NCBI RefSeq assembly: GCF_030816505.1
Contig: NZ_JAUSYB010000001.1
Span: 2,728,001 to 2,792,000 of the forward strand
Direction of reading: 5' to 3'
DNA: 64,000 nucleotides
Source of the DNA: Microbacterium sp. W4I20
Lineage (GTDB): Bacteria; Actinomycetota; Actinomycetes; Actinomycetales; Microbacteriaceae
The position numbers and the translations under genes are program-made. Within the stretch, counting starts at the first letter, position 1, and the number at the start of each line of letters is the position of its first letter. Below, one piece after another: positions 1 to 64,000 of the stretch. Below the pieces are notes generated by a model. The model was given only the letters and a program-made list of their open reading frames with translations, made no database searches and was not told the DNA's origin.

Positions 1-980
1 GGCTCGACGACTACCGCGGCCTTTACGACGAAGCGCTCGCGGTGTCATCGACGCGAATGGTGCTGACCGATGTTCCCGAACTCGATCCCCGCGCCTGGCC
101 CGCGGACCGATACCGCCAGATCGCGCGGATCGACCCCTATCTCTACCCGTTCGGTCACGACCCCTACGTCGGACGCGGATTCGATGCGCAGCGGTTCGCC
201 GCCATCCTCTCGGAGAAGCTCGTGGTCGAGCTGGGCCAGGACGGGCGCGACGCGCCGCACGACACTTTGGACGACTACCGGGAGTTCGTCGTCCGGTCTC
301 TTCGCCGACGCGTGGCCGATGGCGTCGTGGGCTTCAAGATCGTCTCTGCCTACCTTCGCACGCTGAACTTCGCCGCCGTCGATGTCGCCGACGCGCGCGC
401 CGCCTATGATGCGCTGCGCTCTGCACCGGCCGATTCCGCTCATCCGATCGCTCGGAAGGAACTCAGCGACTATCTGGTGGGAGTGATCGCGCATCTCGCC
501 GTCACTCTCGATCTTCCGGTGCAGATCCACTCCGGCATCGGGCACAGCGAACCCGGCCTGCGCATCGCCAACGCGAACCCGCTTCTGCTCGAGGAGTTCT
601 TGAACACCCCCTCTCTCAACCGCCTTCGTGTGGTGCTCATCCACGGCGGCTATCCCTACGCATCACAACTCGGCGCGCTCGCGCACTCGCTGGGGAACGT
701 CTACCTCGACTACTCCTGGATGCCGTATCTGCACTCCCACCTCACCGTGCGAGTGCTCCAGGAGTGGCTGGAGTTCCTCCCCGCCCACAAGGTCGCCTAC
801 GGCACGGACACCGCTCACCCCGAGATCCATGTGGGAGCGACGCTCCTGGCGCGGGAGGCACTGGAGGTCGTGCTCCAGCAGGGGCTCGCGGCGCGCATCT
901 GGTCCGCCGCGCAGGCGTCGATGCTCGCCGAACGCGTCCTGGGCGGCAACGTCGCCGAGCTCTACGGAATCGCCCGCTGA
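1..980 (+). CDS. Amidohydrolase family protein (5' end outside window)
   Basis: The frame is open to the left edge from base 3 (codons reading Leu-Asp-Asp-Tyr), so the GTG at 42 is probably an internal codon and the gene starts before the window. The visible part looks like an amidohydrolase-2 type TIM barrel. Numbered from the GTG at 42, likely metal or catalytic positions are His163 in an IHSG motif, His201 in LIHGGYP and Asp256 in YGTDTAHPE. This layout is known in FluG-like and other metal-dependent hydrolases that act on amides, lactones or small carboxylates. An MFS transporter follows 63 bases downstream on the same strand, so the pair may import and hydrolyse one substrate. The substrate cannot be read from the sequence. 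Confidence 0.85.
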   Translation, partial: LDDYRGLYDEALAVSSTRMVLTDVPELDPRAWPADRYRQIARIDPYLYPFGHDPYVGRGFDAQRFAAILSEKLVVELGQDGRDAPHDTLDDYREFVVRSLRRRVADGVVGFKIVSAYLRTLNFAAVDVADARAAYDALRSAPADSAHPIARKELSDYLVGVIAHLAVTLDLPVQIHSGIGHSEPGLRIANANPLLLEEFLNTPSLNRLRVVLIHGGYPYASQLGALAHSLGNVYLDYSWMPYLHSHLTVRVLQEWLEFLPAHKVAYGTDTAHPEIHVGATLLAREALEVVLQQGLAARIWSAAQASMLAERVLGGNVAELYGIAR

Positions 981-1043
981 CTCCATCCGCCTCACCCTCA
1001 CCCATCCGATCACCGTTCACACTGCGTCAAAGGAGACCCGAAC

Positions 1044-2369
1044 ATGAGCACCACCGGAACACCGCCCTCAGAAGCAGACACCGCACCGCCCACCGGATCA
1101 CGGCCCAAGGTCACCGCCGTGACGGCGGCGCTGCTGGGCAATGTCATGGAGTACTTCGATTTCGTCGCGTACGGCCTCGTCGCGGTCGTCATCGGATCGC
1201 TGTTCTTCCCCAATGAGACCCCGGCGCTGTCGCTTCTCGCCTCGCTGGCGACGTTCGGGGTCGCCTTCCTCTTCCGTCCTATCGGAGCGGCCTTCTTCGG
1301 ATCGCTGGGTGACCGTCGCGGACGCCGGATAGCCCTCTCGCTGAGCATCCTCGTGATGGGCATCTCGACTGCGATGATCGGTCTCCTGCCCACGTACGCG
1401 ACGGTCGGCATCCTCGCGCCGATCCTGCTCGTGCTCGCCCGCTGCATCCAGGGCTTCTCCGTCGGCGGCGAGTTCGCCGGTGCCGCCACCTTCATCGTCG
1501 AGAACGCCCCCGCCAAGAGACGTGGCTTCTGGTCGAGTTGGCTCTCGATGTCGTCATCCGTGGGCACGATCCTCGCGAGCCTCGTCGTGCTGACCCTGCG
1601 CTCCACATTGCCCGCCGAGCAGTTCGAGGCATGGGGATGGCGAGTGCCGTTCCTGATGGCGCTTCCTCTGGCGCTCATCGGTCTCTACCTGCGGCGCCGC
1701 ACCGAGGAGACCGCGGCTTTCAAGGAGCTCGTCAGGGCCGAGAAGGTCGCGAAGTCGCCGATCCGCACGCTGTTCCGCGAGAATCCGCGCGCGATCATCC
1801 TCGCGATCGCTCTCGCCTCGATGACCGGCATCACGTTCTACTACTTCAACACCTACTTCATCAACTATCTGGTGGCGACAGTCGAGCTGGATGCCACGCA
1901 GGCGACATTCATCGCCCTCTCCGCACAGCTCGTCTATGCGCCGATGTGCCTCGTGGTCGGACTGTTCAGCGACCGGTTCGGCCGACGGTGGATCATCCTG
2001 GGTGCGGTCATCGGCCTGGCGGTTCTCGCGGTGCCGATCTTCCTCCTGCTGAGTTCGCACAACCTGCTTCTCGCATTCTTCGGGCTGGCGATCTTCGCCG
2101 TACTCGCGGCGAGCCTCAGCGTGTCGGTGACGGTCACCCAGACCGAGCTCTTCCCCGCGGAGATCCGGATGACCGGGGTGGCGTTGGGCAACAACCTGGG
2201 CACCGCGCTCGTCGGCGGCACCAGCCCGTTCGTGGCGGCGGCACTCGTCACCGCGACCGGCACGGCCATCGCGCCGAGCTTCTACCTGATCGCCGTGTCC
2301 GCGGTCATGTTCGTGGTGATCGTCATCATGCTGCCGGAGACTCTGCGGCGGTCTACCACCGCACGGTAG
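1044..2369 (+). CDS. MFS transporter, metabolite:H+ symporter (MHS) type
   Basis: This is a 441-residue polytopic inner-membrane protein with about 12 hydrophobic segments, the usual size for the family. The MFS loop motif GDRRGRR lies at residues 89-95 after the second membrane segment. The phrase RCIQGFSVGGEFAGA and the following ENAPAKRRG stretch are typical of the metabolite:H+ symporter group, which includes ProP and the ShiA/KgtP-like carriers. The start is supported by AAAGGAG at 1029-1035, eight bases before ATG. It probably works with the upstream amidohydrolase as a proton-driven importer of an organic acid, betaine or similar solute. The exact substrate is unknown. Confidence 0.9.
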   Translation: MSTTGTPPSEADTAPPTGSRPKVTAVTAALLGNVMEYFDFVAYGLVAVVIGSLFFPNETPALSLLASLATFGVAFLFRPIGAAFFGSLGDRRGRRIALSLSILVMGISTAMIGLLPTYATVGILAPILLVLARCIQGFSVGGEFAGAATFIVENAPAKRRGFWSSWLSMSSSVGTILASLVVLTLRSTLPAEQFEAWGWRVPFLMALPLALIGLYLRRRTEETAAFKELVRAEKVAKSPIRTLFRENPRAIILAIALASMTGITFYYFNTYFINYLVATVELDATQATFIALSAQLVYAPMCLVVGLFSDRFGRRWIILGAVIGLAVLAVPIFLLLSSHNLLLAFFGLAIFAVLAASLSVSVTVTQTELFPAEIRMTGVALGNNLGTALVGGTSPFVAAALVTATGTAIAPSFYLIAVSAVMFVVIVIMLPETLRRSTTAR

Positions 2370-2374
2370 GGCGC

Positions 2375-2415
2375 ACGAAGCGGATGCCCGGTCGATTCCG
2401 AGGCATCCGCTTCGT
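2375..2415. terminator. Bidirectional hairpin between convergent genes
   Basis: Perfect 14-base arms (2375-2388 and 2402-2415) enclose a 13-base loop between the stop of the MFS gene and the stop of the ROK gene. There is no T tract on either side, as is common for actinobacterial intrinsic terminators. It probably ends transcription from both sides. Confidence 0.7.
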
Positions 2416-2419
2416 CGCG

Positions 2420-3571
2420 TCAGGACCTGCTGAGGCTCGCGTTCACCGCCGCAGCCGAGTACTCCCGCTCGACCACCATCGCGGCGAGGCCGACGACGGT
2501 CGCCTTCTCGCCCAGCGTCGACTGGCTGATGCTCAGGTGGCGGGTGGCCCGGGGGAGTGAACGCGGATACAGGGTCTCGCGCACTCCGGCGAGCAGCGGC
2601 GGTGAGGCCAGCATGCCGCCGAGCACGACCTCGGACGGGTTGAGCAGCGAGACCACCGTGGCCACGACCTCGCCGATCATGCGACCGGCCTCCTGCGTGA
2701 GGTTCGCGGCATCCGGGTCGCCCTCGGCGAGGTAGGCGCCGACATCGGATGCCGATGCGGCGGGCTTGCCGAGTTCCGTCAGGGCCCGTGCGACGGCACG
2801 ACCGGATGCTGCGGCGGCGAGGCATCCGCGCGCTCCGCACTGGCAGAGCAGGTCGCCGTGACCCGCGATCTTGATGTGGCCGATGTCGCCGGCGCCTCCG
2901 TCGGCGCCGCGGTAGACGCGTCCGCCGAGCACGATCCCGGTGCCGATGCCGGACGACACCTTGAGGAAGCAGAGCGAGCGGGAGCCCGGATGCGCGGCGC
3001 GCTGCTCGCCGAGGGCGGCGGCATCCGCGTCGTTGGAGACGAGCACCCGCACCCCGAGCGCGCTGTTCAGGTGGTCGGGGATCGGGTAGGCGTCCCACCC
3101 CGGCATGATCGGCGGCTGGCTCGGTCGGTCGGTGTCCGGGTCGACCGGGCCGGGGATGCTGAGCGCGATCGCGGCGACGTTCTCGCGGGCGATGCCGGCG
3201 CTGTCGAGCAGCCGTGCCGCGTGCTCGGCGATCGCGTTGAGCGTGGCATCCGGTCCGTCGGCGACGGCGACGTCGACGCGGTCCTCGGCGACCACGCGCC
3301 CGGCGAGATCGGTGAGGGCGACCGTGGTGTGCGTGGTGTCGACGCTCGCGGCGATCACGTGCGCGTGGGCCGTGTTGAACTCCAGGCGGCGTGACGGCCG
3401 GCCGGCGGCCACGCGCTCCGTGCCGGATTCGATGATGAGCCCGGCCTCGAGCAGGGCGTCGATGCGGGTGGCGACGGTCATCCGCGAGAGTCCGGTGACC
3501 TCGAGCACGTCGCCGCGCGTGAGGGCACGACGATCGCGGATCAGTTCGAGCACATCGCCGGGGCCGGACAT
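2420..3571 (-). CDS. ROK family transcriptional repressor
   Basis: The N-terminus is a winged-helix DNA-binding domain (TRGDVLEVTGLSRMTVATRI), followed by a ROK sugar-kinase-like ligand domain of the NagC/Mlc/XylR type. The family zinc site is present near residue 240 as CQCGARGC, with GDIGH just before it. The ATG at 3571 is preferred because GGAGGTG precedes it. Two upstream in-frame ATGs at 3583 and 3601 have no ribosome binding site, so the protein is 383 residues, or up to 393. It is divergent from the sugar ABC operon starting at 3717 and most likely represses it, releasing DNA when it binds a sugar or sugar phosphate. Confidence 0.88.
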   Translation of the reverse strand: MSGPGDVLELIRDRRALTRGDVLEVTGLSRMTVATRIDALLEAGLIIESGTERVAAGRPSRRLEFNTAHAHVIAASVDTTHTTVALTDLAGRVVAEDRVDVAVADGPDATLNAIAEHAARLLDSAGIARENVAAIALSIPGPVDPDTDRPSQPPIMPGWDAYPIPDHLNSALGVRVLVSNDADAAALGEQRAAHPGSRSLCFLKVSSGIGTGIVLGGRVYRGADGGAGDIGHIKIAGHGDLLCQCGARGCLAAAASGRAVARALTELGKPAASASDVGAYLAEGDPDAANLTQEAGRMIGEVVATVVSLLNPSEVVLGGMLASPPLLAGVRETLYPRSLPRATRHLSISQSTLGEKATVVGLAAMVVEREYSAAAVNASLSRS

Positions 3572-3606
3572 CTCCACCTCCATCGGGGTCGGTCTCAGCA
3601 TAATGC

Positions 3607-3635
3607 TTGACAGCTAGGCGAGTTATGCATAGCTT
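3607..3635 (+). promoter_or_regulatory. Sigma70-like promoter of the ROK-linked sugar operon
   Basis: TTGACA (3607-3612), a 17-base spacer and TAGCTT (3630-3635) form a strong match to the vegetative consensus. The spacer contains the palindrome TATGCATA (3624-3631, overlapping the -10) and AGCTA/TAGCT half-sites at 3612-3616 and 3630-3634, so a repressor such as the adjacent ROK protein could bind here. The stretch is distinctly more AT-rich than its surroundings. Confidence 0.6.
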
Positions 3636-3716
3636 TTAGTCTTAATGAGGTCGAGCTCTCGACCGACCCCCCAAATCCCGAAGACCTGAACGACCTCGAG
3701 CGCAAGGAGGCGCATA

Positions 3717-5120
3717 GTGAAGACCCGTGCGAAAGCAGCAGCGGCAGCGTTGGCCATGGTGGGCGCCACGGCGCTCGTCCTCACCGGATGCACGAGCTCC
3801 GGAGACGACGGGGGCGGTGACGGCGGCGGCGAAGGCATCACCTTCTGGCTGCAGGAGGATCTGCCCGATCGCGTCGCCGCGACCCAGGAGATCGTCGACG
3901 CGTTCACCGAGGAGACCGGGATCGACGTCGAGCTGGTCTCGGTCGCCGAGGACCAGTTCGCCCAGCTCCTCACCTCCTCGGCGGCGGCGGGCGATCTGCC
4001 CGACGTGATCGGCGGCATCTCGCTCCCGCAGGTGCGGAGCCTCTCAGCCAACGAATTCGTCGACACGGATGCCGTGGCCGCGACGATCGACGCCCTCGAT
4101 CCCTCGACGTTCTCGGAGAACGCCCTCACGCTGACCTCCGACGGCGACACCGCGCTCGCCGTGCCGAGCGAGTCGTGGACGCAGATGCTCTTCTACCGCA
4201 CCGACCTCTTCGAGGCCGCCGGTCTCGACGCCCCCGACTCCTACGAGTCCATTCTCGAAGCCGCAAAGGAACTCGACTCGGACGACGTCGCCGGATTCGT
4301 CGGCGCCACTGCTCCGGGCGACGCGTTCACCGAGCAGACGTTCGAGCAGATCGCCCTCGGCAACGGCTGCGAGCTCGTGAACAAGGACGGCGATGTGGAG
4401 CTCGACTCCGACGCCTGCGTCAGCGCGTTCGAGTTCTACGGCGACCTGACCGAGAACTACTCGGTGCCGGGTGCGCAGGACGTCGACACCACCCGCGCGA
4501 CCTACTTCGCCGGCGGCGCGGCCATGTTCATCTGGTCGAGCTTCGTGCTCGACGAGATGGCCGGGCTCCGTGAGGACGCCAAGCCCTCCTGCCCCGAGTG
4601 CGTCGCCGACCCCGCGTTCCTGGCGCAGAACACCGGCGTCGTGACCTCGATCGCCGGCCCCGACGGCGATGCTCCGGCACAGTTCGGCGAGATCACCTCC
4701 TGGACGATCACCGAGGGCTCGAACGCCGAGTCCGCCCAGTCGTTCATCGAGTACATGATGAGCGACGGCTACGAGCCGTGGATCGCGATCGCCCCCGAGG
4801 GCAAGGTGCCGGTGCGCACCGGCACCGCCGAGGAGCCGACGAAGTTCTCCGACCTGTGGGCGACCCTCCCGGCCGGCGTCGACACCAAGGCGCCGCTGTC
4901 GGACTTCTACACCCCCGAGGTGCTCGACGCCGTGGCATCCGGTCCGGAGGACCTCGCCCGCTGGGGCATCACGCAGGGGCAGGGCAGCCTGCTCGGTGCA
5001 CTCCAGGGCGAGCTCCCCGTCTCCACCGCGGTCAGCGACGTCGCCCAGGGCGGCGACCCGGCGGATGCTGCAGCCACGGCCGCCGAGGCGGTGCGCTCGA
5101 TCGGCGAGTCACTCAAGTGA
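3717..5120 (+). CDS. Carbohydrate ABC transporter substrate-binding lipoprotein (CUT1)
   Basis: This is a 467-residue solute-binding protein of the bacterial extracellular family 1. A lipoprotein signal peptide ends in the lipobox LTGC with Cys25 as the lipidated residue, followed by a Gly/Asp-rich linker. The GTG start follows AAGGAGG at 3704-3710. The mature domain has the typical FWLQEDLPDR first strand and a C-terminal helical lobe. It captures a sugar or oligosaccharide outside the membrane for the two permeases encoded next (a 4-base overlap with the first). No ATPase gene is present in the operon, so a shared MsiK/UgpC-type ATPase must energise the system. Confidence 0.92.
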   Translation: MKTRAKAAAAALAMVGATALVLTGCTSSGDDGGGDGGGEGITFWLQEDLPDRVAATQEIVDAFTEETGIDVELVSVAEDQFAQLLTSSAAAGDLPDVIGGISLPQVRSLSANEFVDTDAVAATIDALDPSTFSENALTLTSDGDTALAVPSESWTQMLFYRTDLFEAAGLDAPDSYESILEAAKELDSDDVAGFVGATAPGDAFTEQTFEQIALGNGCELVNKDGDVELDSDACVSAFEFYGDLTENYSVPGAQDVDTTRATYFAGGAAMFIWSSFVLDEMAGLREDAKPSCPECVADPAFLAQNTGVVTSIAGPDGDAPAQFGEITSWTITEGSNAESAQSFIEYMMSDGYEPWIAIAPEGKVPVRTGTAEEPTKFSDLWATLPAGVDTKAPLSDFYTPEVLDAVASGPEDLARWGITQGQGSLLGALQGELPVSTAVSDVAQGGDPADAAATAAEAVRSIGESLK

Positions 5121-6145
5121 CCACCCTCGAGAACGGATCCGGGACCGGGGCGGCGAGCCCCGGTCCCGGCACCACCCCGCCGAAGGCGTCGCGCCCCGCT
5201 AAGCCGCGGCGGCGCTCGCGGCACAACCGCGAGGAGAACCGCGCGGGTCTGTTCCTCATCTCGCCGACGTTCATCATCATCCTCGTTGCGGTGGTGCTGC
5301 CGATCATCTGGGCGATCTCGCTCGCGTTCCAGGATGTGCGGCTGATCAACATCCGCGGCACCGGCATCATCGGCGAGTACACGCTCGACAACTTCGTCGA
5401 CGTGCTGACCTCGCCCGGCTTCTTCAGCGCGCTGTGGACCACGATCGTCTACTCGGTCTGCGGCACCGCGCTCGCGATCGGCGTCGGCCTGATCGCTGCG
5501 CTCGCGCTCCGCAAGCCGTTCCGCGGCCGCGGGCTCGTCCGCGCCTCTCTCCTCCTGCCGTACGTCGCCCCGGTCGTGGCCGCCACCTTCGTGTGGTCGA
5601 CCATGCTCAACCCGCAGTTCGGCATCGTCAACTGGTTCGGCCAGAACGTGCTCGGCTGGGAGGACCCGGTCGCGTTCCTCTCCGACCGCGCCCTGCCGGT
5701 GAACATCTTCGGGTGGGAGGTGGACCTGCCGATCGCCCTGATCACCGTCATCCTGTTCGAGGGGTGGCGATCGTTCCCCTTCGCCTTCCTGTTCCTCACC
5801 GCCCGCCTCGAGGCCGTGCCCGGCGTGCTCGACGAGGCCGCCCGTGTCGACGGCGCGACCCCGACCCAGCGGTTCCGGCACATCCTGCTGCCGCAGCTGC
5901 TCCCGACCATCGCCGTGCTGTGCGTGCTGCGCTTCATCTGGACGTTCAACAACTTCGACGACATCTACCTGCTCACGGGCGGCGGCGCCGGCACCGAGGT
6001 CGTCTCGGTCCGCGTGTTCGATCTGCTCACGGCGCGCGGCGACATCGGCGCCGCGGCGGCCCAGGCCCTCGTGCTCGCCGCGATCCTCGCCGTGCTCGTC
6101 GGCATCTACCTGAAGTTCTTCGGCAAGCAGGAGGAGCAGGCATGA
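5117..6145 (+). CDS. Carbohydrate ABC transporter permease, MalF/UgpA-like
   Basis: This is a 342-residue inner-membrane permease. The GTG start overlaps the stop of the binding-protein gene (GTGA), so the two are translationally coupled. A basic, Pro/Arg-rich N-terminal tail of about 45 residues precedes the first of six predicted membrane segments. The cytoplasmic EAA loop is readable as DEAARVDGATPTQRFRHI near the C-terminal third and is the contact for the ATPase. It pairs with the permease encoded next (ATGA overlap) to form the channel of a CUT1 importer. Confidence 0.92.
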   Translation: MTTLENGSGTGAASPGPGTTPPKASRPAKPRRRSRHNREENRAGLFLISPTFIIILVAVVLPIIWAISLAFQDVRLINIRGTGIIGEYTLDNFVDVLTSPGFFSALWTTIVYSVCGTALAIGVGLIAALALRKPFRGRGLVRASLLLPYVAPVVAATFVWSTMLNPQFGIVNWFGQNVLGWEDPVAFLSDRALPVNIFGWEVDLPIALITVILFEGWRSFPFAFLFLTARLEAVPGVLDEAARVDGATPTQRFRHILLPQLLPTIAVLCVLRFIWTFNNFDDIYLLTGGGAGTEVVSVRVFDLLTARGDIGAAAAQALVLAAILAVLVGIYLKFFGKQEEQA

Positions 6146-7062
6146 GCGCGCAGACCACGACCGTGCGGTCGACGACCCGTGCGCCGCGGCGCGGAATGAC
6201 GCGCGACAGCTTCGAGAACGGCCTGTTCCGCATTCTCCGGCCCATCGTGATCGTGCTGCTGCTGCTCGTCGCCGTCGTGCCGTTCTACTACATGGTCCTG
6301 CTGAGCTTCCGCTCGCTCGACTCGCTCGTGCAGAACCCCGGCGCGCTCTGGATCACGATCCAGGAGCTGGATTTCTCGACGTACCTGAAGGTGCTCGCCC
6401 CGGTGGATGCCGGCGGCCAGGGCTTCATCGTCTTCATGCGCAACTCGCTGCTCGTCGCGCTCGCGACGGTCGTGTTGACGCTGGCGGTGTCGATCCCGGG
6501 CTCCTATGCCGTCAGCCGCCTGGCGTTCTTCGGTCGTCGTCAGGTCTCGGCGCTCTTCCTCGCGGTGTACTTCTTCCCGGCGATCCTGCTGGCCGTGCCG
6601 CTCTTCGTGTTCTTCACGCAGATCGGGCTCCGCGGCTCGCTCGTCGGCCTGCTCCTGGTCTACGTCTCCCAGGTGGCCGCGGTGTCGATCTACACGCTCC
6701 GCAACTACTTCGCGACGATCCCGGTGTCGCTGGAGGAGGCGGCGGCGCTCGACGGCGCCAGCCGGTTCCAGATCATGCGCAAGGTCAGCATCCCGCTCGC
6801 GATGCCGGCGATCGTGTCGAACGGCCTGTTCATCTTCATGATCGCGTGGAACGAGTTCCTGTTCGCGCTGCTGTTCCTCATCGAGAAGCGGGACTCGTGG
6901 ACGGTGTCGCTCGGGCTCTCGCAGCTCTCCGGCAGCATCGAGGTGCCGACGACCGTGCTCATGGCCGGCTCCGTCATCCTGACCCTGCCCATCATCCTGC
7001 TCTTCTTCGCATCGGAGCGGCTCCTCGTCGGGGGCCTCACCGCCGGTGCCGAGAAGGGCTGA
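6142..7062 (+). CDS. Carbohydrate ABC transporter permease, MalG/UgpE-like
   Basis: This is a 306-residue partner permease whose ATG overlaps the upstream stop. About six membrane segments are visible, and the EAA loop reads EEAAALDGASRFQIMRKVSI. Motifs such as FIFMIAWNEFLFALLF are typical of the MalG half. It completes the membrane part of the importer. The operon continues 34 bases downstream into catabolic enzymes, which suggests that the imported compound is processed intracellularly by the encoded dehydrogenases and glycosidases. Confidence 0.92.
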   Translation: MSAQTTTVRSTTRAPRRGMTRDSFENGLFRILRPIVIVLLLLVAVVPFYYMVLLSFRSLDSLVQNPGALWITIQELDFSTYLKVLAPVDAGGQGFIVFMRNSLLVALATVVLTLAVSIPGSYAVSRLAFFGRRQVSALFLAVYFFPAILLAVPLFVFFTQIGLRGSLVGLLLVYVSQVAAVSIYTLRNYFATIPVSLEEAAALDGASRFQIMRKVSIPLAMPAIVSNGLFIFMIAWNEFLFALLFLIEKRDSWTVSLGLSQLSGSIEVPTTVLMAGSVILTLPIILLFFASERLLVGGLTAGAEKG

Positions 7063-7096
7063 CCCCCCACCGACCCCGAAAGGAAGGCACACGCTC

Positions 7097-8155
7097 GTGC
7101 CCCACGTCGTGCAGTTCTCCGCCGTCCGCGAGGTGGAGCTCGTCGAGATCGAGGCGCAGCCTCTGACACCCGGCAGCGTCCGCATCTCCACCTGGTACTC
7201 CGGCATCTCCGCCGGCACCGAGTTGACCGCCTTCCGCGGCACCAACCCGTACCTGACCTCGACGTGGGATGCCGAGCGGCGGCTGTTCGTGCCGGGGGAG
7301 CCGAGCTTCGGCTACCCGGTCAGCGGCTGGGGCTACTCCGAGGTCGGCCAGGTCACGGAGGTCGCCGATGACGTGACCGATGTGCAGGTCGGCGATGTCG
7401 TGCACGGCATCTGGGGTCACCGCAGCGATGCCGTCGTGTCGGCGGCCGCAGTCGCGGGACGTATCGTTCCGGACGGCGTCGATCCCGTGCTCGGCACCTT
7501 CGCCCGCGTCGGCGCCATCGCGCTGAACGGGGTGCTCGCGGCCGATGTGCGCCTCGGCGAGCAGGTCGCGGTCTTCGGGCAGGGCGTGATCGGCCTGCTG
7601 GCCACGCGCCTCGCGACGCTGTCGGGCGGCCGGGTGCTCGCGGTCGACACCCTCGCGACGCGGCTCGCGATGGCGACGGCCTTCGGCGCGGTCCACGCGG
7701 TGGATGCTCTGCGCCCGGGGGGCGCGGGAGAGATGATCCGCGAGCTCACCGGCGGCGGGGCCGACAGCGCGATCGAGCTGTCGGGCACCGACCGGGCGCT
7801 GCACGAAGCCATCCGTTGCGTCGTGACCGAAGGGCTCGTCGCGGCATCCGGCTTCTATCAGGGCGGAGCATCGAACCTGCGTCTCGGCGAGGAATTCCAC
7901 CACAACCGCGTGCGGATCGTCGCCAGCCAGATCTCGGGCGTGCCCGTCTCGCTCGGCGGCCGCTGGAACCAGGCCCGCCTGGTGCGCACCGTGATGGGTC
8001 TCATCTTCGCGGGGGAGGTGGATGCCGGAGCACTGGTGTCTGACATCGTGTCCGCGACCGACGTGGCCGGAGTCTTCGAGCGGCTGGACGCCGGTGACCC
8101 CGAGATCCTGCAGGCCGTGCTGCGCTTCGACGCGGCGCCGGAGCGGGTGCAGTGA
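7097..8155 (+). CDS. Medium-chain (zinc-type) alcohol dehydrogenase-like oxidoreductase
   Basis: This is a 352-residue MDR-superfamily protein. The GTG start at 7097 is chosen because AAAGGAAGG precedes it; an upstream in-frame ATG at 7046 lies inside the permease gene. The Rossmann part carries FGQGVIGLLA as the dinucleotide-binding glycine motif. The usual catalytic Cys near the N-terminus is replaced by the segment YSGISAGTEL, as in the BchC-like and related MDR subgroup, so zinc catalysis is doubtful. It is likely to oxidise or reduce a sugar hydroxyl together with the Gfo/Idh/MocA protein encoded next (GTGA overlap). Its exact substrate is unknown. Confidence 0.88.
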   Translation: MPHVVQFSAVREVELVEIEAQPLTPGSVRISTWYSGISAGTELTAFRGTNPYLTSTWDAERRLFVPGEPSFGYPVSGWGYSEVGQVTEVADDVTDVQVGDVVHGIWGHRSDAVVSAAAVAGRIVPDGVDPVLGTFARVGAIALNGVLAADVRLGEQVAVFGQGVIGLLATRLATLSGGRVLAVDTLATRLAMATAFGAVHAVDALRPGGAGEMIRELTGGGADSAIELSGTDRALHEAIRCVVTEGLVAASGFYQGGASNLRLGEEFHHNRVRIVASQISGVPVSLGGRWNQARLVRTVMGLIFAGEVDAGALVSDIVSATDVAGVFERLDAGDPEILQAVLRFDAAPERVQ

Positions 8156-9284
8156 ACTCGGTGATTCCGGACGGGGACGTCCCCGCCTATCGGCCGACCT
8201 TCCCGGAGCATCGTCTCGGTGTCGGGATCGTCGGAGCGGGCGCCATCGCGCGCTCGGCGCACCTGCCCGCCTACCGGGAATGGGACGTGCCGGTCGTCGC
8301 CGTCACATCACGCACGGTTGCGGATGCGCAGGCGCTCGCCGCGGACTTCGGCATCGCGACCGTGCACGAGTCCCTTGAGTCCCTGCTCGCCGACCCGCGC
8401 GTCGAGGTGGTCGACCTGGCCACCGGGCCCGCCGGTCGTGTCGAACTGATCGCCGCCGCGGTCGCCGCGGGCAAGCACGTGCTCGCGCAGAAGCCGCTGG
8501 TCAGCGCGATGCGGCCGAGCTGCCGCGGCTGGCCGAGGTGCTCGAGGAGGCTCGCGCGAAGGGGCTCCGCGTCGCGGTCAACCAGAACGCGCGGTGGGCT
8601 CCGGCCTGGCGGCTCGCGACCCTGCTGATCCGCGAGGGGCGCATCGGCGACGTCGTCGGCGTCACACACCTGCATGACAAGCCGCTGCCTCCGCTGGTCG
8701 GCACTCCGTTCGACGACGTGCCGCACATGCTGCTGAACGACTACCTCGTGCACTGGATCGACATCACCCGGTGCTGGCTCGAGGGCTCGACGGTCGTGGC
8801 CGTCGCGGCATCCGATCATCGGGTTCCCGGCCAGTCCGACGAGGCCCGCAATCCCTGGGGCGCCGACCTGCGCATCGACGTGTCGACCGGCGCGAGCGCG
8901 TCGATCCGCATCGTCGGCAGCGCGGTGGCGTCAGCGGGCGGCTGCCCGTTCTGGATCCACGGAACGGAGGGCACGCTGCGCGGCAGCGTACTGCTCGGAT
9001 CCGACCGCCTCACGCTCGATCGCGACGGCGAGACCACTGACTTCGCGCTGGAGGGCCAGTGGTTCACCGACGGCTTCGCCGGCACGATGGGCGAGCTGCA
9101 ATCGGCGATCAGCGAGCAGCGCGAGCCGGAGAACGCGGCCGCGCACGTCTTCGCGACCGTGCGGACGACCATGGCCGCCGTCGAATCGGCGGAGCGCGGC
9201 GGGATGCCGGTGCACCCGGTCGACCTCGCACTGACGACAGCCAAGGAAACCCTGTCATCGCATCAGCAGAGTGGAGCAGCGTGA
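8152..9284 (+). pseudogene. Gfo/Idh/MocA family oxidoreductase, frameshifted
   Basis: The N-terminal Rossmann domain is intact (VGIVGAGAIARSAHLPAY, then KHVLAQKPLV), but the frame shifts at about 8506-8508. After KPLVS the protein continues correctly only in another frame, as DAAELPRLAEVLEEA and NQNARWAPAWR, which then runs to the stop at 9284. Removing two bases (GC) or adding one base within AGCGCGATG restores a single protein of about 377 residues. The family uses NAD(P)(H) to oxidise or reduce sugars and inositols. Intact neighbours and exact GTGA overlaps on both sides argue for a recent mutation or a consensus-sequence error rather than an old pseudogene. Confidence 0.85.
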
Positions 9285-10654
9285 CCGTCCTCGATGAGAT
9301 CCCCGTCGGGCCGGACGCCCGGGTGTACGCCGAGGGGTGGCAGAGCTGGAGCCCGACGACCTGGTCGGCGCGGGGCGACGCCATCCACCGGCCAACCGAG
9401 CCGTGGCAGCACGCGATGCGCTTCCGGCCGGGCACGCCCGTCGCGGAGGACGCACTGCAGGGCGAGGGGCTGCTGGTCGTCGACCCCGGTGACGGCGGCG
9501 ACGCCCGGGTGTTCGGCACGCTCGACGCGAGCCACGAGGTGCCCACGATCCGTGCGACCTGGCGCGGCGATACGGTGGTGGTGGAGACGGATGCCGACCC
9601 CCGGTCCCTGAGCCTTTCGAAGGGCCACGAGAACCCTGGGTCCCTGAGCCTGTCGAAGGGCCACGCCGATCCCCGGTCCCTGAGCTTGACGAAGGGTCGC
9701 TCCGCTCGCTCAGCGACCGGAACTGCCGCACTGGAATCGTTCGGAGCCCGCTTCGGCGCAGCATCCGGTGCCCGTCTCGGATGGGCCAGGCCGCGCGTGT
9801 GGTGCACGTGGTATCAGTACTTCGAAGAGGTGCACGCGTCCGATGTCATCGAGAACGTGCGAGCGATCGACCAATCGGGGCTCGAGGTCGACGTCGTCCA
9901 GATCGACGACGGCTGGAGCCTCGGCACCGGCGAGTGGACCGCGCCGAACCCGCGCTTCGGTTCGCTGCCCGACGCGGTGAGCGCGATCCTCGACAGCGGT
10001 CGCCGCGCGGGAATCTGGGCGGCGCCCTTCTCGGTCGGCGCGAATTCCACGGTGGCCCGCGAGCATCCGGACTGGGTGCTCGGCGACGCCGGACGCAACT
10101 GGGGCGACGACCTGCGCGGGCTCGACCTCACCCACCCCGGTGTGCGCGACTATCTCACCCGCGTGTTCAGCGACATCCGCGACCTGGGTATCGACTACGT
10201 CAAGCTCGACTTCCTCTACTCCGGCGCACTGCCGGGCCCCCGCCACGACGCGGATGCCACCCCGATCTCGGCCTACCGCTCGGGCCTCGAACTCATCCGC
10301 GAGGTGCTCGGCGACGACGCGTTCCTGCTCGGCTGTGGCGCCCCGATCCTGCCCAGCGTCGGACTCGTCGACGCGATGCGCGTCGCCGGCGACACGTTCC
10401 ACGAGGGCGGGGAGGACGGATCGCAGGGCCTGCGTGGACAGATGTCGGTCGAGGCGCGCGAGTGGCAGCACGGCCGCCTCTGGACCAACGACCCCGACTG
10501 CCTGGTCGCCCGCCCCGAGTTCGCGCTGCGGGAGGAGTGGGCCGACGTCGTGATCGCCGCCCCCGGCATCCGCGGTTTCTCGGATCGCATCGGCGGACTC
10601 GACGCCCGAGGGATGGACCTCGTCCGCGCACTTCTGAAGGAGACACCCGCATGA
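9281..10654 (+). CDS. GH36-type alpha-galactosidase with REP-derived insert
   Basis: This is a 457-residue intracellular glycoside hydrolase whose GTG start overlaps the previous stop. The TIM-barrel part has RVWCTWYQYF, then VDVVQIDDGW, and the likely nucleophile Asp310 in YVKLDFLYSG. Asp371 in RVAGDTF is the probable acid/base. This order matches clan GH-D alpha-galactosidases such as melibiase, though related raffinose- or N-acetylgalactosamine-active enzymes are possible. Residues about 108-147 are encoded by three tandem REP copies (a 12-residue repeat with core SLSLSKG). They sit between the N-terminal beta domain and the barrel, so they may form a tolerated surface loop. Confidence 0.85.
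   Translation: MTVLDEIPVGPDARVYAEGWQSWSPTTWSARGDAIHRPTEPWQHAMRFRPGTPVAEDALQGEGLLVVDPGDGGDARVFGTLDASHEVPTIRATWRGDTVVVETDADPRSLSLSKGHENPGSLSLSKGHADPRSLSLTKGRSARSATGTAALESFGARFGAASGARLGWARPRVWCTWYQYFEEVHASDVIENVRAIDQSGLEVDVVQIDDGWSLGTGEWTAPNPRFGSLPDAVSAILDSGRRAGIWAAPFSVGANSTVAREHPDWVLGDAGRNWGDDLRGLDLTHPGVRDYLTRVFSDIRDLGIDYVKLDFLYSGALPGPRHDADATPISAYRSGLELIREVLGDDAFLLGCGAPILPSVGLVDAMRVAGDTFHEGGEDGSQGLRGQMSVEAREWQHGRLWTNDPDCLVARPEFALREEWADVVIAAPGIRGFSDRIGGLDARGMDLVRALLKETPA
9603..9718 (+). repeat. Three tandem REP copies plus hairpin inside the GH36 gene
   Basis: Three copies of GGTCCCTGAGCYTGTCGAAGG-like DNA start at 9603, 9639 and 9675, an exact 36-base period that keeps the reading frame. The third copy runs into an inverted repeat with arms GGTCGCT (9695-9701) and AGCGACC (9712-9718). 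Relatives of the same element occur at 16276-16332 and 37726-37749. Confidence 0.85.
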
Positions 10655-12354
10655 CCCCGCCGACCGGTCTGCAGGACCGCCTCGCCCCCCTCGTCGAGAC
10701 GCTCTATCCGGATGCCGCGGCCGAGGTGCTCGCCGCGCTCCTCGACCTCGCCGAGACGTGGCGACCGCGGCTGACCGCCGTGCACCACGGGTCGGGCGCG
10801 ACCGGGCCGGACGAGAGCACCGCGTACCTCATCACCTACGGCGACTCGTTCCGCCGCCCGGGCGAGACCCCGCTGCACACGCTGGCCGGGGTGCTGCGCG
10901 ACCACATCGGCGACGTGATCAGCGACGTGCATCTGCTGCCCATCTATCCGTGGACCTCGGATGACGGCTTCGGCGTCGTCGACCACCGCCAGGTGAACCC
11001 GGCGCTCGGCACCTGGGACGACATCACCGACCTCCGCGACGAGTACGCCCTCGCGCTCGACTTCGTCGCCAACCACATCTCGAGCTCGTCCCCGTGGTTC
11101 CAGGCCTGGCTCGCGCGCGACGAGCGCTACGCCGGGTACTTCCTCGACCCCGCTCCCGACTTCGACGTCTCGCACGTGGTGCGTCCGCGAGTGACACCGC
11201 TGGTGCACGAGTACACGCGGCCCGATGGCACCACCGCGCGCGCCTGGACGACCTTCGGACCCGACCAGATCGACGTCGACCCGAGCACCCCGGCCGTACT
11301 CCTCGACCTCACCGACATCCTGCTCGGCTACCTCGCGCACGGCGCCACGACCGTGCGTCTCGACGCGATCGGCTACCTGTGGAAGCAGTCGGGCACCACC
11401 TGCATCCATCTACCGCAGACGCACGACATCATCCGCATCTGGCGGATCCTGGTCGACGACCTGGCCCCCGGCACCCTGCTGCTCACCGAGACGAATGTGC
11501 CGCACGCCGACAACATCACGTACTTCGGCGACGGCAGCGACGAAGCGCACATGGTCTACCAGTTCGCGCTGCCGCCGCTCGTGCTGCATGCGTTCGTGAC
11601 GGGTCGCGCGAGTGCTCTCGCCGAATGGGCGAGCCAGGTCGGGCCGGTCAGCGACACCGCCACCTGGTTCAACTTCCTCGCGAGTCACGACGGCATCGGC
11701 CTGCGTCCGACCGAGGGGCTGCTGACGGATGCCGATCGCGCGCTGCTCGTCGAACGGACGCTCGCCCGCGGCGGACGCGTGTCGATGGCCAGGCGGCCCG
11801 ACGGCAGCGAGGGCGTCTACGAGCTCAACACCAACTTCCTCGAGGCGCTCGTCGATCCCGCCGACCCGGACCCGGATGCGTCGGCCGTGCAGCGCGGCCT
11901 CGCGGCCCACGCCATCCTGCTGTCACTCGTCGGCGTGCCCGCGATCTATCACCACTCGCTGCTCGGGTCGCAGCAGGATCATCAGGGCGTGCAGGACAGC
12001 GACATCGCCCGGCGCATCAACCGCGAGGTGCTCGACGCCGACCGGCTGCACGAAGAATTGCAGCAGCCGGGCCGTCGATCCGGGATGCTCGAGGGCGTGC
12101 GCGCGATGCTCGCCGTGCGCCGTGGTGTCGCCGCATTCTCGCCGTTCGCCACGCAGGAGGTCGAGTTCCTCGACGAGCGCGTGCTCGTGGTCCGGCGAGC
12201 GGCCGGATCGGCCCACGAGGTCGTCGCGGCCGTGAACGTCAGCGACGAGGCGGTCGAGCTGGCATCGCTCAGCGGCACCGACCTGCTGACGGGTGCGCGC
12301 CACGACGGTCTCGTGCTCGCACCGTTCGGGTACGTCTGGCTCGCGGCGAACTGA
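10651..12354 (+). CDS. GH13_18-type sucrose/glucosylglycerate phosphorylase-like enzyme
   Basis: This is a 567-residue alpha-amylase-superfamily enzyme whose ATG overlaps the GH36 stop. The barrel motifs are DFVANHIS, then TVRLDAIGYLWK with nucleophile Asp238, then LLTETNVPH with acid/base Glu280, and NFLASHDGIGL. The YLWK and TETN contexts and the length are typical of subfamily GH13_18, which phosphorolyses sucrose, sucrose 6-phosphate or glucosylglycerate to glucose 1-phosphate. With the adjacent alpha-galactosidase this suggests stepwise use of an alpha-galactosyl sucrose (raffinose type) or a related glucoside. Sucrose versus glucosylglycerate specificity cannot be decided by eye. Confidence 0.87.
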   Translation: MTPPTGLQDRLAPLVETLYPDAAAEVLAALLDLAETWRPRLTAVHHGSGATGPDESTAYLITYGDSFRRPGETPLHTLAGVLRDHIGDVISDVHLLPIYPWTSDDGFGVVDHRQVNPALGTWDDITDLRDEYALALDFVANHISSSSPWFQAWLARDERYAGYFLDPAPDFDVSHVVRPRVTPLVHEYTRPDGTTARAWTTFGPDQIDVDPSTPAVLLDLTDILLGYLAHGATTVRLDAIGYLWKQSGTTCIHLPQTHDIIRIWRILVDDLAPGTLLLTETNVPHADNITYFGDGSDEAHMVYQFALPPLVLHAFVTGRASALAEWASQVGPVSDTATWFNFLASHDGIGLRPTEGLLTDADRALLVERTLARGGRVSMARRPDGSEGVYELNTNFLEALVDPADPDPDASAVQRGLAAHAILLSLVGVPAIYHHSLLGSQQDHQGVQDSDIARRINREVLDADRLHEELQQPGRRSGMLEGVRAMLAVRRGVAAFSPFATQEVEFLDERVLVVRRAAGSAHEVVAAVNVSDEAVELASLSGTDLLTGARHDGLVLAPFGYVWLAAN

Positions 12355-12392
12355 CGGACGGGCGTGCCCCGAAAGAGAACAGCCGCCGAGGC

Positions 12393-12423
12393 TTGACCTT
12401 GACACAGTGTCACACGGCACAGT
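12393..12423 (+). promoter_or_regulatory. MerR-type 19-bp-spacer promoter with internal palindrome
   Basis: TTGACC (12393-12398), a 19-base spacer and CACAGT (12418-12423) frame the perfect palindrome TGACACAGTGTCA (12400-12412). Long spacers with a central dyad are the hallmark of MerR-regulated promoters. The start codon is only seven bases beyond the -10, so the mRNA is probably leaderless. Confidence 0.7.
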
Positions 12424-12429
12424 GGTGAC

Positions 12430-13260
12430 ATGTACAGCATCGGAGAGTTCGCCGCGTTCGGCCGGGTCAGCCCGCGCATGCTCCGCCACTACGACGCCAT
12501 CGATCTGCTGAAGCCCGCGCAGATAGACGACGGATCCGGCTATCGGAGCTACGGGGTGTGGCAACTCCCCGACCTCTATCTGATCGCCGAACTCCGGGAA
12601 CTCGGCGTCGGGCTCCCTGAGATCGATCGTGTGCTCGCCGCACCCGACCGAGACGTCGTGCTCCGCGCCGTGCTCGCCGCACGGCAGGCGGAGCTGGCCG
12701 AGACGGTCCGCGGCGACAGGGCGAGGCTGGAACGCATCGGCATACGACTGACCCGAGGAGGAGAGCACCCCATGAGTCATTTCATCGACTACACCGCCCT
12801 CGAGGAGCTCGCGGTCTACGCGACCCGCGGACTCGCGGAAGGCGGCGGTCCGGAGGCCATCGGCGCGACGATCTCCGAACTCATCCCTCTCCTCGACGAT
12901 GCACTGGGAGGGGCTGGTCGTCCCCTGATCGAGCCGGGCATCTTCTGGTACGTCCCGGTCGAGGGCGCCGATGATGTGGAGGTCCACATCTCCTACACGG
13001 CCGAATCGGATCCCGTCCCGGGTCGCGGGTACGAGGTCGTCCGTCTTCCCGCGGTGGAGACGATGGCCCGACTTCGGCACCACGGTGACATGTCGGGGAT
13101 CGGCGAGTCCTGGGCAGGACTGATGACCGGTGTCGTTGCCGACGGTTACGAGCTGACCGGTCCCTCTCGCGAGGTCTACGTGCACGCTCCCGGTCACGAG
13201 CCGGGAGACGACTGGATCACCGAGCTGCAGGTTCCCGTGCGGCTCGTCGAGGAATCCTGA
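12430..13260 (+). CDS. MerR family regulator with GyrI-like effector domain
   Basis: This is a 276-residue protein. Residues 1-70 form a MerR winged helix (MYSIGEFAAFGRVSPRMLRH then YDAIDLLKP). A coiled linker follows to about residue 110, and then a GyrI/AraC-type effector-binding domain of the BmrR class that usually binds lipophilic or cationic compounds. No ribosome binding site is visible and the promoter lies immediately upstream, in line with leaderless translation. The gene stands alone, and the only visible target is its own promoter. The downstream CPBP genes are 128 bases away and might also respond. Confidence 0.88.
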   Translation: MYSIGEFAAFGRVSPRMLRHYDAIDLLKPAQIDDGSGYRSYGVWQLPDLYLIAELRELGVGLPEIDRVLAAPDRDVVLRAVLAARQAELAETVRGDRARLERIGIRLTRGGEHPMSHFIDYTALEELAVYATRGLAEGGGPEAIGATISELIPLLDDALGGAGRPLIEPGIFWYVPVEGADDVEVHISYTAESDPVPGRGYEVVRLPAVETMARLRHHGDMSGIGESWAGLMTGVVADGYELTGPSREVYVHAPGHEPGDDWITELQVPVRLVEES

Positions 13261-13388
13261 CGCCCGCGCGCTTCCACACATCTGCCCTACTGTGTTGGCC
13301 GTTGTTCTGCCATCATCGTCTCGAGTACGCCGGGGGGCACTCCTGAAGGGGGAGTGATCGACGACCGGTGACGTTCTGAGGGGGCATC

Positions 13389-14216
13389 ATGGTCGAGCAG
13401 TCGTCTGCGTGGAAGCGTTTCTGGGAGCGGGGAGGCCTCTGGCGGGCGTTGCTGCTCGCCGCCCTCTACCTCGGCGTCTACGAGCTGATCGGCTTCCTGC
13501 TCGGCCAGGTCATCCCCGAGGGGAGTGCGCTGCGCGGCGCGAAGGGCAGCGCGGGAGATGTCTTCTTCGCCACCGGACTGCCGATCATCATCACCAGCGT
13601 GCTGCTGCTCGCGTTCGCGGCATCCGTCGGCTGGCTGAACGAGCTGTTCTCGCGGCAGAAGCTCGGCGGGCACCGGTGGATGTGGATCGCCCTCATCGTC
13701 GTGCTGCTCATCAACGTCGCGGCCCTGCTGTCGATCGACTACGGCAAGGCGGGGATGCCGCTGGTCGGCACCTGGCTGCTCACCGGTCTGTTCATCGGTC
13801 TGGTCGAGGAGCTGGTCACTCGCGGTTTCGTGGTGAACCTGATGCGCAAGGGCGGACACGGCGAGATCGCCGTGGCCCTCGCATCCGCCGGTGTCTTCGC
13901 CGCCCTCCACCTGGCCAACCTCTTCACCTCCGACCAGGGGCTCGTCGTCACCCTTGAACAGGTCGTCTACACGTTCGCCTTCGGCATCTGCATGTACCTG
14001 ATCCTGCGCGCGACCCGCACGATCATCGCGCCGATGCTCGTGCACGCGAGCACCGATCCGTCGATCTTCCTCTACAGTTCGCACCCCGCAAGCGGCAACC
14101 CGCTCGGCCTTCTCGCGTCGCTGAGCACCTACCTCGTGATCATCACCGGGTTCATCCTGCTGATCGTTTTCATCGTCAGCGAGCGTCGCAACCGGCACAC
14201 CGAGGCCCTGCGATGA
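13389..14216 (+). CDS. CPBP family intramembrane metalloprotease
   Basis: This is a 275-residue membrane protein with about eight hydrophobic segments. The ABI/CPBP motifs are intact: Glu140-Glu141 with Arg145 (EELVTRG), His174 in LHLANLF, and His219 in LVHASTD. The family (type II CAAX prenyl-endopeptidase-like, related to Rce1) cleaves substrates within the membrane and in bacteria is often tied to bacteriocin immunity or maturation. A second CPBP gene overlaps its stop (ATGA). No peptide precursor gene was recognised beside them, so the substrate is unknown. Confidence 0.9.
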   Translation: MVEQSSAWKRFWERGGLWRALLLAALYLGVYELIGFLLGQVIPEGSALRGAKGSAGDVFFATGLPIIITSVLLLAFAASVGWLNELFSRQKLGGHRWMWIALIVVLLINVAALLSIDYGKAGMPLVGTWLLTGLFIGLVEELVTRGFVVNLMRKGGHGEIAVALASAGVFAALHLANLFTSDQGLVVTLEQVVYTFAFGICMYLILRATRTIIAPMLVHASTDPSIFLYSSHPASGNPLGLLASLSTYLVIITGFILLIVFIVSERRNRHTEALR

Positions 14217-14974
14217 CGGGCCCCGCCGCCGCGGCATCCGTCCGGGTCGCGCCGAGGGTCTGGCGCGGAGTCCTCGCGCTCCTGCTGTACCTGGCGGTCT
14301 TCTACGGCGTCTGGATCTTCAACGGCATCGACTACCCGCGCATCGGCGACAGTGCCGACACCCTGTGGAAGTGGTACGTCGCCCCGCTGGCTGCGGGCAC
14401 CGTGGTGCTGGTGATCGTCGTCTCGATCTACGGATGGTGGCGACCCGCGCTGTTCGAGAAGCGCCGACGCGTCCCCCCGTGGGTGTGGATCCTCCCCGGC
14501 GCGCTCGCGGTGATCGCGATCCTCAACCTGATCATCGGCGACTCCAGCCGCGTCACCCCCACGATGTGGATGCTGCTCGTGACCGGCAGCCTGCTCGTCG
14601 GATTCAACGAGGAGATGGCGACCCGCGGGCAGCTGATCGTGGCGTTGCGCAGTCGCTTCGGCGAACTGGGCGTCTGGTTCTTCAGCTGCCTCCTGTTCGG
14701 CCTGCTGCACCTGCCCAACACGCTGTTCGGCACCGGGCTGCTGGGCCTGTTCCAGGTGGTGCTCACCTTCTGCGCGGGGAGCGTCTTCTATCTGCTGCGT
14801 CGCGTGAGCGGAACCCTGATCGCCGCGATGCTCCTGCACGCGCTCTGGGACTTCTCCACTTTCGCCGCGAACTCCGGACTGCCGGGCGCCTGGGACCTCC
14901 CCATCGGGCTGGCCGGAGTGATCGTCGCGATCCTCATCGTGCGCAGGGAGGGGCGGGTCGACCGCGCGGCCTAG
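14213..14974 (+). CDS. CPBP family intramembrane metalloprotease (second copy)
   Basis: This is a 253-residue membrane protein, translationally coupled to the preceding paralogue. It keeps Glu133-Glu134 with Arg138 (NEEMATRG), His166 in LLHLPN and His209 in LHALWDFS, so both copies look active. The two proteins are clearly diverged outside the motifs, which points to a stable two-component pair rather than a recent duplication. Transcription probably ends in the fold-back region that starts about 30 bases downstream. Confidence 0.9.
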   Translation: MTGPAAAASVRVAPRVWRGVLALLLYLAVFYGVWIFNGIDYPRIGDSADTLWKWYVAPLAAGTVVLVIVVSIYGWWRPALFEKRRRVPPWVWILPGALAVIAILNLIIGDSSRVTPTMWMLLVTGSLLVGFNEEMATRGQLIVALRSRFGELGVWFFSCLLFGLLHLPNTLFGTGLLGLFQVVLTFCAGSVFYLLRRVSGTLIAAMLLHALWDFSTFAANSGLPGAWDLPIGLAGVIVAILIVRREGRVDRAA

Positions 14975-15002
14975 GTCTGGCTTCGCTTCGGCGGACCCGT
15001 GC

Positions 15003-15111
15003 GTGCACGATCTGCGGACCTGTGCGTGCACGATCTGCGGACCCGTTCACGATCAGCGGATGCTTTCAGCGAAAGCATCCGCTCATCGTGAAGAGGTCCG
15101 CGAATCGTTCC
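15003..15111. repeat. Nested direct/inverted repeat array (unit GTGCACGATCNGCGGA)
   Basis: Three direct units lie at 15003-15018, 15026-15041 and 15045-15060; the first two are in a 23-base period. They are followed by inverted units at 15078-15092 and 15097-15111. The inner pair forms a long hairpin (15046-15066 with 15072-15092, 20 of 21 pairs, five-base loop). The array fills much of the gap between convergent genes ending at 14974 and 15371. No coding sequence is supported here. The same unit recurs at 42429-42514. Confidence 0.8.
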
Positions 15112-15257
15112 CTGCCGGCAGCGACCTGCGGGTGCGCGTCAGGGTCGGCCGTGCTCCGCTCGGCGCAAGGTATGCCCGGCATGTGCGGATGGAGGGGAAT
15201 GGTGGGTGAGGTGAGGGGACCCCACCCACCGGCCGCCCGATGAAGGAGAGGCGGCTG

Positions 15258-15299
15258 AGGAGCTGCCACCCCGGGACCCCTCCCGAAGCAGCAGCTCCT
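15258..15299. terminator. Inverted repeat, possible terminator of the PepSY gene
   Basis: Arms AGGAGCTGC (15258-15266) and GCAGCTCCT (15291-15299) enclose a 24-base loop about 70 bases past the stop of the minus-strand PepSY gene. No T tract follows, so the role is inferred from position only. Confidence 0.4.
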
Positions 15300-15370
15300 C
15301 CAGTTGAACAGACCGGCCTTCACGCAGATACGGCCCGGTTGTGAAAGGCCTGTGGTGAGAGGGCAGCGAC

Positions 15371-16192
15371 TCAGTCGTCGGTGTCGGTGCCGACGACGGC
15401 GAAGTCCGCCGTGAAGTCGATGTCGATCGAACGGTTATCGGAGGTCAGCACCGACGCGTCGAACGGGCTCACGTCGTCGCTGTCGACGTCGAGGTCGGTG
15501 ATCATGCCGTCGGCCTCGGCGAGTGCCGCGGAGACGAGCGAGCGGATCGTGTCGTCGTCGAGCGTGAGCGCGGGTGCTGTGTCATCGGCCTCGGCGGGTT
15601 CGGTCGAGATGACGGTGGCCGAGAGCTTGTCGTCGACCCGCACCTCGGACTCCTCGCCCGCTGCGGTCGTGAGCTGCACCTCCCACGCGCCGTCGCGCTT
15701 GGCGTCGATCGAGGTGACCTCGCCGTCGGCGGCAGCGCGTGCGGCCTCGGCGATCTCGATGAGCTCGTCGGCCGAGTCCGTGCCGATTCCGGTCGCAGGG
15801 CCCTGGCCGGCCGGGGGAGCGCCCGCGTCGTCATCGCGCTGGTCGTCGCGGTTGTCGTCCTTGTCGTGGCGGTCGTCGGCGTCGTGCCGCGGGCCGTCCG
15901 AGACGGAGGGGCGGTCGTCGTCATCGCCGAGGTCGTCCGCGATCGCGGCGCCGACCGCCACTCCGCCACCCACGAGCACCACCGCGGCGGCGATGCCGCC
16001 ACCGATCAGGAGGGCGCGCTTGCGACGGGGCTTCGCCTCGGTCGTCGCAGGTGCGGGCGCGGGGGCGGCGGCTGTGGGCTGTTCCGCGGCCGGAGCCTGC
16101 GCTGCGGCATCCGTCGTCGGGGTGACGGGGACCGTCGGCTGGTTCGCGTCGTGGTCGGGGGTCTGGTCGGGGGTGAGGTTCTTGTCGTCCAT
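15371..16192 (-). CDS. PepSY-domain membrane protein
   Basis: This is a 273-residue protein starting at MDDKNLTP (ATG at 16192); the frame extends further upstream but into repeat DNA. A Thr/Pro/Ala-rich cytoplasmic tail precedes one membrane helix at about residues 60-85. A very acidic Asp-rich linker follows, then an extracytoplasmic region with two PepSY-like modules (for example SADELIEIAEAARAAADG and EVTSIDAKRDGAWEVQL). PepSY domains are known as inhibitory or ligand-sensing modules. The gene lies next to a histidine kinase/response regulator pair and shares direct-repeat operator motifs with the regulator gene, so it is probably part of that regulon. Confidence 0.82.
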   Translation of the reverse strand: MDDKNLTPDQTPDHDANQPTVPVTPTTDAAAQAPAAEQPTAAAPAPAPATTEAKPRRKRALLIGGGIAAAVVLVGGGVAVGAAIADDLGDDDDRPSVSDGPRHDADDRHDKDDNRDDQRDDDAGAPPAGQGPATGIGTDSADELIEIAEAARAAADGEVTSIDAKRDGAWEVQLTTAAGEESEVRVDDKLSATVISTEPAEADDTAPALTLDDDTIRSLVSAALAEADGMITDLDVDSDDVSPFDASVLTSDNRSIDIDFTADFAVVGTDTDD

Positions 16193-16215
16193 ATGACGAT
16201 GCTCTCGCGCAGGCA

Positions 16216-16252
16216 CTGAAGCCTTCCTGAAGCGACCTGAAGGGTTCTTCAG
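16216..16252 (-). promoter_or_regulatory. Helically phased CTGAAG direct repeats, predicted OmpR-type operator
   Basis: CTGAAG occurs at 16216, 16227 and 16237, with an inverted CTTCAG at 16247, spaced 11, 10 and 10 bases. Direct repeats at one helical turn are the classic binding pattern of OmpR/PhoB response regulators. The same motif in the same orientation relative to the gene precedes the response regulator gene at 18398-18414. Confidence 0.6.
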
Positions 16253-16275
16253 GAACGGGTCAGGGGGCGAGCGCT

Positions 16276-16332
16276 GGGTCACTGAGCCGTCGAAGTGCCC
16301 GGTCGACAGCCCTTCGACAAGCTCAGGGGCCC
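16276..16332. repeat. Head-to-head REP pair
   Basis: A degenerate copy of the GGTCCCTGAGCNTGTCGAAGG element (16276-16300) faces a well-kept inverted copy (16309-16331, reading CCCTTCGACAAGCTCAGGGG). The pair lies between the PepSY promoter and the 3' end of the kinase gene, a BIME-like arrangement. Confidence 0.75.
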
Positions 16333-16345
16333 AGATCCGACCGAG

Positions 16346-17704
16346 TCAGGGGGCGAGAGGCAGGGTGACGACGAACCGGGCGCCGCCCCAGCGCGACTCG
16401 TCGACGACGATCGTGCCGCCCTCTGCCGCCGTGATACCCTGGGCGATCGCGAGGCCGAGGCCGCTGCCGCCGGCGTCGCGGCTGCGCGCCTCATCGAGGC
16501 GCACGAACCGCTCGAAGATGCGCTCGCGCTCGTCCACCGGAACGCCGCCGCCGTCGTCTTCGATCGTCACGAAGACGTGCCGATCGGCGGGTGTCACGCC
16601 GATCGCGATGCGTCCTCGGGCGTGGCGCGCGGCGTTGTCGGCGAGGTTGCGCAGCAGCTGGCCGAGCAGGCGCGGATCCCCCTCGACGCGCGCGGCGCGG
16701 ATGCCGGACCCGTCGACCTCGATGCCCGCGGCCCGGAGCCTGCGCACCTCGCCCAGTGCGAGGTCGTCGAGGTCCACCGGTTCGGCGTGCCGACCGGCGC
16801 CCTCATCGAGCCGGGCGAGCAGCAGCAGCGACTCCACGATGCCCTGCAACCGCAGGCCCTCATCCGACACGATCTCGGCCAGTTCGCCGATGCTCGTCAC
16901 ACCCGGATGCGCCTGCGCCAGCTCGGCGTGCTGACGGATCGTGGCGAGCGGGGAGCGCAGCTCGTGCGAGGCGTCGGACACGAAGCGGCGCTGCGCCGTG
17001 GCGGCGGCATCCAGTCGGTCGAGCATTCCGTTCATGGTCGTCGCGAGCGCGGCGATCTCATCGGCGGATGCCGGCACGGCGAGGCGCTGGTGGAGTCGCT
17101 CGGCGGTGATGCCGTCGACCTCCGCGCGGATGCGGGTGACGGGGCGGAGTGCGCGACCGGTGACGAGCCAGGTCGTCGCGGTGACGAGGAGCAGCAGCAG
17201 CGGGACTGCGACGGCGAGCAGCGTCGCGACCGTCGACAGCGTCTCGGCGTCGTCCTCCATCGACACGGCGAGCACGAGCGTCTGGTCGCCGTCGATGTCA
17301 TCCGAGACGACGAGCATCGGCTCGCGGTCGATCGTCGTCGTCCGTGGTTCGTCGGCGATCGGGAGCGGCGTCGCTCCAAGCGCCTCCCGTGCGTCTTCGC
17401 TCGCCGCGCGCACCGCCCCGTCCGGGCCGATGAGCTGCACGAACTCGTCTTCGAGGTCGTCGATGCCGCGGTCGCCGGAGCCGGGGCCGGGTCCGTTCGC
17501 GCGATCGCCGAGTTCGTCGATGCGCTGCTCGGCGGCGCGCTGCGTGCTGCCGTGCACGGTGCTGCTGAGCACCGCGTAGAACGAGAGCGCGCCGACGGCG
17601 AGGGCCACCGCGACGACGAGCGTGGCTCCGAGCGTGGTCCGCCCGCGCACGGATCGCCACCAGCGACCGGCGCGCCGGCCGCTAGCCACCTGCGCCTCAG
17701 CCAC
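16346..17704 (-). CDS. Two-component sensor histidine kinase
   Basis: This is a 452-residue membrane kinase. An N-terminal membrane helix, an extracytoplasmic sensor loop of about 110 residues and a second helix are followed by a HAMP domain. The HisKA helix has the phospho-accepting His in SDASHELRSPLATIRQ. The catalytic domain shows the N box NLADNAARHA, the G1 box DDGGGVP and GSGLGLAI. The first codon (ATG at 17704) overlaps the end of the response regulator gene by eight bases, so the pair is coupled. The signal is unknown; the adjacent PepSY protein may modulate it. Confidence 0.93.
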   Translation of the reverse strand: MAEAQVASGRRAGRWWRSVRGRTTLGATLVVAVALAVGALSFYAVLSSTVHGSTQRAAEQRIDELGDRANGPGPGSGDRGIDDLEDEFVQLIGPDGAVRAASEDAREALGATPLPIADEPRTTTIDREPMLVVSDDIDGDQTLVLAVSMEDDAETLSTVATLLAVAVPLLLLLVTATTWLVTGRALRPVTRIRAEVDGITAERLHQRLAVPASADEIAALATTMNGMLDRLDAAATAQRRFVSDASHELRSPLATIRQHAELAQAHPGVTSIGELAEIVSDEGLRLQGIVESLLLLARLDEGAGRHAEPVDLDDLALGEVRRLRAAGIEVDGSGIRAARVEGDPRLLGQLLRNLADNAARHARGRIAIGVTPADRHVFVTIEDDGGGVPVDERERIFERFVRLDEARSRDAGGSGLGLAIAQGITAAEGGTIVVDESRWGGARFVVTLPLAP

Positions 17705-18374
17705 CGTCGGCCGCCAATCGGTAGCCCGCGCCGCGGATCGTCTCGATCGCGTCGCGCCCGAACGGCTTGTCGAGCTTGCGGCGCAGGTGTCCGACGTAGA
17801 CCTCGACGATGTTCGGGTCGCCGTCGAAGTCGTCGTCCCAGACGCCCTCGATCAGCGCGCGCTTCGTGACCACCTGTCCGCGGTGCCGCATCAGGTACTC
17901 GAGCACCGAGAACTCGCGGGCGGTGAGCGTCACCGGCGTCTCGCCGCGCCAGACGCGGTGGGCGGCCGGGTCGAGCCGCAGGTCGCCGGCCTCGAGGATC
18001 GCCGGTCGCGCGACGGCGCCCCGACGGACGAGCGCGCGGATCCGGGCCACCAGGATCGCGAACGAGAACGGCTTCGTGACGTAGTCGTCGGCGCCGGTCT
18101 CGAGCGCCTCGACCTGGTCCCACTCGCCGTCCTTCGCGGTCAGCATGAGCACGGGCGTCCAGTTCTCCTCGGCGCGCAGCGCCTCGCACACCTTCCATCC
18201 GCTCATCCCGGGCATCATCAGGTCGAGCACGATCGCGTCGTACCGCGTCTCGCGTGCCCGCCAGAGCCCGTCGACGCCGTTGTGCGCGACGTCGACGGCG
18301 AACCCTTCGGCCTCGAGTCCGCGGCGCACACCGTCGGCCAGGCGCACCTCGTCGTCGACTACCAGGATCCGCAT
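17697..18374 (-). CDS. OmpR family response regulator
   Basis: This is a 225-residue regulator starting at MRILVVDDE (ATG at 18374). The receiver domain has the acidic pair DDE near the N-terminus, the phospho-accepting Asp in IVLDLMMPGMSG and the conserved Lys in LTAKDG. The C-terminal winged helix reads LTAREFSVLEYLMRHRG through VYVGHLRRKLD to GAGYRL. It is the first gene of the regulator-kinase operon. CTGAAG repeats directly upstream suggest autoregulation, and matching repeats before the PepSY gene suggest a small shared regulon. Confidence 0.94.
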   Translation of the reverse strand: MRILVVDDEVRLADGVRRGLEAEGFAVDVAHNGVDGLWRARETRYDAIVLDLMMPGMSGWKVCEALRAEENWTPVLMLTAKDGEWDQVEALETGADDYVTKPFSFAILVARIRALVRRGAVARPAILEAGDLRLDPAAHRVWRGETPVTLTAREFSVLEYLMRHRGQVVTKRALIEGVWDDDFDGDPNIVEVYVGHLRRKLDKPFGRDAIETIRGAGYRLAADGG

Positions 18375-18397
18375 TCCTCCAGTGTGGCCGCTCGACG

Positions 18398-18414
18398 CTG
18401 AAGCCGGGCTGAAG
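18398..18414 (-). promoter_or_regulatory. CTGAAG direct repeat upstream of the response regulator gene
   Basis: CTGAAG at 18398-18403 and 18409-18414 is spaced 11 bases, 24 to 40 bases upstream of the start codon. The motif and orientation match the longer array at 16216-16252, so it is a probable autoregulatory operator. Confidence 0.55.
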
Positions 18415-18428
18415 CGGGGCCCTCCTGT

Positions 18429-18489
18429 TTTCGAATCGCGCAACGGGGGGCTTCTCGCCGCGATCTGCAACCATTCGCGCGATTCGAAA
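18429..18489. repeat. Long-loop inverted repeat downstream of the Imm5-like gene
   Basis: Perfect 13-base arms TTTCGAATCGCGC (18429-18441) and its complement (18477-18489) flank a 35-base interior. It lies just past the stop of the minus-strand gene at 18493 and upstream of the response regulator, so it may act as a terminator that insulates the two. Confidence 0.6.
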
Positions 18490-18492
18490 CAG

Positions 18493-19029
18493 TCAGAGCC
18501 CGGCCTGGATCCGGCGGATGGCGTCGCCGAGCGTGCCGGTAGCGAGGAGCCCGGGCCCGAGCGGCCCCGCGGTGTCCTCGCCCAGCAGCGGCAGGCCGCG
18601 AAGCGCCTCGGCTGCAGCCGGTGTGAGGCGAGCGAGTTGCCAGCGGATCTCCTCGATACCGGCATCCGAATCATCCGGCCGAGCCAGCCCGACAGCCTTC
18701 ACGGAGTATGCGGCCGCACCGAGCGCGTGCGCCCCCATGTGCGCGACGCCCGCTGCCTGCGCGGCCGCCCGCGCCGCGGCCGCACCGGCGGGGGATCGAG
18801 CAGCGGATGCCGCCCTCCCGGCCACGAAGCGCCGGCGGATCTCCCCGGCGGTCGTGAGCTCGCCGCGCGCGAATGACCGCGTCCGCGCGATGGCGTCGCG
18901 TGCACGGTCGTCGTCCGGGGCCTCCGCCTCGAACAGCGGCAGCACGCGCTCGGCGCAGTCGGCCGCCCACGCGGCGACGATCTGCCGGTCGATCTCGCTG
19001 AGCGCCTGGGGTGAGAGCGGCTGAGCCAT
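18493..19029 (-). CDS. Putative immunity (Imm-5-like) protein
   Basis: This is a 178-residue Ala-rich, helical, soluble protein. The phrases IVAAWAADCAERVLPLFE, RARDAIARTRSFARGE and HMGAHALGAAAYSVKA resemble a family annotated as putative immunity proteins (Imm-5-like), although proven immunity function is rare for it. Its ATG overlaps the stop of the upstream DUF6194-like gene, so the two are co-translated. No toxin gene with a recognisable delivery domain lies nearby. It may serve as a stand-alone protective or regulatory protein. The assignment rests on motif recall only. Confidence 0.65.
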   Translation of the reverse strand: MAQPLSPQALSEIDRQIVAAWAADCAERVLPLFEAEAPDDDRARDAIARTRSFARGELTTAGEIRRRFVAGRAASAARSPAGAAAARAAAQAAGVAHMGAHALGAAAYSVKAVGLARPDDSDAGIEEIRWQLARLTPAAAEALRGLPLLGEDTAGPLGPGLLATGTLGDAIRRIQAGL

Positions 19030-19472
19030 CAGCCGAGCCTCCTCGCGGTCCGTGCGCGTGCAGCCTCGTGCGCCTCTCGGAGCAGCGCGAGCACGGTATC
19101 CGCCGTCGCCCCGGCCGGGTCGATCACGCAGACCCAGCCGGCTTCCCCGTAGAGCGGATGCCGGAGGAAGACGTCGGGCGCCCCGGCATCCGCATTCGCC
19201 AGGGCGAGTTCGTCTGCGCGCACCCGCCCCACGTGGATGTTGACCCGGAACCGTCCTGGCGCATCGAGGCCGGACGTCGAGTCCTCGGGGTAGTTCTTCG
19301 TGATGATCGTGCCGTACGGCTGAGTGCGCTCCGGCATCCGCCCGTCGGGGGCATGGTAGAAGTACGCGTCTCCCCACGACAACTCCGGGAAGTCGCTTCC
19401 CTTCTGCGGTGCGACGACGAGTGCGCCGTCGAACGTGTGGACCTCATCGATGATCTGCTGCATCTCCATCAT
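19029..19472 (-). CDS. DUF6194-like protein
   Basis: This is a 147-residue soluble protein. The segments WGDAYFYHAPDGRMPERTQP, YGTIITKNYPEDSTS and GRFRVNIHVGR are characteristic of the DUF6194 family of actinobacteria, which has no assigned function and is related to MmcQ/YjbR-type folds only by general look. Two adjacent ATG codons (19472 and 19469) are possible starts. It is the first gene of a two-gene unit with the Imm-5-like gene, and it diverges from a double-MerR regulator that could control it. Confidence 0.7.
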   Translation of the reverse strand: MMEMQQIIDEVHTFDGALVVAPQKGSDFPELSWGDAYFYHAPDGRMPERTQPYGTIITKNYPEDSTSGLDAPGRFRVNIHVGRVRADELALANADAGAPDVFLRHPLYGEAGWVCVIDPAGATADTVLALLREAHEAARARTARRLG

Positions 19473-19532
19473 TCAATGATGAGCTTCATGTGCTTATGTG
19501 GACTTGTCCGCCACAGGGAGGGAAGAGCAGCT

Positions 19533-20246
19533 GTGAACCCTCAAGTACGCTCCTTGAGCACGGCGGGGATCGGCCGCCTGGTCGGCTACTCGACGCAGCA
19601 GGTGCGTGATCTCGAGCGGCTGCGCGTCATCCCTCCGGCCGAGCGGGCGCCGAACGGCTATCGGCAGTACCGGGCGCGACACCTGACCGCATTGCGTGCA
19701 TATCGCGCGCTGGCGGAGGCGATCGGGCCCGTCCAGGCGCGTCAGCTGATGCCGGAACTGCTCAACGGCGACCTCGTCGCCGCCGCCGAGCGCGTCGATG
19801 AACTCCACGTGGCGATCGCCGACGAGCGGATCAGGGTCGTCGAAGCACTCCGAGCGCTCGAGGTGGCCGTCGACGACGCCACCGCCGTGTTCGCCTCCGA
19901 GGATGCGATGGCGATCGGCGAACTCGCTCAGGCGCTCGGCGTGCGCACATCTGCGCTGCGCCACTGGGAGGGCGAGGGTCTCGTGCATCCGTTCCGCGAC
20001 GCAGCATCCGCCGCTCGCTCGTACGGCGCGACTGCCATCACCGAGGCGCGGATCGTGGCTGCCCTGCGAGCCGGTGGCTACGGCATCCCTGCCGTCGCGC
20101 GGGTCCTCGATCAACTGCGCGATGACACCATGACCGCCGACGCCCAGCAGATCCTAACGCGACGCCGCGCCGATCTGACGCGACGGAGCGTGGCGCTGCT
20201 GGCGGCCGCCGGGGCACTGCACGATCTGCTCGGCGACCTCGGCTGA
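19533..20246 (+). CDS. TioE-like regulator with two MerR domains
   Basis: This is a 237-residue protein starting at GTG 19533, supported by AGGGAGGGA upstream. It contains two MerR-type helix-turn-helix units. One is at about residues 10-45 (STAGIGRLVGYSTQQVRDLE) and the other at about residues 130-195 (MAIGELAQALGVRTSALRHW). Fused tandem MerR domains are known in TioE-like regulators of actinobacteria. One domain may bind DNA while the other dimerises, or both may bind. It diverges from the DUF6194/Imm-5-like unit and ends four bases before the convergent GntR gene, with both stops inside one hairpin. Confidence 0.8.
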   Translation: MNPQVRSLSTAGIGRLVGYSTQQVRDLERLRVIPPAERAPNGYRQYRARHLTALRAYRALAEAIGPVQARQLMPELLNGDLVAAAERVDELHVAIADERIRVVEALRALEVAVDDATAVFASEDAMAIGELAQALGVRTSALRHWEGEGLVHPFRDAASAARSYGATAITEARIVAALRAGGYGIPAVARVLDQLRDDTMTADAQQILTRRRADLTRRSVALLAAAGALHDLLGDLG

Positions 20247-20260
20247 GCCATCAGCCGAGG
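20237..20260. terminator. Hairpin containing both stop codons of a convergent pair
   Basis: Perfect 10-base arms (20237-20246 and 20251-20260) enclose a four-base loop. The TGA of the MerR gene ends the left arm and the complementary TCA of the GntR gene begins the right arm. A GC-rich stem this tight should stop transcription from both sides. Confidence 0.75.
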
Positions 20261-20925
20261 TGGCTCATCAGGCGATCGCGCGAGTTCTCGATGTGCGTGC
20301 GCATCGCGGCCGCCGAGCGCTCGGCATCCCCCGCGATGATCGCCTCGGCGATGTCCGCATGCTCGGCCACGGTCGCATCGACGTAGGACCCGGTGTACGC
20401 CAGCCGGAACGTGTGCAGGTGGCAGTGCGTGCGGGCGTATGCCTGTCGAACCGTCTCGTTCTGTGCGGCGCGGAAGACGAGATCGTGCAGCCGCACGTCG
20501 TGACGCGACAGCAGCCGGTAGGCGTCGTCGTCCGACATCGCGGCGCGACCCTCCTCCACCTCCTGGGCGAGCGAGTCGGCCTCTTCCTCCGTGCGCCGTT
20601 CGGCAGCTCGCGCCGCGCTGCCCGGCTCGAGGAGGAGGCGCAGCTCGAACAGCTCGCCCAACTGGCTCTTGTCGAGCAGATCGGTGGTGCGGTAGCCGCG
20701 CAGCGGCAGCTTCTCGACCAGTCCGTCGGACTCCAGCCGTGCCAGGGCCTCCCTGACCGGCGTCGGCGAGACATCGAACCGGCGAGCGAGCTCTCCGCCG
20801 TTGATCCGCGCATCCGGGGGAACGGTGCCTTCGAGGATCGCCTGCTGCAGGGCGAGGTACACCTCGTCGGCCAGCATCCGGCGCGATCCGACGTCGAAGG
20901 ACGGTAACTGATCCAGAGCCGACAT
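20251..20925 (-). CDS. GntR family transcriptional regulator (FCD/FadR subfamily)
   Basis: This is a 224-residue protein whose start at ATG 20925 is set by GGAGG a few bases upstream. The N-terminal winged helix reads INGGELARRFDVSPTPVREALARLE in context. The C-terminal FCD domain is all-helical and carries the metal/ligand positions expected for the group (Asp and His in RHDVRLHDLVF, His in AEHADIAEAI). FCD regulators typically sense sugar acids, fatty acyl-CoA or carboxylates. It is divergent from the CUT2 operon at 21021 and is its likely repressor, with an inverted repeat in the shared promoter region. Confidence 0.9.
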   Translation of the reverse strand: MSALDQLPSFDVGSRRMLADEVYLALQQAILEGTVPPDARINGGELARRFDVSPTPVREALARLESDGLVEKLPLRGYRTTDLLDKSQLGELFELRLLLEPGSAARAAERRTEEEADSLAQEVEEGRAAMSDDDAYRLLSRHDVRLHDLVFRAAQNETVRQAYARTHCHLHTFRLAYTGSYVDATVAEHADIAEAIIAGDAERSAAAMRTHIENSRDRLMSHLG

Positions 20926-20937
20926 GTGAACCTCCGG

Positions 20938-20997
20938 TTGACAGGCTGAGTGTCTCCGATCAGTATAGCTATCAAAGATCCAATACGATCTTCGATA
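20938..20997 (+). promoter_or_regulatory. Promoter and operator of the CUT2 sugar operon
   Basis: TTGACA (20938-20943) with a 17-base spacer to CAGTAT (20961-20966) is the best promoter. Immediately downstream an inverted repeat, TATCAAAGATC (20970-20980) and GATCTTCGATA (20987-20997), matches in 10 of 11 pairs around a six-base spacer. This is a good candidate site for the divergent GntR regulator. Confidence 0.6.
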
Positions 20998-21020
20998 CTC
21001 GATCACAACGGAGCTCAACG

Positions 21021-22088
21021 ATGCGCATCACACAGCACGCCAGGCTCGGCGCCGTCATCGCCGCCGCAGCCTCGCTCACCCTCGCTCTCGGCGCCTGTAC
21101 CCCGCAGGCCGCGACCCCCTCGTCGGGAGGCGACGGCGGAGGTGCCGGCGACCTGTCCGACGTGCGCGTCGCCCTGGTCCCCGGCGGAGCCCACCCGTAC
21201 TTCCAGCCGTGGATCGCCGCGGGAGAGAAGGCGGCGAAGGACTTCGGGCTCGGCGAGGTCACGTTCAACGAGACCGCCGAGTGGGACCAGACCAAGCAGA
21301 ACGACGTGATCAACTCCCTCGTCGCCAACGGCTACACGGCATTCGGCGTCTTCGGCGTCTCGCCGACCGACATCAACGCGACCTTCAAGAAGCTGTCGGA
21401 TGCCGGCATCGCCGTCGGCTCGATCGCGTCCTGCCCCGCCGGCGACGAGAACCTCGCCGCGTTCTGCCTCTCCACCGACACCGAAGAGGCGGCCTACCAG
21501 GCCGCCGTCGCCGCGATCGAGTCCATCGGCGGCAAGGGCAACCTCGTGCACATGACGGGCAACAACGTCGACTCGAACACGCAGCGCCGCATCGCGGGCG
21601 TCGAGCGTGCCGTCGAGGAGACCGACGGAGCGGTGACTCTGCTGCAGAGCATCACCGACGTCGACACCGACCTCGCCACCGCGCAGAAGGCCGTCTCCGA
21701 CCTCCTCGCCGCGAGCGGGAGCGAGGTGAACGCGATCGTCACGACCGCCTACAACCCGGCCGTCGCCACCGCCGAGGCCATCGCCGAATCCGGACTCGAC
21801 ATCCAGCTGGTCGCCATCGACGACGACGCCACCATCCTCGACGGCATCGCCGACGGCTCGATCTACGGCACGGTCGCGCAGAACCCGGTCGGGCAGGCCT
21901 ACGTCGGCAGCTGGGTGCTCGCGCAGCTCGCCAGCGGCGCGTGCGAGATGGCGGATCCCGGTGTGATCGTCGACTCCGGCTCGTTCGTGGTCACGAAGGA
22001 CAACGTCGAGACCTACGGCGACGAGCAGATGGCCTTCGCGGAGAAGGTCAAGAGCCAGTTCGAAGACGACCTGCTCACCTGCAAGTAG
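21021..22088 (+). CDS. Sugar ABC transporter substrate-binding lipoprotein (CUT2, RbsB-like)
   Basis: This is a 355-residue periplasmic-binding-protein-type-1 domain with a lipoprotein signal ending in LGAC (Cys near residue 28) and a Gly/Ser linker. The mature domain has the ribose-binding-like VNAIVTTAYNPAVATAEAI and the VDSGSFVVTKDN end. GGAG lies eight bases before the ATG. It is the first gene of an eight-gene unit and delivers sugar to the two permeases and the double ATPase. The interposed enolase-family gene shows that the same sugar, or its acid, is processed further. Confidence 0.9.
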   Translation: MRITQHARLGAVIAAAASLTLALGACTPQAATPSSGGDGGGAGDLSDVRVALVPGGAHPYFQPWIAAGEKAAKDFGLGEVTFNETAEWDQTKQNDVINSLVANGYTAFGVFGVSPTDINATFKKLSDAGIAVGSIASCPAGDENLAAFCLSTDTEEAAYQAAVAAIESIGGKGNLVHMTGNNVDSNTQRRIAGVERAVEETDGAVTLLQSITDVDTDLATAQKAVSDLLAASGSEVNAIVTTAYNPAVATAEAIAESGLDIQLVAIDDDATILDGIADGSIYGTVAQNPVGQAYVGSWVLAQLASGACEMADPGVIVDSGSFVVTKDNVETYGDEQMAFAEKVKSQFEDDLLTCK

Positions 22089-22116
22089 ACCGACGAGATC
22101 CACAGGAGACTCCCCG

Positions 22117-23208
22117 ATGTCCAGCATCATCATCGACGCTCGCGCGTTCCTCGTCGACGTCGCCGTCGAGACGGAACGGACGGATGCCGTGCAGAGCTTC
22201 GTCTCCCAGGAGACGGTGTTCGTCGAAGTCCGCACCGACGACGGCCTGCAGGGCCTCGGGTACTCCTACACGATCGGGACGGGAGGTCGCGCGGTGCTCT
22301 CGATGCTGCGCGACCACCTGCTCCCGATCCTGATCGGCCAGGAGGCCGACCGCATCGAAGCCGTCTGGCACCGCCTCTTCTCCTCGACCAGGGCGACGAC
22401 CACGGGCGCGATCACCTCACTCGCGCTCGCCGCGGTCGACACCGCGCTCTGGGACATCGCGTCCCGCCGCGCGGGCCTGCCGCTCTGGCGCCTGGCCGGA
22501 GGGTTCCGCCGCGACATCCCGCTCTACGACACGGAGGGCGGTTGGCTCCACCTCTCCAGCGAAGACCTGGTGGCAGGCGCCCTCGCCTCGAAGCAGAGCG
22601 GGCTCAACGGCGTCAAGGTCAAGATCGGCAAGCCGTCCGGTCAGGAGGATCGCGAGCGCCTTCAGGCCGTGCGCGACGCCGTCGGTCCGCGCTTCGACAT
22701 CATGGTCGACGCGAACCAGTCGATGACCAGCGCCGAGGCGATCCGTCGGGCCCGGCTGTTCGACGGCCTCGACCTCGGCTGGATCGAGGAGCCGCTGCCG
22801 GCCGACGACATCGAGGGGCACGTGCGCCTCGCGGCATCCACCTCCACTCCGATCGCCGTGGGCGAGTCGATGTACTCGATCGCCCAGTTCCGCGAGTACC
22901 TCGACCGGGGAGCTGCGGGCATCGTGCAGGTCGACGTCGCCCGCATCGGCGGCATCACGCCCTGGCTCAAGGTGGCGCATCTCGCCGAGTCGTTCAACGT
23001 GCACGTGTGCCCGCACTTCCTGATGGAGCTGCACGTGAGCCTCGTCGCCGCGGTCCCGAACGGACGCTACGTCGAGCACATCCCGCAGCTGCGGGCCATC
23101 ACGCATACCGGCATGACGATCGAGAACGGTCGCGCCCTCGCCCCTGAGACCCTGGGCCTCGGGATCGACTGGAACCGCGACGCCATGGACGACAGGCTCG
23201 TCCTCTGA
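22117..23208 (+). CDS. Mandelate racemase/muconate lactonizing (enolase superfamily) dehydratase
   Basis: This is a 363-residue enolase-superfamily enzyme. The barrel carries Lys167 and Lys169 (GVKVKIG), metal ligands Asp198 (VDANQ), Glu224 (WIEEP) and Glu250 (GES), Asp273 (QVDVARIGG) and His300 (CPHF). A KxK motif with an Asp-His dyad is typical of the mandelate racemase subgroup, which dehydrates sugar acids such as galactonate, fuconate, rhamnonate or galactarolactone. It lies between the transporter's binding protein and permeases and overlaps the latter by one base (TGATG). A sugar-acid dehydratase role fits the sugar dehydrogenase-like AKR encoded downstream. Confidence 0.9.
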   Translation: MSSIIIDARAFLVDVAVETERTDAVQSFVSQETVFVEVRTDDGLQGLGYSYTIGTGGRAVLSMLRDHLLPILIGQEADRIEAVWHRLFSSTRATTTGAITSLALAAVDTALWDIASRRAGLPLWRLAGGFRRDIPLYDTEGGWLHLSSEDLVAGALASKQSGLNGVKVKIGKPSGQEDRERLQAVRDAVGPRFDIMVDANQSMTSAEAIRRARLFDGLDLGWIEEPLPADDIEGHVRLAASTSTPIAVGESMYSIAQFREYLDRGAAGIVQVDVARIGGITPWLKVAHLAESFNVHVCPHFLMELHVSLVAAVPNGRYVEHIPQLRAITHTGMTIENGRALAPETLGLGIDWNRDAMDDRLVL

Positions 23209-24287
23209 TGTCCCGCTTCGCGAGCACCGTGCGGGCGGAGGTCCGGTCGCCCCGCGCCCTGCTCCTCGTGTTGATCGTCGCCCTCGTGGTGACGCTCGCC
23301 GTGCTCAAGCCGGCCTTCCTCAACGGCCCGTTCGTGATCGCTCCGCTGCTGACGTCGATCGCGATCTTCACGGTGGTCGGTCTGTCGCAGATGGTCGTGC
23401 TCTCGGTCGGCCACATGAATCTGGCGGTCGGGCAGCTGGCCGGCGTCGGCGCGCTCGTCATGGGAGCGAGCTTCGAGAACCTCGGGCTGCCGCTGGTCGC
23501 CGGGCTCGCTCTCGGCCTGCTGGTGAGCACGGGCCTCGGCGCCCTCGCCGGCTGGATCATCGCCAAGACCGGCGTCAACTCCTTCATCGTGACGCTCGCC
23601 ATGAGTTTCGCGCTGCTCGGGCTGATCCCGACGCTGTACAAGGCGTGGAGCAGCGGCCAGGCCTTCACGGTGCTGCCCGACGGCTTCGAGACGGTGGGCC
23701 GGTCGACCTTCGCCGACGTCTGCCTCCTCGGCTACTGCGGCACGAACGCGATCCCGCTGATGATCCTGCCGGCGCTCGCATGCATGGCGGCCGTCTGGTA
23801 CTTCTACACCTGCACCCGCCACGGGCGCGAGGTGCTCGTGACCGGCAGCAACGTGCGTACGGCCGAGCTCTCGGGTGTTCCCACCGCGCGCCGCATCATC
23901 CTCGCCCACGCGCTCTCCGGCCTCCTCGCCGCCGGTGCGGGGTTCCTGCTCGCCGCGAGCACCGGCTCGTTCACCCCGGCGATCGGCAGCGAGTTCATGC
24001 TGTCGTCGTTCCTCGGGCCGATCCTCGGCGGCACGCTGCTCGCCGGCGGCGTCGTCTCGATCGTCGGCACGGCCCTCGGCATCACCCTGACCTCGGTGAT
24101 CCGCAAGGGTCTCGAGCTGTTCGGCGTCGGCCTCGAGGCGCTCAACGTGCTGCTGGGCTGCATCCTGCTGGCGGCCCTCGCCACCGACCGCCTGCGACTC
24201 GTGTTCGCACGCAGGCGTCCGCGACCGCGCGAGGAGTCCGCAGCGACCCTCGCCGCCGAACTCGAAGATGCGGAGGCGGTCCGATGA
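23208..24287 (+). CDS. Sugar ABC transporter permease (RbsC-like, CUT2)
   Basis: This is a 359-residue inner-membrane permease with 8 to 10 hydrophobic segments. The family signature is readable as VGHMNLAVGQLAGVGALVMG, and NSFIVTLAMSFALLGLIPTL is the typical middle. It overlaps the enolase-family gene at its start and the second permease at its end (ATGA). The two permeases are different proteins and probably form a heterodimer, whereas many CUT2 systems use one homodimeric permease. Confidence 0.92.
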   Translation: MSRFASTVRAEVRSPRALLLVLIVALVVTLAVLKPAFLNGPFVIAPLLTSIAIFTVVGLSQMVVLSVGHMNLAVGQLAGVGALVMGASFENLGLPLVAGLALGLLVSTGLGALAGWIIAKTGVNSFIVTLAMSFALLGLIPTLYKAWSSGQAFTVLPDGFETVGRSTFADVCLLGYCGTNAIPLMILPALACMAAVWYFYTCTRHGREVLVTGSNVRTAELSGVPTARRIILAHALSGLLAAGAGFLLAASTGSFTPAIGSEFMLSSFLGPILGGTLLAGGVVSIVGTALGITLTSVIRKGLELFGVGLEALNVLLGCILLAALATDRLRLVFARRRPRPREESAATLAAELEDAEAVR

Positions 24288-25288
24288 GACGCGTCATCAG
24301 TGCGAACAACCTGCTCCTCCTCGGGATCGTCGTCGTCGGGGCCGCGATCCTCGGCTTCGCCACCTCCGGCCAGTTCTTCGGTCCGGTCTCGCTGACGAGC
24401 TTCTTCCGTTTCGTGAGCGTGCCGATCCTGATCGGACTGGCGCAGATGATCACGCTCTGCGTCGGTCAGCTCAACCTCGCCGTCGGCGCGATCGGCGGCG
24501 TCGCCGCGTGCTTCACGGGCGTGATCATCACTTCCTGGGGCGTGCCGCCCTGGATCGGCGCTCTTGTCGCGGTGCTGACCGGCGCGGCCCTCGGCCTCGC
24601 GAACGGCCTCCTCGTCGTCGGAACCCGCATCAACGGGTTCATCGTGACGCTCGCGATGTCGCAGATCCTGATCGGCGCGCAGTACGCACTCGTCGGCACG
24701 CGCACGATCGGCCGCGCCGGCTGGCCGGAACTCGCCGCGTTCGGACGCTCCGAGATCCTCGGCATCCCGTCGATCTTCCTGATGACGCTCCTCGTCGCCG
24801 CGATCGTGGCACTGTACTTCGCGCAGAGCGTCTCCGGGCGCAAGCTCCTCGCGAGCGGCGGCAACGCTTCGGCGGCCCAGCTCGCCGGGATCTCGCCGGA
24901 CCGCTCCATCGTGGTCGCGCACACGCTCTCCGGCCTGCTGTGCGGCATCGCGGCCCTGGTCAGCATCTCGTTCCTGCCCGGGGTGAACACCACCGTCGGC
25001 GGTGACTGGCTGCTGCCGAGCTTCGCGGCGCCGATCATCGGCGGGGTGGCGCTCGCCGGCGGAACGGTTGCCGTGCTCGGCACGGTGCTGGCCGCCATGG
25101 TCGTTCGTCTCGTGGATGCCGCGAGCCCGATCTTCCGGTTCGATGCACAGGTGGTCAACTTCGTCGTCGGCGCGGTCGTCCTCGGCACGGTGGCGCTCGG
25201 AAAGTTCCGAGAGGTGCAGGCGCAGCGACATGCGCGGGCGCTCAGATCCCTGCGCGCCGAGGCCGCACTCGCGGAGGTGAAGCGATGA
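24284..25288 (+). CDS. Sugar ABC transporter permease (RbsC-like, CUT2), second subunit
   Basis: This is a 334-residue permease starting at MRRVISANNLL. VGQLNLAVGAIGGVAACFTG and NGFIVTLAMSQILIGAQYAL correspond to the conserved CUT2 segments. Both junctions are four-base ATGA overlaps, so permease 1, permease 2 and the ATPase are made in fixed ratio. Together they form the membrane complex for import of the sugar bound by the upstream lipoprotein. Confidence 0.92.
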   Translation: MRRVISANNLLLLGIVVVGAAILGFATSGQFFGPVSLTSFFRFVSVPILIGLAQMITLCVGQLNLAVGAIGGVAACFTGVIITSWGVPPWIGALVAVLTGAALGLANGLLVVGTRINGFIVTLAMSQILIGAQYALVGTRTIGRAGWPELAAFGRSEILGIPSIFLMTLLVAAIVALYFAQSVSGRKLLASGGNASAAQLAGISPDRSIVVAHTLSGLLCGIAALVSISFLPGVNTTVGGDWLLPSFAAPIIGGVALAGGTVAVLGTVLAAMVVRLVDAASPIFRFDAQVVNFVVGAVVLGTVALGKFREVQAQRHARALRSLRAEAALAEVKR

Positions 25289-26805
25289 CCGTCGCACTCG
25301 AAGTCACTGGGCTCCGCAAGACGTTCCCTGGAGTGGTCGCGCTCGCGAGCGCCGACCTCGTGGTGGAGGCGGGCTCGATCCACGCGCTGATGGGCGAGAA
25401 CGGCGCCGGGAAGTCCACGCTCATCAAGATCGTCACCGGCGTGCAGGGAGCCGATTCGGGGCGGATGCTGCTCGCCGGCGAAGAGGTCGCCTTCGGCAAC
25501 CCGCAGGAGGCGATGGCGGCCGGCGTCGGCGTGGTGCACCAGGAGCGCAACGTCGTGCGGGAGTTCACGGTCGGCGAGAACATCGTGCTCTCCGCGCTGC
25601 CGCGCAAGGGCGGACGGGTGGACTGGCGCCGAGTGTGGGTGGAGGCGAAGCGCTGCCTCGACATGCTCGACCTGAACATCGACCCGCGCACTCCGATGAG
25701 CGAGCTGTCTGCCGCGCAGATGCAGCTCGTCGAGATCGCCCGCGGCCTGTATCGCAGTGCGCAGGTGCTGCTGCTCGACGAGCCGACAGCCTCGCTCAGC
25801 AAGGACGAGGCCGAGCGGCTCTACACGGTCGTGCATCAGCTCGCTGCCGAGGGGACGGCCATCGTTCTGGTCAGCCACAAGCTCGACGAGGTGTTCGCGC
25901 ACTGCGACGCGATCACGGTGCTCCGCGACGGCAGCACGGTCATGCCGTCGCAGCCGATCGCCGACACCACCCGCGACGAGGTCATCGCGCGGATGGTCGG
26001 TCGGACGCTCGCAGACCTCGAGGTGGGCGAGCGGGCCGTGGAGCGCACCGGCACCCCGGCCCTCGAGCTGACCGATGTGAGCACGGCCGCCGGTCACCGC
26101 GACATCAGCCTCGCCGTGCACCCGGGCGAGGTGGTCGGACTCTACGGACTGGTCGGCGCCGGTCGTACCGAGCTCGCCCGATCGATCCTCGGCCTCGACC
26201 GCATCACCGCCGGGCAGCTCCGCGTCGATGGCCGGCCGGTGCGGATCCGTTCGGTGCGCGATGCGCTCCGCCGTTTCCGCATCGGATACGTCACCGAGAA
26301 CCGCAAGGAGGAGGGCGTCTTCCTCCTGCAGTCGATCACACGCAACGTCGCGGTGACGATCTGGTCGGAGCTGTCGAGGTTCGGCGGCTTCGTCTCCGGG
26401 CGCCGCGAGCGCGAGGCCGTCGACCGCTACATCGAGATGCTCGACATCAAGGTGTCGTCACAGGATCAGCTCGCCGGTCAGCTCTCCGGAGGCAATCAGC
26501 AGAAGGTCTCGCTGGCGAAGTGGCTCGCCGCCCGTACCCGGGTGCTCATCATCGATGAGCCGACGGTGGGGATCGACGTGCGCACCAAGCAGGCGTTCTA
26601 CGAGCTGATCTGGAAGCTCGCCGACGACGGCATGGCGATCCTCCTCATCTCCAGCGACCTCGCCGAGATGGTCACGCTGGCCGACCGCATCGTCGCGATG
26701 GACCGGTTCGTCGTGCGCGGCACCATCGAGAACACGCACCAGTACGAGGCGATGAGCACCGAGGTGATGGGCCACATCCACAGCCCGGCGGTGGAAACGG
26801 CATGA
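25285..26805 (+). CDS. Sugar ABC transporter ATP-binding protein (RbsA/XylG-like)
   Basis: This is a 506-residue protein with two nucleotide-binding domains, as usual for CUT2 importers. Domain 1 has Walker A GENGAGKST at residues 38-46, signature LSAAQMQLVEIARGL and Walker B VLLLDEP. Domain 2 has the expected degenerate Walker A (LVGAGRTEL), signature LSGGNQQKVSLAKWL and VLIIDEP. It energises import through the two upstream permeases. It is the only carbohydrate-importer ATPase in the window; both CUT1 systems lack one. Confidence 0.94.
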   Translation: MTVALEVTGLRKTFPGVVALASADLVVEAGSIHALMGENGAGKSTLIKIVTGVQGADSGRMLLAGEEVAFGNPQEAMAAGVGVVHQERNVVREFTVGENIVLSALPRKGGRVDWRRVWVEAKRCLDMLDLNIDPRTPMSELSAAQMQLVEIARGLYRSAQVLLLDEPTASLSKDEAERLYTVVHQLAAEGTAIVLVSHKLDEVFAHCDAITVLRDGSTVMPSQPIADTTRDEVIARMVGRTLADLEVGERAVERTGTPALELTDVSTAAGHRDISLAVHPGEVVGLYGLVGAGRTELARSILGLDRITAGQLRVDGRPVRIRSVRDALRRFRIGYVTENRKEEGVFLLQSITRNVAVTIWSELSRFGGFVSGRREREAVDRYIEMLDIKVSSQDQLAGQLSGGNQQKVSLAKWLAARTRVLIIDEPTVGIDVRTKQAFYELIWKLADDGMAILLISSDLAEMVTLADRIVAMDRFVVRGTIENTHQYEAMSTEVMGHIHSPAVETA

Positions 26806-27785
26806 TCGCCGCGCGCACGCACCGCGGTCTCGCGTTCACCACGCTCGGGATCGGCTGCGCGCAGCTCGGGAACCTCCACCGGGCGATGTCCGACGAGCAG
26901 GCGGAGGAGACGGTCCACGCCGCGTGGGCTGCCGGGGTGCGGTACTTCGACACGGCGCCGCACTATGGCCTCGGACTCTCGGAGCGCCGGCTCGGGCGTG
27001 CTCTCTCCACATACCCGCGCGATGAGTACGTGCTCTCCACCAAGGTCGGGCGGCTTCTCGTGCCGACGCCTGAGACCGCGCACCAGAGTGACATCGCGAA
27101 CCTGTTCGACGTGCCGGCGGATGCGCGGCGGGTCTGGGATTTCAGCCGCGACGGCATCCGCCGATCACTCGATGCGAGCCTGGAACGCCTCGGCCTCGAC
27201 CGCGTCGACGTCGTCTACCTGCACGACCCGGACGAGCACTGGGAGGCGGCGTCCACGATCGGCGTCGACACCCTCGTCGACCTGCGGGAGCAGGGCGTCA
27301 TCGGTGCCTGCGGAGCGGGGATGAACCGGGCCGACATGCTCGCCGACTTCATCGCGCACACCGACATCGACATCGTCATGTGCGCCGGTCGCCTGACGCT
27401 GCTCGAGCAGGAGAGTGCGGTGCGGATGCTGCGCCTCGCACGCGAGCGCCATGTCGCGGTCGTCGCCGCCGGGGTCTACAACTCCGGCATCCTCAGCCGG
27501 GAGACGGTACCCGACCGGATCACCTACGACTACGCCGCGGCATCCGACGACATACTGCGACGCGCACGCGACATCGAGCGCATCTGCCGCGACCACGGGG
27601 TCGCGCTGCCGGCCGTCGCTCTGCAGTTCCCGCTGCGCTCGCCGCAGGTGGTCTCGGCCGTCGTCGGCGTCGAGAACCGCGAGCAGGCGGAGGCGGCCGC
27701 TGCGAGGATGGCGGCATCCGTCCCCGACGAGCTGTGGAGCGCGCTCGCCACTGCCGGGCACATCGTCACCCACGAGCTGGTCTGA
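26802..27785 (+). CDS. Aldo/keto reductase, probable sugar (L-fucose/D-threo-aldose-type) dehydrogenase
   Basis: This is a 327-residue TIM-barrel oxidoreductase. The catalytic tetrad is visible as Asp50 and Tyr55 (YFDTAPHYG), Lys81 (LSTKVG) and the His of VVYLHDPDEH. The set GLGLSERRLGRAL and VAAGVYNSGIL resembles L-fucose dehydrogenases and pyridoxal 4-dehydrogenases. In this operon, oxidation of an aldose to its lactone is likely, preparing the acid for the enolase-family dehydratase. It overlaps the ATPase gene by four bases. A lactonase is not encoded in the operon. Confidence 0.86.
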   Translation: MIAARTHRGLAFTTLGIGCAQLGNLHRAMSDEQAEETVHAAWAAGVRYFDTAPHYGLGLSERRLGRALSTYPRDEYVLSTKVGRLLVPTPETAHQSDIANLFDVPADARRVWDFSRDGIRRSLDASLERLGLDRVDVVYLHDPDEHWEAASTIGVDTLVDLREQGVIGACGAGMNRADMLADFIAHTDIDIVMCAGRLTLLEQESAVRMLRLARERHVAVVAAGVYNSGILSRETVPDRITYDYAAASDDILRRARDIERICRDHGVALPAVALQFPLRSPQVVSAVVGVENREQAEAAAARMAASVPDELWSALATAGHIVTHELV

Positions 27786-27799
27786 CCCGAAGGAGAATC

Positions 27800-28120
27800 A
27801 TGCGCGTCGCCCTGCATTCCACGATCGTCGAGGGATCGATCGACGAGTATCGCGTCCAGCACGCCACGATCCCGGCCGACCTCCGCGCACTGTTTGGCGA
27901 GGCCGGCATCCGGGACTGGACGATCTGGCGCTCCGGGCGCCACCTGTTCCACCTGGTGGAGTGCGAGGACTTCGGCCAGGCCATGAGCGTGGTGGAGCCG
28001 CATCCCGCGAACATCGCGTGGCAGCAGGACATCGGCCGCTTCGTGGAGGCTTTCCACGGCCCGGACGGCGAAGAAGGATTCGCCCCGATCGAGGAGGTGT
28101 GGTCGCTCGAGAACGAATGA
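27800..28120 (+). CDS. L-rhamnose mutarotase family protein (RhaM-like)
   Basis: This is a 106-residue small protein starting at ATG 27800 behind AAGGAG. RVALHSTIVEGSIDEYRVQH, WTIWRSGRHLFHLVECED and NIAWQQDIG match the RhaM/DUF718 ferredoxin-like fold that interconverts anomers of L-rhamnose or related deoxysugars such as L-fucose. As the last gene of the operon it would feed the correct anomer to the aldo/keto reductase. Its presence is the best hint that the imported sugar is a 6-deoxyhexose. Confidence 0.85.
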   Translation: MRVALHSTIVEGSIDEYRVQHATIPADLRALFGEAGIRDWTIWRSGRHLFHLVECEDFGQAMSVVEPHPANIAWQQDIGRFVEAFHGPDGEEGFAPIEEVWSLENE

Positions 28121-28131
28121 CCCCGGCCAGC

Positions 28132-28581
28132 TCAGGGAGCCACGGGGTAGTGGCTCGTGATCGCGATGCGGTTCCAGCTGTTGATCACGACGGCGAGCCA
28201 GGTCACGGCCGCGATCTGCTTCTCGTTCAGGATGCCGTCGACATCGATCCCGCGGTCGTGCAGCCGACCGTGGTCGCCGATCATCGTCACGCGCTCGGCG
28301 ATCTGCAGAGCCGCCTGCTCTTCGGGTGTGAAGTACTGGGACTCCCACCACCCCGCCAGCACCGCGAGCCGGTCGGCGGTCTCGCCGTGCTTCACGGCGT
28401 CGGCTGCGTGCATCCTCAGGCAGAAGGCGCAGCCGTTGAGCTGCGAGGCCCGCACCTTCACCAGCTCGACGAGCAGCGGCGACAGCCCGGCATCCGCTCC
28501 TGCTTCTGCGGCCTTTCCGGCGAACTCCAGCATCGCCTGGTACGGAGCTGCGTAGATCTTGCCGATGTTCACGTGCGACAA
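28132..28581 (-). CDS. Carboxymuconolactone decarboxylase/AhpD-like protein, TTG start
   Basis: This is a 149-residue helical protein with the AhpD-type redox motif Cys51-x-x-Cys54 followed by His58 (CAFCLRMHA). Such proteins act as alkylhydroperoxidase partners or general thiol-disulfide peroxidases. The TTG at 28581 is chosen as the start because AAAAGGAGAG lies just upstream. The frame stays open to an ATG at 28671 that has no ribosome binding site and adds a low-complexity tail. The gene is convergent with the mutarotase gene and stands alone. Confidence 0.87.
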   Translation of the reverse strand: MSHVNIGKIYAAPYQAMLEFAGKAAEAGADAGLSPLLVELVKVRASQLNGCAFCLRMHAADAVKHGETADRLAVLAGWWESQYFTPEEQAALQIAERVTMIGDHGRLHDRGIDVDGILNEKQIAAVTWLAVVINSWNRIAITSHYPVAP

Positions 28582-28697
28582 GTCGTCTCTCCTTTTCCCG
28601 GGGCGCGTCTGCGCCTCCATGAGTACCGACGACGCAGCCGTCTGATCTGTGACGACCGACGGGCGATTCACACCGACGAAGTCCGTAGGCTGGAGCC

Positions 28698-28874
28698 ATG
28701 ACCAAGAACATCTGGACCATCCTCGGCGTGATCCTGGCCATCGTGATCGCGTGGTGGATCGTCAGCGCCGTGTTCTCGGTGCTGTGGTTCATCGCCAAGC
28801 TCGCGATCGTGCTGGTCGTCGCCGTGGGAGTCTTCTTCGTGCTGCGGAGCGTCTTCAGCCGCGCCGACGACTGA
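28698..28874 (+). CDS. Small two-segment membrane protein
   Basis: This is a 58-residue reading frame with a good layout: TGGAG lies just before the ATG, there is a Lys/Asn start, two hydrophobic helices (ILGVILAIVIAWWIVSAVF, then LAIVLVVAVGVFFVL) and a charged end RSVFSRADD. It lies between divergently placed genes and has actinobacterial codon use. No family was recognised. It is probably a real small inner-membrane protein. Confidence 0.7.
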   Translation: MTKNIWTILGVILAIVIAWWIVSAVFSVLWFIAKLAIVLVVAVGVFFVLRSVFSRADD

Positions 28875-28884
28875 GTCCGGCTCC

Positions 28885-29835
28885 CTACGCCCCCGTCGTC
28901 GGGAAGTCCACGCCGGTCAGCTGTTCCGACGACCGCCAGATCCGCTCGGCATCCGCGTTGCTGCGCAGCCGCGAATACAGCGGCTGCTCGGCGGGGGCGC
29001 CGCCGAGGTGCCCGGGGCCGCGAGGTCCGTACAGATGTCCGGTCACGGCATCCGGTGACGAGGCCGCGTACAGCGCAGGAAGCGCCGCCGTCTCGGGGGT
29101 GCCGACCAGCAGCCCACGCGCCGACAGCCAGCGGATCACGCGCACGCCGACCGTGTCCTCGGCGCGGCCGATCTCGGGTCGCGCCGCGAGCAGGCTGGTC
29201 GGAGCGATGCCCGGATGCGACAGGTTGCTCGTGATCCCCCACCCGAGAGCCTCGCTGCGCCGGGCGAGCTCCAGACCGAACATCCCGAACGCGATCTTGG
29301 ACTGGCTGTAGGCGCGCCCGCCGTCATAGGACCGCTCCCAGTTCAGGTCGTCCCAGTTGATGGCGCCGTGATTCGCCGAGATGCTCAGCTGCGAGGTCAC
29401 CCGCGCCCGTCCGGCCCGCAGCAGGGGCAGCAGCCCGGCGACGAGGGCGAAGTGCCCGAGGTGGTTGGTGCCGAACTGCACCTCGAAGCCGTCTCGGGTG
29501 GTCTGCCGCTCGGGTGGTGTCATCACACCGGCGTTGTTGATCAGGAGGTGCACGGGTCGCCCGTCCGCGCGCATCGCCTCGCCGAAGGCCGCGACGGACT
29601 CGAGCGAGGAGAGGTCGAGCAGCACCGTCTCGAGGTGGGTCCCGGGTGCGATCGCTCGGATGGCGGATGCTGCCGCCTCGCCCTTCTGCGGGTTGCGCAC
29701 CGGGAGTACGAGCTCGGCGCCGGCGCGGGCGAGCCGGGTCGCGATGCGCAGACCGATCCCGTCGCTGCCGCCCGTGACGACAGCACGAGTGCCGGAGAGT
29801 GGGCGGATGTCGATGTCGACGATTGTGCGGGACAT
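28885..29835 (-). CDS. Short-chain dehydrogenase/reductase
   Basis: This is a 316-residue SDR starting at ATG 29835, set by AGAAGGAG upstream. The cofactor motif TGGSDGIG is at residues 21-28, NNAG follows, and the catalytic Tyr-x-x-x-Lys is YSQSK. The length and the C-terminal extension resemble retinol-dehydrogenase- or protochlorophyllide-reductase-like SDRs. It is divergent from an XRE regulator with an MmyB-type ligand domain, a frequent pairing in actinobacteria in which the regulator controls the neighbouring SDR. The substrate is unknown. Confidence 0.9.
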   Translation of the reverse strand: MSRTIVDIDIRPLSGTRAVVTGGSDGIGLRIATRLARAGAELVLPVRNPQKGEAAASAIRAIAPGTHLETVLLDLSSLESVAAFGEAMRADGRPVHLLINNAGVMTPPERQTTRDGFEVQFGTNHLGHFALVAGLLPLLRAGRARVTSQLSISANHGAINWDDLNWERSYDGGRAYSQSKIAFGMFGLELARRSEALGWGITSNLSHPGIAPTSLLAARPEIGRAEDTVGVRVIRWLSARGLLVGTPETAALPALYAASSPDAVTGHLYGPRGPGHLGGAPAEQPLYSRLRSNADAERIWRSSEQLTGVDFPTTGA

Positions 29836-29954
29836 GGTGCTCCTTCTGGTCACCACCAGCCTGCGGGGAGCCGCGCTGCGCATCCAGGACTTCGCGTGCA
29901 GTGGATACGACGCCCGGGGGAGTGCGAGTATCGGATCGGCAGGAGAGGAACGGC

Positions 29955-30797
29955 ATGTCGATCGATCGAGAAGCGCTCGCGGGGTTCCTGCGTCTGCGTC
30001 GTGACACGCTGCAGCCGGAGGATGTCGGGCTGCAGCGCGGACGGCGACGGCGCACCGAGGGGCTGCGGCGCGAGGAGGTGGCGGCGCTCAGTCACATGTC
30101 GGCCGACTACTACGCGCGCCTCGAGCGCGGAGACGGTCCGCTGCCGTCTGAGCAGATGCTCGCCGCGATCGCCCAGGGCCTCCACCTGACGATCGACGAG
30201 CGCGATCATGTGTTCCGACTGGCCGGCCATCAGCCGCCGCCGCGCGGCGGAACGAGTGACCACATCAGTCCGGGGATGCTGCGGATCCTCGACCGGCTCG
30301 AAGACACCCCGGCCGAGATCGTGACGGAACTCGGCGAGACGCTGCGCCAGACCGCGCTGGGCGTGGCCCTCACCGGAGACACGGCGTCGATCCAGGGGCC
30401 GGAGCGCAGCCTCGGATACCGCTGGTTCAGCGACCCGCAGACGCGACGGCTCTACGCACCCGAAGAGCACGACTTCCTCTCGCGCCTCTGGACATCGGGG
30501 CTCCGTGAGGTGATCGGTCGGCGCGGGCCGGCGTCACGCGCGGCGCGAATGGCGGCAGCGCTGCTCGAGCAGAGCGCGGAGTTCCGGCAGCTCTGGGAGA
30601 CGCACGAGGTGGGGCTCCGCCCGCGGGAGACGAAGCGCTTCGTGCACCCCGAGCTCGGCCCGCTCGAACTCACCTGCCAGAGTCTGCTCGACCCCGAGCA
30701 CTCGCACGCGCTGCTGGTCTACACGGCGATCCCGGGCTCGGAGAGCCACGAGAAGCTGCGGCTGCTCTCCGCACTCGCCCCGCGCGTCGCCGTCTGA
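29955..30797 (+). CDS. XRE family regulator with MmyB-like ligand-binding domain
   Basis: This is a 280-residue regulator starting at ATG 29955 behind AGGAGAGGA. Residues 1-80 form an XRE helix-turn-helix (RTEGLRREEVAALSHMSADY then YARLERGDG). The rest is the PAS-like MmyB ligand-binding domain, with the typical GYRWFSDPQTRRLY-type segment in the middle and FVHPELGPLELTCQSL near the end. Related proteins bind fatty acids and act on the divergent dehydrogenase gene. The same arrangement here predicts control of the SDR gene at 28885. Confidence 0.9.
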   Translation: MSIDREALAGFLRLRRDTLQPEDVGLQRGRRRRTEGLRREEVAALSHMSADYYARLERGDGPLPSEQMLAAIAQGLHLTIDERDHVFRLAGHQPPPRGGTSDHISPGMLRILDRLEDTPAEIVTELGETLRQTALGVALTGDTASIQGPERSLGYRWFSDPQTRRLYAPEEHDFLSRLWTSGLREVIGRRGPASRAARMAAALLEQSAEFRQLWETHEVGLRPRETKRFVHPELGPLELTCQSLLDPEHSHALLVYTAIPGSESHEKLRLLSALAPRVAV

Positions 30798-30809
30798 CCT
30801 CGCGCGGCA

Positions 30810-32192
30810 CTACACGCGGGCCGGCGACCCGATCCGGTACTTCGCGGCGCGGTGCGTGTCCTGCACCCGGTCGCCCTTGCCCTGCAGCTTGTGGCGCAGG
30901 GTGCCCGGCGTGTACTCCTCGGGGTAGGCGCCGCGGGCGCGGAGCACCGGGATGACGTGGTCGATCACGTCCTGCCAGGTGCCCGGCGTGACCGCGTAGG
31001 CGAGGTTGAACCCGTCGATGTCGGTCTCGTCGACCCAGGACTGCAACTCGTCAGCGATCTCCTCGCCGGAGCCGACGATCGTGGGTCCGAGGCCGCCGAT
31101 GGCGTTGTGCCGACCGAAGTCGCCGACGGTCCATTCACGCCCGAGGTCCGCTTCCTCCTTGAGGTGCTGCAGCACGGACTGGATCGCGTTGGACTCGACG
31201 TTGCCGACCGGCTCGTCCTCGGCGTACTGCGAGAGGTCGACGCCCATCCAGCCCGACATGAAGGTCAGCGCGCCCTCCGGGCTCGCGTACGAGAGGTACT
31301 CGGCATGCTTCGCCGTGGCCTCTTCGCTGGTCGCCGCCGTGATGACGGTGAGCAGCGTGTAGATCCGCGCGTCGTACCGCCCGCGGCCGGCCGCCTCGAG
31401 GCCGTCGCGGATGCGCTTCACGGTCCCGGCGAGCACCTCCTTCGAGGGGGCTGCGACGAAGATCGCCTCGGCGTTCTCCGACGCGAAGCGCACGCCGCGG
31501 GGGCTCGCACCGGCCTGATAGATCACCGGGGTGCGTTGCGGGGACGGCTCGGAGATGTGGATGCCGGGAACGCTGAAGTGCTTGCCCTCATGCCCGATCG
31601 GATGCACCTTGGTGTGGTCCGTGAAGATGCCGCTCTCGCGGTCCTCGATGACGGCATCGTCTTCCCACGACCCCTCCCACAGCTTGTAGAGCACCTCGAC
31701 GTACTCGTCGGCGTGGTCGTAGCGGTCGTCGTGTGCGAGCTGATCCTCCTGGCCCATGTTGCGCGCGGCGCTGGGCAGGTAGCCGGTCACGACGTTCCAG
31801 CCGATGCGACCCTGCGTGAGGTGGTCGAGTGTGCTCAGACGCCGGGCGAACGGGTACGGGTGCTCGAACGCGGTGCCCGCGGTGATGCCGAACCCGAGGT
31901 GCTCGGTGACCGCGGCCATCGCGCTGACCAGCAGGATCGGGTCGTTCACCGGCACCTGGGCACCGTTGCGGATCGCGGCCTCGTTCGTGCCGCCGTAGAC
32001 GTCGTAGGTGCCGAGCACGTCGGCGATGAAGATGCCGTCGAACGTCGCACTCTCGAGCAGCTTCGCGAGATCCGTCCAGTAGGAGATCGTGTTGTACTGG
32101 CGCGAGCGGTCATCCGGATGCCGCCACAGGCCGGACGACTGGTGGGCGACGCAGTTCATGTCGAAGGCGTTGAAGCGGATCTGTCGGGTCAT
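30810..32192 (-). CDS. LLM-class flavin-dependent monooxygenase, NtaA/SnaA/DszA type
   Basis: This is a 460-residue enzyme taken from ATG 32192 (TRQIRFNAFDMNCV), the usual N-terminus of this family. Another ATG lies at 32201, and the frame reaches 32375 only through repeat DNA. Family phrases include GLWRHPDDRS, GRIGWNVVTGYLPSAARNMG, and SPQRTPVIYQAGASPRG. These FMNH2-dependent oxygenases act on sulfones, nitrilotriacetate or similar small pollutants and need a separate flavin reductase, which is not encoded nearby. No ribosome binding site is obvious. Confidence 0.88.
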   Translation of the reverse strand: MTRQIRFNAFDMNCVAHQSSGLWRHPDDRSRQYNTISYWTDLAKLLESATFDGIFIADVLGTYDVYGGTNEAAIRNGAQVPVNDPILLVSAMAAVTEHLGFGITAGTAFEHPYPFARRLSTLDHLTQGRIGWNVVTGYLPSAARNMGQEDQLAHDDRYDHADEYVEVLYKLWEGSWEDDAVIEDRESGIFTDHTKVHPIGHEGKHFSVPGIHISEPSPQRTPVIYQAGASPRGVRFASENAEAIFVAAPSKEVLAGTVKRIRDGLEAAGRGRYDARIYTLLTVITAATSEEATAKHAEYLSYASPEGALTFMSGWMGVDLSQYAEDEPVGNVESNAIQSVLQHLKEEADLGREWTVGDFGRHNAIGGLGPTIVGSGEEIADELQSWVDETDIDGFNLAYAVTPGTWQDVIDHVIPVLRARGAYPEEYTPGTLRHKLQGKGDRVQDTHRAAKYRIGSPARV

Positions 32193-32244
32193 GAAACCCA
32201 TGAAACGGGACGGGTCGCGCTCCGACAAGGAAGGCGACACGGGC

Positions 32245-32343
32245 GGACACATTCGCGCAGCATCCGATCGGGGACAGATGTCGGCCGACACGCCAGATGT
32301 CGGACCGATAGGCCGAATGTGTCCTACATCTGGCGTGTCGGCC
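32245..32343. repeat. Interleaved inverted repeats downstream of pnuC
   Basis: Two nested inverted repeats interlock. GGACACATTCG (32245-32255) pairs with its complement at 32314-32324, and an 18-base arm (32283-32300) pairs perfectly with 32326-32343. GATGTCGG also occurs in direct copies. The region lies past the stop of the minus-strand pnuC gene and before the monooxygenase gene, and carries no plausible coding sequence. Confidence 0.75.
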
Positions 32344-32391
32344 GTGTGGTGGTGTGGTGATGTACCGGCGAGCACCGGGGGATGCCGGGGG

Positions 32392-33093
32392 TCAATCGTC
32401 GTCCATGTGCGGACTCGGATCCGGCGGGATGATCACGACCGCCCGCGCGGCCGTGACCTGCGCACGCCACCACACCACGAACCCGACGGCCGTGAAGGCC
32501 CCGTAGAAGACGTACATCAGCCCGGTCGCGTAGTAGCCCGAGCCGAAGAGCAGCGGCACCCCGACCACGTCGACCGCGATCCACACGAGCCAGAACTCAG
32601 TCCAGCCCTTCGCCATTCCGTACGTCGCGACGAGGGATCCGACGAAGGTCCAGGCATCCGCCCATACCGGCTCCCAGGAGCCGAGCGCGCGGAACAGCGG
32701 AGTCAGCGCCACCGCTCCGACGATCATCACGAGCACCATCCCGACGCGCGCACCGGTCGGCGCCCATCGCGGGGTCACGCGTCCGCCTTCGGCGTTCCGC
32801 CAGCGCACCCAGCCGTAGATCGCGACCGCGATGAACATCACCTGACGTCCGGCCTGCCCGAGCAGGTGGGGCAGCTGGTGGTCGGGGCTGAGGATCGAGC
32901 CGAGGAAGACGGTGAGCAGCAGGATGTTCCCCACGATGCCGACCGGCCACGCCCAGATCTTGCGCCGCATGCCGCCGAGGGCGCTCGCGAGTCCGAAGGC
33001 GTTGCCCACGACCTCGCGGATGAGCAGCGTCTGCCCGCCGGGCAGCATCCACTGCGAGTTGAAGGCTTCGGCCAGCCAGCGCAGAACGTCCAT
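32392..33093 (-). CDS. pnuC: PnuC-like nicotinamide riboside/mononucleotide transporter
   Basis: This is a 233-residue inner-membrane protein with about seven hydrophobic segments. The PnuC core is visible as EVVGNAFGLASALGGMRRKIW near the N-terminus and YGWVRWR, then FWLVWIAVDVVGVPLLFGSGY with the conserved Trp and aromatic residues. PnuC facilitates uptake of the NAD precursor nicotinamide riboside. The GNAT gene ends only five bases upstream, so the two form a small operon. No NAD-responsive riboswitch was recognised upstream. Confidence 0.9.
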   Translation of the reverse strand: MDVLRWLAEAFNSQWMLPGGQTLLIREVVGNAFGLASALGGMRRKIWAWPVGIVGNILLLTVFLGSILSPDHQLPHLLGQAGRQVMFIAVAIYGWVRWRNAEGGRVTPRWAPTGARVGMVLVMIVGAVALTPLFRALGSWEPVWADAWTFVGSLVATYGMAKGWTEFWLVWIAVDVVGVPLLFGSGYYATGLMYVFYGAFTAVGFVVWWRAQVTAARAVVIIPPDPSPHMDDD

Positions 33094-33098
33094 CGGGA

Positions 33099-33644
33099 TC
33101 AGGATGCCGCGTCGGTCGTGAGGGGTTCGTCAGGGGTCGCCCGCTCATCGAGCGTGAGCTGCAGCATGCTGAGGTCGAGCCAGCGTCCGAACTTGGCGCC
33201 GACCTGCGGCATCCGTCCCACCTCGGCGAAGCCGAGCCGCTGGTGCAGCACGATCGACGCGACATTGCCGCTCTCGATCCCGCCGATCATGACGTGGATG
33301 CCGGCGGCACGCGCCCGCACGACGAGTTCGGCCATGAGGGTCTTGCCGATGCCGCGTCCGCGCTGGGCGCCCCGCACGTAGACCGAGTGCTCGACGGTGC
33401 GGCGGTATCCGCTGTGCGGACGCCACTGCGCGTAGGACGCGTAACCGACGACACCCGTGTCGTCGACCGCCACGATGACCGGGTATCCCTTGGCCGTGCG
33501 GTCGGCGAGCCAGGCGGCCCGGTCGTCGACGTCGACCGCATCCTCGTTCCAGATCGCGGTGGTGTGCACCACGGCGTGGTTGTGGATCTCGGTGATCGTC
33601 TCGAGATCGGCCGTCACGGCGTCTCTGATCTGCACGGTGCTCAT
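33099..33644 (-). CDS. GNAT N-acetyltransferase, phosphinothricin acetyltransferase-like
   Basis: This is a 181-residue GNAT enzyme. The acetyl-CoA loop is [13 protein letters not shown], preceded by the strand VEHSVYV. The start ([20 protein letters not shown]) and the end ([18 protein letters not shown]) match the Pat/Bar/MddA group, which acetylates phosphinothricin, methionine sulfoximine or related small amines. It is the first gene of a two-gene unit with pnuC. The physiological substrate is unknown. Confidence 0.9.
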
Positions 33645-33843
33645 CGGCGGGGTCTCTCTTCTGCGGCGCTTCGGGGCGCAAGCCGACGCTAGCAGGATGC
33701 CGCGGTGCGGGCAGAGTGCACGACCTCACTGTCTTGCCGGTTCTGCACATCTTCCGGCTCCCTGAGCGGGAGGCGCAGGGGGAGAGGGAAGGTCGGCGCG
33801 ATGCTGGCCTCATGAGTCGGGTGAGAATCTTGCCTCCCAGGCC

Positions 33844-33855
33844 GTTACATGTAAC
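33844..33855 (+). promoter_or_regulatory. Perfect palindrome GTTACATGTAAC before the MazE-like gene
   Basis: A 12-base perfect dyad ends ten bases before the antitoxin start codon, with TTGCCT (33828-33833) upstream as a possible -35. Type II antitoxins normally bind such dyads to repress their own operon, so this is a likely autoregulatory operator. Confidence 0.55.
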
Positions 33856-33865
33856 ACTCAGGGGC

Positions 33866-34072
33866 ATGACCGTGAAGTCGAGGGTGGCCGAGTATCGGCG
33901 CCGGATGCGAGAACGAGGACTGCGACCGATACAGGTCTGGGTTCCCGATGTCCGGACCCCGTCGTTCGCCGTGGAGGCCGCCCGGCAGAGTGCACTCGTC
34001 GCGCACGGCCGGCATGCCCACGAAGAGCAGCAGTACGTCGAGTCGATCTCGGCTCCGTGGGACGACGAGTGA
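33866..34072 (+). CDS. MazE-like antitoxin (DUF3018)
   Basis: This is a 68-residue protein starting at ATG 33866. [20 protein letters not shown] is the hallmark N-terminus of the antitoxin MazE/DUF3018 family of actinobacteria, and the acidic C-terminus (DDE) would cover the toxin's RNA-binding surface. Its stop overlaps the GTG start of the toxin gene (GTGA), giving coupled synthesis. It is expected to neutralise the MazF-like RNase and to repress its own promoter. Confidence 0.85.
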
Positions 34073-34395
34073 ACCGTGGCGAGCTGTGGACCGTGGCGGG
34101 CGGCGTGTATGCGACGAAACCCCGGCCGGCGCTGATCTTCCAGGACGACGTCTTCGCCGCGACGGACTCGGTGACGGTGCTTCCCTGCACGTCGAACCTC
34201 GTCGATGCTCCCCTGCTGCGGATACGCATCTCCGCCGGAGAGCTGAACGGTCTCGAGCGGGACAGCGACGTGATGGTCGACAAGATCACCACGGTGCGTC
34301 GTCAGAACGTGATGGATCGTGTCGGCCGAGTGACGGCATCGCAGCTCGCCGAAATCGAGCGGTCGGTGCTCGTTTTCCTGGGGCTGGCGCGCTGA
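34069..34395 (+). CDS. MazF-like mRNA interferase toxin
   Basis: This is a 108-residue PemK/MazF-fold protein starting at GTG 34069. [21 protein letters not shown] and [11 protein letters not shown] are the usual strands, with the conserved Arg after Pro-x-x-and the catalytic Thr/Ser region LPCTSN. Such toxins cut single-stranded mRNA at short motifs. An alternative start at 34057 lies inside the antitoxin and is less likely. The gene ends in a hairpin shared with the convergent membrane-protein gene. Confidence 0.87.
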
Positions 34396-34409
34396 GGCGG
34401 GTCAGCGCG
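34388..34409. terminator. Hairpin containing both stop codons (MazF and convergent gene)
   Basis: Eight-base arms CGCGCTGA (34388-34395) and its complement (34402-34409) flank a six-base loop. The toxin's TGA ends the left arm and the TCA of the minus-strand gene begins the right arm. It is a likely bidirectional terminator. Confidence 0.65.
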
Positions 34410-35481
34410 GCGCCGGCTGGCTCAGTGCATCCCGCACGAGCATGGCGCGGCGCATGTCAGCCATGATCGGGTCGAAGAAGCGTTCGCGGTAGCGGGCCTC
34501 GCTCACGGCGGAGAACACGAACGGCAGCGTCGCGATCATCGCGAGGAGGGTGGCGGCCTTCAGGAGGTTGACCGTGACCGGCAGCGTCGCCTCCCCGATC
34601 ATCAGGTGCTCGACGGCCAGCGGCTGGTCCTCGCTGCCGGGGCCGAGCCAGAGACCGACGACCCCCTCGGGGATCGCGATGCCGCCGATGACGATCAAGA
34701 GGGCGGCGAGCAGCAGCGCGAAGAAGAGCGCCTGGACGAGCTGCGCGATCGTCATCGCGAGCAGGATGTTCCAGCGCTGCGGTCTGCCCAGCGGACGGTG
34801 CTCCGCCGCGACCGCGGATCGATGCTCGGCGGGAGTGTCGACGAGCAGAGCGCGTCGCTGCACCTCGGTGGGTGCCTGGGCGTCGTCGTCGATCTCGGAC
34901 GCGCTCACGCGGAGCACGACGATGCCCGCCAGCACCGCGACCACCAGTCCGACGAGGGCGATCGAACCCCAGGACGAAGCGGATGCCATCTGCCACACCT
35001 CTGCGGAGAAGAAGGCGAAGACGACCAGCATCAGGATCACGGGAAGCGCGATCGACGCCATGTGCCCGATGGCGGAGGCGTTGCGCACCGCGAGGCGCGA
35101 CGCCCACGAGATCAGTGCGCCGCCTCCCATGCCCGTCACGAGAATGCAGAGCACGAGGATCAACAGGGCCGAGAACACGGGCGACACCGTCGCCTGGGCG
35201 TTGTTGTTGTAGCCGTCGACGACGAGCCCGGCGAGGCAGGCGACGATGAGCGCGAGAGACAGCATGGTTCCGATGCCGACCGTCAGACGGCGCAGGATCG
35301 CCCGCATCACGCGATAGATGCCCCAGGTCGCGACGACCGCGAAGACGAGGACCACCACGACGGCGCCGGCCAGCAGCACCGCCAGGCCGCCGGTCGAATC
35401 GTCGGCGAAATCCACGGTCACCTCGACGGCGCCCGTCAGCGGGTAGACCACGATCGTCACCCAGAGGATCAGCGGCGCCAC
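34402..35481 (-). CDS. Multi-pass membrane protein of unknown function (5' end frameshifted)
   Basis: The open part starts at GTG 35481 (359 residues) and has eight to nine hydrophobic segments with a hydrophilic loop around residues 195-235. No family was recognised. The GTG has no ribosome binding site, and the in-frame sequence before it (RWFTDLPRR) clearly continues the protein upstream. The ATG at 35600 opens a matching N-terminal tail (MSATKKSRSAKRDADRWFRE) in another frame. A two-base (GC) insertion near 35506-35512 separates the two parts, so the intact protein would have about 398 residues. Confidence 0.72.
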   Translation of the reverse strand: MAPLILWVTIVVYPLTGAVEVTVDFADDSTGGLAVLLAGAVVVVLVFAVVATWGIYRVMRAILRRLTVGIGTMLSLALIVACLAGLVVDGYNNNAQATVSPVFSALLILVLCILVTGMGGGALISWASRLAVRNASAIGHMASIALPVILMLVVFAFFSAEVWQMASASSWGSIALVGLVVAVLAGIVVLRVSASEIDDDAQAPTEVQRRALLVDTPAEHRSAVAAEHRPLGRPQRWNILLAMTIAQLVQALFFALLLAALLIVIGGIAIPEGVVGLWLGPGSEDQPLAVEHLMIGEATLPVTVNLLKAATLLAMIATLPFVFSAVSEARYRERFFDPIMADMRRAMLVRDALSQPAPR

Positions 35482-35600
35482 CCGGCGTGGCAGGTCGGTG
35501 AACCAGCGCGGCGCAGCGGCACGAAGGTCGGGAGGCCCTGCTCGCGGAACCAGCGATCGGCGTCGCGCTTCGCGCTGCGGCTCTTCTTGGTGGCGGACAT
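35482..35600 (-). pseudogene. Detached N-terminal segment of the preceding membrane protein
   Basis: From ATG 35600 the frame encodes a Lys/Arg-rich start followed by EQGLPTFVPLRR, then leaves the protein's frame at CGCCGCGCTGG and soon hits a stop. The next codons of the real protein (Trp-Phe-Thr-Asp-Leu-Pro) are in the frame of the gene ending at 34402. It is either a recent frameshift or a sequence error. Confidence 0.6.
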
Positions 35601-35620
35601 GGGCTGAGGATTCCCGCGCG

Positions 35621-36538
35621 TCAGACGTGCACGTCGGCGGGGGATTCCTCGCCCTCGTGGAAGCTGGGCTTCTTGCCCAGCATCCGACCGATCCCGAGCA
35701 CGATGCCGACGATCACCAGACCGATCGCGAGGCCGGCGATGGCCGAGATGATCGTGTCGACGATCCAGACGATGACGGCGCCAGCGGGCTCGAGCGCGTG
35801 CTCCACCGCGTGCAGGATGTCGACCGGGAAGTGCCAGCCCACCTCGCCGAGATTCACGAGCACGAGGTGGCCGCCGACCCAGAGCATGGCGACGGTGCCG
35901 AGGATGCTGATGAAGCGGAACACCGCGGGCATCGAGCGCACGATCCGGGTGCCGGTGTGCCGCACGCGCTGCACCGGGTTCTTCGCCATCTTGAGCCCGA
36001 TGTCGTCGATCTTGACCAGCAGCGCGACCGCTCCGTAGACCGCGACCGTCATGAGCAGCGCGATCACGGCGAGGATCGCCAAGGTCGTCCAGATGTCGAG
36101 CCCCTTCTCGAGGCTCGCGAGCGAGATGAGCATGATCTCGGTGGAGAGGATGAGGTCGGTGCGCACGGCGCCGAGCACGAGCTTCTTCTCGTCGCGTGCG
36201 CCCTCGTCGGCATGCCCGTGCTGCACGCCGAACCACTCCAGCACCTTCTCGGCGCCTTCGAAGCAGAGGTACGTTCCGCCGAGGATCAGGAGATACGGGA
36301 GCACCCACGGAGCGAACGCCGTGAGGAGCAGGGCCGCGGGGATGATGATGAGGAACTTGTTCGCGAGCGAGCCGAGCGCGATCTTTCCGACGACCGGCAG
36401 CTCGCGAGCGGGGGTGATGCCCTGCACGTACTGCGGGGTGACCGCGGCATCGTCGATGACGACACCGGCAGCCTTCGCCGATGCTTTCATCGCGGCGCTC
36501 AGGATGTCGTCGACGACGGCGAGCAGTCCAACGGACAT
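35621..36538 (-). CDS. DUF808 (YedI-like) inner-membrane protein
   Basis: This is a 305-residue polytopic protein. The DUF808 signature is clear: an N-terminal amphipathic segment VDDILSAAMKASAKAAGVVI, then DDAAVTPQYVQG, and LPYLLILGGTYLCFEGAEK before a charged loop. The family (E. coli YedI) is widespread and of unknown function. It is separated by only 20 bases from the downstream membrane protein on the same strand, so the two may be co-transcribed. Confidence 0.9.
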   Translation of the reverse strand: MSVGLLAVVDDILSAAMKASAKAAGVVIDDAAVTPQYVQGITPARELPVVGKIALGSLANKFLIIIPAALLLTAFAPWVLPYLLILGGTYLCFEGAEKVLEWFGVQHGHADEGARDEKKLVLGAVRTDLILSTEIMLISLASLEKGLDIWTTLAILAVIALLMTVAVYGAVALLVKIDDIGLKMAKNPVQRVRHTGTRIVRSMPAVFRFISILGTVAMLWVGGHLVLVNLGEVGWHFPVDILHAVEHALEPAGAVIVWIVDTIISAIAGLAIGLVIVGIVLGIGRMLGKKPSFHEGEESPADVHV

Positions 36539-36687
36539 GTGTTCCCCCAGGTGTGTGGTTCCGGGGGCAACTCTATCGAGTCGCGAAACTCACAGCCCGC
36601 TCACAGTCCTGCGGGACCAAAACGGGGCCGGCATCCGTTCTCCTCTAATGACGGCGCAGCCAGCGACGTCGGACAAGGAGTCAGATC

Positions 36688-37176
36688 ATGTCGAACGACT
36701 ACACCAGGACCCCCGAGGCGATCAGTGCCCTCACCCACCTCCAGTACGAGGTCACGCAGCAGGATGCGACGGAGCCGCCGTTCCGCAACGCCTACTGGAA
36801 CACCCACGACGACGGCATCTACGTCGACGTCGTCTCGGGCGAGCCGCTGTTCTCGTCGACCGACAAGTTCGACAGCGGAACGGGCTGGCCGAGCTTCACC
36901 AAGCCGATCGATGCGGATGCCGTGACCACGCGCACCGATCGCAAGCTGTTCATGAAGCGCACCGAGGCGCGCTCGGCCGCAGCCGACAGCCATCTGGGCC
37001 ACGTCTTCGACGACGGGCCGCGCGACGCGGGAGGATTGCGGTACTGCATGAACTCCGCCGCCTTGCGGTTCATCCCCGCTGACAGGCTCGAGGAAGAGGG
37101 ATACGGTCGCTACAGCCGTCTCTTCTCCACCGACACCCCCACCACCGGCACTGAAATCTCTGAGGAGCAGTCATGA
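36688..37176 (+). CDS. msrB: Peptide-methionine (R)-S-oxide reductase, zinc-free type
   Basis: This is a 162-residue MsrB starting at ATG 36688 behind [28 protein letters not shown] and the catalytic Cys in [11 protein letters not shown] are all present. The four zinc-binding cysteines of many MsrBs are absent ([14 protein letters not shown] stands where CxxC is usual), and the catalytic Cys is the only cysteine in the protein. There is therefore no internal resolving Cys, and reduction must come directly from an external thiol. It is co-translated with msrA (ATGA overlap). Confidence 0.92.
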
Positions 37177-37715
37177 CCGACACCGGAACCATCACCCGCA
37201 CCCCCGGCACCGAGACGGCCGTCCTGGCCGGCGGTTGTTTCTGGGGCATGGAAGACCTGATCCGCCGCCAGCCCGGCGTGCTCTCGACGCGCGTCGGCTA
37301 CACGGGCGGGTCGAACGACCACGCCACGTACCGCAACCACCCCGGCCACGCCGAGGCCGTCGAGATCGTCTTCGACCCGACGAAGACGACGTACCGCGAC
37401 ATCCTGGCGTTCTTCTTCCAGATCCACGACCCGTCGACCAAGGACCGCCAGGGCAACGACCGCGGGTCGAGCTACCGCTCCACGATCTTCCCACTCAGCC
37501 CCGAGCAGGAGACCGTCGCGCGCGACACGATCGCCGACGTCGACGCCTCCGGCCTCTGGCCCGGCAAGGCCGTCACCACGATCGAGCCCGAGGGCCCGTT
37601 CTGGGAGGCCGAGGAGGAACACCAGGACTACCTCATCAAGTACCCGAACGGCTACACCTGCCACTTCCCGCGCGCGGGATGGGTGCTGCCGAAGCGGGAG
37701 ACCGCGACCGTCTGA
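37173..37715 (+). CDS. msrA: Peptide-methionine (S)-S-oxide reductase
   Basis: This is a 180-residue MsrA. The catalytic motif GGCFWGMED is near residue 22, and the family segments [23 protein letters not shown] and the [11 protein letters not shown] loop follow. One more Cys lies in [11 protein letters not shown] near the end and may resolve the disulfide. It repairs methionine S-sulfoxide in proteins and complements the upstream MsrB. The operon ends in a REP element followed by a strong hairpin. Confidence 0.94.
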
Positions 37716-37725
37716 CGCGTCGCTG

Positions 37726-37749
37726 GGTCCCTGAGCTTGTCGAAGGGCC
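37726..37749 (+). repeat. REP copy after msrA
   Basis: A complete GGTCCCTGAGCTTGTCGAAG-type element begins ten bases past the msrA stop and runs directly into the terminator hairpin. It belongs to the same family as the copies at 9603-9698 and 16276-16332. Confidence 0.8.
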
Positions 37750-37774
37750 CTCCGTCTCCTCGAGGCGGAGGGCC
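37746..37774. terminator. Terminator hairpin of the msrBA operon
   Basis: Arms GGCCCTCCG (37746-37754) and CGGAGGGCC (37766-37774) enclose an 11-base loop, followed by a short TTCGTCGT stretch. The rest of the gap up to the hydrolase stop at 37923 shows no further structure or coding sequence. Confidence 0.75.
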
Positions 37775-37922
37775 TTCGTCGTGCCCGGGGTGCCGCGTGT
37801 CGTGGCGGCGGCGCGGCGTGGGGAGGCGAACGCCGCGTGGGGAGGAGCGGATGCTGCGGATCCTCAGCCCATGCGTGCGATCTCAGCCCGACGCTGCGGC
37901 CCGACCCGGCAGGCACCGTGCG

Positions 37923-38732
37923 TCAGCCCTCCGCGAGGAACGCCAGCGCGGCCTCTTTGAAGTCCCTGGAGCCGGGGGCGTTGAAGTGGTTCCGGTTCGG
38001 GATCTCGAAGAAGCGCCCGTCGCGGGCCGCGGATGCCAGTGCGCGCGAGCCCTCGATGATCGCGTCCTTCGAGCCGGTCGCGAAGAGGATCGGACGGGTC
38101 GGGGCATCGTCCGGGTCCGGGTCGATCGTTCCCGATGCCCGCATCCCCTCCGCCAGGGCGACGAGCGCCTGCAGGTCGTTGCCGGGAACCCGCTCGGTGA
38201 GGGCGATGTAGTTCTGCGTGGTCTGATCGGCGACCGGTGTCCCGTCCGCGATGTAGGCGCGCACCTGGTCGAGGTCGAGGCGGGCGAGCGGGATGCCGTC
38301 GGGCACGCCGCCGAGCACCGCCCGCCCGATTCGATGAGGCAGGTCGCGCACGACCTCCCAGCCCACCCGCGCACCGAGCGAGTATCCGAGGTAGAAGGCG
38401 TCGTCGACGAGATACGCGTCCATGACGGATTCGACGTCGGTCGCCAGCGTGCGGATGCCGTAATCCTCGGGCTGATGCGGCTTCGCACTGTGTCCGTGAC
38501 CGCGCTGATCGAGCGCGAGCACCCGGTACCCGGCTTTCGTGAGCTCGCGCACCCAGCCGGTGAGCACCCAGTTGTCGCGCGCGTTCGACGCGAATCCGTG
38601 CACGGCGACGACGACCGGCGCATCGAGGTCGCCCCAGGTGTAGGTCGCGAGGCGGGTGCCGTCGGCCGCGTACACCTGCTGCGGTTCGGGCATGCTGGTC
38701 AGGTCGGAGAGAGGGACGGCCACGGCATCCAT
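37923..38732 (-). CDS. Alpha/beta-fold hydrolase
   Basis: This is a 269-residue hydrolase taken from ATG 38732 (DAVAVPLSDL); ATG 38693 is an alternative. HGFASNARDNW is the oxyanion-hole region, GYSLGARVGWE holds the nucleophile Ser, and His in PNRNHFNAPGS closes the triad, with the acidic residue probably in ATGSKDAI. The fold resembles epoxide hydrolases and carboxylesterases of the AB_hydrolase_1 family. It is a single gene, convergent with msrA. The substrate is unknown. Confidence 0.88.
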   Translation of the reverse strand: MDAVAVPLSDLTSMPEPQQVYAADGTRLATYTWGDLDAPVVVAVHGFASNARDNWVLTGWVRELTKAGYRVLALDQRGHGHSAKPHQPEDYGIRTLATDVESVMDAYLVDDAFYLGYSLGARVGWEVVRDLPHRIGRAVLGGVPDGIPLARLDLDQVRAYIADGTPVADQTTQNYIALTERVPGNDLQALVALAEGMRASGTIDPDPDDAPTRPILFATGSKDAIIEGSRALASAARDGRFFEIPNRNHFNAPGSRDFKEAALAFLAEG

Positions 38733-38792
38733 TCTGGCCTTGTTCGAGTGGCGAGCGGTCGAGGTCGACCGGGCGCGACCGTCCGAGCGCAC

Positions 38793-38822
38793 GTTGTACA
38801 GCCATGTACAACGGCGTACAAT
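38793..38822 (+). promoter_or_regulatory. Promoter/operator of the Phd-VapC operon
   Basis: TTGTAC (38794-38799), a 17-base spacer and TACAAT (38817-38822) make an excellent vegetative promoter. A perfect dyad, GTTGTACA (38793-38800) and TGTACAAC (38805-38812), plus a third half-site CGTACAAT overlapping the -10, cover both elements. The ATG at 38830 is seven bases past the -10, so the mRNA is probably leaderless. Confidence 0.7.
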
Positions 38823-38829
38823 TCACGGC

Positions 38830-39117
38830 ATGTCGACTGTCAGCGCGAGCATCGCCCGCCAGAGCCTGCCGGCCCAGCTCGATCGCGTAGAGGCCGGAGA
38901 AGAGGTCTCGATCACCCGTCACGGCCGGGTGGTTGCGGTGCTGGTCCGTCCCGACGTGCTGGCCGCACGAAGAAGTACTCCGGCCTGGGAGGCCGCGGAT
39001 CGCATCGACGCGCTGCTCACGCGGGCGCGCAGCGAACCGCTGAAGACGGCAGCCCTGAGCCCTGAGCGGGCTGAAGAACTGATCGAGTCGGTCCGAGCCG
39101 ACCGGGCGGATCGGTGA
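38830..39117 (+). CDS. Phd/YefM family antitoxin
   Basis: This is a 95-residue antitoxin starting at ATG 38830. STVSASIARQSLPAQLDRVE is the DNA-binding N-terminal Phd/YefM fold, and HGRVVAVLVRPDVL is the diagnostic following strand. The C-terminal half is charged and probably wraps the toxin. No ribosome binding site is seen, in agreement with leaderless translation. The stop overlaps the GTG start of the PIN toxin gene. It should bind the half-sites in the overlapping promoter to repress the operon. Confidence 0.88.
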   Translation: MSTVSASIARQSLPAQLDRVEAGEEVSITRHGRVVAVLVRPDVLAARRSTPAWEAADRIDALLTRARSEPLKTAALSPERAEELIESVRADRADR

Positions 39118-39536
39118 TCACGGCGCTCGACGCCGATGTGCTGATCTATGCGGCCATCGACGGGCATCCGCTCGGGGTCCGAGTCTCAGCTCTCCTCGCC
39201 GAGGCGGCGTCCGGCTCATCGACGACTGACGCCATCGGCTCTGTGCTTCTCCTGACCGAAGTGCTCGCCAAGCCGCTGCGCGAGGATCCCGACTCCGATG
39301 AGGCATCCGCGCTCATCAGCCTGCTGAGCCGTCTCGATCTCCGACCACTCGATGCGGCGACAGCGCGACTGTCCCTGGCGCTGTCCGTCGCTTACGGGCT
39401 GCGAGCAGCGGATGCCGCGCACCTCGCGACCGCGGTCACCGCCGGAGCCGCCCGCTTCGTGACGAACAACCGCAAGGATTTCCCGAAGACGATCGCCGAG
39501 ATCGACATCGTCTATCCGGACGAGCTCCCCGGCTGA
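39114..39536 (+). CDS. VapC-like PIN-domain ribonuclease toxin
   Basis: This is a 140-residue PIN protein starting at GTG 39114. The acidic metal-binding residues are visible in ALDADVLIY (first Asp), LLLTEVLAKP (Glu), RAADAAHLATAV (Asp) and RFVTNNRKDF (last strand). PIN toxins cut tRNA or rRNA using magnesium or manganese. It is coupled to the upstream Phd-type antitoxin by a GTGA overlap. The gene ends before a pair of hairpins in the gap to the convergent catalase gene. Confidence 0.88.
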   Translation: MITALDADVLIYAAIDGHPLGVRVSALLAEAASGSSTTDAIGSVLLLTEVLAKPLREDPDSDEASALISLLSRLDLRPLDAATARLSLALSVAYGLRAADAAHLATAVTAGAARFVTNNRKDFPKTIAEIDIVYPDELPG

Positions 39537-39547
39537 ACTCGCAGCCC

Positions 39548-39599
39548 CGGGAGGAGTCATCCGGCCGAATTCTCCGCCCGAGAGCGAGAACTCCTCCCG
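39548..39599. repeat. Inverted repeat downstream of vapC-like gene
   Basis: Perfect 10-base arms CGGGAGGAGT (39548-39557) and its complement (39590-39599) enclose 32 bases. They lie between the convergent toxin and catalase genes next to a second, tighter hairpin. Confidence 0.6.
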
Positions 39600-39616
39600 T
39601 GCGGGCGGCGACGAAG

Positions 39617-39645
39617 AGCGGATGCCGGTGGCACCGGCATCCGCT
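39617..39645. terminator. Tight hairpin between convergent toxin and catalase genes
   Basis: Perfect 13-base arms (39617-39629 and 39633-39645) around a three-base loop form the strongest simple stem in the window. The right arm runs into TCCGCTCATCGTG, which matches the inverted unit of the array at 15078-15092. It is a probable bidirectional terminator. Confidence 0.75.
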
Positions 39646-39684
39646 CATCGTGCGCGGGTCAGAGCCCGCAGGTCGTACCCGCGG

Positions 39685-41166
39685 TCAGACCGCCGCGGGC
39701 ACCGTGCGGCGCAGCGCCTCGCCGAGCGAAGCGTCCACGTTCGTCCAGTACTGGAAGAACCGCTCGCGGATCTCGTCGATCGTGATCGACTGGCCCTGGC
39801 CCGTGAGGGTCTCGAGGAACCGGGCGCGCTGCTCGTCGTCGAAGACCATGCGGTACAGCGTTCCGGCCTGACCGAAGTCGTCGTCGTCGAGGTGCAGGGT
39901 GGCCGCGGCGCGCATCAGCTCGCCGTCGCTCTCCCAGCTCGCCTCGACGCCGGCCACCGGGTCGGCCTCGGGTCCACCGGCTGCGCCGAAGGAGTTCGGC
40001 GTGTAGACGCGGTGCTCGGCCGGGTTGGCCTTGTACTGCATCTGACCCTCGTGCATGTAGTTGCGCACCTCGGCCGCGTGCGGCTGGTTCACCGGCAGCT
40101 GGTTGTAGTTCGCGCCGATGCGGTAGCGCTGCGCGTCGGAGTACGCGAAGACGCGGGCCATGAGCATCTTGTCGGGCGAGATGCCCGTGCCGGGAACCTG
40201 GTTGCCCGGCGAGAACGCGGCCTGCTCGATCTCGGCGAAGAAGTTCTGCGGGTTGCGGTTCAGCGTGAACGTGCCGACCTTGATGCGCGGGTAGTCCTTC
40301 TTCGACCAGGTCTTGGTGAGGTCGAACGGGTTGAAGCGGTACTCCTTCGCCTCGTCGTACGGCATGACCTGCACGTAGACGTCCCACGACGGGAACTCGC
40401 CCGTGTTGATGGCGTCGAACAGGTCGCGACGGTAGAAGTCGGCGTCGGACCCTGCGAGCTCCTGTGCCTCGGCGGCGCCCATGGCCTCGACGCCCTGGTT
40501 CGACATGAAGTGGTACTGCACCCAGAAGCGCTCGCCCGCGGCGTTGATCCACTGGTAGGTGTGCGAGCCATAGCCGTTCATGTGCCGCCAGCTGCGGGGG
40601 AGTCCGCGGTCGCCCATCAGGTAGGTGACCTGGTGGGCGGTCTCGGGGGAGAGCGTCCAGAAGTCCCACTGCATGTCGGCGTTGCGCAGGCCCGAGTCGC
40701 CGAGGCGCTTCTGCGAGTGGATGAAGTCGGGGAACTTCATCGCGTCGCGCAGGAAGAACGTCGGGGTGTTGTTGCCGACGATGTCGAGGTTGCCCTCGGT
40801 CGTGTAGAAGCGCAGCGCGAAGCCGCGCACATCGCGCCAGGTGTCGGGGGAGCCCTGCTCGCCGGCGACGGAGGAGAAGCGCAGCAGCGTCTCGCTCGTC
40901 GCGCCCGGCTGGAAGGCCGCCGCGCGGGTGTACGCCGAGACATCTTCGGTCACGACGAACTCGCCGAACGCGCCGCCGCCCTTGGCGTGCGGGTTGCGCT
41001 CCGGCACACGCTCGCGGTTGAAGGAGGCGAGCTTCTCGACGAGGTAGCGGTCGTGCAGAACCGTGGGTCCGTCGGCGCCGACGGTCAGCGAGTGGGCGTC
41101 ACTCGGTGCCGGCGTGCCGGTCTGGGTCGTGGTGGCGGGCTTCGCCGTGTCGTGCGGATTCGTCAT
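39685..41166 (-). CDS. katA: Monofunctional heme catalase
   Basis: This is a 493-residue catalase starting at ATG 41166 behind GAAGGAGAAG. The distal His is in [12 protein letters not shown], the distal Asn is in [20 protein letters not shown], and the proximal heme-ligand Tyr is in [12 protein letters not shown]. The size is that of small-subunit, clade 3 type catalases. It decomposes hydrogen peroxide in the cytoplasm. It follows a Fur-family gene by 68 bases on the same strand, the typical peroxide-regulated pair. Confidence 0.95.
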
Positions 41167-41234
41167 GTTTCTTCTCCTTCTGCGCGCAGGCGCGACGAGT
41201 ACCCCTGCCCGGGTGGGCAGGCGGGCGCGTCGGA

Positions 41235-41657
41235 CTACTGCGCGACGTTCTGGCAGCTGGGGCAGAGGCCCCAGAAGGTGACTTCGGCTGTCTGGACGGT
41301 GAATCCCCCGGCGGATGACGGGGTGAGGCACGGCGCATCACCGGTGACGCAGTCCACATCGCCGACCGCACCGCAGGCGGTGCAGACGATGTGGTGGTGG
41401 TTGTCGCCGATGCGCCGCTCGTAGAGGGCTGCGGAGCCTGCCGGTTCGATCCGGCGGATGAGTCCCGCCGTCGTCAGGTCCGCGAGGATGTTGTGCACCG
41501 ACTGGATCGACGTCGTCGGAAGCACGTCGGACACGGCGCGGTAGAGCCGCTCCGCATTCGAATGAGCCATGGAATCCAGTGCCGCGAGCACCGCGAGGCG
41601 GCCCGTGGTCACCCTCAATCCGGCGTCATGCAACACCGTGTCGAGTGTGGTCTCCAT
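41235..41657 (-). CDS. Fur family peroxide/metal-responsive regulator (PerR/FurA/CatR-like)
   Basis: This is a 140-residue Fur-fold repressor. The winged helix ([20 protein letters not shown] to [14 protein letters not shown]) is followed by the metal-binding region with [12 protein letters not shown] and the structural CxxC of GLCPSC near the end. Its position directly before katA matches FurA/CatR/PerR regulators, which lose DNA binding when peroxide oxidises them. A perfect dyad, TTTGAAT-G-ATTCAAA, lies 22 bases upstream of the start and should be its own operator. Confidence 0.92.
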
Positions 41658-41678
41658 GTCTCCGACCCTACACCTTGT

Positions 41679-41693
41679 TTTGAATGATTCAAA
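41679..41693 (-). promoter_or_regulatory. Fur/PerR-type operator
   Basis: A 7-1-7 perfect dyad TTTGAAT-G-ATTCAAA lies just upstream of the Fur-family gene. The size and AT-rich form are those of known Fur, PerR and FurA boxes, so it is a likely autoregulatory site controlling both the regulator gene and katA. Confidence 0.7.
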
Positions 41694-41732
41694 TGAAGGA
41701 TGCTGGCATATCGGATGGATTCCGGGTGAACG

Positions 41733-42389
41733 TCAGGACTCCGACGGCGCCAGCGGCAGCTCGAGTCCGTAGTTCCACGACAGGATCGCCGGCTGCTCGC
41801 GGTAGAAGCTCAGGACCGAGACGGATCCGGCATCCAGGCTGATCTGCGCGCCGAAACGCGGAGCCAGCCTCAGGTACACGGCCGTCAGGATGCGGAGGAA
41901 ATGGCCGTGCGCGACCAGCGCGACATCGCCGTGCGACATCGCCGGGAGCACGCGGGTGAGCACGCGCGAAGCGCGCGCGGCGACCTCCTCCACGGTCTCC
42001 CCGGGCGTGTCGCCGCGGATGACGCCGTGGGTGAAGGCGCTCCAGTTGTAGCCGAGTTCCTCGCGGATGTCCTTCGTCGTGCGACCCTCGTACCCGCCGT
42101 AGTCCCACTCGACGAGGAGCGGATCCACCTCGGCGTGCAGCCCCGCGAGCTCGGCGGTGCGCCGTGCGCGCTGCAGCGGCGACGACAGCACGAGCGAGAA
42201 GTCGTAGTCGGCGACCAGGCGGCCGGCGCCGCGGGCGAGATCCTCTCCGCGGGCCGTGAGCGGGATGTCGGTCAGGCCGGTGTGCAGGCCCGCTCGCGAC
42301 CAGTCGGTCTCGCCGTGGCGCAGCAGCACCAGCTTGCCGGTGGGGTTGTCGGGCGTCGGGCGGTCGGGCAGCGGATCGTTCAGGGGCAC
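41733..42389 (-). CDS. Histidine phosphatase (phosphoglycerate-mutase-like)
   Basis: This is a 218-residue protein taken from GTG 42389; an upstream in-frame ATG at 42434 lies in repeat DNA. The catalytic motif LRHGETDWS holds the phospho-accepting His, and the second His is in ALVAHGHFLRIL. SSPLQRARRTAEL and the acidic EWDYGGYEG segment complete the active site. Family members remove phosphate from sugars, nucleotides or cofactor intermediates, and the specificity cannot be deduced. The ribosome binding site is weak. Confidence 0.87.
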   Translation of the reverse strand: MPLNDPLPDRPTPDNPTGKLVLLRHGETDWSRAGLHTGLTDIPLTARGEDLARGAGRLVADYDFSLVLSSPLQRARRTAELAGLHAEVDPLLVEWDYGGYEGRTTKDIREELGYNWSAFTHGVIRGDTPGETVEEVAARASRVLTRVLPAMSHGDVALVAHGHFLRILTAVYLRLAPRFGAQISLDAGSVSVLSFYREQPAILSWNYGLELPLAPSES

Positions 42390-42428
42390 ACCGCCACCGT
42401 AGTCGGGAGGCCGCGGCGCGGGACAGAG

Positions 42429-42514
42429 GTGCACGATCGGCGGAGGTGTGCACGATCAGCGGACCTATCCGCCACATTCATCCGCGAATCGTGAACGTGT
42501 CCGCAGATCGTGAC
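42429..42514. repeat. Nested direct/inverted repeat array (same unit as 15003-15111)
   Basis: Two direct units of GTGCACGATCRGCGGA (42429-42444 and 42448-42463) are followed by two inverted units (42481-42496 and 42500-42514). The spacing and architecture match the array near 15 kb. It lies past the stop of the minus-strand gene at 42544. Confidence 0.8.
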
Positions 42515-42543
42515 CCGCCGCGTCCGCGCAGACCCCCCAAGCC

Positions 42544-44580
42544 TCACCGCGTGATGGTGAAACCCTCCCCGCGCACGCGCACCTTGCCGCCCTGTGCGGC
42601 CTGCCCCCGCGCCGCACCATCCGCGTCATACGCCTGGCCGGCGCCTCGGGCGAGAGCACGCACGCGCTCCTCGCGCCGCGACCCGTTGGCGTAGAGCACG
42701 GCGGAACCGGTCTTCGTCGCGTACACCGCCGTCACCACCCGCGGCTGGATCACCAGCGCGTCGAGCCGCACGTCGCCGCGGCTGGTGCAGCGTACCGTCA
42801 CCGGCCCGTCGGGCAGGTCGCCGCCGAGCAGCTGGGGCACCAGCATCCCGTCGGCCTCGGTCAGGCCGCGGTCGCCGGTACCGCCCGCCGGCGTCTTCGT
42901 GCTCCATACCTTCTTGCGACCGCGGAACACCTCCCACACGGCATCCCCGACGTTCGCGGCCTGCCGCCAGATGAGCCCGTGCAGGATGCCGCCGGCCTCG
43001 GTCACGTCGAACTCGGCCCACTCGCCCTTCGCCAGACGCACGAAAGCTCCGCCGGACAGGTTGCCTTCGCCGGTCCACGCGCCGCCCGCCGGGGTCTCGA
43101 CCACCGCTCCGGGCGATAGGCGCGCCTTCTCGGCGTCGAGCACGCGCAGCCCCGAGAACGAGGTCAGGCCGGTGATCGAGGTCGCGATCTTCGCCACGTC
43201 CCGGTTCGCATCGAGCAGCAGCATCGTCAGCAGGCCGTGGATCGTCGACTCCGCTCCGGAGTTCCGGTTCACCCGCCCGTCGGTCTCGACGCCGTCGAAG
43301 GTGACTCCGGTCGCCGGGTCGTACACCGGGACGCCGGCGGTGTTGGCCCCGAAGAACCACCCGGCCGCGAGCCCCGCGAGCACGCGCAGCCCCTCGCCGC
43401 CCACCGCCGCCGCGGCCAGCGCTCCCGCGACGCGGCCGTGCGCGCCGTACGCGATCTGCGCCTCGGCGGGGAGCGGTGCCCACGCGTTGTTCGGCCCGCC
43501 CGACGCGAGCACCTGCGGCGTGAAGCGCCCGGCATCCGCCTTGGCCGCCGCCGTCCAGTCGCGCCGCCGCAGCAGTGCTCCGCCGCGGGCGAGCGCCTCG
43601 GGAGCCGCGGCACCCCACGCATGCCAGAAGCCGAGCGATCCGGTCCACGGCAGCACGGCGCCGAACGGCCAGCCCTTCGACGGGTCGGTCGCCATCGCCG
43701 CGACACCCTCGCCGTACGTCTGCAGCGCCCGGCGACTGCGGGAATCACCGACCCCGGCCGCGGCGGCGAGGCCGAGCATGGCCTCAGCTGTGGCATCCGC
43801 TCCTCCGGCGATCAGCCAGGCGGGCAGCTTGCGTCCGTCGCTCTTCACCCATTGGCCCGCACGCCCGAGCGACTCGCGGCCGAGCGCGTCGAGGCAGAGG
43901 TGCAACCGGGCGAGCAGGAAGGCGGCGAACTCGGGGTCGTCGCGCCGGAACGCCGCGTACCCCTCGCCGAACGCCCACACCGAGCGGGCGAGCCAGTACG
44001 ACTCCGCCGAGTCCGACGGATCGGGCAGCTCGACCGGGATCGCACTGGGGTTGAGCGTGCCGTCCTCCTGCTGCCACAGCACCACGCGGCCGGCGTTCGC
44101 ACCGCTCGTCGTCTGCAGGAATGCGAGCGAACGCAGCACGTCCCGGGCCTCATCGCGGCTCTGCGCCTCGCCGGTGGCCTTCCAGTCCCGCAGGAACACG
44201 ATCGCCGCGCGCGCGATGTCGTCGGCGTTGTACGCGCCCTGCGTCCAGTAGCCGGTGACCGCATCGCGCGTGCCGCCGCCGACCGGGCGGTAGCCGCCCG
44301 CGCCATCCGTGTCGGCATACGTCCAGGGCGCCCGCACCGTCGGCTGCGTGTCGATGCCGAACGTCGTGTGCGTCGCGCTCGCCGCGACCGGCACCTCGGC
44401 GAGCAGGAACCGCAGGTGGGCGAGGTTCGTGAGCCGTGTCCGGCGGGCCGCCTCGAGCGGCAGCGGCCTCACCGCGCCCTGGGTCGTGGTCGTCGCGCCG
44501 ACGGCGGCATCGACCGGGATGAGGGCGAGAGCGGATGCCGTCGCCGCAATGGTCAGGAATGAGCGTCGTGAGGTGTCCAT
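42544..44580 (-). CDS. Tat-secreted (alpha/alpha)-barrel protein, putative glycoside-active enzyme
   Basis: This is a 678-residue protein starting at ATG 44580. A twin-arginine signal peptide is clear (TSRRSFLTIAATASALAL then Ala-rich). The central 400 residues are helical with repeated aromatic and Trp/Gly motifs such as SYWLARSVWAFGEGYAAF, WPFGAVLPWTGSLGFWHAWG and GWFFGANTAGVPVYDPATG. They recall six-hairpin glycosidases of the GH9 and related type. A beta-rich C-terminal module of about 150 residues looks carbohydrate-binding. As the last gene of the GH130 operon it probably attacks a glycan outside the cell. No catalytic acid could be assigned with confidence. Confidence 0.7.
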   Translation of the reverse strand: MDTSRRSFLTIAATASALALIPVDAAVGATTTTQGAVRPLPLEAARRTRLTNLAHLRFLLAEVPVAASATHTTFGIDTQPTVRAPWTYADTDGAGGYRPVGGGTRDAVTGYWTQGAYNADDIARAAIVFLRDWKATGEAQSRDEARDVLRSLAFLQTTSGANAGRVVLWQQEDGTLNPSAIPVELPDPSDSAESYWLARSVWAFGEGYAAFRRDDPEFAAFLLARLHLCLDALGRESLGRAGQWVKSDGRKLPAWLIAGGADATAEAMLGLAAAAGVGDSRSRRALQTYGEGVAAMATDPSKGWPFGAVLPWTGSLGFWHAWGAAAPEALARGGALLRRRDWTAAAKADAGRFTPQVLASGGPNNAWAPLPAEAQIAYGAHGRVAGALAAAAVGGEGLRVLAGLAAGWFFGANTAGVPVYDPATGVTFDGVETDGRVNRNSGAESTIHGLLTMLLLDANRDVAKIATSITGLTSFSGLRVLDAEKARLSPGAVVETPAGGAWTGEGNLSGGAFVRLAKGEWAEFDVTEAGGILHGLIWRQAANVGDAVWEVFRGRKKVWSTKTPAGGTGDRGLTEADGMLVPQLLGGDLPDGPVTVRCTSRGDVRLDALVIQPRVVTAVYATKTGSAVLYANGSRREERVRALARGAGQAYDADGAARGQAAQGGKVRVRGEGFTITR

Positions 44581-44637
44581 GTCATCACTTCTTCGTGCTG
44601 TCGGTGGATCGGGGGTGGGTAGGTGGAGTGTCGGTGC

Positions 44638-44719
44638 GACGAATCGCGGAGGTGATGACGAATCACGGAGGAAACGCCGGTGATTCCCCCGTGATCCGTC
44701 CGGGCCTCCGTCATTCGTC
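44638..44719. repeat. Fold-back array between two genes of the GH130 operon
   Basis: GACGAATCGCGGAGG (44638-44652) and GACGAATCACGGAGG (44657-44671) are direct copies. The complement CCTCCGTCATTCGTC (44705-44719) faces them. It fills the 173-base gap between the GH130 gene and the Tat-exported protein gene, so it may lower expression of the latter. Confidence 0.7.
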
Positions 44720-44753
44720 GGGTCGGTTTCGGGGGTGGGCCGAAGCCCCGGGG

Positions 44754-45743
44754 TCAGGCGGCTCCGGAACCGGGCTCGCGCAGCGCGCGACCCCAGGGCT
44801 CCGCCGGGTCGTGGATGGCCACGGCCAGCGTCGTGTCGGACTGCCCGTAGTAGGCGAACCACTTGTCCTGGAACTTCACGAGACCCTCGACGAAGGTCAC
44901 GTTCGAGACGAGGCCGTGCATGTCCTCGAAGGTCTGCGGGCGCAGCCACGGCTCCTGCAGGCGCGCGATGACCTTCGTGGGCTCGTCCGGGTCGATCGCG
45001 ATCTGGCCGCAGCGGTAGTCGACGTCGACTGATCCGTCCTCGTGCACGACCCTGGTCGCTCCGTTGGTCAGGAAAAGCAGCAGCCCGTTGTCGGTGACGA
45101 CCGGCGAGGTGCCGATCTCAACGAGCGCCTCGTCCCAGGTGCCGGGGGTCGGCGAGTACATCGGGTCGGTGTCGGCGGTGCCCGGCGTCCAGTGGATGAG
45201 GTCGTCGCTGGTCGCCCAGTAGATCGCCCCCTCGCCGAAGTACATCCACCATTTGCCGTGCATCTGCTGCGGCACGATCACCCCGGCCTTCGACCAGTTG
45301 AAACCGCGGGGATCCATCGTCTTGAACGTGTCGAAGTCGTCGAACAGCGGGCCGTGCTTGGTCCAGGTGCGCAGGTCGGTCGAGGTCGCCAGGCACAGCT
45401 GCGCGCTGCGGCGATCCCAGCCGGTGTACGTGAGGTAGTAGGTGCCGTCGATTAGTGCGATGCGCGGGTCTTCGCAGCCGTACGTCTCGTAGTCCTCGGA
45501 CGGCGAGAGGATGGGCGCATCCTCGCGGGTGAAGGTCACGCCGTCGCTCGAGCGGGCGAGTCCGATGTGGGAGATGATGTCGTCGGCGTGCGCCCGGTAG
45601 AGCAGCACGATCTCGTCGCCGTCGACGATCGCCGCCGGGTTGTAGAGGTTCGCCGACTCCCAGCTGTCGCCGCGGGGGCGCAGGATCGGGTTGCCCTCGT
45701 AGGGGGTGAACGGTCCGAGGGGGAAGGATGCTCCGGTGAACAT
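44754..45743 (-). CDS. GH130 family beta-mannoside phosphorylase/hydrolase-like protein
   Basis: This is a 329-residue five-bladed beta-propeller. The N-terminal GNPILRPRGDSWESANLYNP, then YRAHADDIISHIGLARS and GCEDPRIALIDGTYYLTYT, are characteristic of GH130. The Asp of GCEDPR is the usual acid position. Members phosphorolyse beta-1,4- or beta-1,2-mannosides to mannose 1-phosphate, or hydrolyse related linkages. No signal peptide is present, so it acts on imported oligosaccharide. The genes before it encode a CUT1 importer and a LacI repressor, and the gene after it a secreted enzyme. Confidence 0.9.
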   Translation of the reverse strand: MFTGASFPLGPFTPYEGNPILRPRGDSWESANLYNPAAIVDGDEIVLLYRAHADDIISHIGLARSSDGVTFTREDAPILSPSEDYETYGCEDPRIALIDGTYYLTYTGWDRRSAQLCLATSTDLRTWTKHGPLFDDFDTFKTMDPRGFNWSKAGVIVPQQMHGKWWMYFGEGAIYWATSDDLIHWTPGTADTDPMYSPTPGTWDEALVEIGTSPVVTDNGLLLFLTNGATRVVHEDGSVDVDYRCGQIAIDPDEPTKVIARLQEPWLRPQTFEDMHGLVSNVTFVEGLVKFQDKWFAYYGQSDTTLAVAIHDPAEPWGRALREPGSGAA

Positions 45744-45773
45744 GGAAGCCCTTTCTGATGTGGCGGCGCGGGG

Positions 45774-46616
45774 TCAGCCCTTGACGGCTGCACCCAGGTC
45801 GGTGGCGCGGAAGAACCGCTGGAAGACGATGAACAGGATGACGACGGGGAAGGCCAGCGCGGTGGCACCGGCGAGGATCGCCCCGTTGGGGTTGGCGGTG
45901 GACTGGGCGACGTTCGAGATGTAGTTCGCGAGAGACACGGCGAGCGGCTGCAACGTCGCATCCTTCGTGATCAGGAACGGCCAGAGGAACTCGTTCCACG
46001 GGCCGATGAACGTCACCAGCACCACGGTGACCAATACGGGCTTGATCAGCGGGATCGCGACCGACGTCAGCAGGCGGATCTCGCCGGCTCCGTCGATGCG
46101 CGCGGCCTCGAAGATCTCGACGGGCAGCGCCTTGAAGAACTGCACGAAGATGAACACCGCGGTCGTGTTGATCAGGAACGGCAGGATCATGCCGAGGTAC
46201 GAGTCGCCGAGTCCGTAGCTGCGCGTGATCTGCACGTACAGCGGGATCATCAGCAGCTGGAACGGCACCATCTGCACGAGCAGCATGAGCACCCAGACCA
46301 CGCCGCGGCCGCGGAAGTCGAGCCGCGCGATCGCGTACCCGGCCAGCAGCCCGAACACGACGGTGCCGAGCAGCACGCCCGCCGTGAAGATCAGCGAGTT
46401 CAGCAGGGAACCGGCCAGGTCGATGCGGGAGTCGATCGCGACGAAGTTGTCGACGGTCCAGCCGCTGGTCGGCAGGAGCTCGTTCGGCGCATTCGTCGGG
46501 TTCTCCTGGAACGCCCCCACGAGCATGAAGTAGAACGGGAACGCGAATCCGATCGCCGCCACCGTGAGCAGGACGATGCTGAGGATGCGTGGAGCCTTGC
46601 TTCTGCGTTTCATCAT
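45774..46616 (-). CDS. Carbohydrate ABC transporter permease, MalG-like
   Basis: This is a 280-residue permease whose ATG 46616 overlaps the stop of the MalF-like gene (ATGA). Six membrane segments are visible, and the EAA loop reads EIFEAARIDGAGEIRLLTSV. The phrase LVTFIGPWNEFLWPFLITKD is typical of the MalG half. It forms the channel together with the protein encoded upstream. GH130 follows 30 bases downstream. Confidence 0.93.
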   Translation of the reverse strand: MMKRRSKAPRILSIVLLTVAAIGFAFPFYFMLVGAFQENPTNAPNELLPTSGWTVDNFVAIDSRIDLAGSLLNSLIFTAGVLLGTVVFGLLAGYAIARLDFRGRGVVWVLMLLVQMVPFQLLMIPLYVQITRSYGLGDSYLGMILPFLINTTAVFIFVQFFKALPVEIFEAARIDGAGEIRLLTSVAIPLIKPVLVTVVLVTFIGPWNEFLWPFLITKDATLQPLAVSLANYISNVAQSTANPNGAILAGATALAFPVVILFIVFQRFFRATDLGAAVKG

Positions 46617-47509
46617 CGCTCCCTGGTCGCGCGGTTGGCCATGAGCGACAGCATCCCGACGAGGATCACGAGGATCATGCCGATGGCTGCCGCGGTGTCG
46701 GGGTTCTGCTGCTGGATGCCCAGCTGGTAGATGAGCAGCACCGGCGTGGAGGACGCCCCGTCCGGCCCGCCGCCGTTCGTGAGCAGGTACGGCTCGGTGA
46801 AGAGGTTGGCGCCGGTGATGATCGACAGGATCAGCACGAGCGTGGTTGCGCTGCGGACGCCGGGGACGGTGACGTGCAGGAACCGCTTGAAGGCTCCGGC
46901 CCCGTCGGTCTCGGCCGATTCGTACAGCTCCTTCGGCACGTTCTGCAGCGCCGCGAGGTACAGCAGGATGTAGAACCCGAGTTGCTTCCAGGTGACGTAG
47001 AGCGCGATCATCGGCATCGCCAGCCCGCTGTTGACGAGCCAGGACGGGTCGGGCGCGAGCGGGCCGAGGATGGTGTTGATCAGTCCGTTGCCGGAGAACA
47101 GCAGCATCCAGACGCCGACGAGCGAGACGCTCGCCGTCAGGTACGGCACGTAGAACGCCACGCGGTAGGCGGCCACCCAGCGGATGCCGGTGTTCAGAGC
47201 CGCGGCCAGCACGAGCGAGAGCACCGCGGTGAGCGGCACGTTGATCACGAGGAAGATCAGCGTGTTGCGGAACGATCCGAGCACCCGCGGATCGGTCAGC
47301 ACCGTGACGAAGTTCTCGAAGCCCACGAAGGGACGCTCGGGCTCCGTTCCCGGCGCGGTGAAGAAGTAGTCGTGGAAGGCGATGTAGATCGCGAACGCCA
47401 ACGGGTAGGCGAAGATCGCGATCACGAAGACGAAGTACGGCAGCGCGAACAGGCCGCCGATCGGTTGCGCACCCAGCCATCGGGTGCGCAACCGTCGGTT
47501 GTCGGTCAT
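46613..47509 (-). CDS. Carbohydrate ABC transporter permease, MalF-like
   Basis: This is a 298-residue permease with six membrane segments. The EAA-type loop is LYESAETDGAGAFKRFLHVT, and the end of the transport domain carries SIITGANLFTEPYLLTNGGG, typical of the MalF/UgpA half. It starts four bases after the stop of the binding-protein gene. As in the operon at 3717, no ATPase gene accompanies the system. Confidence 0.93.
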   Translation of the reverse strand: MTDNRRLRTRWLGAQPIGGLFALPYFVFVIAIFAYPLAFAIYIAFHDYFFTAPGTEPERPFVGFENFVTVLTDPRVLGSFRNTLIFLVINVPLTAVLSLVLAAALNTGIRWVAAYRVAFYVPYLTASVSLVGVWMLLFSGNGLINTILGPLAPDPSWLVNSGLAMPMIALYVTWKQLGFYILLYLAALQNVPKELYESAETDGAGAFKRFLHVTVPGVRSATTLVLILSIITGANLFTEPYLLTNGGGPDGASSTPVLLIYQLGIQQQNPDTAAAIGMILVILVGMLSLMANRATRER

Positions 47510-47513
47510 CAGA

Positions 47514-48785
47514 TCACTCGGCGACGAGCTCGTCGATCTTGGACGAGGCGTTCTTCAGGAAGTCGTCGATGGAGTCCTTGCCGAAGATCACCGCGGGCGA
47601 GTAGGCGTCGCGGAACGCCTGCCATGCCTCGACCGAGTTCGGGATGCTGGGCACGTCGGCCGTCGCCTCCGCCTGTTCGGCGAACGAGACGTAGTTCGGG
47701 TTGGCCTCGAAGTAATCGGCGAACGTGCCGGTCAGGTCGGTGCGCATCGGCATCTGCCCGGTGGCCTCGAGGAACGCCCCGTCGTTCTCGACGCTGGTCG
47801 AGAACTTCAGGAACTCCCACGCCGTGCCCTGGTTCTCGCAGGCCGTGAACATCGAGACGCTCTTCGAGTCGGCGAAGGTGACCGGGTTCTCGCGGCCGTC
47901 GCTCGTCGGAACCGGCATGAAGCCGACGTCGACGGTCTCGGCGTAGGACGGGATCGCCCACGGGCCGGCGAGCTGCATCGCCGTGTTACCCGAGGACATC
48001 GCGTCGTCGGTCGCGGCCTCGTTCGGGGCGAGCTTGTCCTTGTAGATCGTCGCCCAGAATTCGGCGACCTCGCGTCCGGCATCCGAATCGATCGTGGCCT
48101 TGCCGTCTTCGACGAGCATCGTGCCGTCGGTCTCGGCGAGATAGAGCGGATAGAAGTCGAACCACGGCTGGTAGAACTCGCTGGTCGGCGCCGGCCAGAT
48201 CGCGCTCTGCACGCCGGAATCGACGATCTTCTGCGCGCCCTCGAGGAACGCGTCGTAGGTGTTCATCTGCGGGTCCTCGGGGTCGATGCCCGCCGCGGTG
48301 AACAGTGCCTTGTTGTACATGACCATCACGGGGTTCGACTTCCACGGCAGCTGGTAGTAGCTGCCGTCGCTGGAGTACGACTCGACGTCGCCGCCGCGCT
48401 CGGTGATGTAGTCGGTGCCGCCGTCGATCTTGCTGAGGTCGACGAGTCCGCCCTGCTTGACCCAGCCCGAGACAGCCGCGGGCGCCACGTTGTAGACCAG
48501 GCAGGGGGCGGTGCCTGCGGTGATCGCGGCGGTGATGGCCTCCTCCGACGAGGATCCTGCGGGGATCTCCTGGGCGGTGACCTTCTCGTCGGGGTGGTCG
48601 GCGTTCCAGGCATCGACGACGTCCTGACCCCAGCCGACCTCCTGCTCGTTGTTCGAGAGCCAGACGTCGATGGGGCCGGTGCCTTCTGCGCCGCCTTCGC
48701 CGCCCCCGCCTCCGCCGCCGGCGGAGCATCCGGTGGCGACGAGTGCGACAGCGCCGATGAGTGCGATTGCACGGATCTTCTTCAT
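47514..48785 (-). CDS. Carbohydrate ABC transporter substrate-binding lipoprotein
   Basis: This is a 423-residue extracellular binding protein of family 1. A lipoprotein signal (KKIRAIALIGAVALVATGC) is followed by a poly-Gly linker, and the mature part begins with IDVWLSNNEQEVGWGQDVVD. Conserved features include the AGIDPEDPQMNTYDAFLEGA region and many aromatic residues for sugar stacking. Its ATG overlaps the stop of the LacI gene, so repressor and transporter are co-translated. It supplies oligosaccharide to the two permeases. Confidence 0.93.
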   Translation of the reverse strand: MKKIRAIALIGAVALVATGCSAGGGGGGGEGGAEGTGPIDVWLSNNEQEVGWGQDVVDAWNADHPDEKVTAQEIPAGSSSEEAITAAITAGTAPCLVYNVAPAAVSGWVKQGGLVDLSKIDGGTDYITERGGDVESYSSDGSYYQLPWKSNPVMVMYNKALFTAAGIDPEDPQMNTYDAFLEGAQKIVDSGVQSAIWPAPTSEFYQPWFDFYPLYLAETDGTMLVEDGKATIDSDAGREVAEFWATIYKDKLAPNEAATDDAMSSGNTAMQLAGPWAIPSYAETVDVGFMPVPTSDGRENPVTFADSKSVSMFTACENQGTAWEFLKFSTSVENDGAFLEATGQMPMRTDLTGTFADYFEANPNYVSFAEQAEATADVPSIPNSVEAWQAFRDAYSPAVIFGKDSIDDFLKNASSKIDELVAE

Positions 48786-49828
48786 GGTGTCCTCCTCGAC
48801 ACGGTGGGTGAGTCTGATGCGGATGATGCGGATGCCGATGACGCGGTGCTCTCGCGGAAGTGCACGACGTTGCAGTCGACGACCTCGGTGCGCGGCTGCG
48901 CTCCGAGGATGACCTCGCGCAGGATGCGGGCGGCCGCGCGACCGCGTGCCGCCGGATCCGACGAGACGCTGGTCAGCGCCGGAGAGAGGTGGGCCGACAG
49001 GTGGTCATCGTCGAACCCCGAGATCGCGAGGTCGCGCGGGATGGACAGGCCCTGTGAGCGAGCGAACGAGAGCCCGGCGATCGCCATGGTGTCGTTCGAG
49101 TACAGGATGGCGGTCGGGCGGCCGGGCAGGGCGAGCAGCTCTTCGGTGAGGTCGCGGCCGCTCGCGGCGGTGAAGTCGCCCTCGCGGAGCAGTTCGTCGG
49201 TGCCGAGCTCGCCGATGTACGCGTCGGCCCTGGCGCGGGAGTGCACGTAGTCGAGGGGGCCGGAGACGTGCGCGATGCGTTCATGCCCGGCGGCCCGGAG
49301 GTGGGCGACGATCTCACGCACGGGGGCCGCGTCGTCGGTGCGGACGCAGGAGAACGCGGTCGGCTGGTCGTACGCGCCGACGAGGACCGTCGGAAGCGCG
49401 AGCTCTTCGAGGAGCGGGACGCGCCAGTCGTCGCTGCGCAGGTCGAGCAGGAGGGCGCCGTCGGCGCGGCCGTGGCTGAGGGTGCGGTAGGCGCGCTCCT
49501 CGGCCTCGCGACCGGGGACGACCTGGAGCAGCAGCGCGGTCTCGGTCTCGGCGAGCACGGACTCGACGCCCGAGATGAAGGCCGGGAAGAACGAGTCGTT
49601 CGCGATGACCTCCGGGTCGCGGGCCAGCACGACGGCCACGGCGTTGGCTCGGCTGGTCGCGAGGGCGCGGGCGCTCTGACTCGGCACCCAGTTGAGCTTC
49701 TCGGCGGCGGCGCGCACCTTGGCGCGGGTCTCTTCCGAGGTCGGGCGGTTGCCGCTGAGGGCGTGCGAGACGGTGGCCTTCGTGACGCCGGCTTCGCGGG
49801 CGACATCGGCGATCGTCGTGCGGCTCAT
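48782..49828 (-). CDS. LacI family transcriptional repressor
   Basis: This is a 348-residue repressor with the LacI helix-turn-helix and hinge at residues 3-55 (TTIADVAREAGVTKATVSHA, then NWVPSQSARALATSR). A periplasmic-binding-protein-like effector domain follows, with the ending SGFDDDHLSAHLSPALTSVS. It is the first gene of the operon it presumably controls, so it regulates itself as well as the transporter and GH130. Two AACCGGTT-centred operators lie 46 to 76 bases upstream of the start. Confidence 0.94.
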   Translation of the reverse strand: MSRTTIADVAREAGVTKATVSHALSGNRPTSEETRAKVRAAAEKLNWVPSQSARALATSRANAVAVVLARDPEVIANDSFFPAFISGVESVLAETETALLLQVVPGREAEERAYRTLSHGRADGALLLDLRSDDWRVPLLEELALPTVLVGAYDQPTAFSCVRTDDAAPVREIVAHLRAAGHERIAHVSGPLDYVHSRARADAYIGELGTDELLREGDFTAASGRDLTEELLALPGRPTAILYSNDTMAIAGLSFARSQGLSIPRDLAISGFDDDHLSAHLSPALTSVSSDPAARGRAAARILREVILGAQPRTEVVDCNVVHFRESTASSASASSASDSPTVSRRTP

Positions 49829-49871
49829 GCCACCTCCTCGTGGGTACGTGCCGGCGCACTCACGGGGAAGT

Positions 49872-49917
49872 TGAACCGGTTTGCACGAGTGTAAACCGGT
49901 TTGCGTGGCGCTGTCAA
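49872..49917 (-). promoter_or_regulatory. Promoter with two LacI operators
   Basis: On the minus strand TTGACA (49912-49917), an 18-base spacer and TACACT (49888-49893) form a strong promoter. Two AACCGGTT-centred dyads, at 49893-49902 and 49874-49881, are exactly 20 bases apart. One sits between -35 and -10 and the other just beyond -10, so repression by the LacI protein is likely. Confidence 0.75.
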
Positions 49918-49938
49918 CGACCCATTCGAGCGCTCAGG

Positions 49939-50907
49939 TCAGTGCGCGGCGTCCCACCAGTCGAGAACACGGGTGCCGAACAGGGTCAGCCATCGTGACG
50001 GCTCGCCCTCGGGGGCGTCGACGTCGAACCACGTGCGGCCGAGGAGCGGTGCGCCCTGCGTCCAGGCTCCATCGGGCCCGCGGGCCGCCCTGACCAGCGC
50101 GACGGCATCGGCGAGCCGAGGATCGGGCTCGGTCCCCTCGGCGAGCGACGCCTCGCGGAAGTGGTCGAGCGCGGTCAGCGCGCTGTACTGGTGCCGGTGC
50201 GGGTACGTGAAGTGCGCCACGAAGTCGCCGACCCGCTCGCCGGTCGACTCGCGATACAGCAGCCGCCGCCGCAGGAGGTACTCCTCGCCGCCGTGGCGCG
50301 CGTCGCGCACGGAGGTGTCTCCCGTCAGCTGCTCGTAGGCGACCAACCCGCGCAGCGCATTGAGAGTCGAGTGGAACGACGACCTCGTCGAATCGCCCTC
50401 CTCCGCCTCGCAGTTCCAGCCGCCGTCGGCGAGCCGGTGAGTCACGAACCACTGCGCGAGCGCGCTCATGTCGAGCCCGAGCCAGGCGCCGGCGGCGAGC
50501 GTGTACGAGTTGATGCACACATCGACCTCGCCGCCCCAGAAGGGCAGGTCGTCATACTCCCAGTGGCAGTTCGCGGCGAGCTTCTCGGCCGTCCCGTCGA
50601 GGGCTGCCGGGTCCGCACCCCACTCCCGGAGGTCTTTGAGCGACCAACTGGTCGCGACCCAGGGCTGGCCCGGTGTCTCCGCCTCGGCGCTGTCGAAGAA
50701 ACCCGCGGGAAAGTGTGCGCCGCCGGCCCATTGCCCGTCGGCATCCTGCCGAGCGAGCAACGCCGCGCCGAACCCTTCGGTCGTCACCCGCGCCCTGGTC
50801 GCCTCCCAGACCTCGGGCGGCGCGCCGAGCAGATCGCGTTCGACCTGCCATCGCAGCGAGGGGTCGGAGTCGAGCAGCCAGTCCCGCAGTGCCGTCGTGA
50901 GCGCCAT
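49939..50907 (-). CDS. Terpenoid-cyclase-like (alpha/alpha toroid) protein
   Basis: This is a 322-residue soluble protein with repeated helix pairs and the aromatic motifs typical of prenyltransferase/squalene-oxidase repeats (LLARQDADGQWAGGAHFPAG, then HRLADGGWNCEAEEG and GPDGAWTQG). The fold is that of squalene-cyclase-like toroids, but the DxDD acid motif is missing, so cyclase activity is doubtful. It is often annotated as hypothetical. It is convergent-free and ends close to the LacI promoter. Its function is unknown. Confidence 0.78.
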   Translation of the reverse strand: MALTTALRDWLLDSDPSLRWQVERDLLGAPPEVWEATRARVTTEGFGAALLARQDADGQWAGGAHFPAGFFDSAEAETPGQPWVATSWSLKDLREWGADPAALDGTAEKLAANCHWEYDDLPFWGGEVDVCINSYTLAAGAWLGLDMSALAQWFVTHRLADGGWNCEAEEGDSTRSSFHSTLNALRGLVAYEQLTGDTSVRDARHGGEEYLLRRRLLYRESTGERVGDFVAHFTYPHRHQYSALTALDHFREASLAEGTEPDPRLADAVALVRAARGPDGAWTQGAPLLGRTWFDVDAPEGEPSRWLTLFGTRVLDWWDAAH

Positions 50908-50950
50908 GACCGCACGCTACTCGCGGGTGGCGACATGCGGAACCCCGAAT

Positions 50951-51877
50951 TCAGGCGAACGTCGTCCGCTGGGTGAGCCGGGTGCGGATGTCGAAGAGCT
51001 CGTTGCCGCCGATGACCCGCGCACCCGGCATCCCGCGTCGCAGCAGCAGCGGGAGCGCACTGCGGCGGACCACGACCACCGGCATACCGCGGATGCTGCC
51101 GAGCGGCGTGACCGCCTGCGACAGGTCGTCGTCGGGCAGGGCCACGATCGCACCGCTGAAGCGCACGCGGGCGAGCCGGGCGACCGCGTTGATCTGGGCC
51201 AGAAGCGTCGTCACCGGCGCGCGGTGTCCGAGACTCGGACCCGTGATCTCTCCGCGCCGGAAGCCGACCACGCCGCCGAAGTCCGCCGACATCACGCCGT
51301 ACAGCCCCGACGGTCCGAGCACGACGTGATCGAGCCGCTCCGCCGCATCCGTCGCCTGCCCGCCCGAGGCCGCGACCGAGATGCCGTGCCACAGCGTGAA
51401 GCCCATGCCGAGTCCTGCGACGACCTGGGCCGTGCCCTCCTCGGCGAGGGCATCCGCGAGCAGGCGCTTGAGCTCCCGCGGCGCGGCGCGCACCAGGGCG
51501 GGGGCGTAGGGGTCGGGCACCTCTTCGCCCGTCCATTCCTGCAGCCGGGTCACGTACTGCGCTCGCCGCCAGGCGCCGGGCTCGCCGTACGACTTCGGTC
51601 GCGGGCGGCCGTCGGGGCGCGCGGTCGGCGCCCGCCATCCGCCCCACTCCGTCTCGACGCCGATACCGTGACTGCGGTCGTACGCGGCCCGCCCCTCGGG
51701 CGTGCCGACCAGCTCCCACGCGCGCTGCACCCGGATGAACACCGCCGCGTCGCCACCGGTGTCCGGGTGCGTCTGACGCAGGCGCAGCCGATACGCGCGC
51801 CGAAGCTCCTCGTCATCCGTGGTCGACGCGACGCCGAGCACCTCGTACGCCGAGGCCGAGAGCGGGCTGTCGAACAT
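50951..51877 (-). CDS. DnaJ-domain protein with NERD-like C-terminal domain
   Basis: This is a 308-residue protein. Residues 8-70 form a J domain (SAYEVLGVASTTDDEELRRA, with HPD at 37-39 in THPDTGG). After a Pro/Arg linker, residues about 145-300 read ERLDHVVLGPSGLYGVMSAD and later SLGHRAPVTTLLAQINAVAR. This resembles the nuclease-related NERD domain, although the acidic catalytic residues are only partly recognisable. J domains recruit Hsp70. The fusion suggests a chaperone-linked nucleic-acid or stress role, but this is inference. Confidence 0.75.
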   Translation of the reverse strand: MFDSPLSASAYEVLGVASTTDDEELRRAYRLRLRQTHPDTGGDAAVFIRVQRAWELVGTPEGRAAYDRSHGIGVETEWGGWRAPTARPDGRPRPKSYGEPGAWRRAQYVTRLQEWTGEEVPDPYAPALVRAAPRELKRLLADALAEEGTAQVVAGLGMGFTLWHGISVAASGGQATDAAERLDHVVLGPSGLYGVMSADFGGVVGFRRGEITGPSLGHRAPVTTLLAQINAVARLARVRFSGAIVALPDDDLSQAVTPLGSIRGMPVVVVRRSALPLLLRRGMPGARVIGGNELFDIRTRLTQRTTFA

Positions 51878-51928
51878 CGCGCTCCCTCCGTCGCCGCAGC
51901 ATCCAGGCTATTGCCTGTTCTCCCGCGC

Positions 51929-51985
51929 TCCGGTCGCAGTTCGTGCTGCTTCCCGGCTGCCCAACCGGCAGCAACTGCGACCGGA
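51929..51985. repeat. Inverted repeat between the DnaJ-like and aldo/keto reductase genes
   Basis: Perfect 13-base arms TCCGGTCGCAGTT (51929-51941) and its complement (51973-51985) extend inward by GCTGC/GCAGC with a small bulge. It lies 20 bases past the stop of the minus-strand aldo/keto reductase gene and could end its transcript. Confidence 0.7.
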
Positions 51986-52004
51986 ACGACGCAAGCCGAC
52001 ACGC

Positions 52005-53039
<1,035 letters not shown>

Positions 53040-53102
53040 CTACGCGCGGCCGCGCCGGCGAGGGAGGCCCTGGCGGAACCCCGTTCGGATGCCGCGGCCC
53101 GA

Positions 53103-54566
53103 CTAGTGCGCCTCGATCGAGTCGTCGCGCAGGTACCGGATGTGCGCTTCGTGCCGCTTCAGATGGTTCTGCGACTTCCGCACGAACAGCCACGCCACGA
53201 TCAGCAGCACGAACCAGATCGGCGTCACGAGCAGAGCGGTCAGCGTGTCGGGCTGGGTCGTCAGCGCCCACAGGATGAACACGAAGAACGCGAGCACGAC
53301 GTAGACCATGAACACGCCACCCGGCATCCGGAACGTCGAGGCGGCCACCTTCTCCGGCCGCCGACGCCGGTAGACGAGGTAGCTGCAGAGGAAGATCGTC
53401 CACACGAACATGAAGCACACGGCCGACACCGTGGTCACCATGTCGAAGGCGGTGCCGATGTCGTCGCCCGCATACAGCAGCACCACTCCGGAGAGCAGCA
53501 GGATGCAGGAGAGGAACAGGGCGTTCTGCGGGACGCGTCGCCGCGAGAGGCGTCCGAACAGCTGCGGAGCGTCGCCGTCCTGCGCCAGGCCGAACACCAT
53601 GCGAGAGGTCGAGTAGATGCCGGAGTTCGCGCTCGACATGGCCGAGGTCAGCACGACGAGGTTCACCACGGTCGCGGCGATCCCGAGCCCGGCGAGCGCG
53701 AACATCGCGATGAACGGGCTCTCGCCGGCGACATACTCGGTCCACGGCGTCACTGCCATCAGCACGACCAGCGCGCCCACGTAGAAGAGCAGGATGCGGA
53801 TCGGGATGGCGTTGATCGCCTTCGGCAGGTTGCGCTTCGGGTCCTTCGTCTCGGCGGCGGCCGTGCCGACGAGCTCGATGCCGACGAACGCGAACACCGC
53901 GATCTGGAACCCGGCGACGAAGCCCAGGAAGCCGTGCGGGAACATGCCGCCGTGGTCCCAGAGGTTCGAGAAGCTCGCCGTGCCGGCATCGTGCTGGAAG
54001 CCGGTGAAGATCATCACCAGGCCCGTGACGATGAGCGCGACGATCGCGATGATCTTGATCAGCGCGAACCAGAACTCCATCTCGCCGAACGCGGCGACGG
54101 TGGGCAGGTTCAGGGCGAGCAGGATGACGATCACGAGCAGGCCGGGGATCCACAGCGGCACTCCGGGGATCAGGGCGTCCGTGTACCCGGCGATCGCGAT
54201 GACGTCGGCGACGCCCGTGACCACCCAGCAGAACCAGTAGGTCCACCCTGTGAAGAACCCGGCCCAGGGTCCGAGCAGGTCGCTCGCGAAGTCGCTGAAC
54301 GACTTGTACTTGAGGTTCGACAGCAGCAGCTCGCCCATCGCCCGCATGACGAAGAACAGCATGAAGCCGATGATCATGTAGACGAAGATCACCGAGGGCC
54401 CGGCGACCGAGATGGTCTTGCCGCTGCCCATGAACAGGCCGGTGCCGATGGCCCCGCCGATCGCGAGCAGCTGGATGTGGCGGTTGCTCAGCGCTCGCCG
54501 CAGATGCTGGTCGTCTCCTGCGGATCCGTCCACCCCGACGGACCCGTCCGTGTCGTTCTTCGTCAC
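53103..54566 (-). CDS. Amino-acid permease (AAT family, CycA/AnsP-like)
   Basis: This is a 487-residue APC-superfamily transporter starting at GTG 54566 because GGAGGAAG precedes it. The N-terminus is NRHIQLLAIGGAIGTGLFMG, the standard first helix, and 12 membrane segments follow. The middle phrase GFQIAVFAFVGIELVGTAAA with ETKDPKRNLPKAI is typical of D-serine/D-alanine/glycine and related amino-acid:proton symporters. It diverges from a MATE exporter gene. The exact amino acid cannot be deduced. Confidence 0.92.
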   Translation of the reverse strand: MTKNDTDGSVGVDGSAGDDQHLRRALSNRHIQLLAIGGAIGTGLFMGSGKTISVAGPSVIFVYMIIGFMLFFVMRAMGELLLSNLKYKSFSDFASDLLGPWAGFFTGWTYWFCWVVTGVADVIAIAGYTDALIPGVPLWIPGLLVIVILLALNLPTVAAFGEMEFWFALIKIIAIVALIVTGLVMIFTGFQHDAGTASFSNLWDHGGMFPHGFLGFVAGFQIAVFAFVGIELVGTAAAETKDPKRNLPKAINAIPIRILLFYVGALVVLMAVTPWTEYVAGESPFIAMFALAGLGIAATVVNLVVLTSAMSSANSGIYSTSRMVFGLAQDGDAPQLFGRLSRRRVPQNALFLSCILLLSGVVLLYAGDDIGTAFDMVTTVSAVCFMFVWTIFLCSYLVYRRRRPEKVAASTFRMPGGVFMVYVVLAFFVFILWALTTQPDTLTALLVTPIWFVLLIVAWLFVRKSQNHLKRHEAHIRYLRDDSIEAH

Positions 54567-54646
54567 TTTCTTCCTCCGGTTGTCGTCGACGCCGACGCCG
54601 CGGCATCCTCTCGACCGTAATGGGGCGATCGGGTATTCCGTTGCGC

Positions 54647-54658
54647 CGAATCGATTCG
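54647..54658. promoter_or_regulatory. 12-bp palindrome CGAATCGATTCG between divergent transporter genes
   Basis: A perfect dyad lies in the 143-base gap between the amino-acid permease and the MATE gene, just before the AT-rich ATAAACT. It could be an operator shared by both genes, but no regulator is encoded beside it. Confidence 0.4.
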
Positions 54659-54709
54659 ATAAACTGGTCGCTCCCCCGATCACCCCCCAGTTCTGCGAGC
54701 CGCTCCTTC

Positions 54710-56209
54710 ATGGCCACCTCTCTCACCACGGGTCGTCCGTGGCGTGTCATCCTCGCCTTCTCCCTTCCGCTTCTCATTGGCAACGTGGTGCAGCAGCTGT
54801 ACCACTTCGCCGACGCGATCGTCGTGGGTCGCCACCTCGGCGTGAACGCTCTCGCCGCGGTCGGCGCGACCGGACCGTTGCTGTTCGTGCTGCTCGGCTT
54901 CGCCTGGGGGCTCACCAGCGGCTTCGCGATCCCGATCGCCCAGGCCTTCGGGGCCCGCGACGATCCGGCGGTGCGACGCTCGGTCGCGACCGGCGTGCTG
55001 CTCTCCGGTATCACGAGCGTGCTGCTGACGGTGGTCGCGCCCCTCATCGCCGCGCCGCTGCTCGTCGTGCTGCAGACGCCGCCCGAGCTGATGGCCGAGG
55101 CGACGATCTTCACGCAGATCAGCTTCCTCGGTGCGGGTGCGACGATGTTCTTCAACTACCTCTCGGCGATCATCCGCGCGATCGGCGACTCTCGCACGCC
55201 GCTGGTGTTCCTCACCGTCTCCTGCGTTCTGAACGTCGGGCTCGTCGTCCTCATGGTCGGACCCCTGGAGTGGGGAGTGGGCGGCGCCGCTCTCGCGACC
55301 GTCGTGGCGCAGGCCGTCTCGGTCGTGCTGTGCCTCGAGTTCGTACGTCGCCGCCTCCCGATGCTGCACCTGCGACGTGCCGACTGGCGCATCACGCGCG
55401 CCGACCTCGCCGAACACCTGCGGCTCGGGCTGCCGATGGGCTTCCAGGCGTCGATCATCGCGATCGGCACGCTCACCGTCCAGGTGGCGTTGAACACCCT
55501 GGGAGCGGATGCTGTCGCCGCGTACACGACCGCGTCGCGCGTCGACAGCCTCGCGGTGGCGCTGCTGTCGTCGCTCGGCCTCGCGGTCTCGATGTACGCG
55601 GCGCAGAACCACGGCGGTCGTCGGCCCGACCGCATCCGTCGGGGAGTGGTCGAGGCGACCTGGATGGCGATCATCGCCGGCGTCGTGCTGGGCGGCATGC
55701 TGATCGCCTTCGGTGCTCCGATGGTGCGGCTGTTCATCGGCGAGGGCTCCGATGACGTCGTCGACCTCGCCCACCTCATGCTCATCGTCAACGGATGCGG
55801 ATACTGGGCGCTCGGCGTGCTGTTCGTGCTGCGCGGCGCCCTGCAGGGTCTCGGACACACGCTGGTGCCGACCGTGACCGGGGTCATCGAGCTCGTGATG
55901 CGCGTGGGGGCGGCCGTCGTGCTCGGCGCGCTGATCGACTTCACCGGCGTCGCGCTCAGCAATCCGCTCGCCTGGGTCGGCGCGATCGTGCTGCTCGTGC
56001 CCGCCTACATCCGCGCCCACCGGGCGCTCGGTCGGCTGCCCATCGAGCCGGCCGAGGCGACCGAGACCTCGGCGATCGCGATCGTCGGCCCCACCGACGG
56101 CTCGATGGTCGTCGACGCGGTCATCACCCAGCCGATCACCACGATCCGCGCCTCGCGGCTGCGCCGTCTCACGCTGGGGCGCCGCCGCTCGCACTCCACC
56201 CGTCGCTGA
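54710..56209 (+). CDS. MATE family efflux transporter
   Basis: This is a 499-residue polytopic protein taken from ATG 54710 (ATSLTTGRPWRVILAFSLPL). The ATG at 54620 is in frame but precedes a weak, charged stretch. Twelve hydrophobic segments with the MATE repeats LLIGNVVQQLYHFADAIVVG and LGLPMGFQASIIAIGTLTVQ are visible. A poorly conserved C-terminal tail of about 50 residues ends the protein. It exports cationic drugs or metabolites using a sodium or proton gradient. Confidence 0.9.
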   Translation: MATSLTTGRPWRVILAFSLPLLIGNVVQQLYHFADAIVVGRHLGVNALAAVGATGPLLFVLLGFAWGLTSGFAIPIAQAFGARDDPAVRRSVATGVLLSGITSVLLTVVAPLIAAPLLVVLQTPPELMAEATIFTQISFLGAGATMFFNYLSAIIRAIGDSRTPLVFLTVSCVLNVGLVVLMVGPLEWGVGGAALATVVAQAVSVVLCLEFVRRRLPMLHLRRADWRITRADLAEHLRLGLPMGFQASIIAIGTLTVQVALNTLGADAVAAYTTASRVDSLAVALLSSLGLAVSMYAAQNHGGRRPDRIRRGVVEATWMAIIAGVVLGGMLIAFGAPMVRLFIGEGSDDVVDLAHLMLIVNGCGYWALGVLFVLRGALQGLGHTLVPTVTGVIELVMRVGAAVVLGALIDFTGVALSNPLAWVGAIVLLVPAYIRAHRALGRLPIEPAEATETSAIAIVGPTDGSMVVDAVITQPITTIRASRLRRLTLGRRRSHSTRR

Positions 56210-56284
56210 CGCCCCGGCATCCACCGCCCTGAAAGATCGTCCTGGAGGATGATGCGGATGGGACCTGAGACGGATGGGCCGCCG

Positions 56285-56305
56285 TCGACACTTGCTTAGT
56301 GTCGA
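56285..56305 (+). promoter_or_regulatory. Inverted repeat upstream of the small membrane protein gene
   Basis: Perfect 8-base arms TCGACACT and AGTGTCGA around a five-base loop lie 33 bases before the start at 56338. It may be an operator or a 5' hairpin. Confidence 0.4.
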
Positions 56306-56337
56306 AGGGTGCGGAGATTCCGCGGACGGGGGGCGTC

Positions 56338-56733
56338 ATGACCACTTTCAGATTGGCCAGTGATCTCGCGGGAGTCATGCTCCCGATCGGGATCGTCGGT
56401 GCGGCGCTCGCCGCCGTCTGCGCGATCGTGGCGGGGATCGCGGTCATGCGCGGCGCCGGAGGGCTCACCGGAGGTGCCGTGGGGCTGTGGATCGTCTTCG
56501 CGCTCCTGAGCTTCACGGCATCCTTCGCGAATCAGTGGCTGCCGCTGATCGCCGCGGGCGCCGCCCTGGTCGCGATGCTGACCATCGGCGGCGTCGTCCG
56601 CGCGATCGTGGGTGCGACCGAGCACGGCCGCGAGCCGCGGCATCGCACGGCCCGCGTGCCCGCCGCCGCGGTCCAGAAGGCGACGTCTTCACCGGTGCCG
56701 GTGTCGACGAGCACCATCGCCGTCGTCCGCTGA
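56338..56733 (+). CDS. Small membrane protein of unknown function
   Basis: This is a 131-residue protein starting at ATG 56338 (TTFRLASDLAG). Three hydrophobic segments (LPIGIVGAALAAVCAIVAGI, then VGLWIVFALLSFTASF and PLIAAGAALVAMLTIGGVV) are followed by a cytoplasmic Pro/Ser/Thr-rich tail. No family was recognised. Codon use is like its neighbours, so it is probably real. It stands alone, and the following 110 bases carry nothing recognisable. Confidence 0.65.
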   Translation: MTTFRLASDLAGVMLPIGIVGAALAAVCAIVAGIAVMRGAGGLTGGAVGLWIVFALLSFTASFANQWLPLIAAGAALVAMLTIGGVVRAIVGATEHGREPRHRTARVPAAAVQKATSSPVPVSTSTIAVVR

Positions 56734-56846
56734 GGTGCGGTTGGGTCTCGGGGGCGTTGCCGTACAACATGCGCGTCGCCCACCGCCGAGAGGTCTACCG
56801 CTGATGTCGGGATCGAGCGCGCGCGTCTGATCCGTACGCAACGGAT

Positions 56847-57323
56847 TCAGCGCGGGAGCAGCCCGCTCCCGTCGCGCAGCTCGAAGACCAGCTGCGTCTC
56901 GGTGCCCCGCACGACCGCGTGCACGGTGATGTGCTCGAGCACGATGTCGCGGAGCGCCGTGGCGTCCTGCACCGCGACGTGCACGAGGAAGTCGTCGACG
57001 CCCGCGACGTGGAACACCTGCAGCACCCGCGGGATGCTCACCAGCGCGTCGAACAGGGCGGTGACCTTGGCGCCGGTGTGGTTGGCGAGGCGCACCTTGA
57101 TGATGGCCTGCAGCGGGAACCCGAGCGCTGCGCCGTCGACGCGGATGCGCGTGTCGCGGATGACCCCGCGCTCCCGGAGCGACCGCACCCGGTGGGCGCA
57201 GGTCGATTCGGCCAGACCCAGGCGATGAGCGAGCGCCTTGTTCGTGACCTCGGCGTCGCGGGTGAGGACGGCGAGGAGTTCGAGGTCGATTTCGTCGAGC
57301 GGAGTGCCTTGTGCTTTCGACAA
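56847..57323 (-). CDS. Lrp/AsnC family transcriptional regulator
   Basis: This is a 158-residue protein. The N-terminal winged helix reads LDEIDLELLAVLTRDAEVTN then KALAHRLGLAESTCAHRVRS. The C-terminal RAM domain (VFHVAGVDDFLVHVAVQDAT) usually binds an amino acid such as leucine or methionine. It is divergent from the trans-sulfuration enzyme gene at 57436, the typical arrangement for a methionine- or cysteine-responsive regulator controlling the degradative or biosynthetic lyase. Confidence 0.93.
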   Translation of the reverse strand: MSKAQGTPLDEIDLELLAVLTRDAEVTNKALAHRLGLAESTCAHRVRSLRERGVIRDTRIRVDGAALGFPLQAIIKVRLANHTGAKVTALFDALVSIPRVLQVFHVAGVDDFLVHVAVQDATALRDIVLEHITVHAVVRGTETQLVFELRDGSGLLPR

Positions 57324-57435
57324 CGAATGCCTCCCCCTATGGTGTGATCTCGCCCAGAATAGCGAATCAGGTCCGTTTCATGGCGGATGCTGTCGCAGAT
57401 CAGCGCCGCGTTCGTGTTTCCGGCAACGTGGAGGG

Positions 57436-58695
57436 ATGACTGCATCGCTGCATCCTGACACCGTCGCCGTTCACAGCGGCCGCGCCGACCTCGAAGCTCT
57501 CGGGGTGCATGCACTGCCGATCGACCTCTCCACCACGAATCCGCTGCCCGACATCGAGCGCGGGGGCGACTCGTACGAGGCGATGGCCACCGGGGGCCGG
57601 CCACCCGCCGACGGAAGCATGGTCTACACCCGCCTGTGGAACCCGACCGTGGCCCGCTTCGAAGACGCGCTCGCCGAACTGGAGCACGCCGAGGCGTCGG
57701 TCGCCTTCGCCTCGGGCATGGCGGCGATGACGGCCGTGATCCTCGCTCACACCAACGCGGTCGGCAAGCGTCACGTCGTCGCGGTGCGTCCGCTCTACGG
57801 CGGCACCGACCATCTGCTCGCCTCTGGACTGCTCGGCGCCGAGGTCACCTACTGCCATCCGCACGAGGTCGCCGAGGGCATCCGCCCCGACACCGGGCTG
57901 GTCGTGGTCGAGACGCCGGCGAACCCGACACTCGACATCGCCGACATCGCCGAGGTCGTTCGTCAGGCCGGCGGCGTGCCCGTGGTGGTCGACAACACCT
58001 TCGCCACCCCGGTGCTCCAGAACCCGCTCGATCATGGTGCGGCGATGTCGCTGCACAGCGCCACCAAGTACCTCGGCGGGCACGGCGACGTGATCGCCGG
58101 CGTCGTGGCGTGCAGCGAGAAGACCGCGCAGGCGCTCCGGCGTGTGCGGGCGGTGACTGGCGGTCTGCTGCATCCGCTCGGCGCCTACCTGCTGCACCGC
58201 GGGCTCACGACGCTGCCCGTGCGCATGCGCCAGCAGCAGGAGAACGCGCGCCGCATCGTGCAGTGGCTGATCGACCGGCCCGAGGTCGCCGAGGTCTTCT
58301 ACCCCGGACTCGACGGTGATCCGCGCGGAGTCCTCCAGCGGCAGATGCGCGGGACCGGCGCCGTGATCGCGATGCGGATGCGCGGCGGGTATGCCGCAGC
58401 ATCCGCCATCACGTCGAAGACGGACTTGTTCACGCATGCCGTCTCGCTCGGCGGGGTGGATTCGCTGATCCAGCATCCTGCTGCGCTCACTCACCGGCCG
58501 GTGCCGCCCGAGGCGCGCCCCGCCGCCGACGTGCTCCGTCTCTCGATCGGGCTCGAGAACGCCGACGACCTGATCGCCGACCTCGCTCAGGCCTTCGCGG
58601 TGGCTTCCGCTCCGTCCGCCCCCTCCGCCGAGCCGCCCCTCCTTGTGCGAGCCGCCCCCGTGAGTGACGCGCTCAACGGGGCGGCTCGCACATAA
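57436..58695 (+). CDS. Cys/Met-metabolism PLP enzyme (gamma-lyase or gamma-synthase type)
   Basis: This is a 419-residue enzyme of the cystathionine gamma-synthase/gamma-lyase/methionine gamma-lyase fold. The start at ATG 57436 is supported by GGAG just before it. PLP-binding Lys211 is in HSATKYLGGHGDVIAG; YTRLWNPTVARFEDALAELE and ASGMAAMTAVIL lie in the N-terminal half, and RLSIGLENADDLIADL lies near the end. Divergence from an Lrp gene favours methionine gamma-lyase or a similar catabolic role. The last 20 residues are encoded by a fold-back array that covers the stop codon. Confidence 0.9.
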   Translation: MTASLHPDTVAVHSGRADLEALGVHALPIDLSTTNPLPDIERGGDSYEAMATGGRPPADGSMVYTRLWNPTVARFEDALAELEHAEASVAFASGMAAMTAVILAHTNAVGKRHVVAVRPLYGGTDHLLASGLLGAEVTYCHPHEVAEGIRPDTGLVVVETPANPTLDIADIAEVVRQAGGVPVVVDNTFATPVLQNPLDHGAAMSLHSATKYLGGHGDVIAGVVACSEKTAQALRRVRAVTGGLLHPLGAYLLHRGLTTLPVRMRQQQENARRIVQWLIDRPEVAEVFYPGLDGDPRGVLQRQMRGTGAVIAMRMRGGYAAASAITSKTDLFTHAVSLGGVDSLIQHPAALTHRPVPPEARPAADVLRLSIGLENADDLIADLAQAFAVASAPSAPSAEPPLLVRAAPVSDALNGAART

Positions 58696-58708
58696 CGGGG
58701 CGGCTCGG
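58628..58708. repeat. Fold-back array overlapping the gene's 3' end
   Basis: GAGCCGCCCC-type units: outer perfect 12-base arms (58628-58639 and 58697-58708) and inner perfect 15-base arms (58644-58658 and 58678-58692) are nested. The inner arms enclose a 19-base loop. The array encodes the C-terminus of the upstream enzyme and surrounds its stop codon (58693-58695). It lies between convergent genes. Confidence 0.8.
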
Positions 58709-58710
58709 CG

Positions 58711-59181
58711 TCAGGTCGGCAGGCGGATCGTTCCGGTGGCGATGCGCTCTGTGGGCATGCGGTCGCGGTTGTACGTGATCTCGCGATAGCCGTGCGGGGT
58801 GGGGACGCCGTCCTCGTCGAGACTGACGAACACGATCTTCTCGATGGTGAGGAGGCGTTTCCGCGTGATCATGTTGCGTGCGATCGCGCGCATGGTCAGC
58901 GACGTGTGACCGAAGTGGGTCGCCTGCAGGCCGATCTCGACCAGGTCTCCCTGCACGGCCGACGACTCGAAGTTGATCTCCGAGATGTGCTTGGTGACCG
59001 CGCGGTAGTTGCCGAGCTGCACGATCGCGTAGATCGCCGCCTCCTCATCGATCCACTTCAGGAGACTGCCGCCGAACAGCGATCCGTTCGCGTTGAGATC
59101 CTCGGGCCGCACCCATTTCCGGGTGCGGAAGTTGATTCCGTCTTCCGACCACTGCCACGCCGGAGCATCCTGTTTCGCCAT
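58711..59181 (-). CDS. Acyl-CoA thioesterase (hotdog fold)
   Basis: This is a 156-residue hotdog-fold protein. NANGSLFGGSLLKWIDEEAA contains the Asn-Gly-x-x-Phe-Gly-Gly motif and the helical Asp-Glu pair of BACH/YciA-type thioesterases, and TKHISEINFESSAVQGDLV is the next conserved strand pair. These enzymes hydrolyse medium- or long-chain acyl-CoA. It is a single gene convergent with the trans-sulfuration enzyme. Confidence 0.92.
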   Translation of the reverse strand: MAKQDAPAWQWSEDGINFRTRKWVRPEDLNANGSLFGGSLLKWIDEEAAIYAIVQLGNYRAVTKHISEINFESSAVQGDLVEIGLQATHFGHTSLTMRAIARNMITRKRLLTIEKIVFVSLDEDGVPTPHGYREITYNRDRMPTERIATGTIRLPT

Positions 59182-59315
59182 GCCGCCGAGCGTACGAGGG
59201 CCGTGAGTCGCGCGTGTTACAGCAGGTTTCGTTCTTCCCCCGCCCTCTGCTCACGGCGGATCTGCCGCAGGCGGATACGGCACCGAGAGCGTGAGAGGCG
59301 GCGGATGCTGGGGAC

Positions 59316-59930
59316 ATGAGCGAAGACAACCCCATCCCGCAGTTCGGCCCCGAAGCCCGGCGCGCGCTGTTCCACGAGCGGGTGCTCGTGCTCGACGGCG
59401 CCCTCGACGACGACAACGGCACGCTGCTCATGACGCAGCTGCTCGCGCTGTCGGCCGAGGATCCGGCCACCGACATCGCCCTCTGGATCCACTCGCCCGG
59501 CGGCTCCGTGCCGTCGATGCTCGCGATCCGCGACCTGATGAAGCTGGTGCCGAACGACGTCTCGACGCTCGTGCTCGGCATCGCCTACAGCGCCGGGCAG
59601 TTCCTCCTCTCGGCAGGCACGAAGGGCAAGCGGCGGGCCCTGCCGCACGCCCGCATCCTGATGCATCAGGGGTCCGCCGGCATCGGCGGCTCGGCGGGCG
59701 AGATCGAGACCCAGGCCGACGACCTCCGGCACATGCGCGACACCGTGCTCGGCCTGATCGCCGCCGACACCGGGCAGCCGATCGAGCGCATCTTCGAGGA
59801 CTCCCTGCACGACCGCTGGTACACCGCCGCCGAGGGCCAGGCCTACGGCTTCATCGACGAGATCGTCGGCTCGATGGCCGACATCATGCCGCGACGGCGC
59901 GCCCGCGTCGGACTGGGGGTCAGCGCATGA
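59316..59930 (+). CDS. ClpP-family peptidase, catalytically complete subunit
   Basis: This is a 204-residue ClpP-like serine peptidase. SPGGSVPSMLAIRDLM is the handle region, Ser92 (GIAYSAG) aligns with the nucleophile, His117 (LMHQGS) with the general base, and Asp166 (DRWYT) completes the triad. The His is followed by Gln-Gly rather than the usual Gln-Pro. It should assemble with other ClpP-type subunits into the proteolytic barrel fed by ClpX or ClpC. The second clpP gene overlaps its stop (ATGA), so the two are made together. Confidence 0.92.
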   Translation: MSEDNPIPQFGPEARRALFHERVLVLDGALDDDNGTLLMTQLLALSAEDPATDIALWIHSPGGSVPSMLAIRDLMKLVPNDVSTLVLGIAYSAGQFLLSAGTKGKRRALPHARILMHQGSAGIGGSAGEIETQADDLRHMRDTVLGLIAADTGQPIERIFEDSLHDRWYTAAEGQAYGFIDEIVGSMADIMPRRRARVGLGVSA

Positions 59931-60523
59931 GCACCTACTCGATCCCGAATGTGATCGTGCAGCATCCGCGCGGCGAGCGCATCATGGACGTCTACTCGCA
60001 CCTGCTCGCCGAGCGCGTCATCTACCTCGGCACCGGCATCGACGCGGGTGTCGCCAATGCGCTCATCGCGCAGCTGCTGCACCTCGACGCCGACAGCCCC
60101 GAGAGCGGCATCCAGTTCTACATCAACAGCGAGGGCGGGGATCCGGGCGCGGCGCTCGCGATCTACGACACCATGCAGCACATCCGTCCGCGCATCGCCA
60201 CGACGTGCGTCGGCCAGGCGATCGGACCCGCGGCGCTGCTGGTGGCGGCGGGAGCCCCGGGGGAGCGGTCGGCGCTGGCGCACGCGCGCATCGTGCTGCA
60301 CCAGCCGGCGGGTCAGTCCCGCGGGGCCATCCCCGACCTCATCCTGGCGGCCGATGAAGTGGTGCGCGTGCGGTCCGACATGGAAGAGATCCTCGCCAGG
60401 CACAGCGGGCGCACGGTCGAGGCGCTGCGCGCCGACACCGATCGCGACCGCGTGTTCACGGCATCCGCAGCGCTCGATTACGGACTCATCGACACGGTGC
60501 TCGCCCGACGCACAGCCGGCTGA
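59927..60523 (+). CDS. ClpP-like subunit lacking the catalytic serine
   Basis: This is a 198-residue ClpP-fold protein starting at ATG 59927. NSEGGDPGAALAIYDTM, His125 (VLHQP) and Asp174 (DRVFTA) are kept, but the nucleophile position reads GQAIGPAAL, with Gly100 where ClpP has Ser in GQAASMG. It is therefore probably inactive and structural, like ClpR subunits of cyanobacteria and plastids. Co-translation with an active subunit suggests a mixed barrel with altered gating or partner choice. Confidence 0.9.
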   Translation: MSTYSIPNVIVQHPRGERIMDVYSHLLAERVIYLGTGIDAGVANALIAQLLHLDADSPESGIQFYINSEGGDPGAALAIYDTMQHIRPRIATTCVGQAIGPAALLVAAGAPGERSALAHARIVLHQPAGQSRGAIPDLILAADEVVRVRSDMEEILARHSGRTVEALRADTDRDRVFTASAALDYGLIDTVLARRTAG

Positions 60524-60545
60524 GGGATTCCGCGGCTCAGGCGGC
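60515..60545. terminator. Hairpin containing both stop codons (clpP pair and XRE gene)
   Basis: Ten-base arms (60515-60524 and 60536-60545, nine pairs) enclose an 11-base loop. The TGA of the second clpP gene lies in the left arm and the TCA of the XRE gene in the right arm. Confidence 0.6.
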
Positions 60546-60893
60546 CAGGGCGAACGCCGCGCGTCCGGCGGAGACGAGGGCGGATGCCGGCGCCATGGCC
60601 GTCCGCAGCTCGTCGGCGACCGCGCTGGTGAGTTCGATCAGCGACGTCTCGAGGGCGCCGCTGATCGCCGCGATCATCTCGCTCGACGGCTCCTTGAGTC
60701 CGCGCTCGACCTCGGACAGATACTGCGGGGAGACGCCGGCCTTCTCGGCCGTCTCGGTGAGGGTCTCTTCGCGTTCATGACGCCGGCGGCGCAGCTGGTC
60801 GCCGAGAAGCTGGCGCCACAGCGGCTCGGGGTCGCTCGGCTGGGGACGGCGGTCGGGACGGGGTGCGCGCGGGAACGGGACGATGTCGGCCAT
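60537..60893 (-). CDS. ClgR/PopR-like XRE family regulator with C-terminal Ala degron
   Basis: This is a 118-residue protein. After a Pro/Arg-rich start, residues 30-90 form a single helix-turn-helix (LTETAEKAGVSPQYLSEVER, then GLKEPSSEMI), the form seen in ClgR and PopR regulators of clp genes in actinobacteria. The protein ends Phe-Ala-Leu-Ala-Ala, like ClgR and PopR whose terminal alanines make them ClpP substrates. It is convergent with the clpP pair and is probably their activator, turned over by ClpP in a feedback loop. A 23-base perfect palindrome lies upstream. Confidence 0.88.
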   Translation of the reverse strand: MADIVPFPRAPRPDRRPQPSDPEPLWRQLLGDQLRRRRHEREETLTETAEKAGVSPQYLSEVERGLKEPSSEMIAAISGALETSLIELTSAVADELRTAMAPASALVSAGRAAFALAA

Positions 60894-60929
60894 GCCTCAC
60901 GATAGGCCGCGGCATCCGCCCGCTTCGAG

Positions 60930-60952
60930 GCGTTCTGCTCAGAGCAGAACGC
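60930..60952 (-). promoter_or_regulatory. 23-bp perfect palindrome upstream of the XRE gene
   Basis: GCGTTCTGCTC-A-GAGCAGAACGC is an exact 11-1-11 dyad centred 48 bases before the start codon. It is too good to be chance and is a likely operator, either for the XRE protein itself or another factor. It does not match the ClgR box as I recall it. Confidence 0.65.
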
Positions 60953-61088
60953 GCAGGCGCGCGTCCGGACTTCCACAGCTGGCTGGAAAAGCGTGAACGC
61001 CCGGTTGATAGGTTTCTGCGCGCTGGCGTCACGGCTTTCCTGCTGACGTCCGGCACATGGCCCTGAGTGGGGACGTGGGGGGTAGGGC

Positions 61089-61124
61089 GGGGAGTGAAGC
61101 GATCTGGGGTGGATTTCACTCCCC
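61089..61124. repeat. Inverted repeat upstream of the secreted repeat protein
   Basis: Perfect 10-base arms GGGGAGTGAA (61089-61098) and TTCACTCCCC (61115-61124) lie 39 bases before the start codon at 61163. Together with the palindrome at 60930 this is the only structure noted in the 269-base divergent gap. Confidence 0.5.
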
Positions 61125-61162
61125 ATCCCTTCGCCCGACAACGAAGAGTGCGGAGTCGACTG

Positions 61163-64000
61163 GTGATCAACGGGTTCAGAGGGTTCATCCGAAACGCGGG
61201 CATCGTGCCTGCGAACACCGAGGATTCGACGGGCCCGCAGGTTCTGCCGTCGCGCAGCATCCGGCGAGGGAAGGCGTCCCGCCCGGTCGCAGTGGTCGCC
61301 GCCGCCGTGCTGCTCGCCACCGGGCTGACGGCTGTCGGTGCACCCTCCCCGGCGGCGGCCGCGGCGCCGCTCGCGTGCCTGAACACGGTGTACTTCTCGA
61401 ATGCCACCGCCGGTAACGTCGGGCAGCTCGACCTCACCACCGGCACCGTGGCCCCCGCGCCCGTCTTCGCGACGCCGGCCGGGGCAGGCGCCGCGACCAA
61501 CCAGCTCGGCATCGGGGCGGATGGCGCTCTCGCGATCACCGGCACCAGCACCAGCGTCATCGAGTACGCGCCTGCGGCGAGTGCCGAGGGCACGGTCACC
61601 TTCGCTCCGAAGACCACCGGCGTCGGCGGCGGCACGATGGGTGCCGTCAATCCGCTCACCGGTCTGTACTACTACGGCGGCTTCGCCGGCGCCACGGTCA
61701 ACATCTACGTCTATGACCCTGCGACGGATGCTGCACCGGCAGGGCCGGTCGCCTCGTTCGCAGCGGTGAATCCGCCGGGCGCCAACGGCGACATGGCCTT
61801 CGACAAGACCGGACGGCTCTACTTCGTCGCCGGCGGCGCGACCGAGGCGGCGCTCTATGTGGTCGACGGAGCGATCCCGACCTCCGGCACGGGGACGACG
61901 CTGACGTCCCGCGAGATCTCCCGCGGCTCGACCACTGTTCCCACCAACGGCATCGCCTTCGGCTCCGACGGCTTCCTGTACCTCGGCGGCAGCACCGTGC
62001 TGCAGAAGACGAACCCGATCACGGGTGCGCCCACCGGCACGTCGTTCACGCTCACGGGTGTGACGTCGACCGACCTCGGTTCCTGCGCCAACCCGTCATC
62101 CGCCACGGTGGTCACCGGATTCGACGGCCCCCGCGCCCAGGACTCCGACCAGGTGCAGGTCACCGTCGACGGCGGTTCGTACGGTCCGCACGGTTCCACC
62201 CCCGACTTCCCGGTGAGCACCTCCGGTGGCGACGGCAGCGGGGTTCCCAGCGAGCCCGGCCTGATCCTGCCGGGCGAGACGTACACGGTCCGCCAGACGC
62301 CGGTCGGCACCACTGACCTGAACGACTACCGGACCACCTGGTCCTGCACCGACGCGGACGGCACGGTCGTCGCGAGCGGCACCGGCAACACCGCATCGTT
62401 CACGGCCCCGGCCGGCACGGACGGCGCCAACATCGTCTGCGCCTTCGTCAACGAGCTGCCGCCGCCCGTGGCTGTTCCGGATGCTGCGCCGGGCCCCTTC
62501 GGCTCCCCGATCACGGTTCCCGGTGCGACGAACGACGAGCCGGGCACCGGCACGATCCTTCCCGAGCAGACCGTGTTCACGTCTCCGGACGCGACCGACG
62601 GAGGCAAGCGCCTCGTCACCCCGGACGGTGTCTGGACCGTCGGCACCGACGGGCGCATCACGTTCACCCCGGCACCGGGATTCAGCGGCGACGCCGTCAC
62701 CGAGTACCGGATCGTCGACGACAACCGGCAGACGTCGACCACGACCGCGACCGCCACGGTGCGCCCCGGCCCCTCCGCCGCCGCCGACACCGCGACGACC
62801 ACGCAGGGGACCAGCATCCAGATCCCCACCCTCGGCAATGACGTGCCCGGGCAGAACGCCGACGGCACGCCGGGGACGATCCCGCCGGCACCCGTCCTCT
62901 TCCCGACGACGGGACGGCCGGCCGGAGCGACGGTCAGCGCCGACCGGCGGCGCCTCGAGGTTCCCGGCGAGGGCGTCTACACGATCGACTCGGCCACCGG
63001 CGTCGTCACCTTCGCGCCGGTCCCGACCTTCGATGGCCCGACGACCACCCCGGTCGCCTACGGCTTCACCGACAACCACGGCAACCCGGCATCTTCGACC
63101 ATCACCGTGTCGGTCACCGCGGTGACCCCCACGGCGGTGAACGACTCCGCGAACACTCCCGCCGGCACCCCGGTGACCGTCGATGTCGTCGACAACGACC
63201 TGGCGGGCCCCGGCGGCGCGATCGTGTCGACCTCGACCGTGTTCACCGGCACGGGTGCGACCGACGGCGGCAAGACCCTCGTCACCCCGCAGGGCACGTG
63301 GCGCGTCACGTCCGGGGGCGAGGTCGAGTTCACGCCGGCCGACGGCTTCTCCGGCACGGCGACGACCCCGTACCGCATCACCGACGAGAACGGCCAGCAG
63401 AGCACCGCGAACGTCTCGGTCACCGTGCGCCCGGGCCCCGTCGCCGAGGCCGACGTCGCGTCGACCCCGCAGAACGTCGACGTGGAGATCCCGGTCCTCG
63501 GCAACGACGTGCCCGGTACCACGGCCGACGGAGGCCCCGGCGCGTTCGACCCCGACACGCTGCGGTTCTCCGTGACGCCGGGACTCCCGGCCGGCAGTGC
63601 CGTGAGCGACGGCGGGCGCGGGCTCACCGTGCCCGGTCAGGGTGTCTACACGTTCGATCCCGCGACCGAGAACGTCACGTTCGACCCCGAGCCCGGGTTC
63701 ACCGGCCCCGCGACGCCGGTCACCTACACGGTGACCGACTCGTTCGGGAACGACGCCTCCACGACGGTCGGCGTCTCGGTCATCCCGATCACGCCGACGG
63801 CGACCGGTGACGCGGCGAAGACCCCCGGCGGGGTCGCCGTGACCATCGATATCCTCGAGAACGACGACCCGGGCGCCCCGTCGGCCCCGCTCGTGCCCGG
63901 CTCGGTCGTCTTCCCCTCTCCGGACGCGACCGCGGGCGGCAAGACCCTCGTCGTCCCCGGCGAAGGCACCTGGACCGTCGGCGACGACGGATCGGTGACC
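61163..64000 (+). CDS. Large secreted CshA-like repeat protein (3' end outside window)
   Basis: At least 946 residues are encoded before the window ends. GTG 61163 is chosen because GGAG lies seven bases upstream; GTG 61148 is also in frame. A Sec-type signal is visible (RRGKASRPVAVVAAAVLLAT then Ala-rich). Residues about 70-310 look like a beta-propeller (LNTVYFSNATAGNVGQLDL), and residues 315-430 like an SpaA/prealbumin-type domain. From 440 onward, CshA-type fibril repeats alternate (ATDGGKRLVTPDGVWTVG, and later ATDGGKTLVTPQGTWRV) with a two-domain period of 222-223 residues. Such proteins are cell-surface adhesins or fibrils. The anchor would lie beyond the window. Confidence 0.85.
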   Translation, partial: MINGFRGFIRNAGIVPANTEDSTGPQVLPSRSIRRGKASRPVAVVAAAVLLATGLTAVGAPSPAAAAAPLACLNTVYFSNATAGNVGQLDLTTGTVAPAPVFATPAGAGAATNQLGIGADGALAITGTSTSVIEYAPAASAEGTVTFAPKTTGVGGGTMGAVNPLTGLYYYGGFAGATVNIYVYDPATDAAPAGPVASFAAVNPPGANGDMAFDKTGRLYFVAGGATEAALYVVDGAIPTSGTGTTLTSREISRGSTTVPTNGIAFGSDGFLYLGGSTVLQKTNPITGAPTGTSFTLTGVTSTDLGSCANPSSATVVTGFDGPRAQDSDQVQVTVDGGSYGPHGSTPDFPVSTSGGDGSGVPSEPGLILPGETYTVRQTPVGTTDLNDYRTTWSCTDADGTVVASGTGNTASFTAPAGTDGANIVCAFVNELPPPVAVPDAAPGPFGSPITVPGATNDEPGTGTILPEQTVFTSPDATDGGKRLVTPDGVWTVGTDGRITFTPAPGFSGDAVTEYRIVDDNRQTSTTTATATVRPGPSAAADTATTTQGTSIQIPTLGNDVPGQNADGTPGTIPPAPVLFPTTGRPAGATVSADRRRLEVPGEGVYTIDSATGVVTFAPVPTFDGPTTTPVAYGFTDNHGNPASSTITVSVTAVTPTAVNDSANTPAGTPVTVDVVDNDLAGPGGAIVSTSTVFTGTGATDGGKTLVTPQGTWRVTSGGEVEFTPADGFSGTATTPYRITDENGQQSTANVSVTVRPGPVAEADVASTPQNVDVEIPVLGNDVPGTTADGGPGAFDPDTLRFSVTPGLPAGSAVSDGGRGLTVPGQGVYTFDPATENVTFDPEPGFTGPATPVTYTVTDSFGNDASTTVGVSVIPITPTATGDAAKTPGGVAVTIDILENDDPGAPSAPLVPGSVVFPSPDATAGGKTLVVPGEGTWTVGDDGSVT

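Follow-up and report, generated by a model that had tools for sequence, protein, structure and literature searches.

A Microbacterium clpP3-clpP4 locus with a PopR-like regulator and a ClpP4 predicted to be catalytically dead

Why should a bacterium that has a housekeeping clpP1P2 pair also carry a second pair of clpP genes, one of which encodes a subunit without the nucleophilic serine? The question is raised by a locus of Microbacterium sp. W4I20 that lies in a stretch of 64,000 nucleotides, hereafter the window. Two clpP-type genes overlap there by 4 bp (59927-59930): clpP3 (59316..59930, + strand) encodes a ClpP1-type subunit (PF00574, 177.8 bits) without the axial-loop motif, and clpP4 (59927..60523, +) a ClpP2-type subunit (PF00574, 204.1 bits) in which the axial loop is present. 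Sequence and alignment place the catalytic residues of ClpP3 at Ser92 (codon 59589..59591, +; surroundings LGIAYSAGQFLL), His117 (59664..59666, +) and Asp166 (59811..59813, +). The same alignment columns hold Gly100 (codon GGA, 60224..60226, +; surroundings VGQAIGPAALLV), His125 (60299..60301, +) and Asp174 (60446..60448, +) of ClpP4, and a second aligner gave identical triad calls. Read directly, ClpP4 has no Ser, Thr or Cys at residues 95-114, the nearest being Cys94. The preliminary description of this DNA had reported the overlapping pair, a complete triad in the first product and Gly100 in place of Ser with His125 and Asp174 kept in the second; genes, overlap, numbering and residues are all as it claimed, in the sequence and in both alignments. 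We predict that ClpP3 forms a catalytic ring and ClpP4 an ATPase-docking, catalytically dead one.

The 4.31-Mb genome has four ClpP genes, clpP3-clpP4 and the housekeeping pair (C1:143965-145187), whose triads are intact. A clpX gene is present, with a score above the NCBIfam cut-off. Two larger ATPases are also encoded, L166 and L167; on the partial stretches read, their best scores are with ClpB models and stay under the cut-off. Of the two, only L167 shows a GGPVGF loop, by which rule we take L167 to be ClpC and L166 to be ClpB; the genome probably also encodes ClpC. Elsewhere in the window, a long reading frame (61067-64000, +; at least 978 aa) continues past the window end, with a signal-like start, diverged domains of about 100 aa and no tandem repeat at the DNA level; its product is presumably a surface fibril or adhesin-like protein. 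Upstream of the pair, we take the gene at 56847-57323 (-) to be an Lrp/AsnC-like regulator, divergent from what is presumably a PLP-dependent gamma-lyase-like gene (57238-58695, +).

Next to the pair we found a regulator and an operator-like site, both of which the preliminary description had overlooked. The popR-like gene (60537..60893, -; 118 aa) encodes an HTH (XRE) regulator, a ClgR paralogue (PF01381, 42.1 bits, above its cut-off), that reaches 64 bits with the NCBIfam ClgR model, below the cut-off of 170, as for a paralogue; the next ClgR-like gene of the genome is at C1:732983-733207. The reference for the name is the neighbours of Streptomyces clpP3-clpP4 and not S. lividans PopR itself. 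The protein ends in FALAA (60540..60554, -), the same five residues that end the tag of the organism's own tmRNA (AETKRNDFALAA; tmRNA gene C1:723008-723377). Among 218 ClpP3-ClpP4 loci of Actinomycetota, surveyed below, the stretch fetched contains a PopR-like gene at 182, on the opposite strand in 180, and none was found within that stretch at the other 36. The last two residues are AA in 176 of the 182, and the proteins of many genera end in YALAA, FALAA or LALAA. For PopR, the C-terminal double alanine is described as the likely recognition site (PMC9775585), and the C-terminal Ala-Ala here is likewise a predicted degron.

The operator-like site TCTGCTCACGGCGGATCTGCCGCAGGCGGA (59246..59275, +) lies at -70 to -41 from the clpP3 ATG, and differs at 3 of 24 fixed bases from the S. 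lividans PopR motif, TCTGCC-3N-GGCGAATCTGCC-3N-GGCAGA (PMC9775585). It is the sole match with up to 3 mismatches in the 64-kb window (none in 100 shuffles) and also in the 4.31-Mb genome (none for a reversed-pattern control). The operator was scored at 141 loci, including a few that turned out not to encode ClpP3, and in 120 of them the best site is at -70 to -72 from clpP3. It outscores the rest of the locus in 128 of the 141, equals it in 7 and falls short of it in 6, and has 6 or more mismatches in 73. Exact operators, with the same neighbours, were found at three of six named Streptomyces loci, one of them from S. fungicidicus.

Is the glycine a peculiarity of this strain? A ClpP4 orthologue, defined as a match above the gap before 2e-49 in the genus listing, is found in 146 of 295 Microbacterium genomes (61-100% identity, some cut by contig ends), and we inspected 90 of these 146 loci (the 30 best and 60 picked across the identity range). 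ClpP3 keeps Ser-His-Asp in all 90. At position 100, 79 of the ClpP4 have Gly, 6 have Ala and 5 have Ser, so the Ser-to-Gly change, whose conservation across the genus the preliminary description had left to be checked, is indeed widespread; these counts support Ser loss as the common state of ClpP4 in Microbacterium. His125 is additionally lost in three, and one ClpP4 is incomplete. That description had also held that homologues with Ser here would count against its reading. They exist (5 of 90 in Microbacterium, 33 of 218 with an intact triad in the wider survey), but they are a minority, and for this reason the glycine of the window is not to be read as an error. Furthermore, clpP4 is under purifying selection (dN/dS 0.04-0.10, 13 pairs), which rules it out as a pseudogene, and with clpP3 at 0.04-0.18 (13 pairs) both look like working genes. 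The five Microbacterium ClpP4 with Ser sit inside the serine-less clade, beside five with Ala, and keep His and Asp, a possible natural regain of the nucleophile. M. halotolerans ClpP4, for which the triad alone was scored, has Ser at position 100 as well.

Beyond the genus, we drew loci from Microbacteriaceae (34 of the 34 non-genus orthologues listed), from phylum and class, and from five plasmid stretches; 60 class-level loci were picked by hand from the listing and the others were returned by the search. After removal of 5 duplicates and of 13 loci at which no two clpP genes adjoin, 224 non-duplicate pairs were scored. Six intact pairs were excluded from the ClpP4 count, five of them by the tree and the sixth, which was left out of the tree, as a canonical plasmid pair with trigger factor upstream and 44% identity. 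This gives 218 ClpP3-ClpP4 pairs, a sample that leans to Microbacterium (90 pairs). The downstream-subunit tree holds 133 of 223 subunits, and the other 90, near relatives of its rows, were taken as ClpP4.

The loss is one-sided. The triad of the upstream subunit is intact in 224 of 224 scored pairs, and that of ClpP3 in 218 of 218, whereas 176 ClpP4 are without Ser or His, 9 have Asp alone changed and 33 are intact. Outside Microbacteriaceae (92 pairs) the corresponding ClpP4 numbers are 55, 9 and 28. A PopR-like neighbour is present at all 33 loci with intact ClpP4, which therefore resemble this system at a stage preceding the loss or with no loss at all; triad loss is thus not required for the system. 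Ser is missing from 159 of the 224 downstream subunits, 140 of which retain His and Asp (GHD 89, AHD 50, WHD 1). It is gone in Microbacterium and many other lineages, and Streptomyces lost His instead; altogether each of the three residues is affected, with many replacements. None of the housekeeping controls, 21 ClpP1 and 21 ClpP2, has a broken triad; they come from 21 genomes, of which 19 belong to Microbacteriaceae. At six loci of one family, Ser is replaced by Glu, a charged residue at the place of the nucleophile, and Asp by Asn or His.

A named sample that overlaps the main set gave a similar picture (78 of 80 loci scored, two being missed by a coordinate filter): ClpP3 is intact in 78 of 78, and 71 of the 78 ClpP4 are without Ser or His. 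The nucleophile position is Gly in 12 of 14 Microbacterium, Trp in two Nocardioides, and Ala in Actinomadura, Nonomuraea, Rhodococcus, Tsukamurella, Kribbella and all Nocardia but one; His is replaced by Gly in 5 of 5 Streptomyces ClpP4. Janibacter limosus, Microbacterium halotolerans, Gordonia and Cellulomonas are among the seven intact. The strand next to the active site (ClpP4 residues 67-72, 60125-60142) reads NCEGGD or NSEGGD in 120 of the 159 serine-less downstream subunits, at the position of the NSPGGS found in 58 of the 65 that bear Ser.

How often did the loss occur? On a tree built without the triad columns, intact and broken states change at least 9 times (Ser 5, His 6, Asp 8). Because this is a quick tree, and 53 of 140 forks are unresolved in its sister tree, our claim from these sequences is limited to several independent triad losses in ClpP4. 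A single loss event, at least in a simple form, was rejected: some lineages lack only Ser, others only His and others only Asp. A serine-less ClpP4 clade of 65 rows mixes seven families, and clpP3-clpP4 with a PopR-like neighbour is carried on plasmids of Streptomyces fungicidicus, Embleya, Tsukamurella tyrosinosolvens and Prescottella equi; the Embleya plasmid ClpP4 is 72% identical to that of the window, more than any Streptomyces copy seen. The mixture of families and the plasmid copies suggest transfer.

We then asked which kind of subunit ClpP4 is. In a 68-row tree, ClpP3 with ClpP1 is split from ClpP4 with ClpP2 at an SH-aLRT of 100 (79 for the ClpP4 group alone), a grouping that fits duplication of the whole clpP1P2 operon. 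Of the 224 pairs, 219 have the N-terminal axial-loop motif in the downstream subunit and none has it in the upstream one. The strict pattern finds 0 of 21 housekeeping ClpP2, whose loop is worded differently, so that the motif serves to tell ClpP4 from ClpP3 and carries no information on loss. Tyr stands at pocket column Y76 in 217 of the 224 downstream subunits and in 47 of the 224 upstream ones. At E. coli Y74/Y76/F96, the ClpP4 of the window has Q/Y/H, with one of three aromatics left, and its ClpP3 has A/W/L. The split expected between a docking and a catalytic subunit is therefore seen for the loop and one Tyr, while the pockets of the window are aromatic only in part. The predicted model of ClpP4 (pLDDT 91.2) has an ordinary ClpP fold, with chains of M. 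tuberculosis ClpP1P2 entries as its best PDB matches (TM 0.91).

Collectively, these observations make it likely, in our judgement, that the locus encodes a clpP3-clpP4-popR backup Clp protease, switched by PopR and built from a ClpP3 cutting ring and a dead ClpP4 docking ring. In Streptomyces, ClpP1P2 with ClpX degrades PopR, and clpP3P4 stays silent unless ClpP1P2 fails (PMC9765437, PMC12607617). Here, PopR would be an activator with an ssrA-like C-terminal tag, and because of this tag the housekeeping ClpX-ClpP1P2 should destroy it. On failure of ClpP1P2, PopR would survive, bind the operator at 59246-59275 and switch on clpP3-clpP4, whose products would assemble into a double-ring barrel. 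Seven ClpP3 would supply all the cutting, and seven ClpP4, their nucleophile lost and their axial loop and pocket Tyr kept, would hold the ATPase and gate entry. We infer the regulation at this locus, the ring composition, the ATPase docking and the inactivity of ClpP4. Against the backup reading weigh the single aromatic left in the ClpP4 pocket, the 33 of 218 ClpP4 with a complete triad, the imperfect operators (3 mismatches here, 6 or more at 73 of 141 loci) and the 36 of 218 loci whose fetched stretch shows no PopR-like gene. By analogy, ClpP3P4, with docking features missing from its cutting ring and the nucleophile from its docking ring, looks like a natural end point of the ClpP1P2 division of labour: Streptomyces ClpP1P2 depends on the triad of ClpP1 and the pocket of ClpP2, can do without the Ser of ClpP2, and receives its ATPases on ClpP2 (PMC9765437), and an M. 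tuberculosis ClpP2 S110A strain grows and infects like the control (PMC9067928).

Why the nucleophile was lost is a separate question. One answer is pure decay, in which catalysis by the docking ring was never needed and the triad erodes neutrally with no new function; we see the case for it as evenly balanced. It concerns the cause of the loss and not the barrel, and can hold together with the backup-protease reading. ClpP2 catalysis is dispensable in Streptomyces (PMC9765437) and M. tuberculosis (PMC9067928), every triad residue of ClpP4 is hit with many replacements, and neutral erosion would be enough to explain the loss. However, the equally dispensable housekeeping ClpP2 is intact in 21 of 21, although that control is narrow with its 19 Microbacteriaceae, His and Asp persist in the 140 of 159 serine-less subunits, and clpP4 is still under purifying selection.

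A more speculative answer, which we hold to be rather improbable, is that ClpP3P4 is an inhibitor-proof spare protease and the dead ring a selected trait. PopR would call up ClpP3P4 exactly when natural products of competitors poison ClpP1P2; the ClpP3 ring would be without the ADEP-binding aromatics (A/W/L), and the ClpP4 ring would have discarded the nucleophile that beta-lactones trap. Streptomyces ClpP3P4 is reported to be ADEP-insensitive (PMC12607617), and beta-lactones to be lethal to S. coelicolor without clpP3 and clpP4 (PMC9775585, a review). If true, the selected-trait answer could explain the repeated origin of the dead ring and its spread between actinobacterial families, plasmids included.

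The form of the barrel allows other arrangements, and the preliminary description, which took ClpR as its reference, had left open whether active and inactive subunits form separate rings or are interleaved. In a ClpR-like barrel, ClpP3 and ClpP4 would alternate within each ring and the dead subunit would tune its active neighbours. Rings of this kind exist in Synechococcus (R-P3-R-P3-R-P3-R; PMC4673316), and clpP3 and clpP4 are co-encoded with a 4-bp overlap. But ClpP4 groups with ClpP2 and ClpP3 with ClpP1, the core of mycobacterial ClpP1P2 is described as having two differing ring faces (PMC4416901), and the axial loop and, in part, the pocket features are divided between the two proteins, as two ring faces predict; we judge interleaving to be unlikely. 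By analogy with mycobacterial and Streptomyces ClpP1P2, one active and one inactive ring is favoured over interleaved subunits. The dedicated mixed Clp barrel first proposed, in which one subunit is active and the other inactive, stands as the best reading, and Ser loss is the common state in Microbacterium; ClpR as its reference gives way to Streptomyces ClpP3-ClpP4-PopR, the closest relative by gene order, operator and regulator.

Slightly less probable still is cross-assembly, in which ClpP3 or ClpP4 would join housekeeping ClpP1 or ClpP2 and replace or poison them. There is a precedent in S. hawaiiensis ClpP-ADEP, which pairs with ClpP2 and blocks ClpP1 (PMC12607617), and some genomes have 3 or 5 ClpP matches, so that some actinobacteria may have unpaired extra ClpP genes. 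Against this, weakly, clpP3 and clpP4 overlap or adjoin at the scored loci, where adjacent pairs only were kept. Finally, it is very improbable that another residue is the nucleophile of ClpP4, or that the glycine is a sequencing error or local mutation. A few relatives have a Ser one or two places off, but ClpP4 of the window is free of Ser, Thr and Cys around the site (95-114), and the Microbacterium loci, with Gly or Ala in 85 of 90, rule out an error or mutation confined to this strain.

Engineering the nucleophile out of ClpP2 was found to do no harm in two well-studied actinobacteria (PMC9067928, PMC9765437). Evolution has made a like change repeatedly and in the docking-type subunit only, the partner being intact in every scored pair. 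With these natural one-sided losses, the role of the second Clp ring becomes directly testable in natural pairs, which include close Microbacterium relatives differing at one residue. Our results also suggest that, in environmental actinobacteria, natural products aimed at ClpP face a backup that is both widespread and regulated.

How does the locus compare with known systems? ClpR of cyanobacteria and plastids is likewise a triad-less ClpP paralogue beside an active ClpP, in interleaved rings (PMC4673316). The ClpP4 of the window shares the missing catalytic residue by which ClpR is recognised, having Gly100 with His and Asp kept. Its score with NF009204/PRK12552, which we take to be a ClpR-type model, is 160.7 of the 263 needed. 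Descent from ClpR is not supported, as ClpP4 groups with actinobacterial ClpP2 in a tree built without ClpR sequence, and on that tree ClpP4 is probably a separate lineage. Odd triads in ClpP pairs are also described for PpClpP1 of Pseudomonas plecoglossicida (Ser-His-Pro; PMC12900304) and Listeria ClpP1 (Ser-His-Asn; PMC9765437), both of which keep Ser and His and stay weakly or conditionally active (PMC12900304, PMC9765437). Because some activity remains in such enzymes with Asn or Pro as the third triad residue (PMC12900304), changes of Asp alone in ClpP4 need not kill it.

Triad-less actinobacterial alleles are in print: d'Andrea et al. (2022) mention a clpP allele without triad residues in N. 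asteroides, S. coelicolor and L. interrogans (PMC9067928), in a section that lists species with neither locus nor regulator nor count. The N. asteroides and S. coelicolor alleles are probably ClpP4. The titles, abstract openings and passages that we searched contain no description of the locus in Microbacteriaceae and call no ClpP4 inactive, in agreement with the preliminary description, which knew of no case in this family. Relative to these texts, what is new is the Microbacterium locus with its operator and predicted degron, the recognition that the dead allele is ClpP4, and the counts by which the loss is recurrent and one-sided.

Closer in architecture is the asymmetric ClpP1P2 of M. tuberculosis and Streptomyces, in which one subunit cuts and ClpP2 docks the ATPases (PMC9067928, PMC9765437, PMC4416901); it keeps the nucleophile in both subunits, whereas here nature has removed it from one. 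Closest of all is Streptomyces ClpP3-ClpP4-PopR, with the same order of clpP3 and clpP4 followed by a convergent PopR-like ClgR paralogue, a PopR operator upstream, a regulator tail ending in AA and a separate clpP1P2. The operator is at -70 here, with 3 mismatches, and at about -135 to -185 in Streptomyces. At the loci seen, Streptomyces ClpP4 is triad-broken too, through His to Gly with Ser kept, while Microbacterium W4I20 has lost Ser and kept His.
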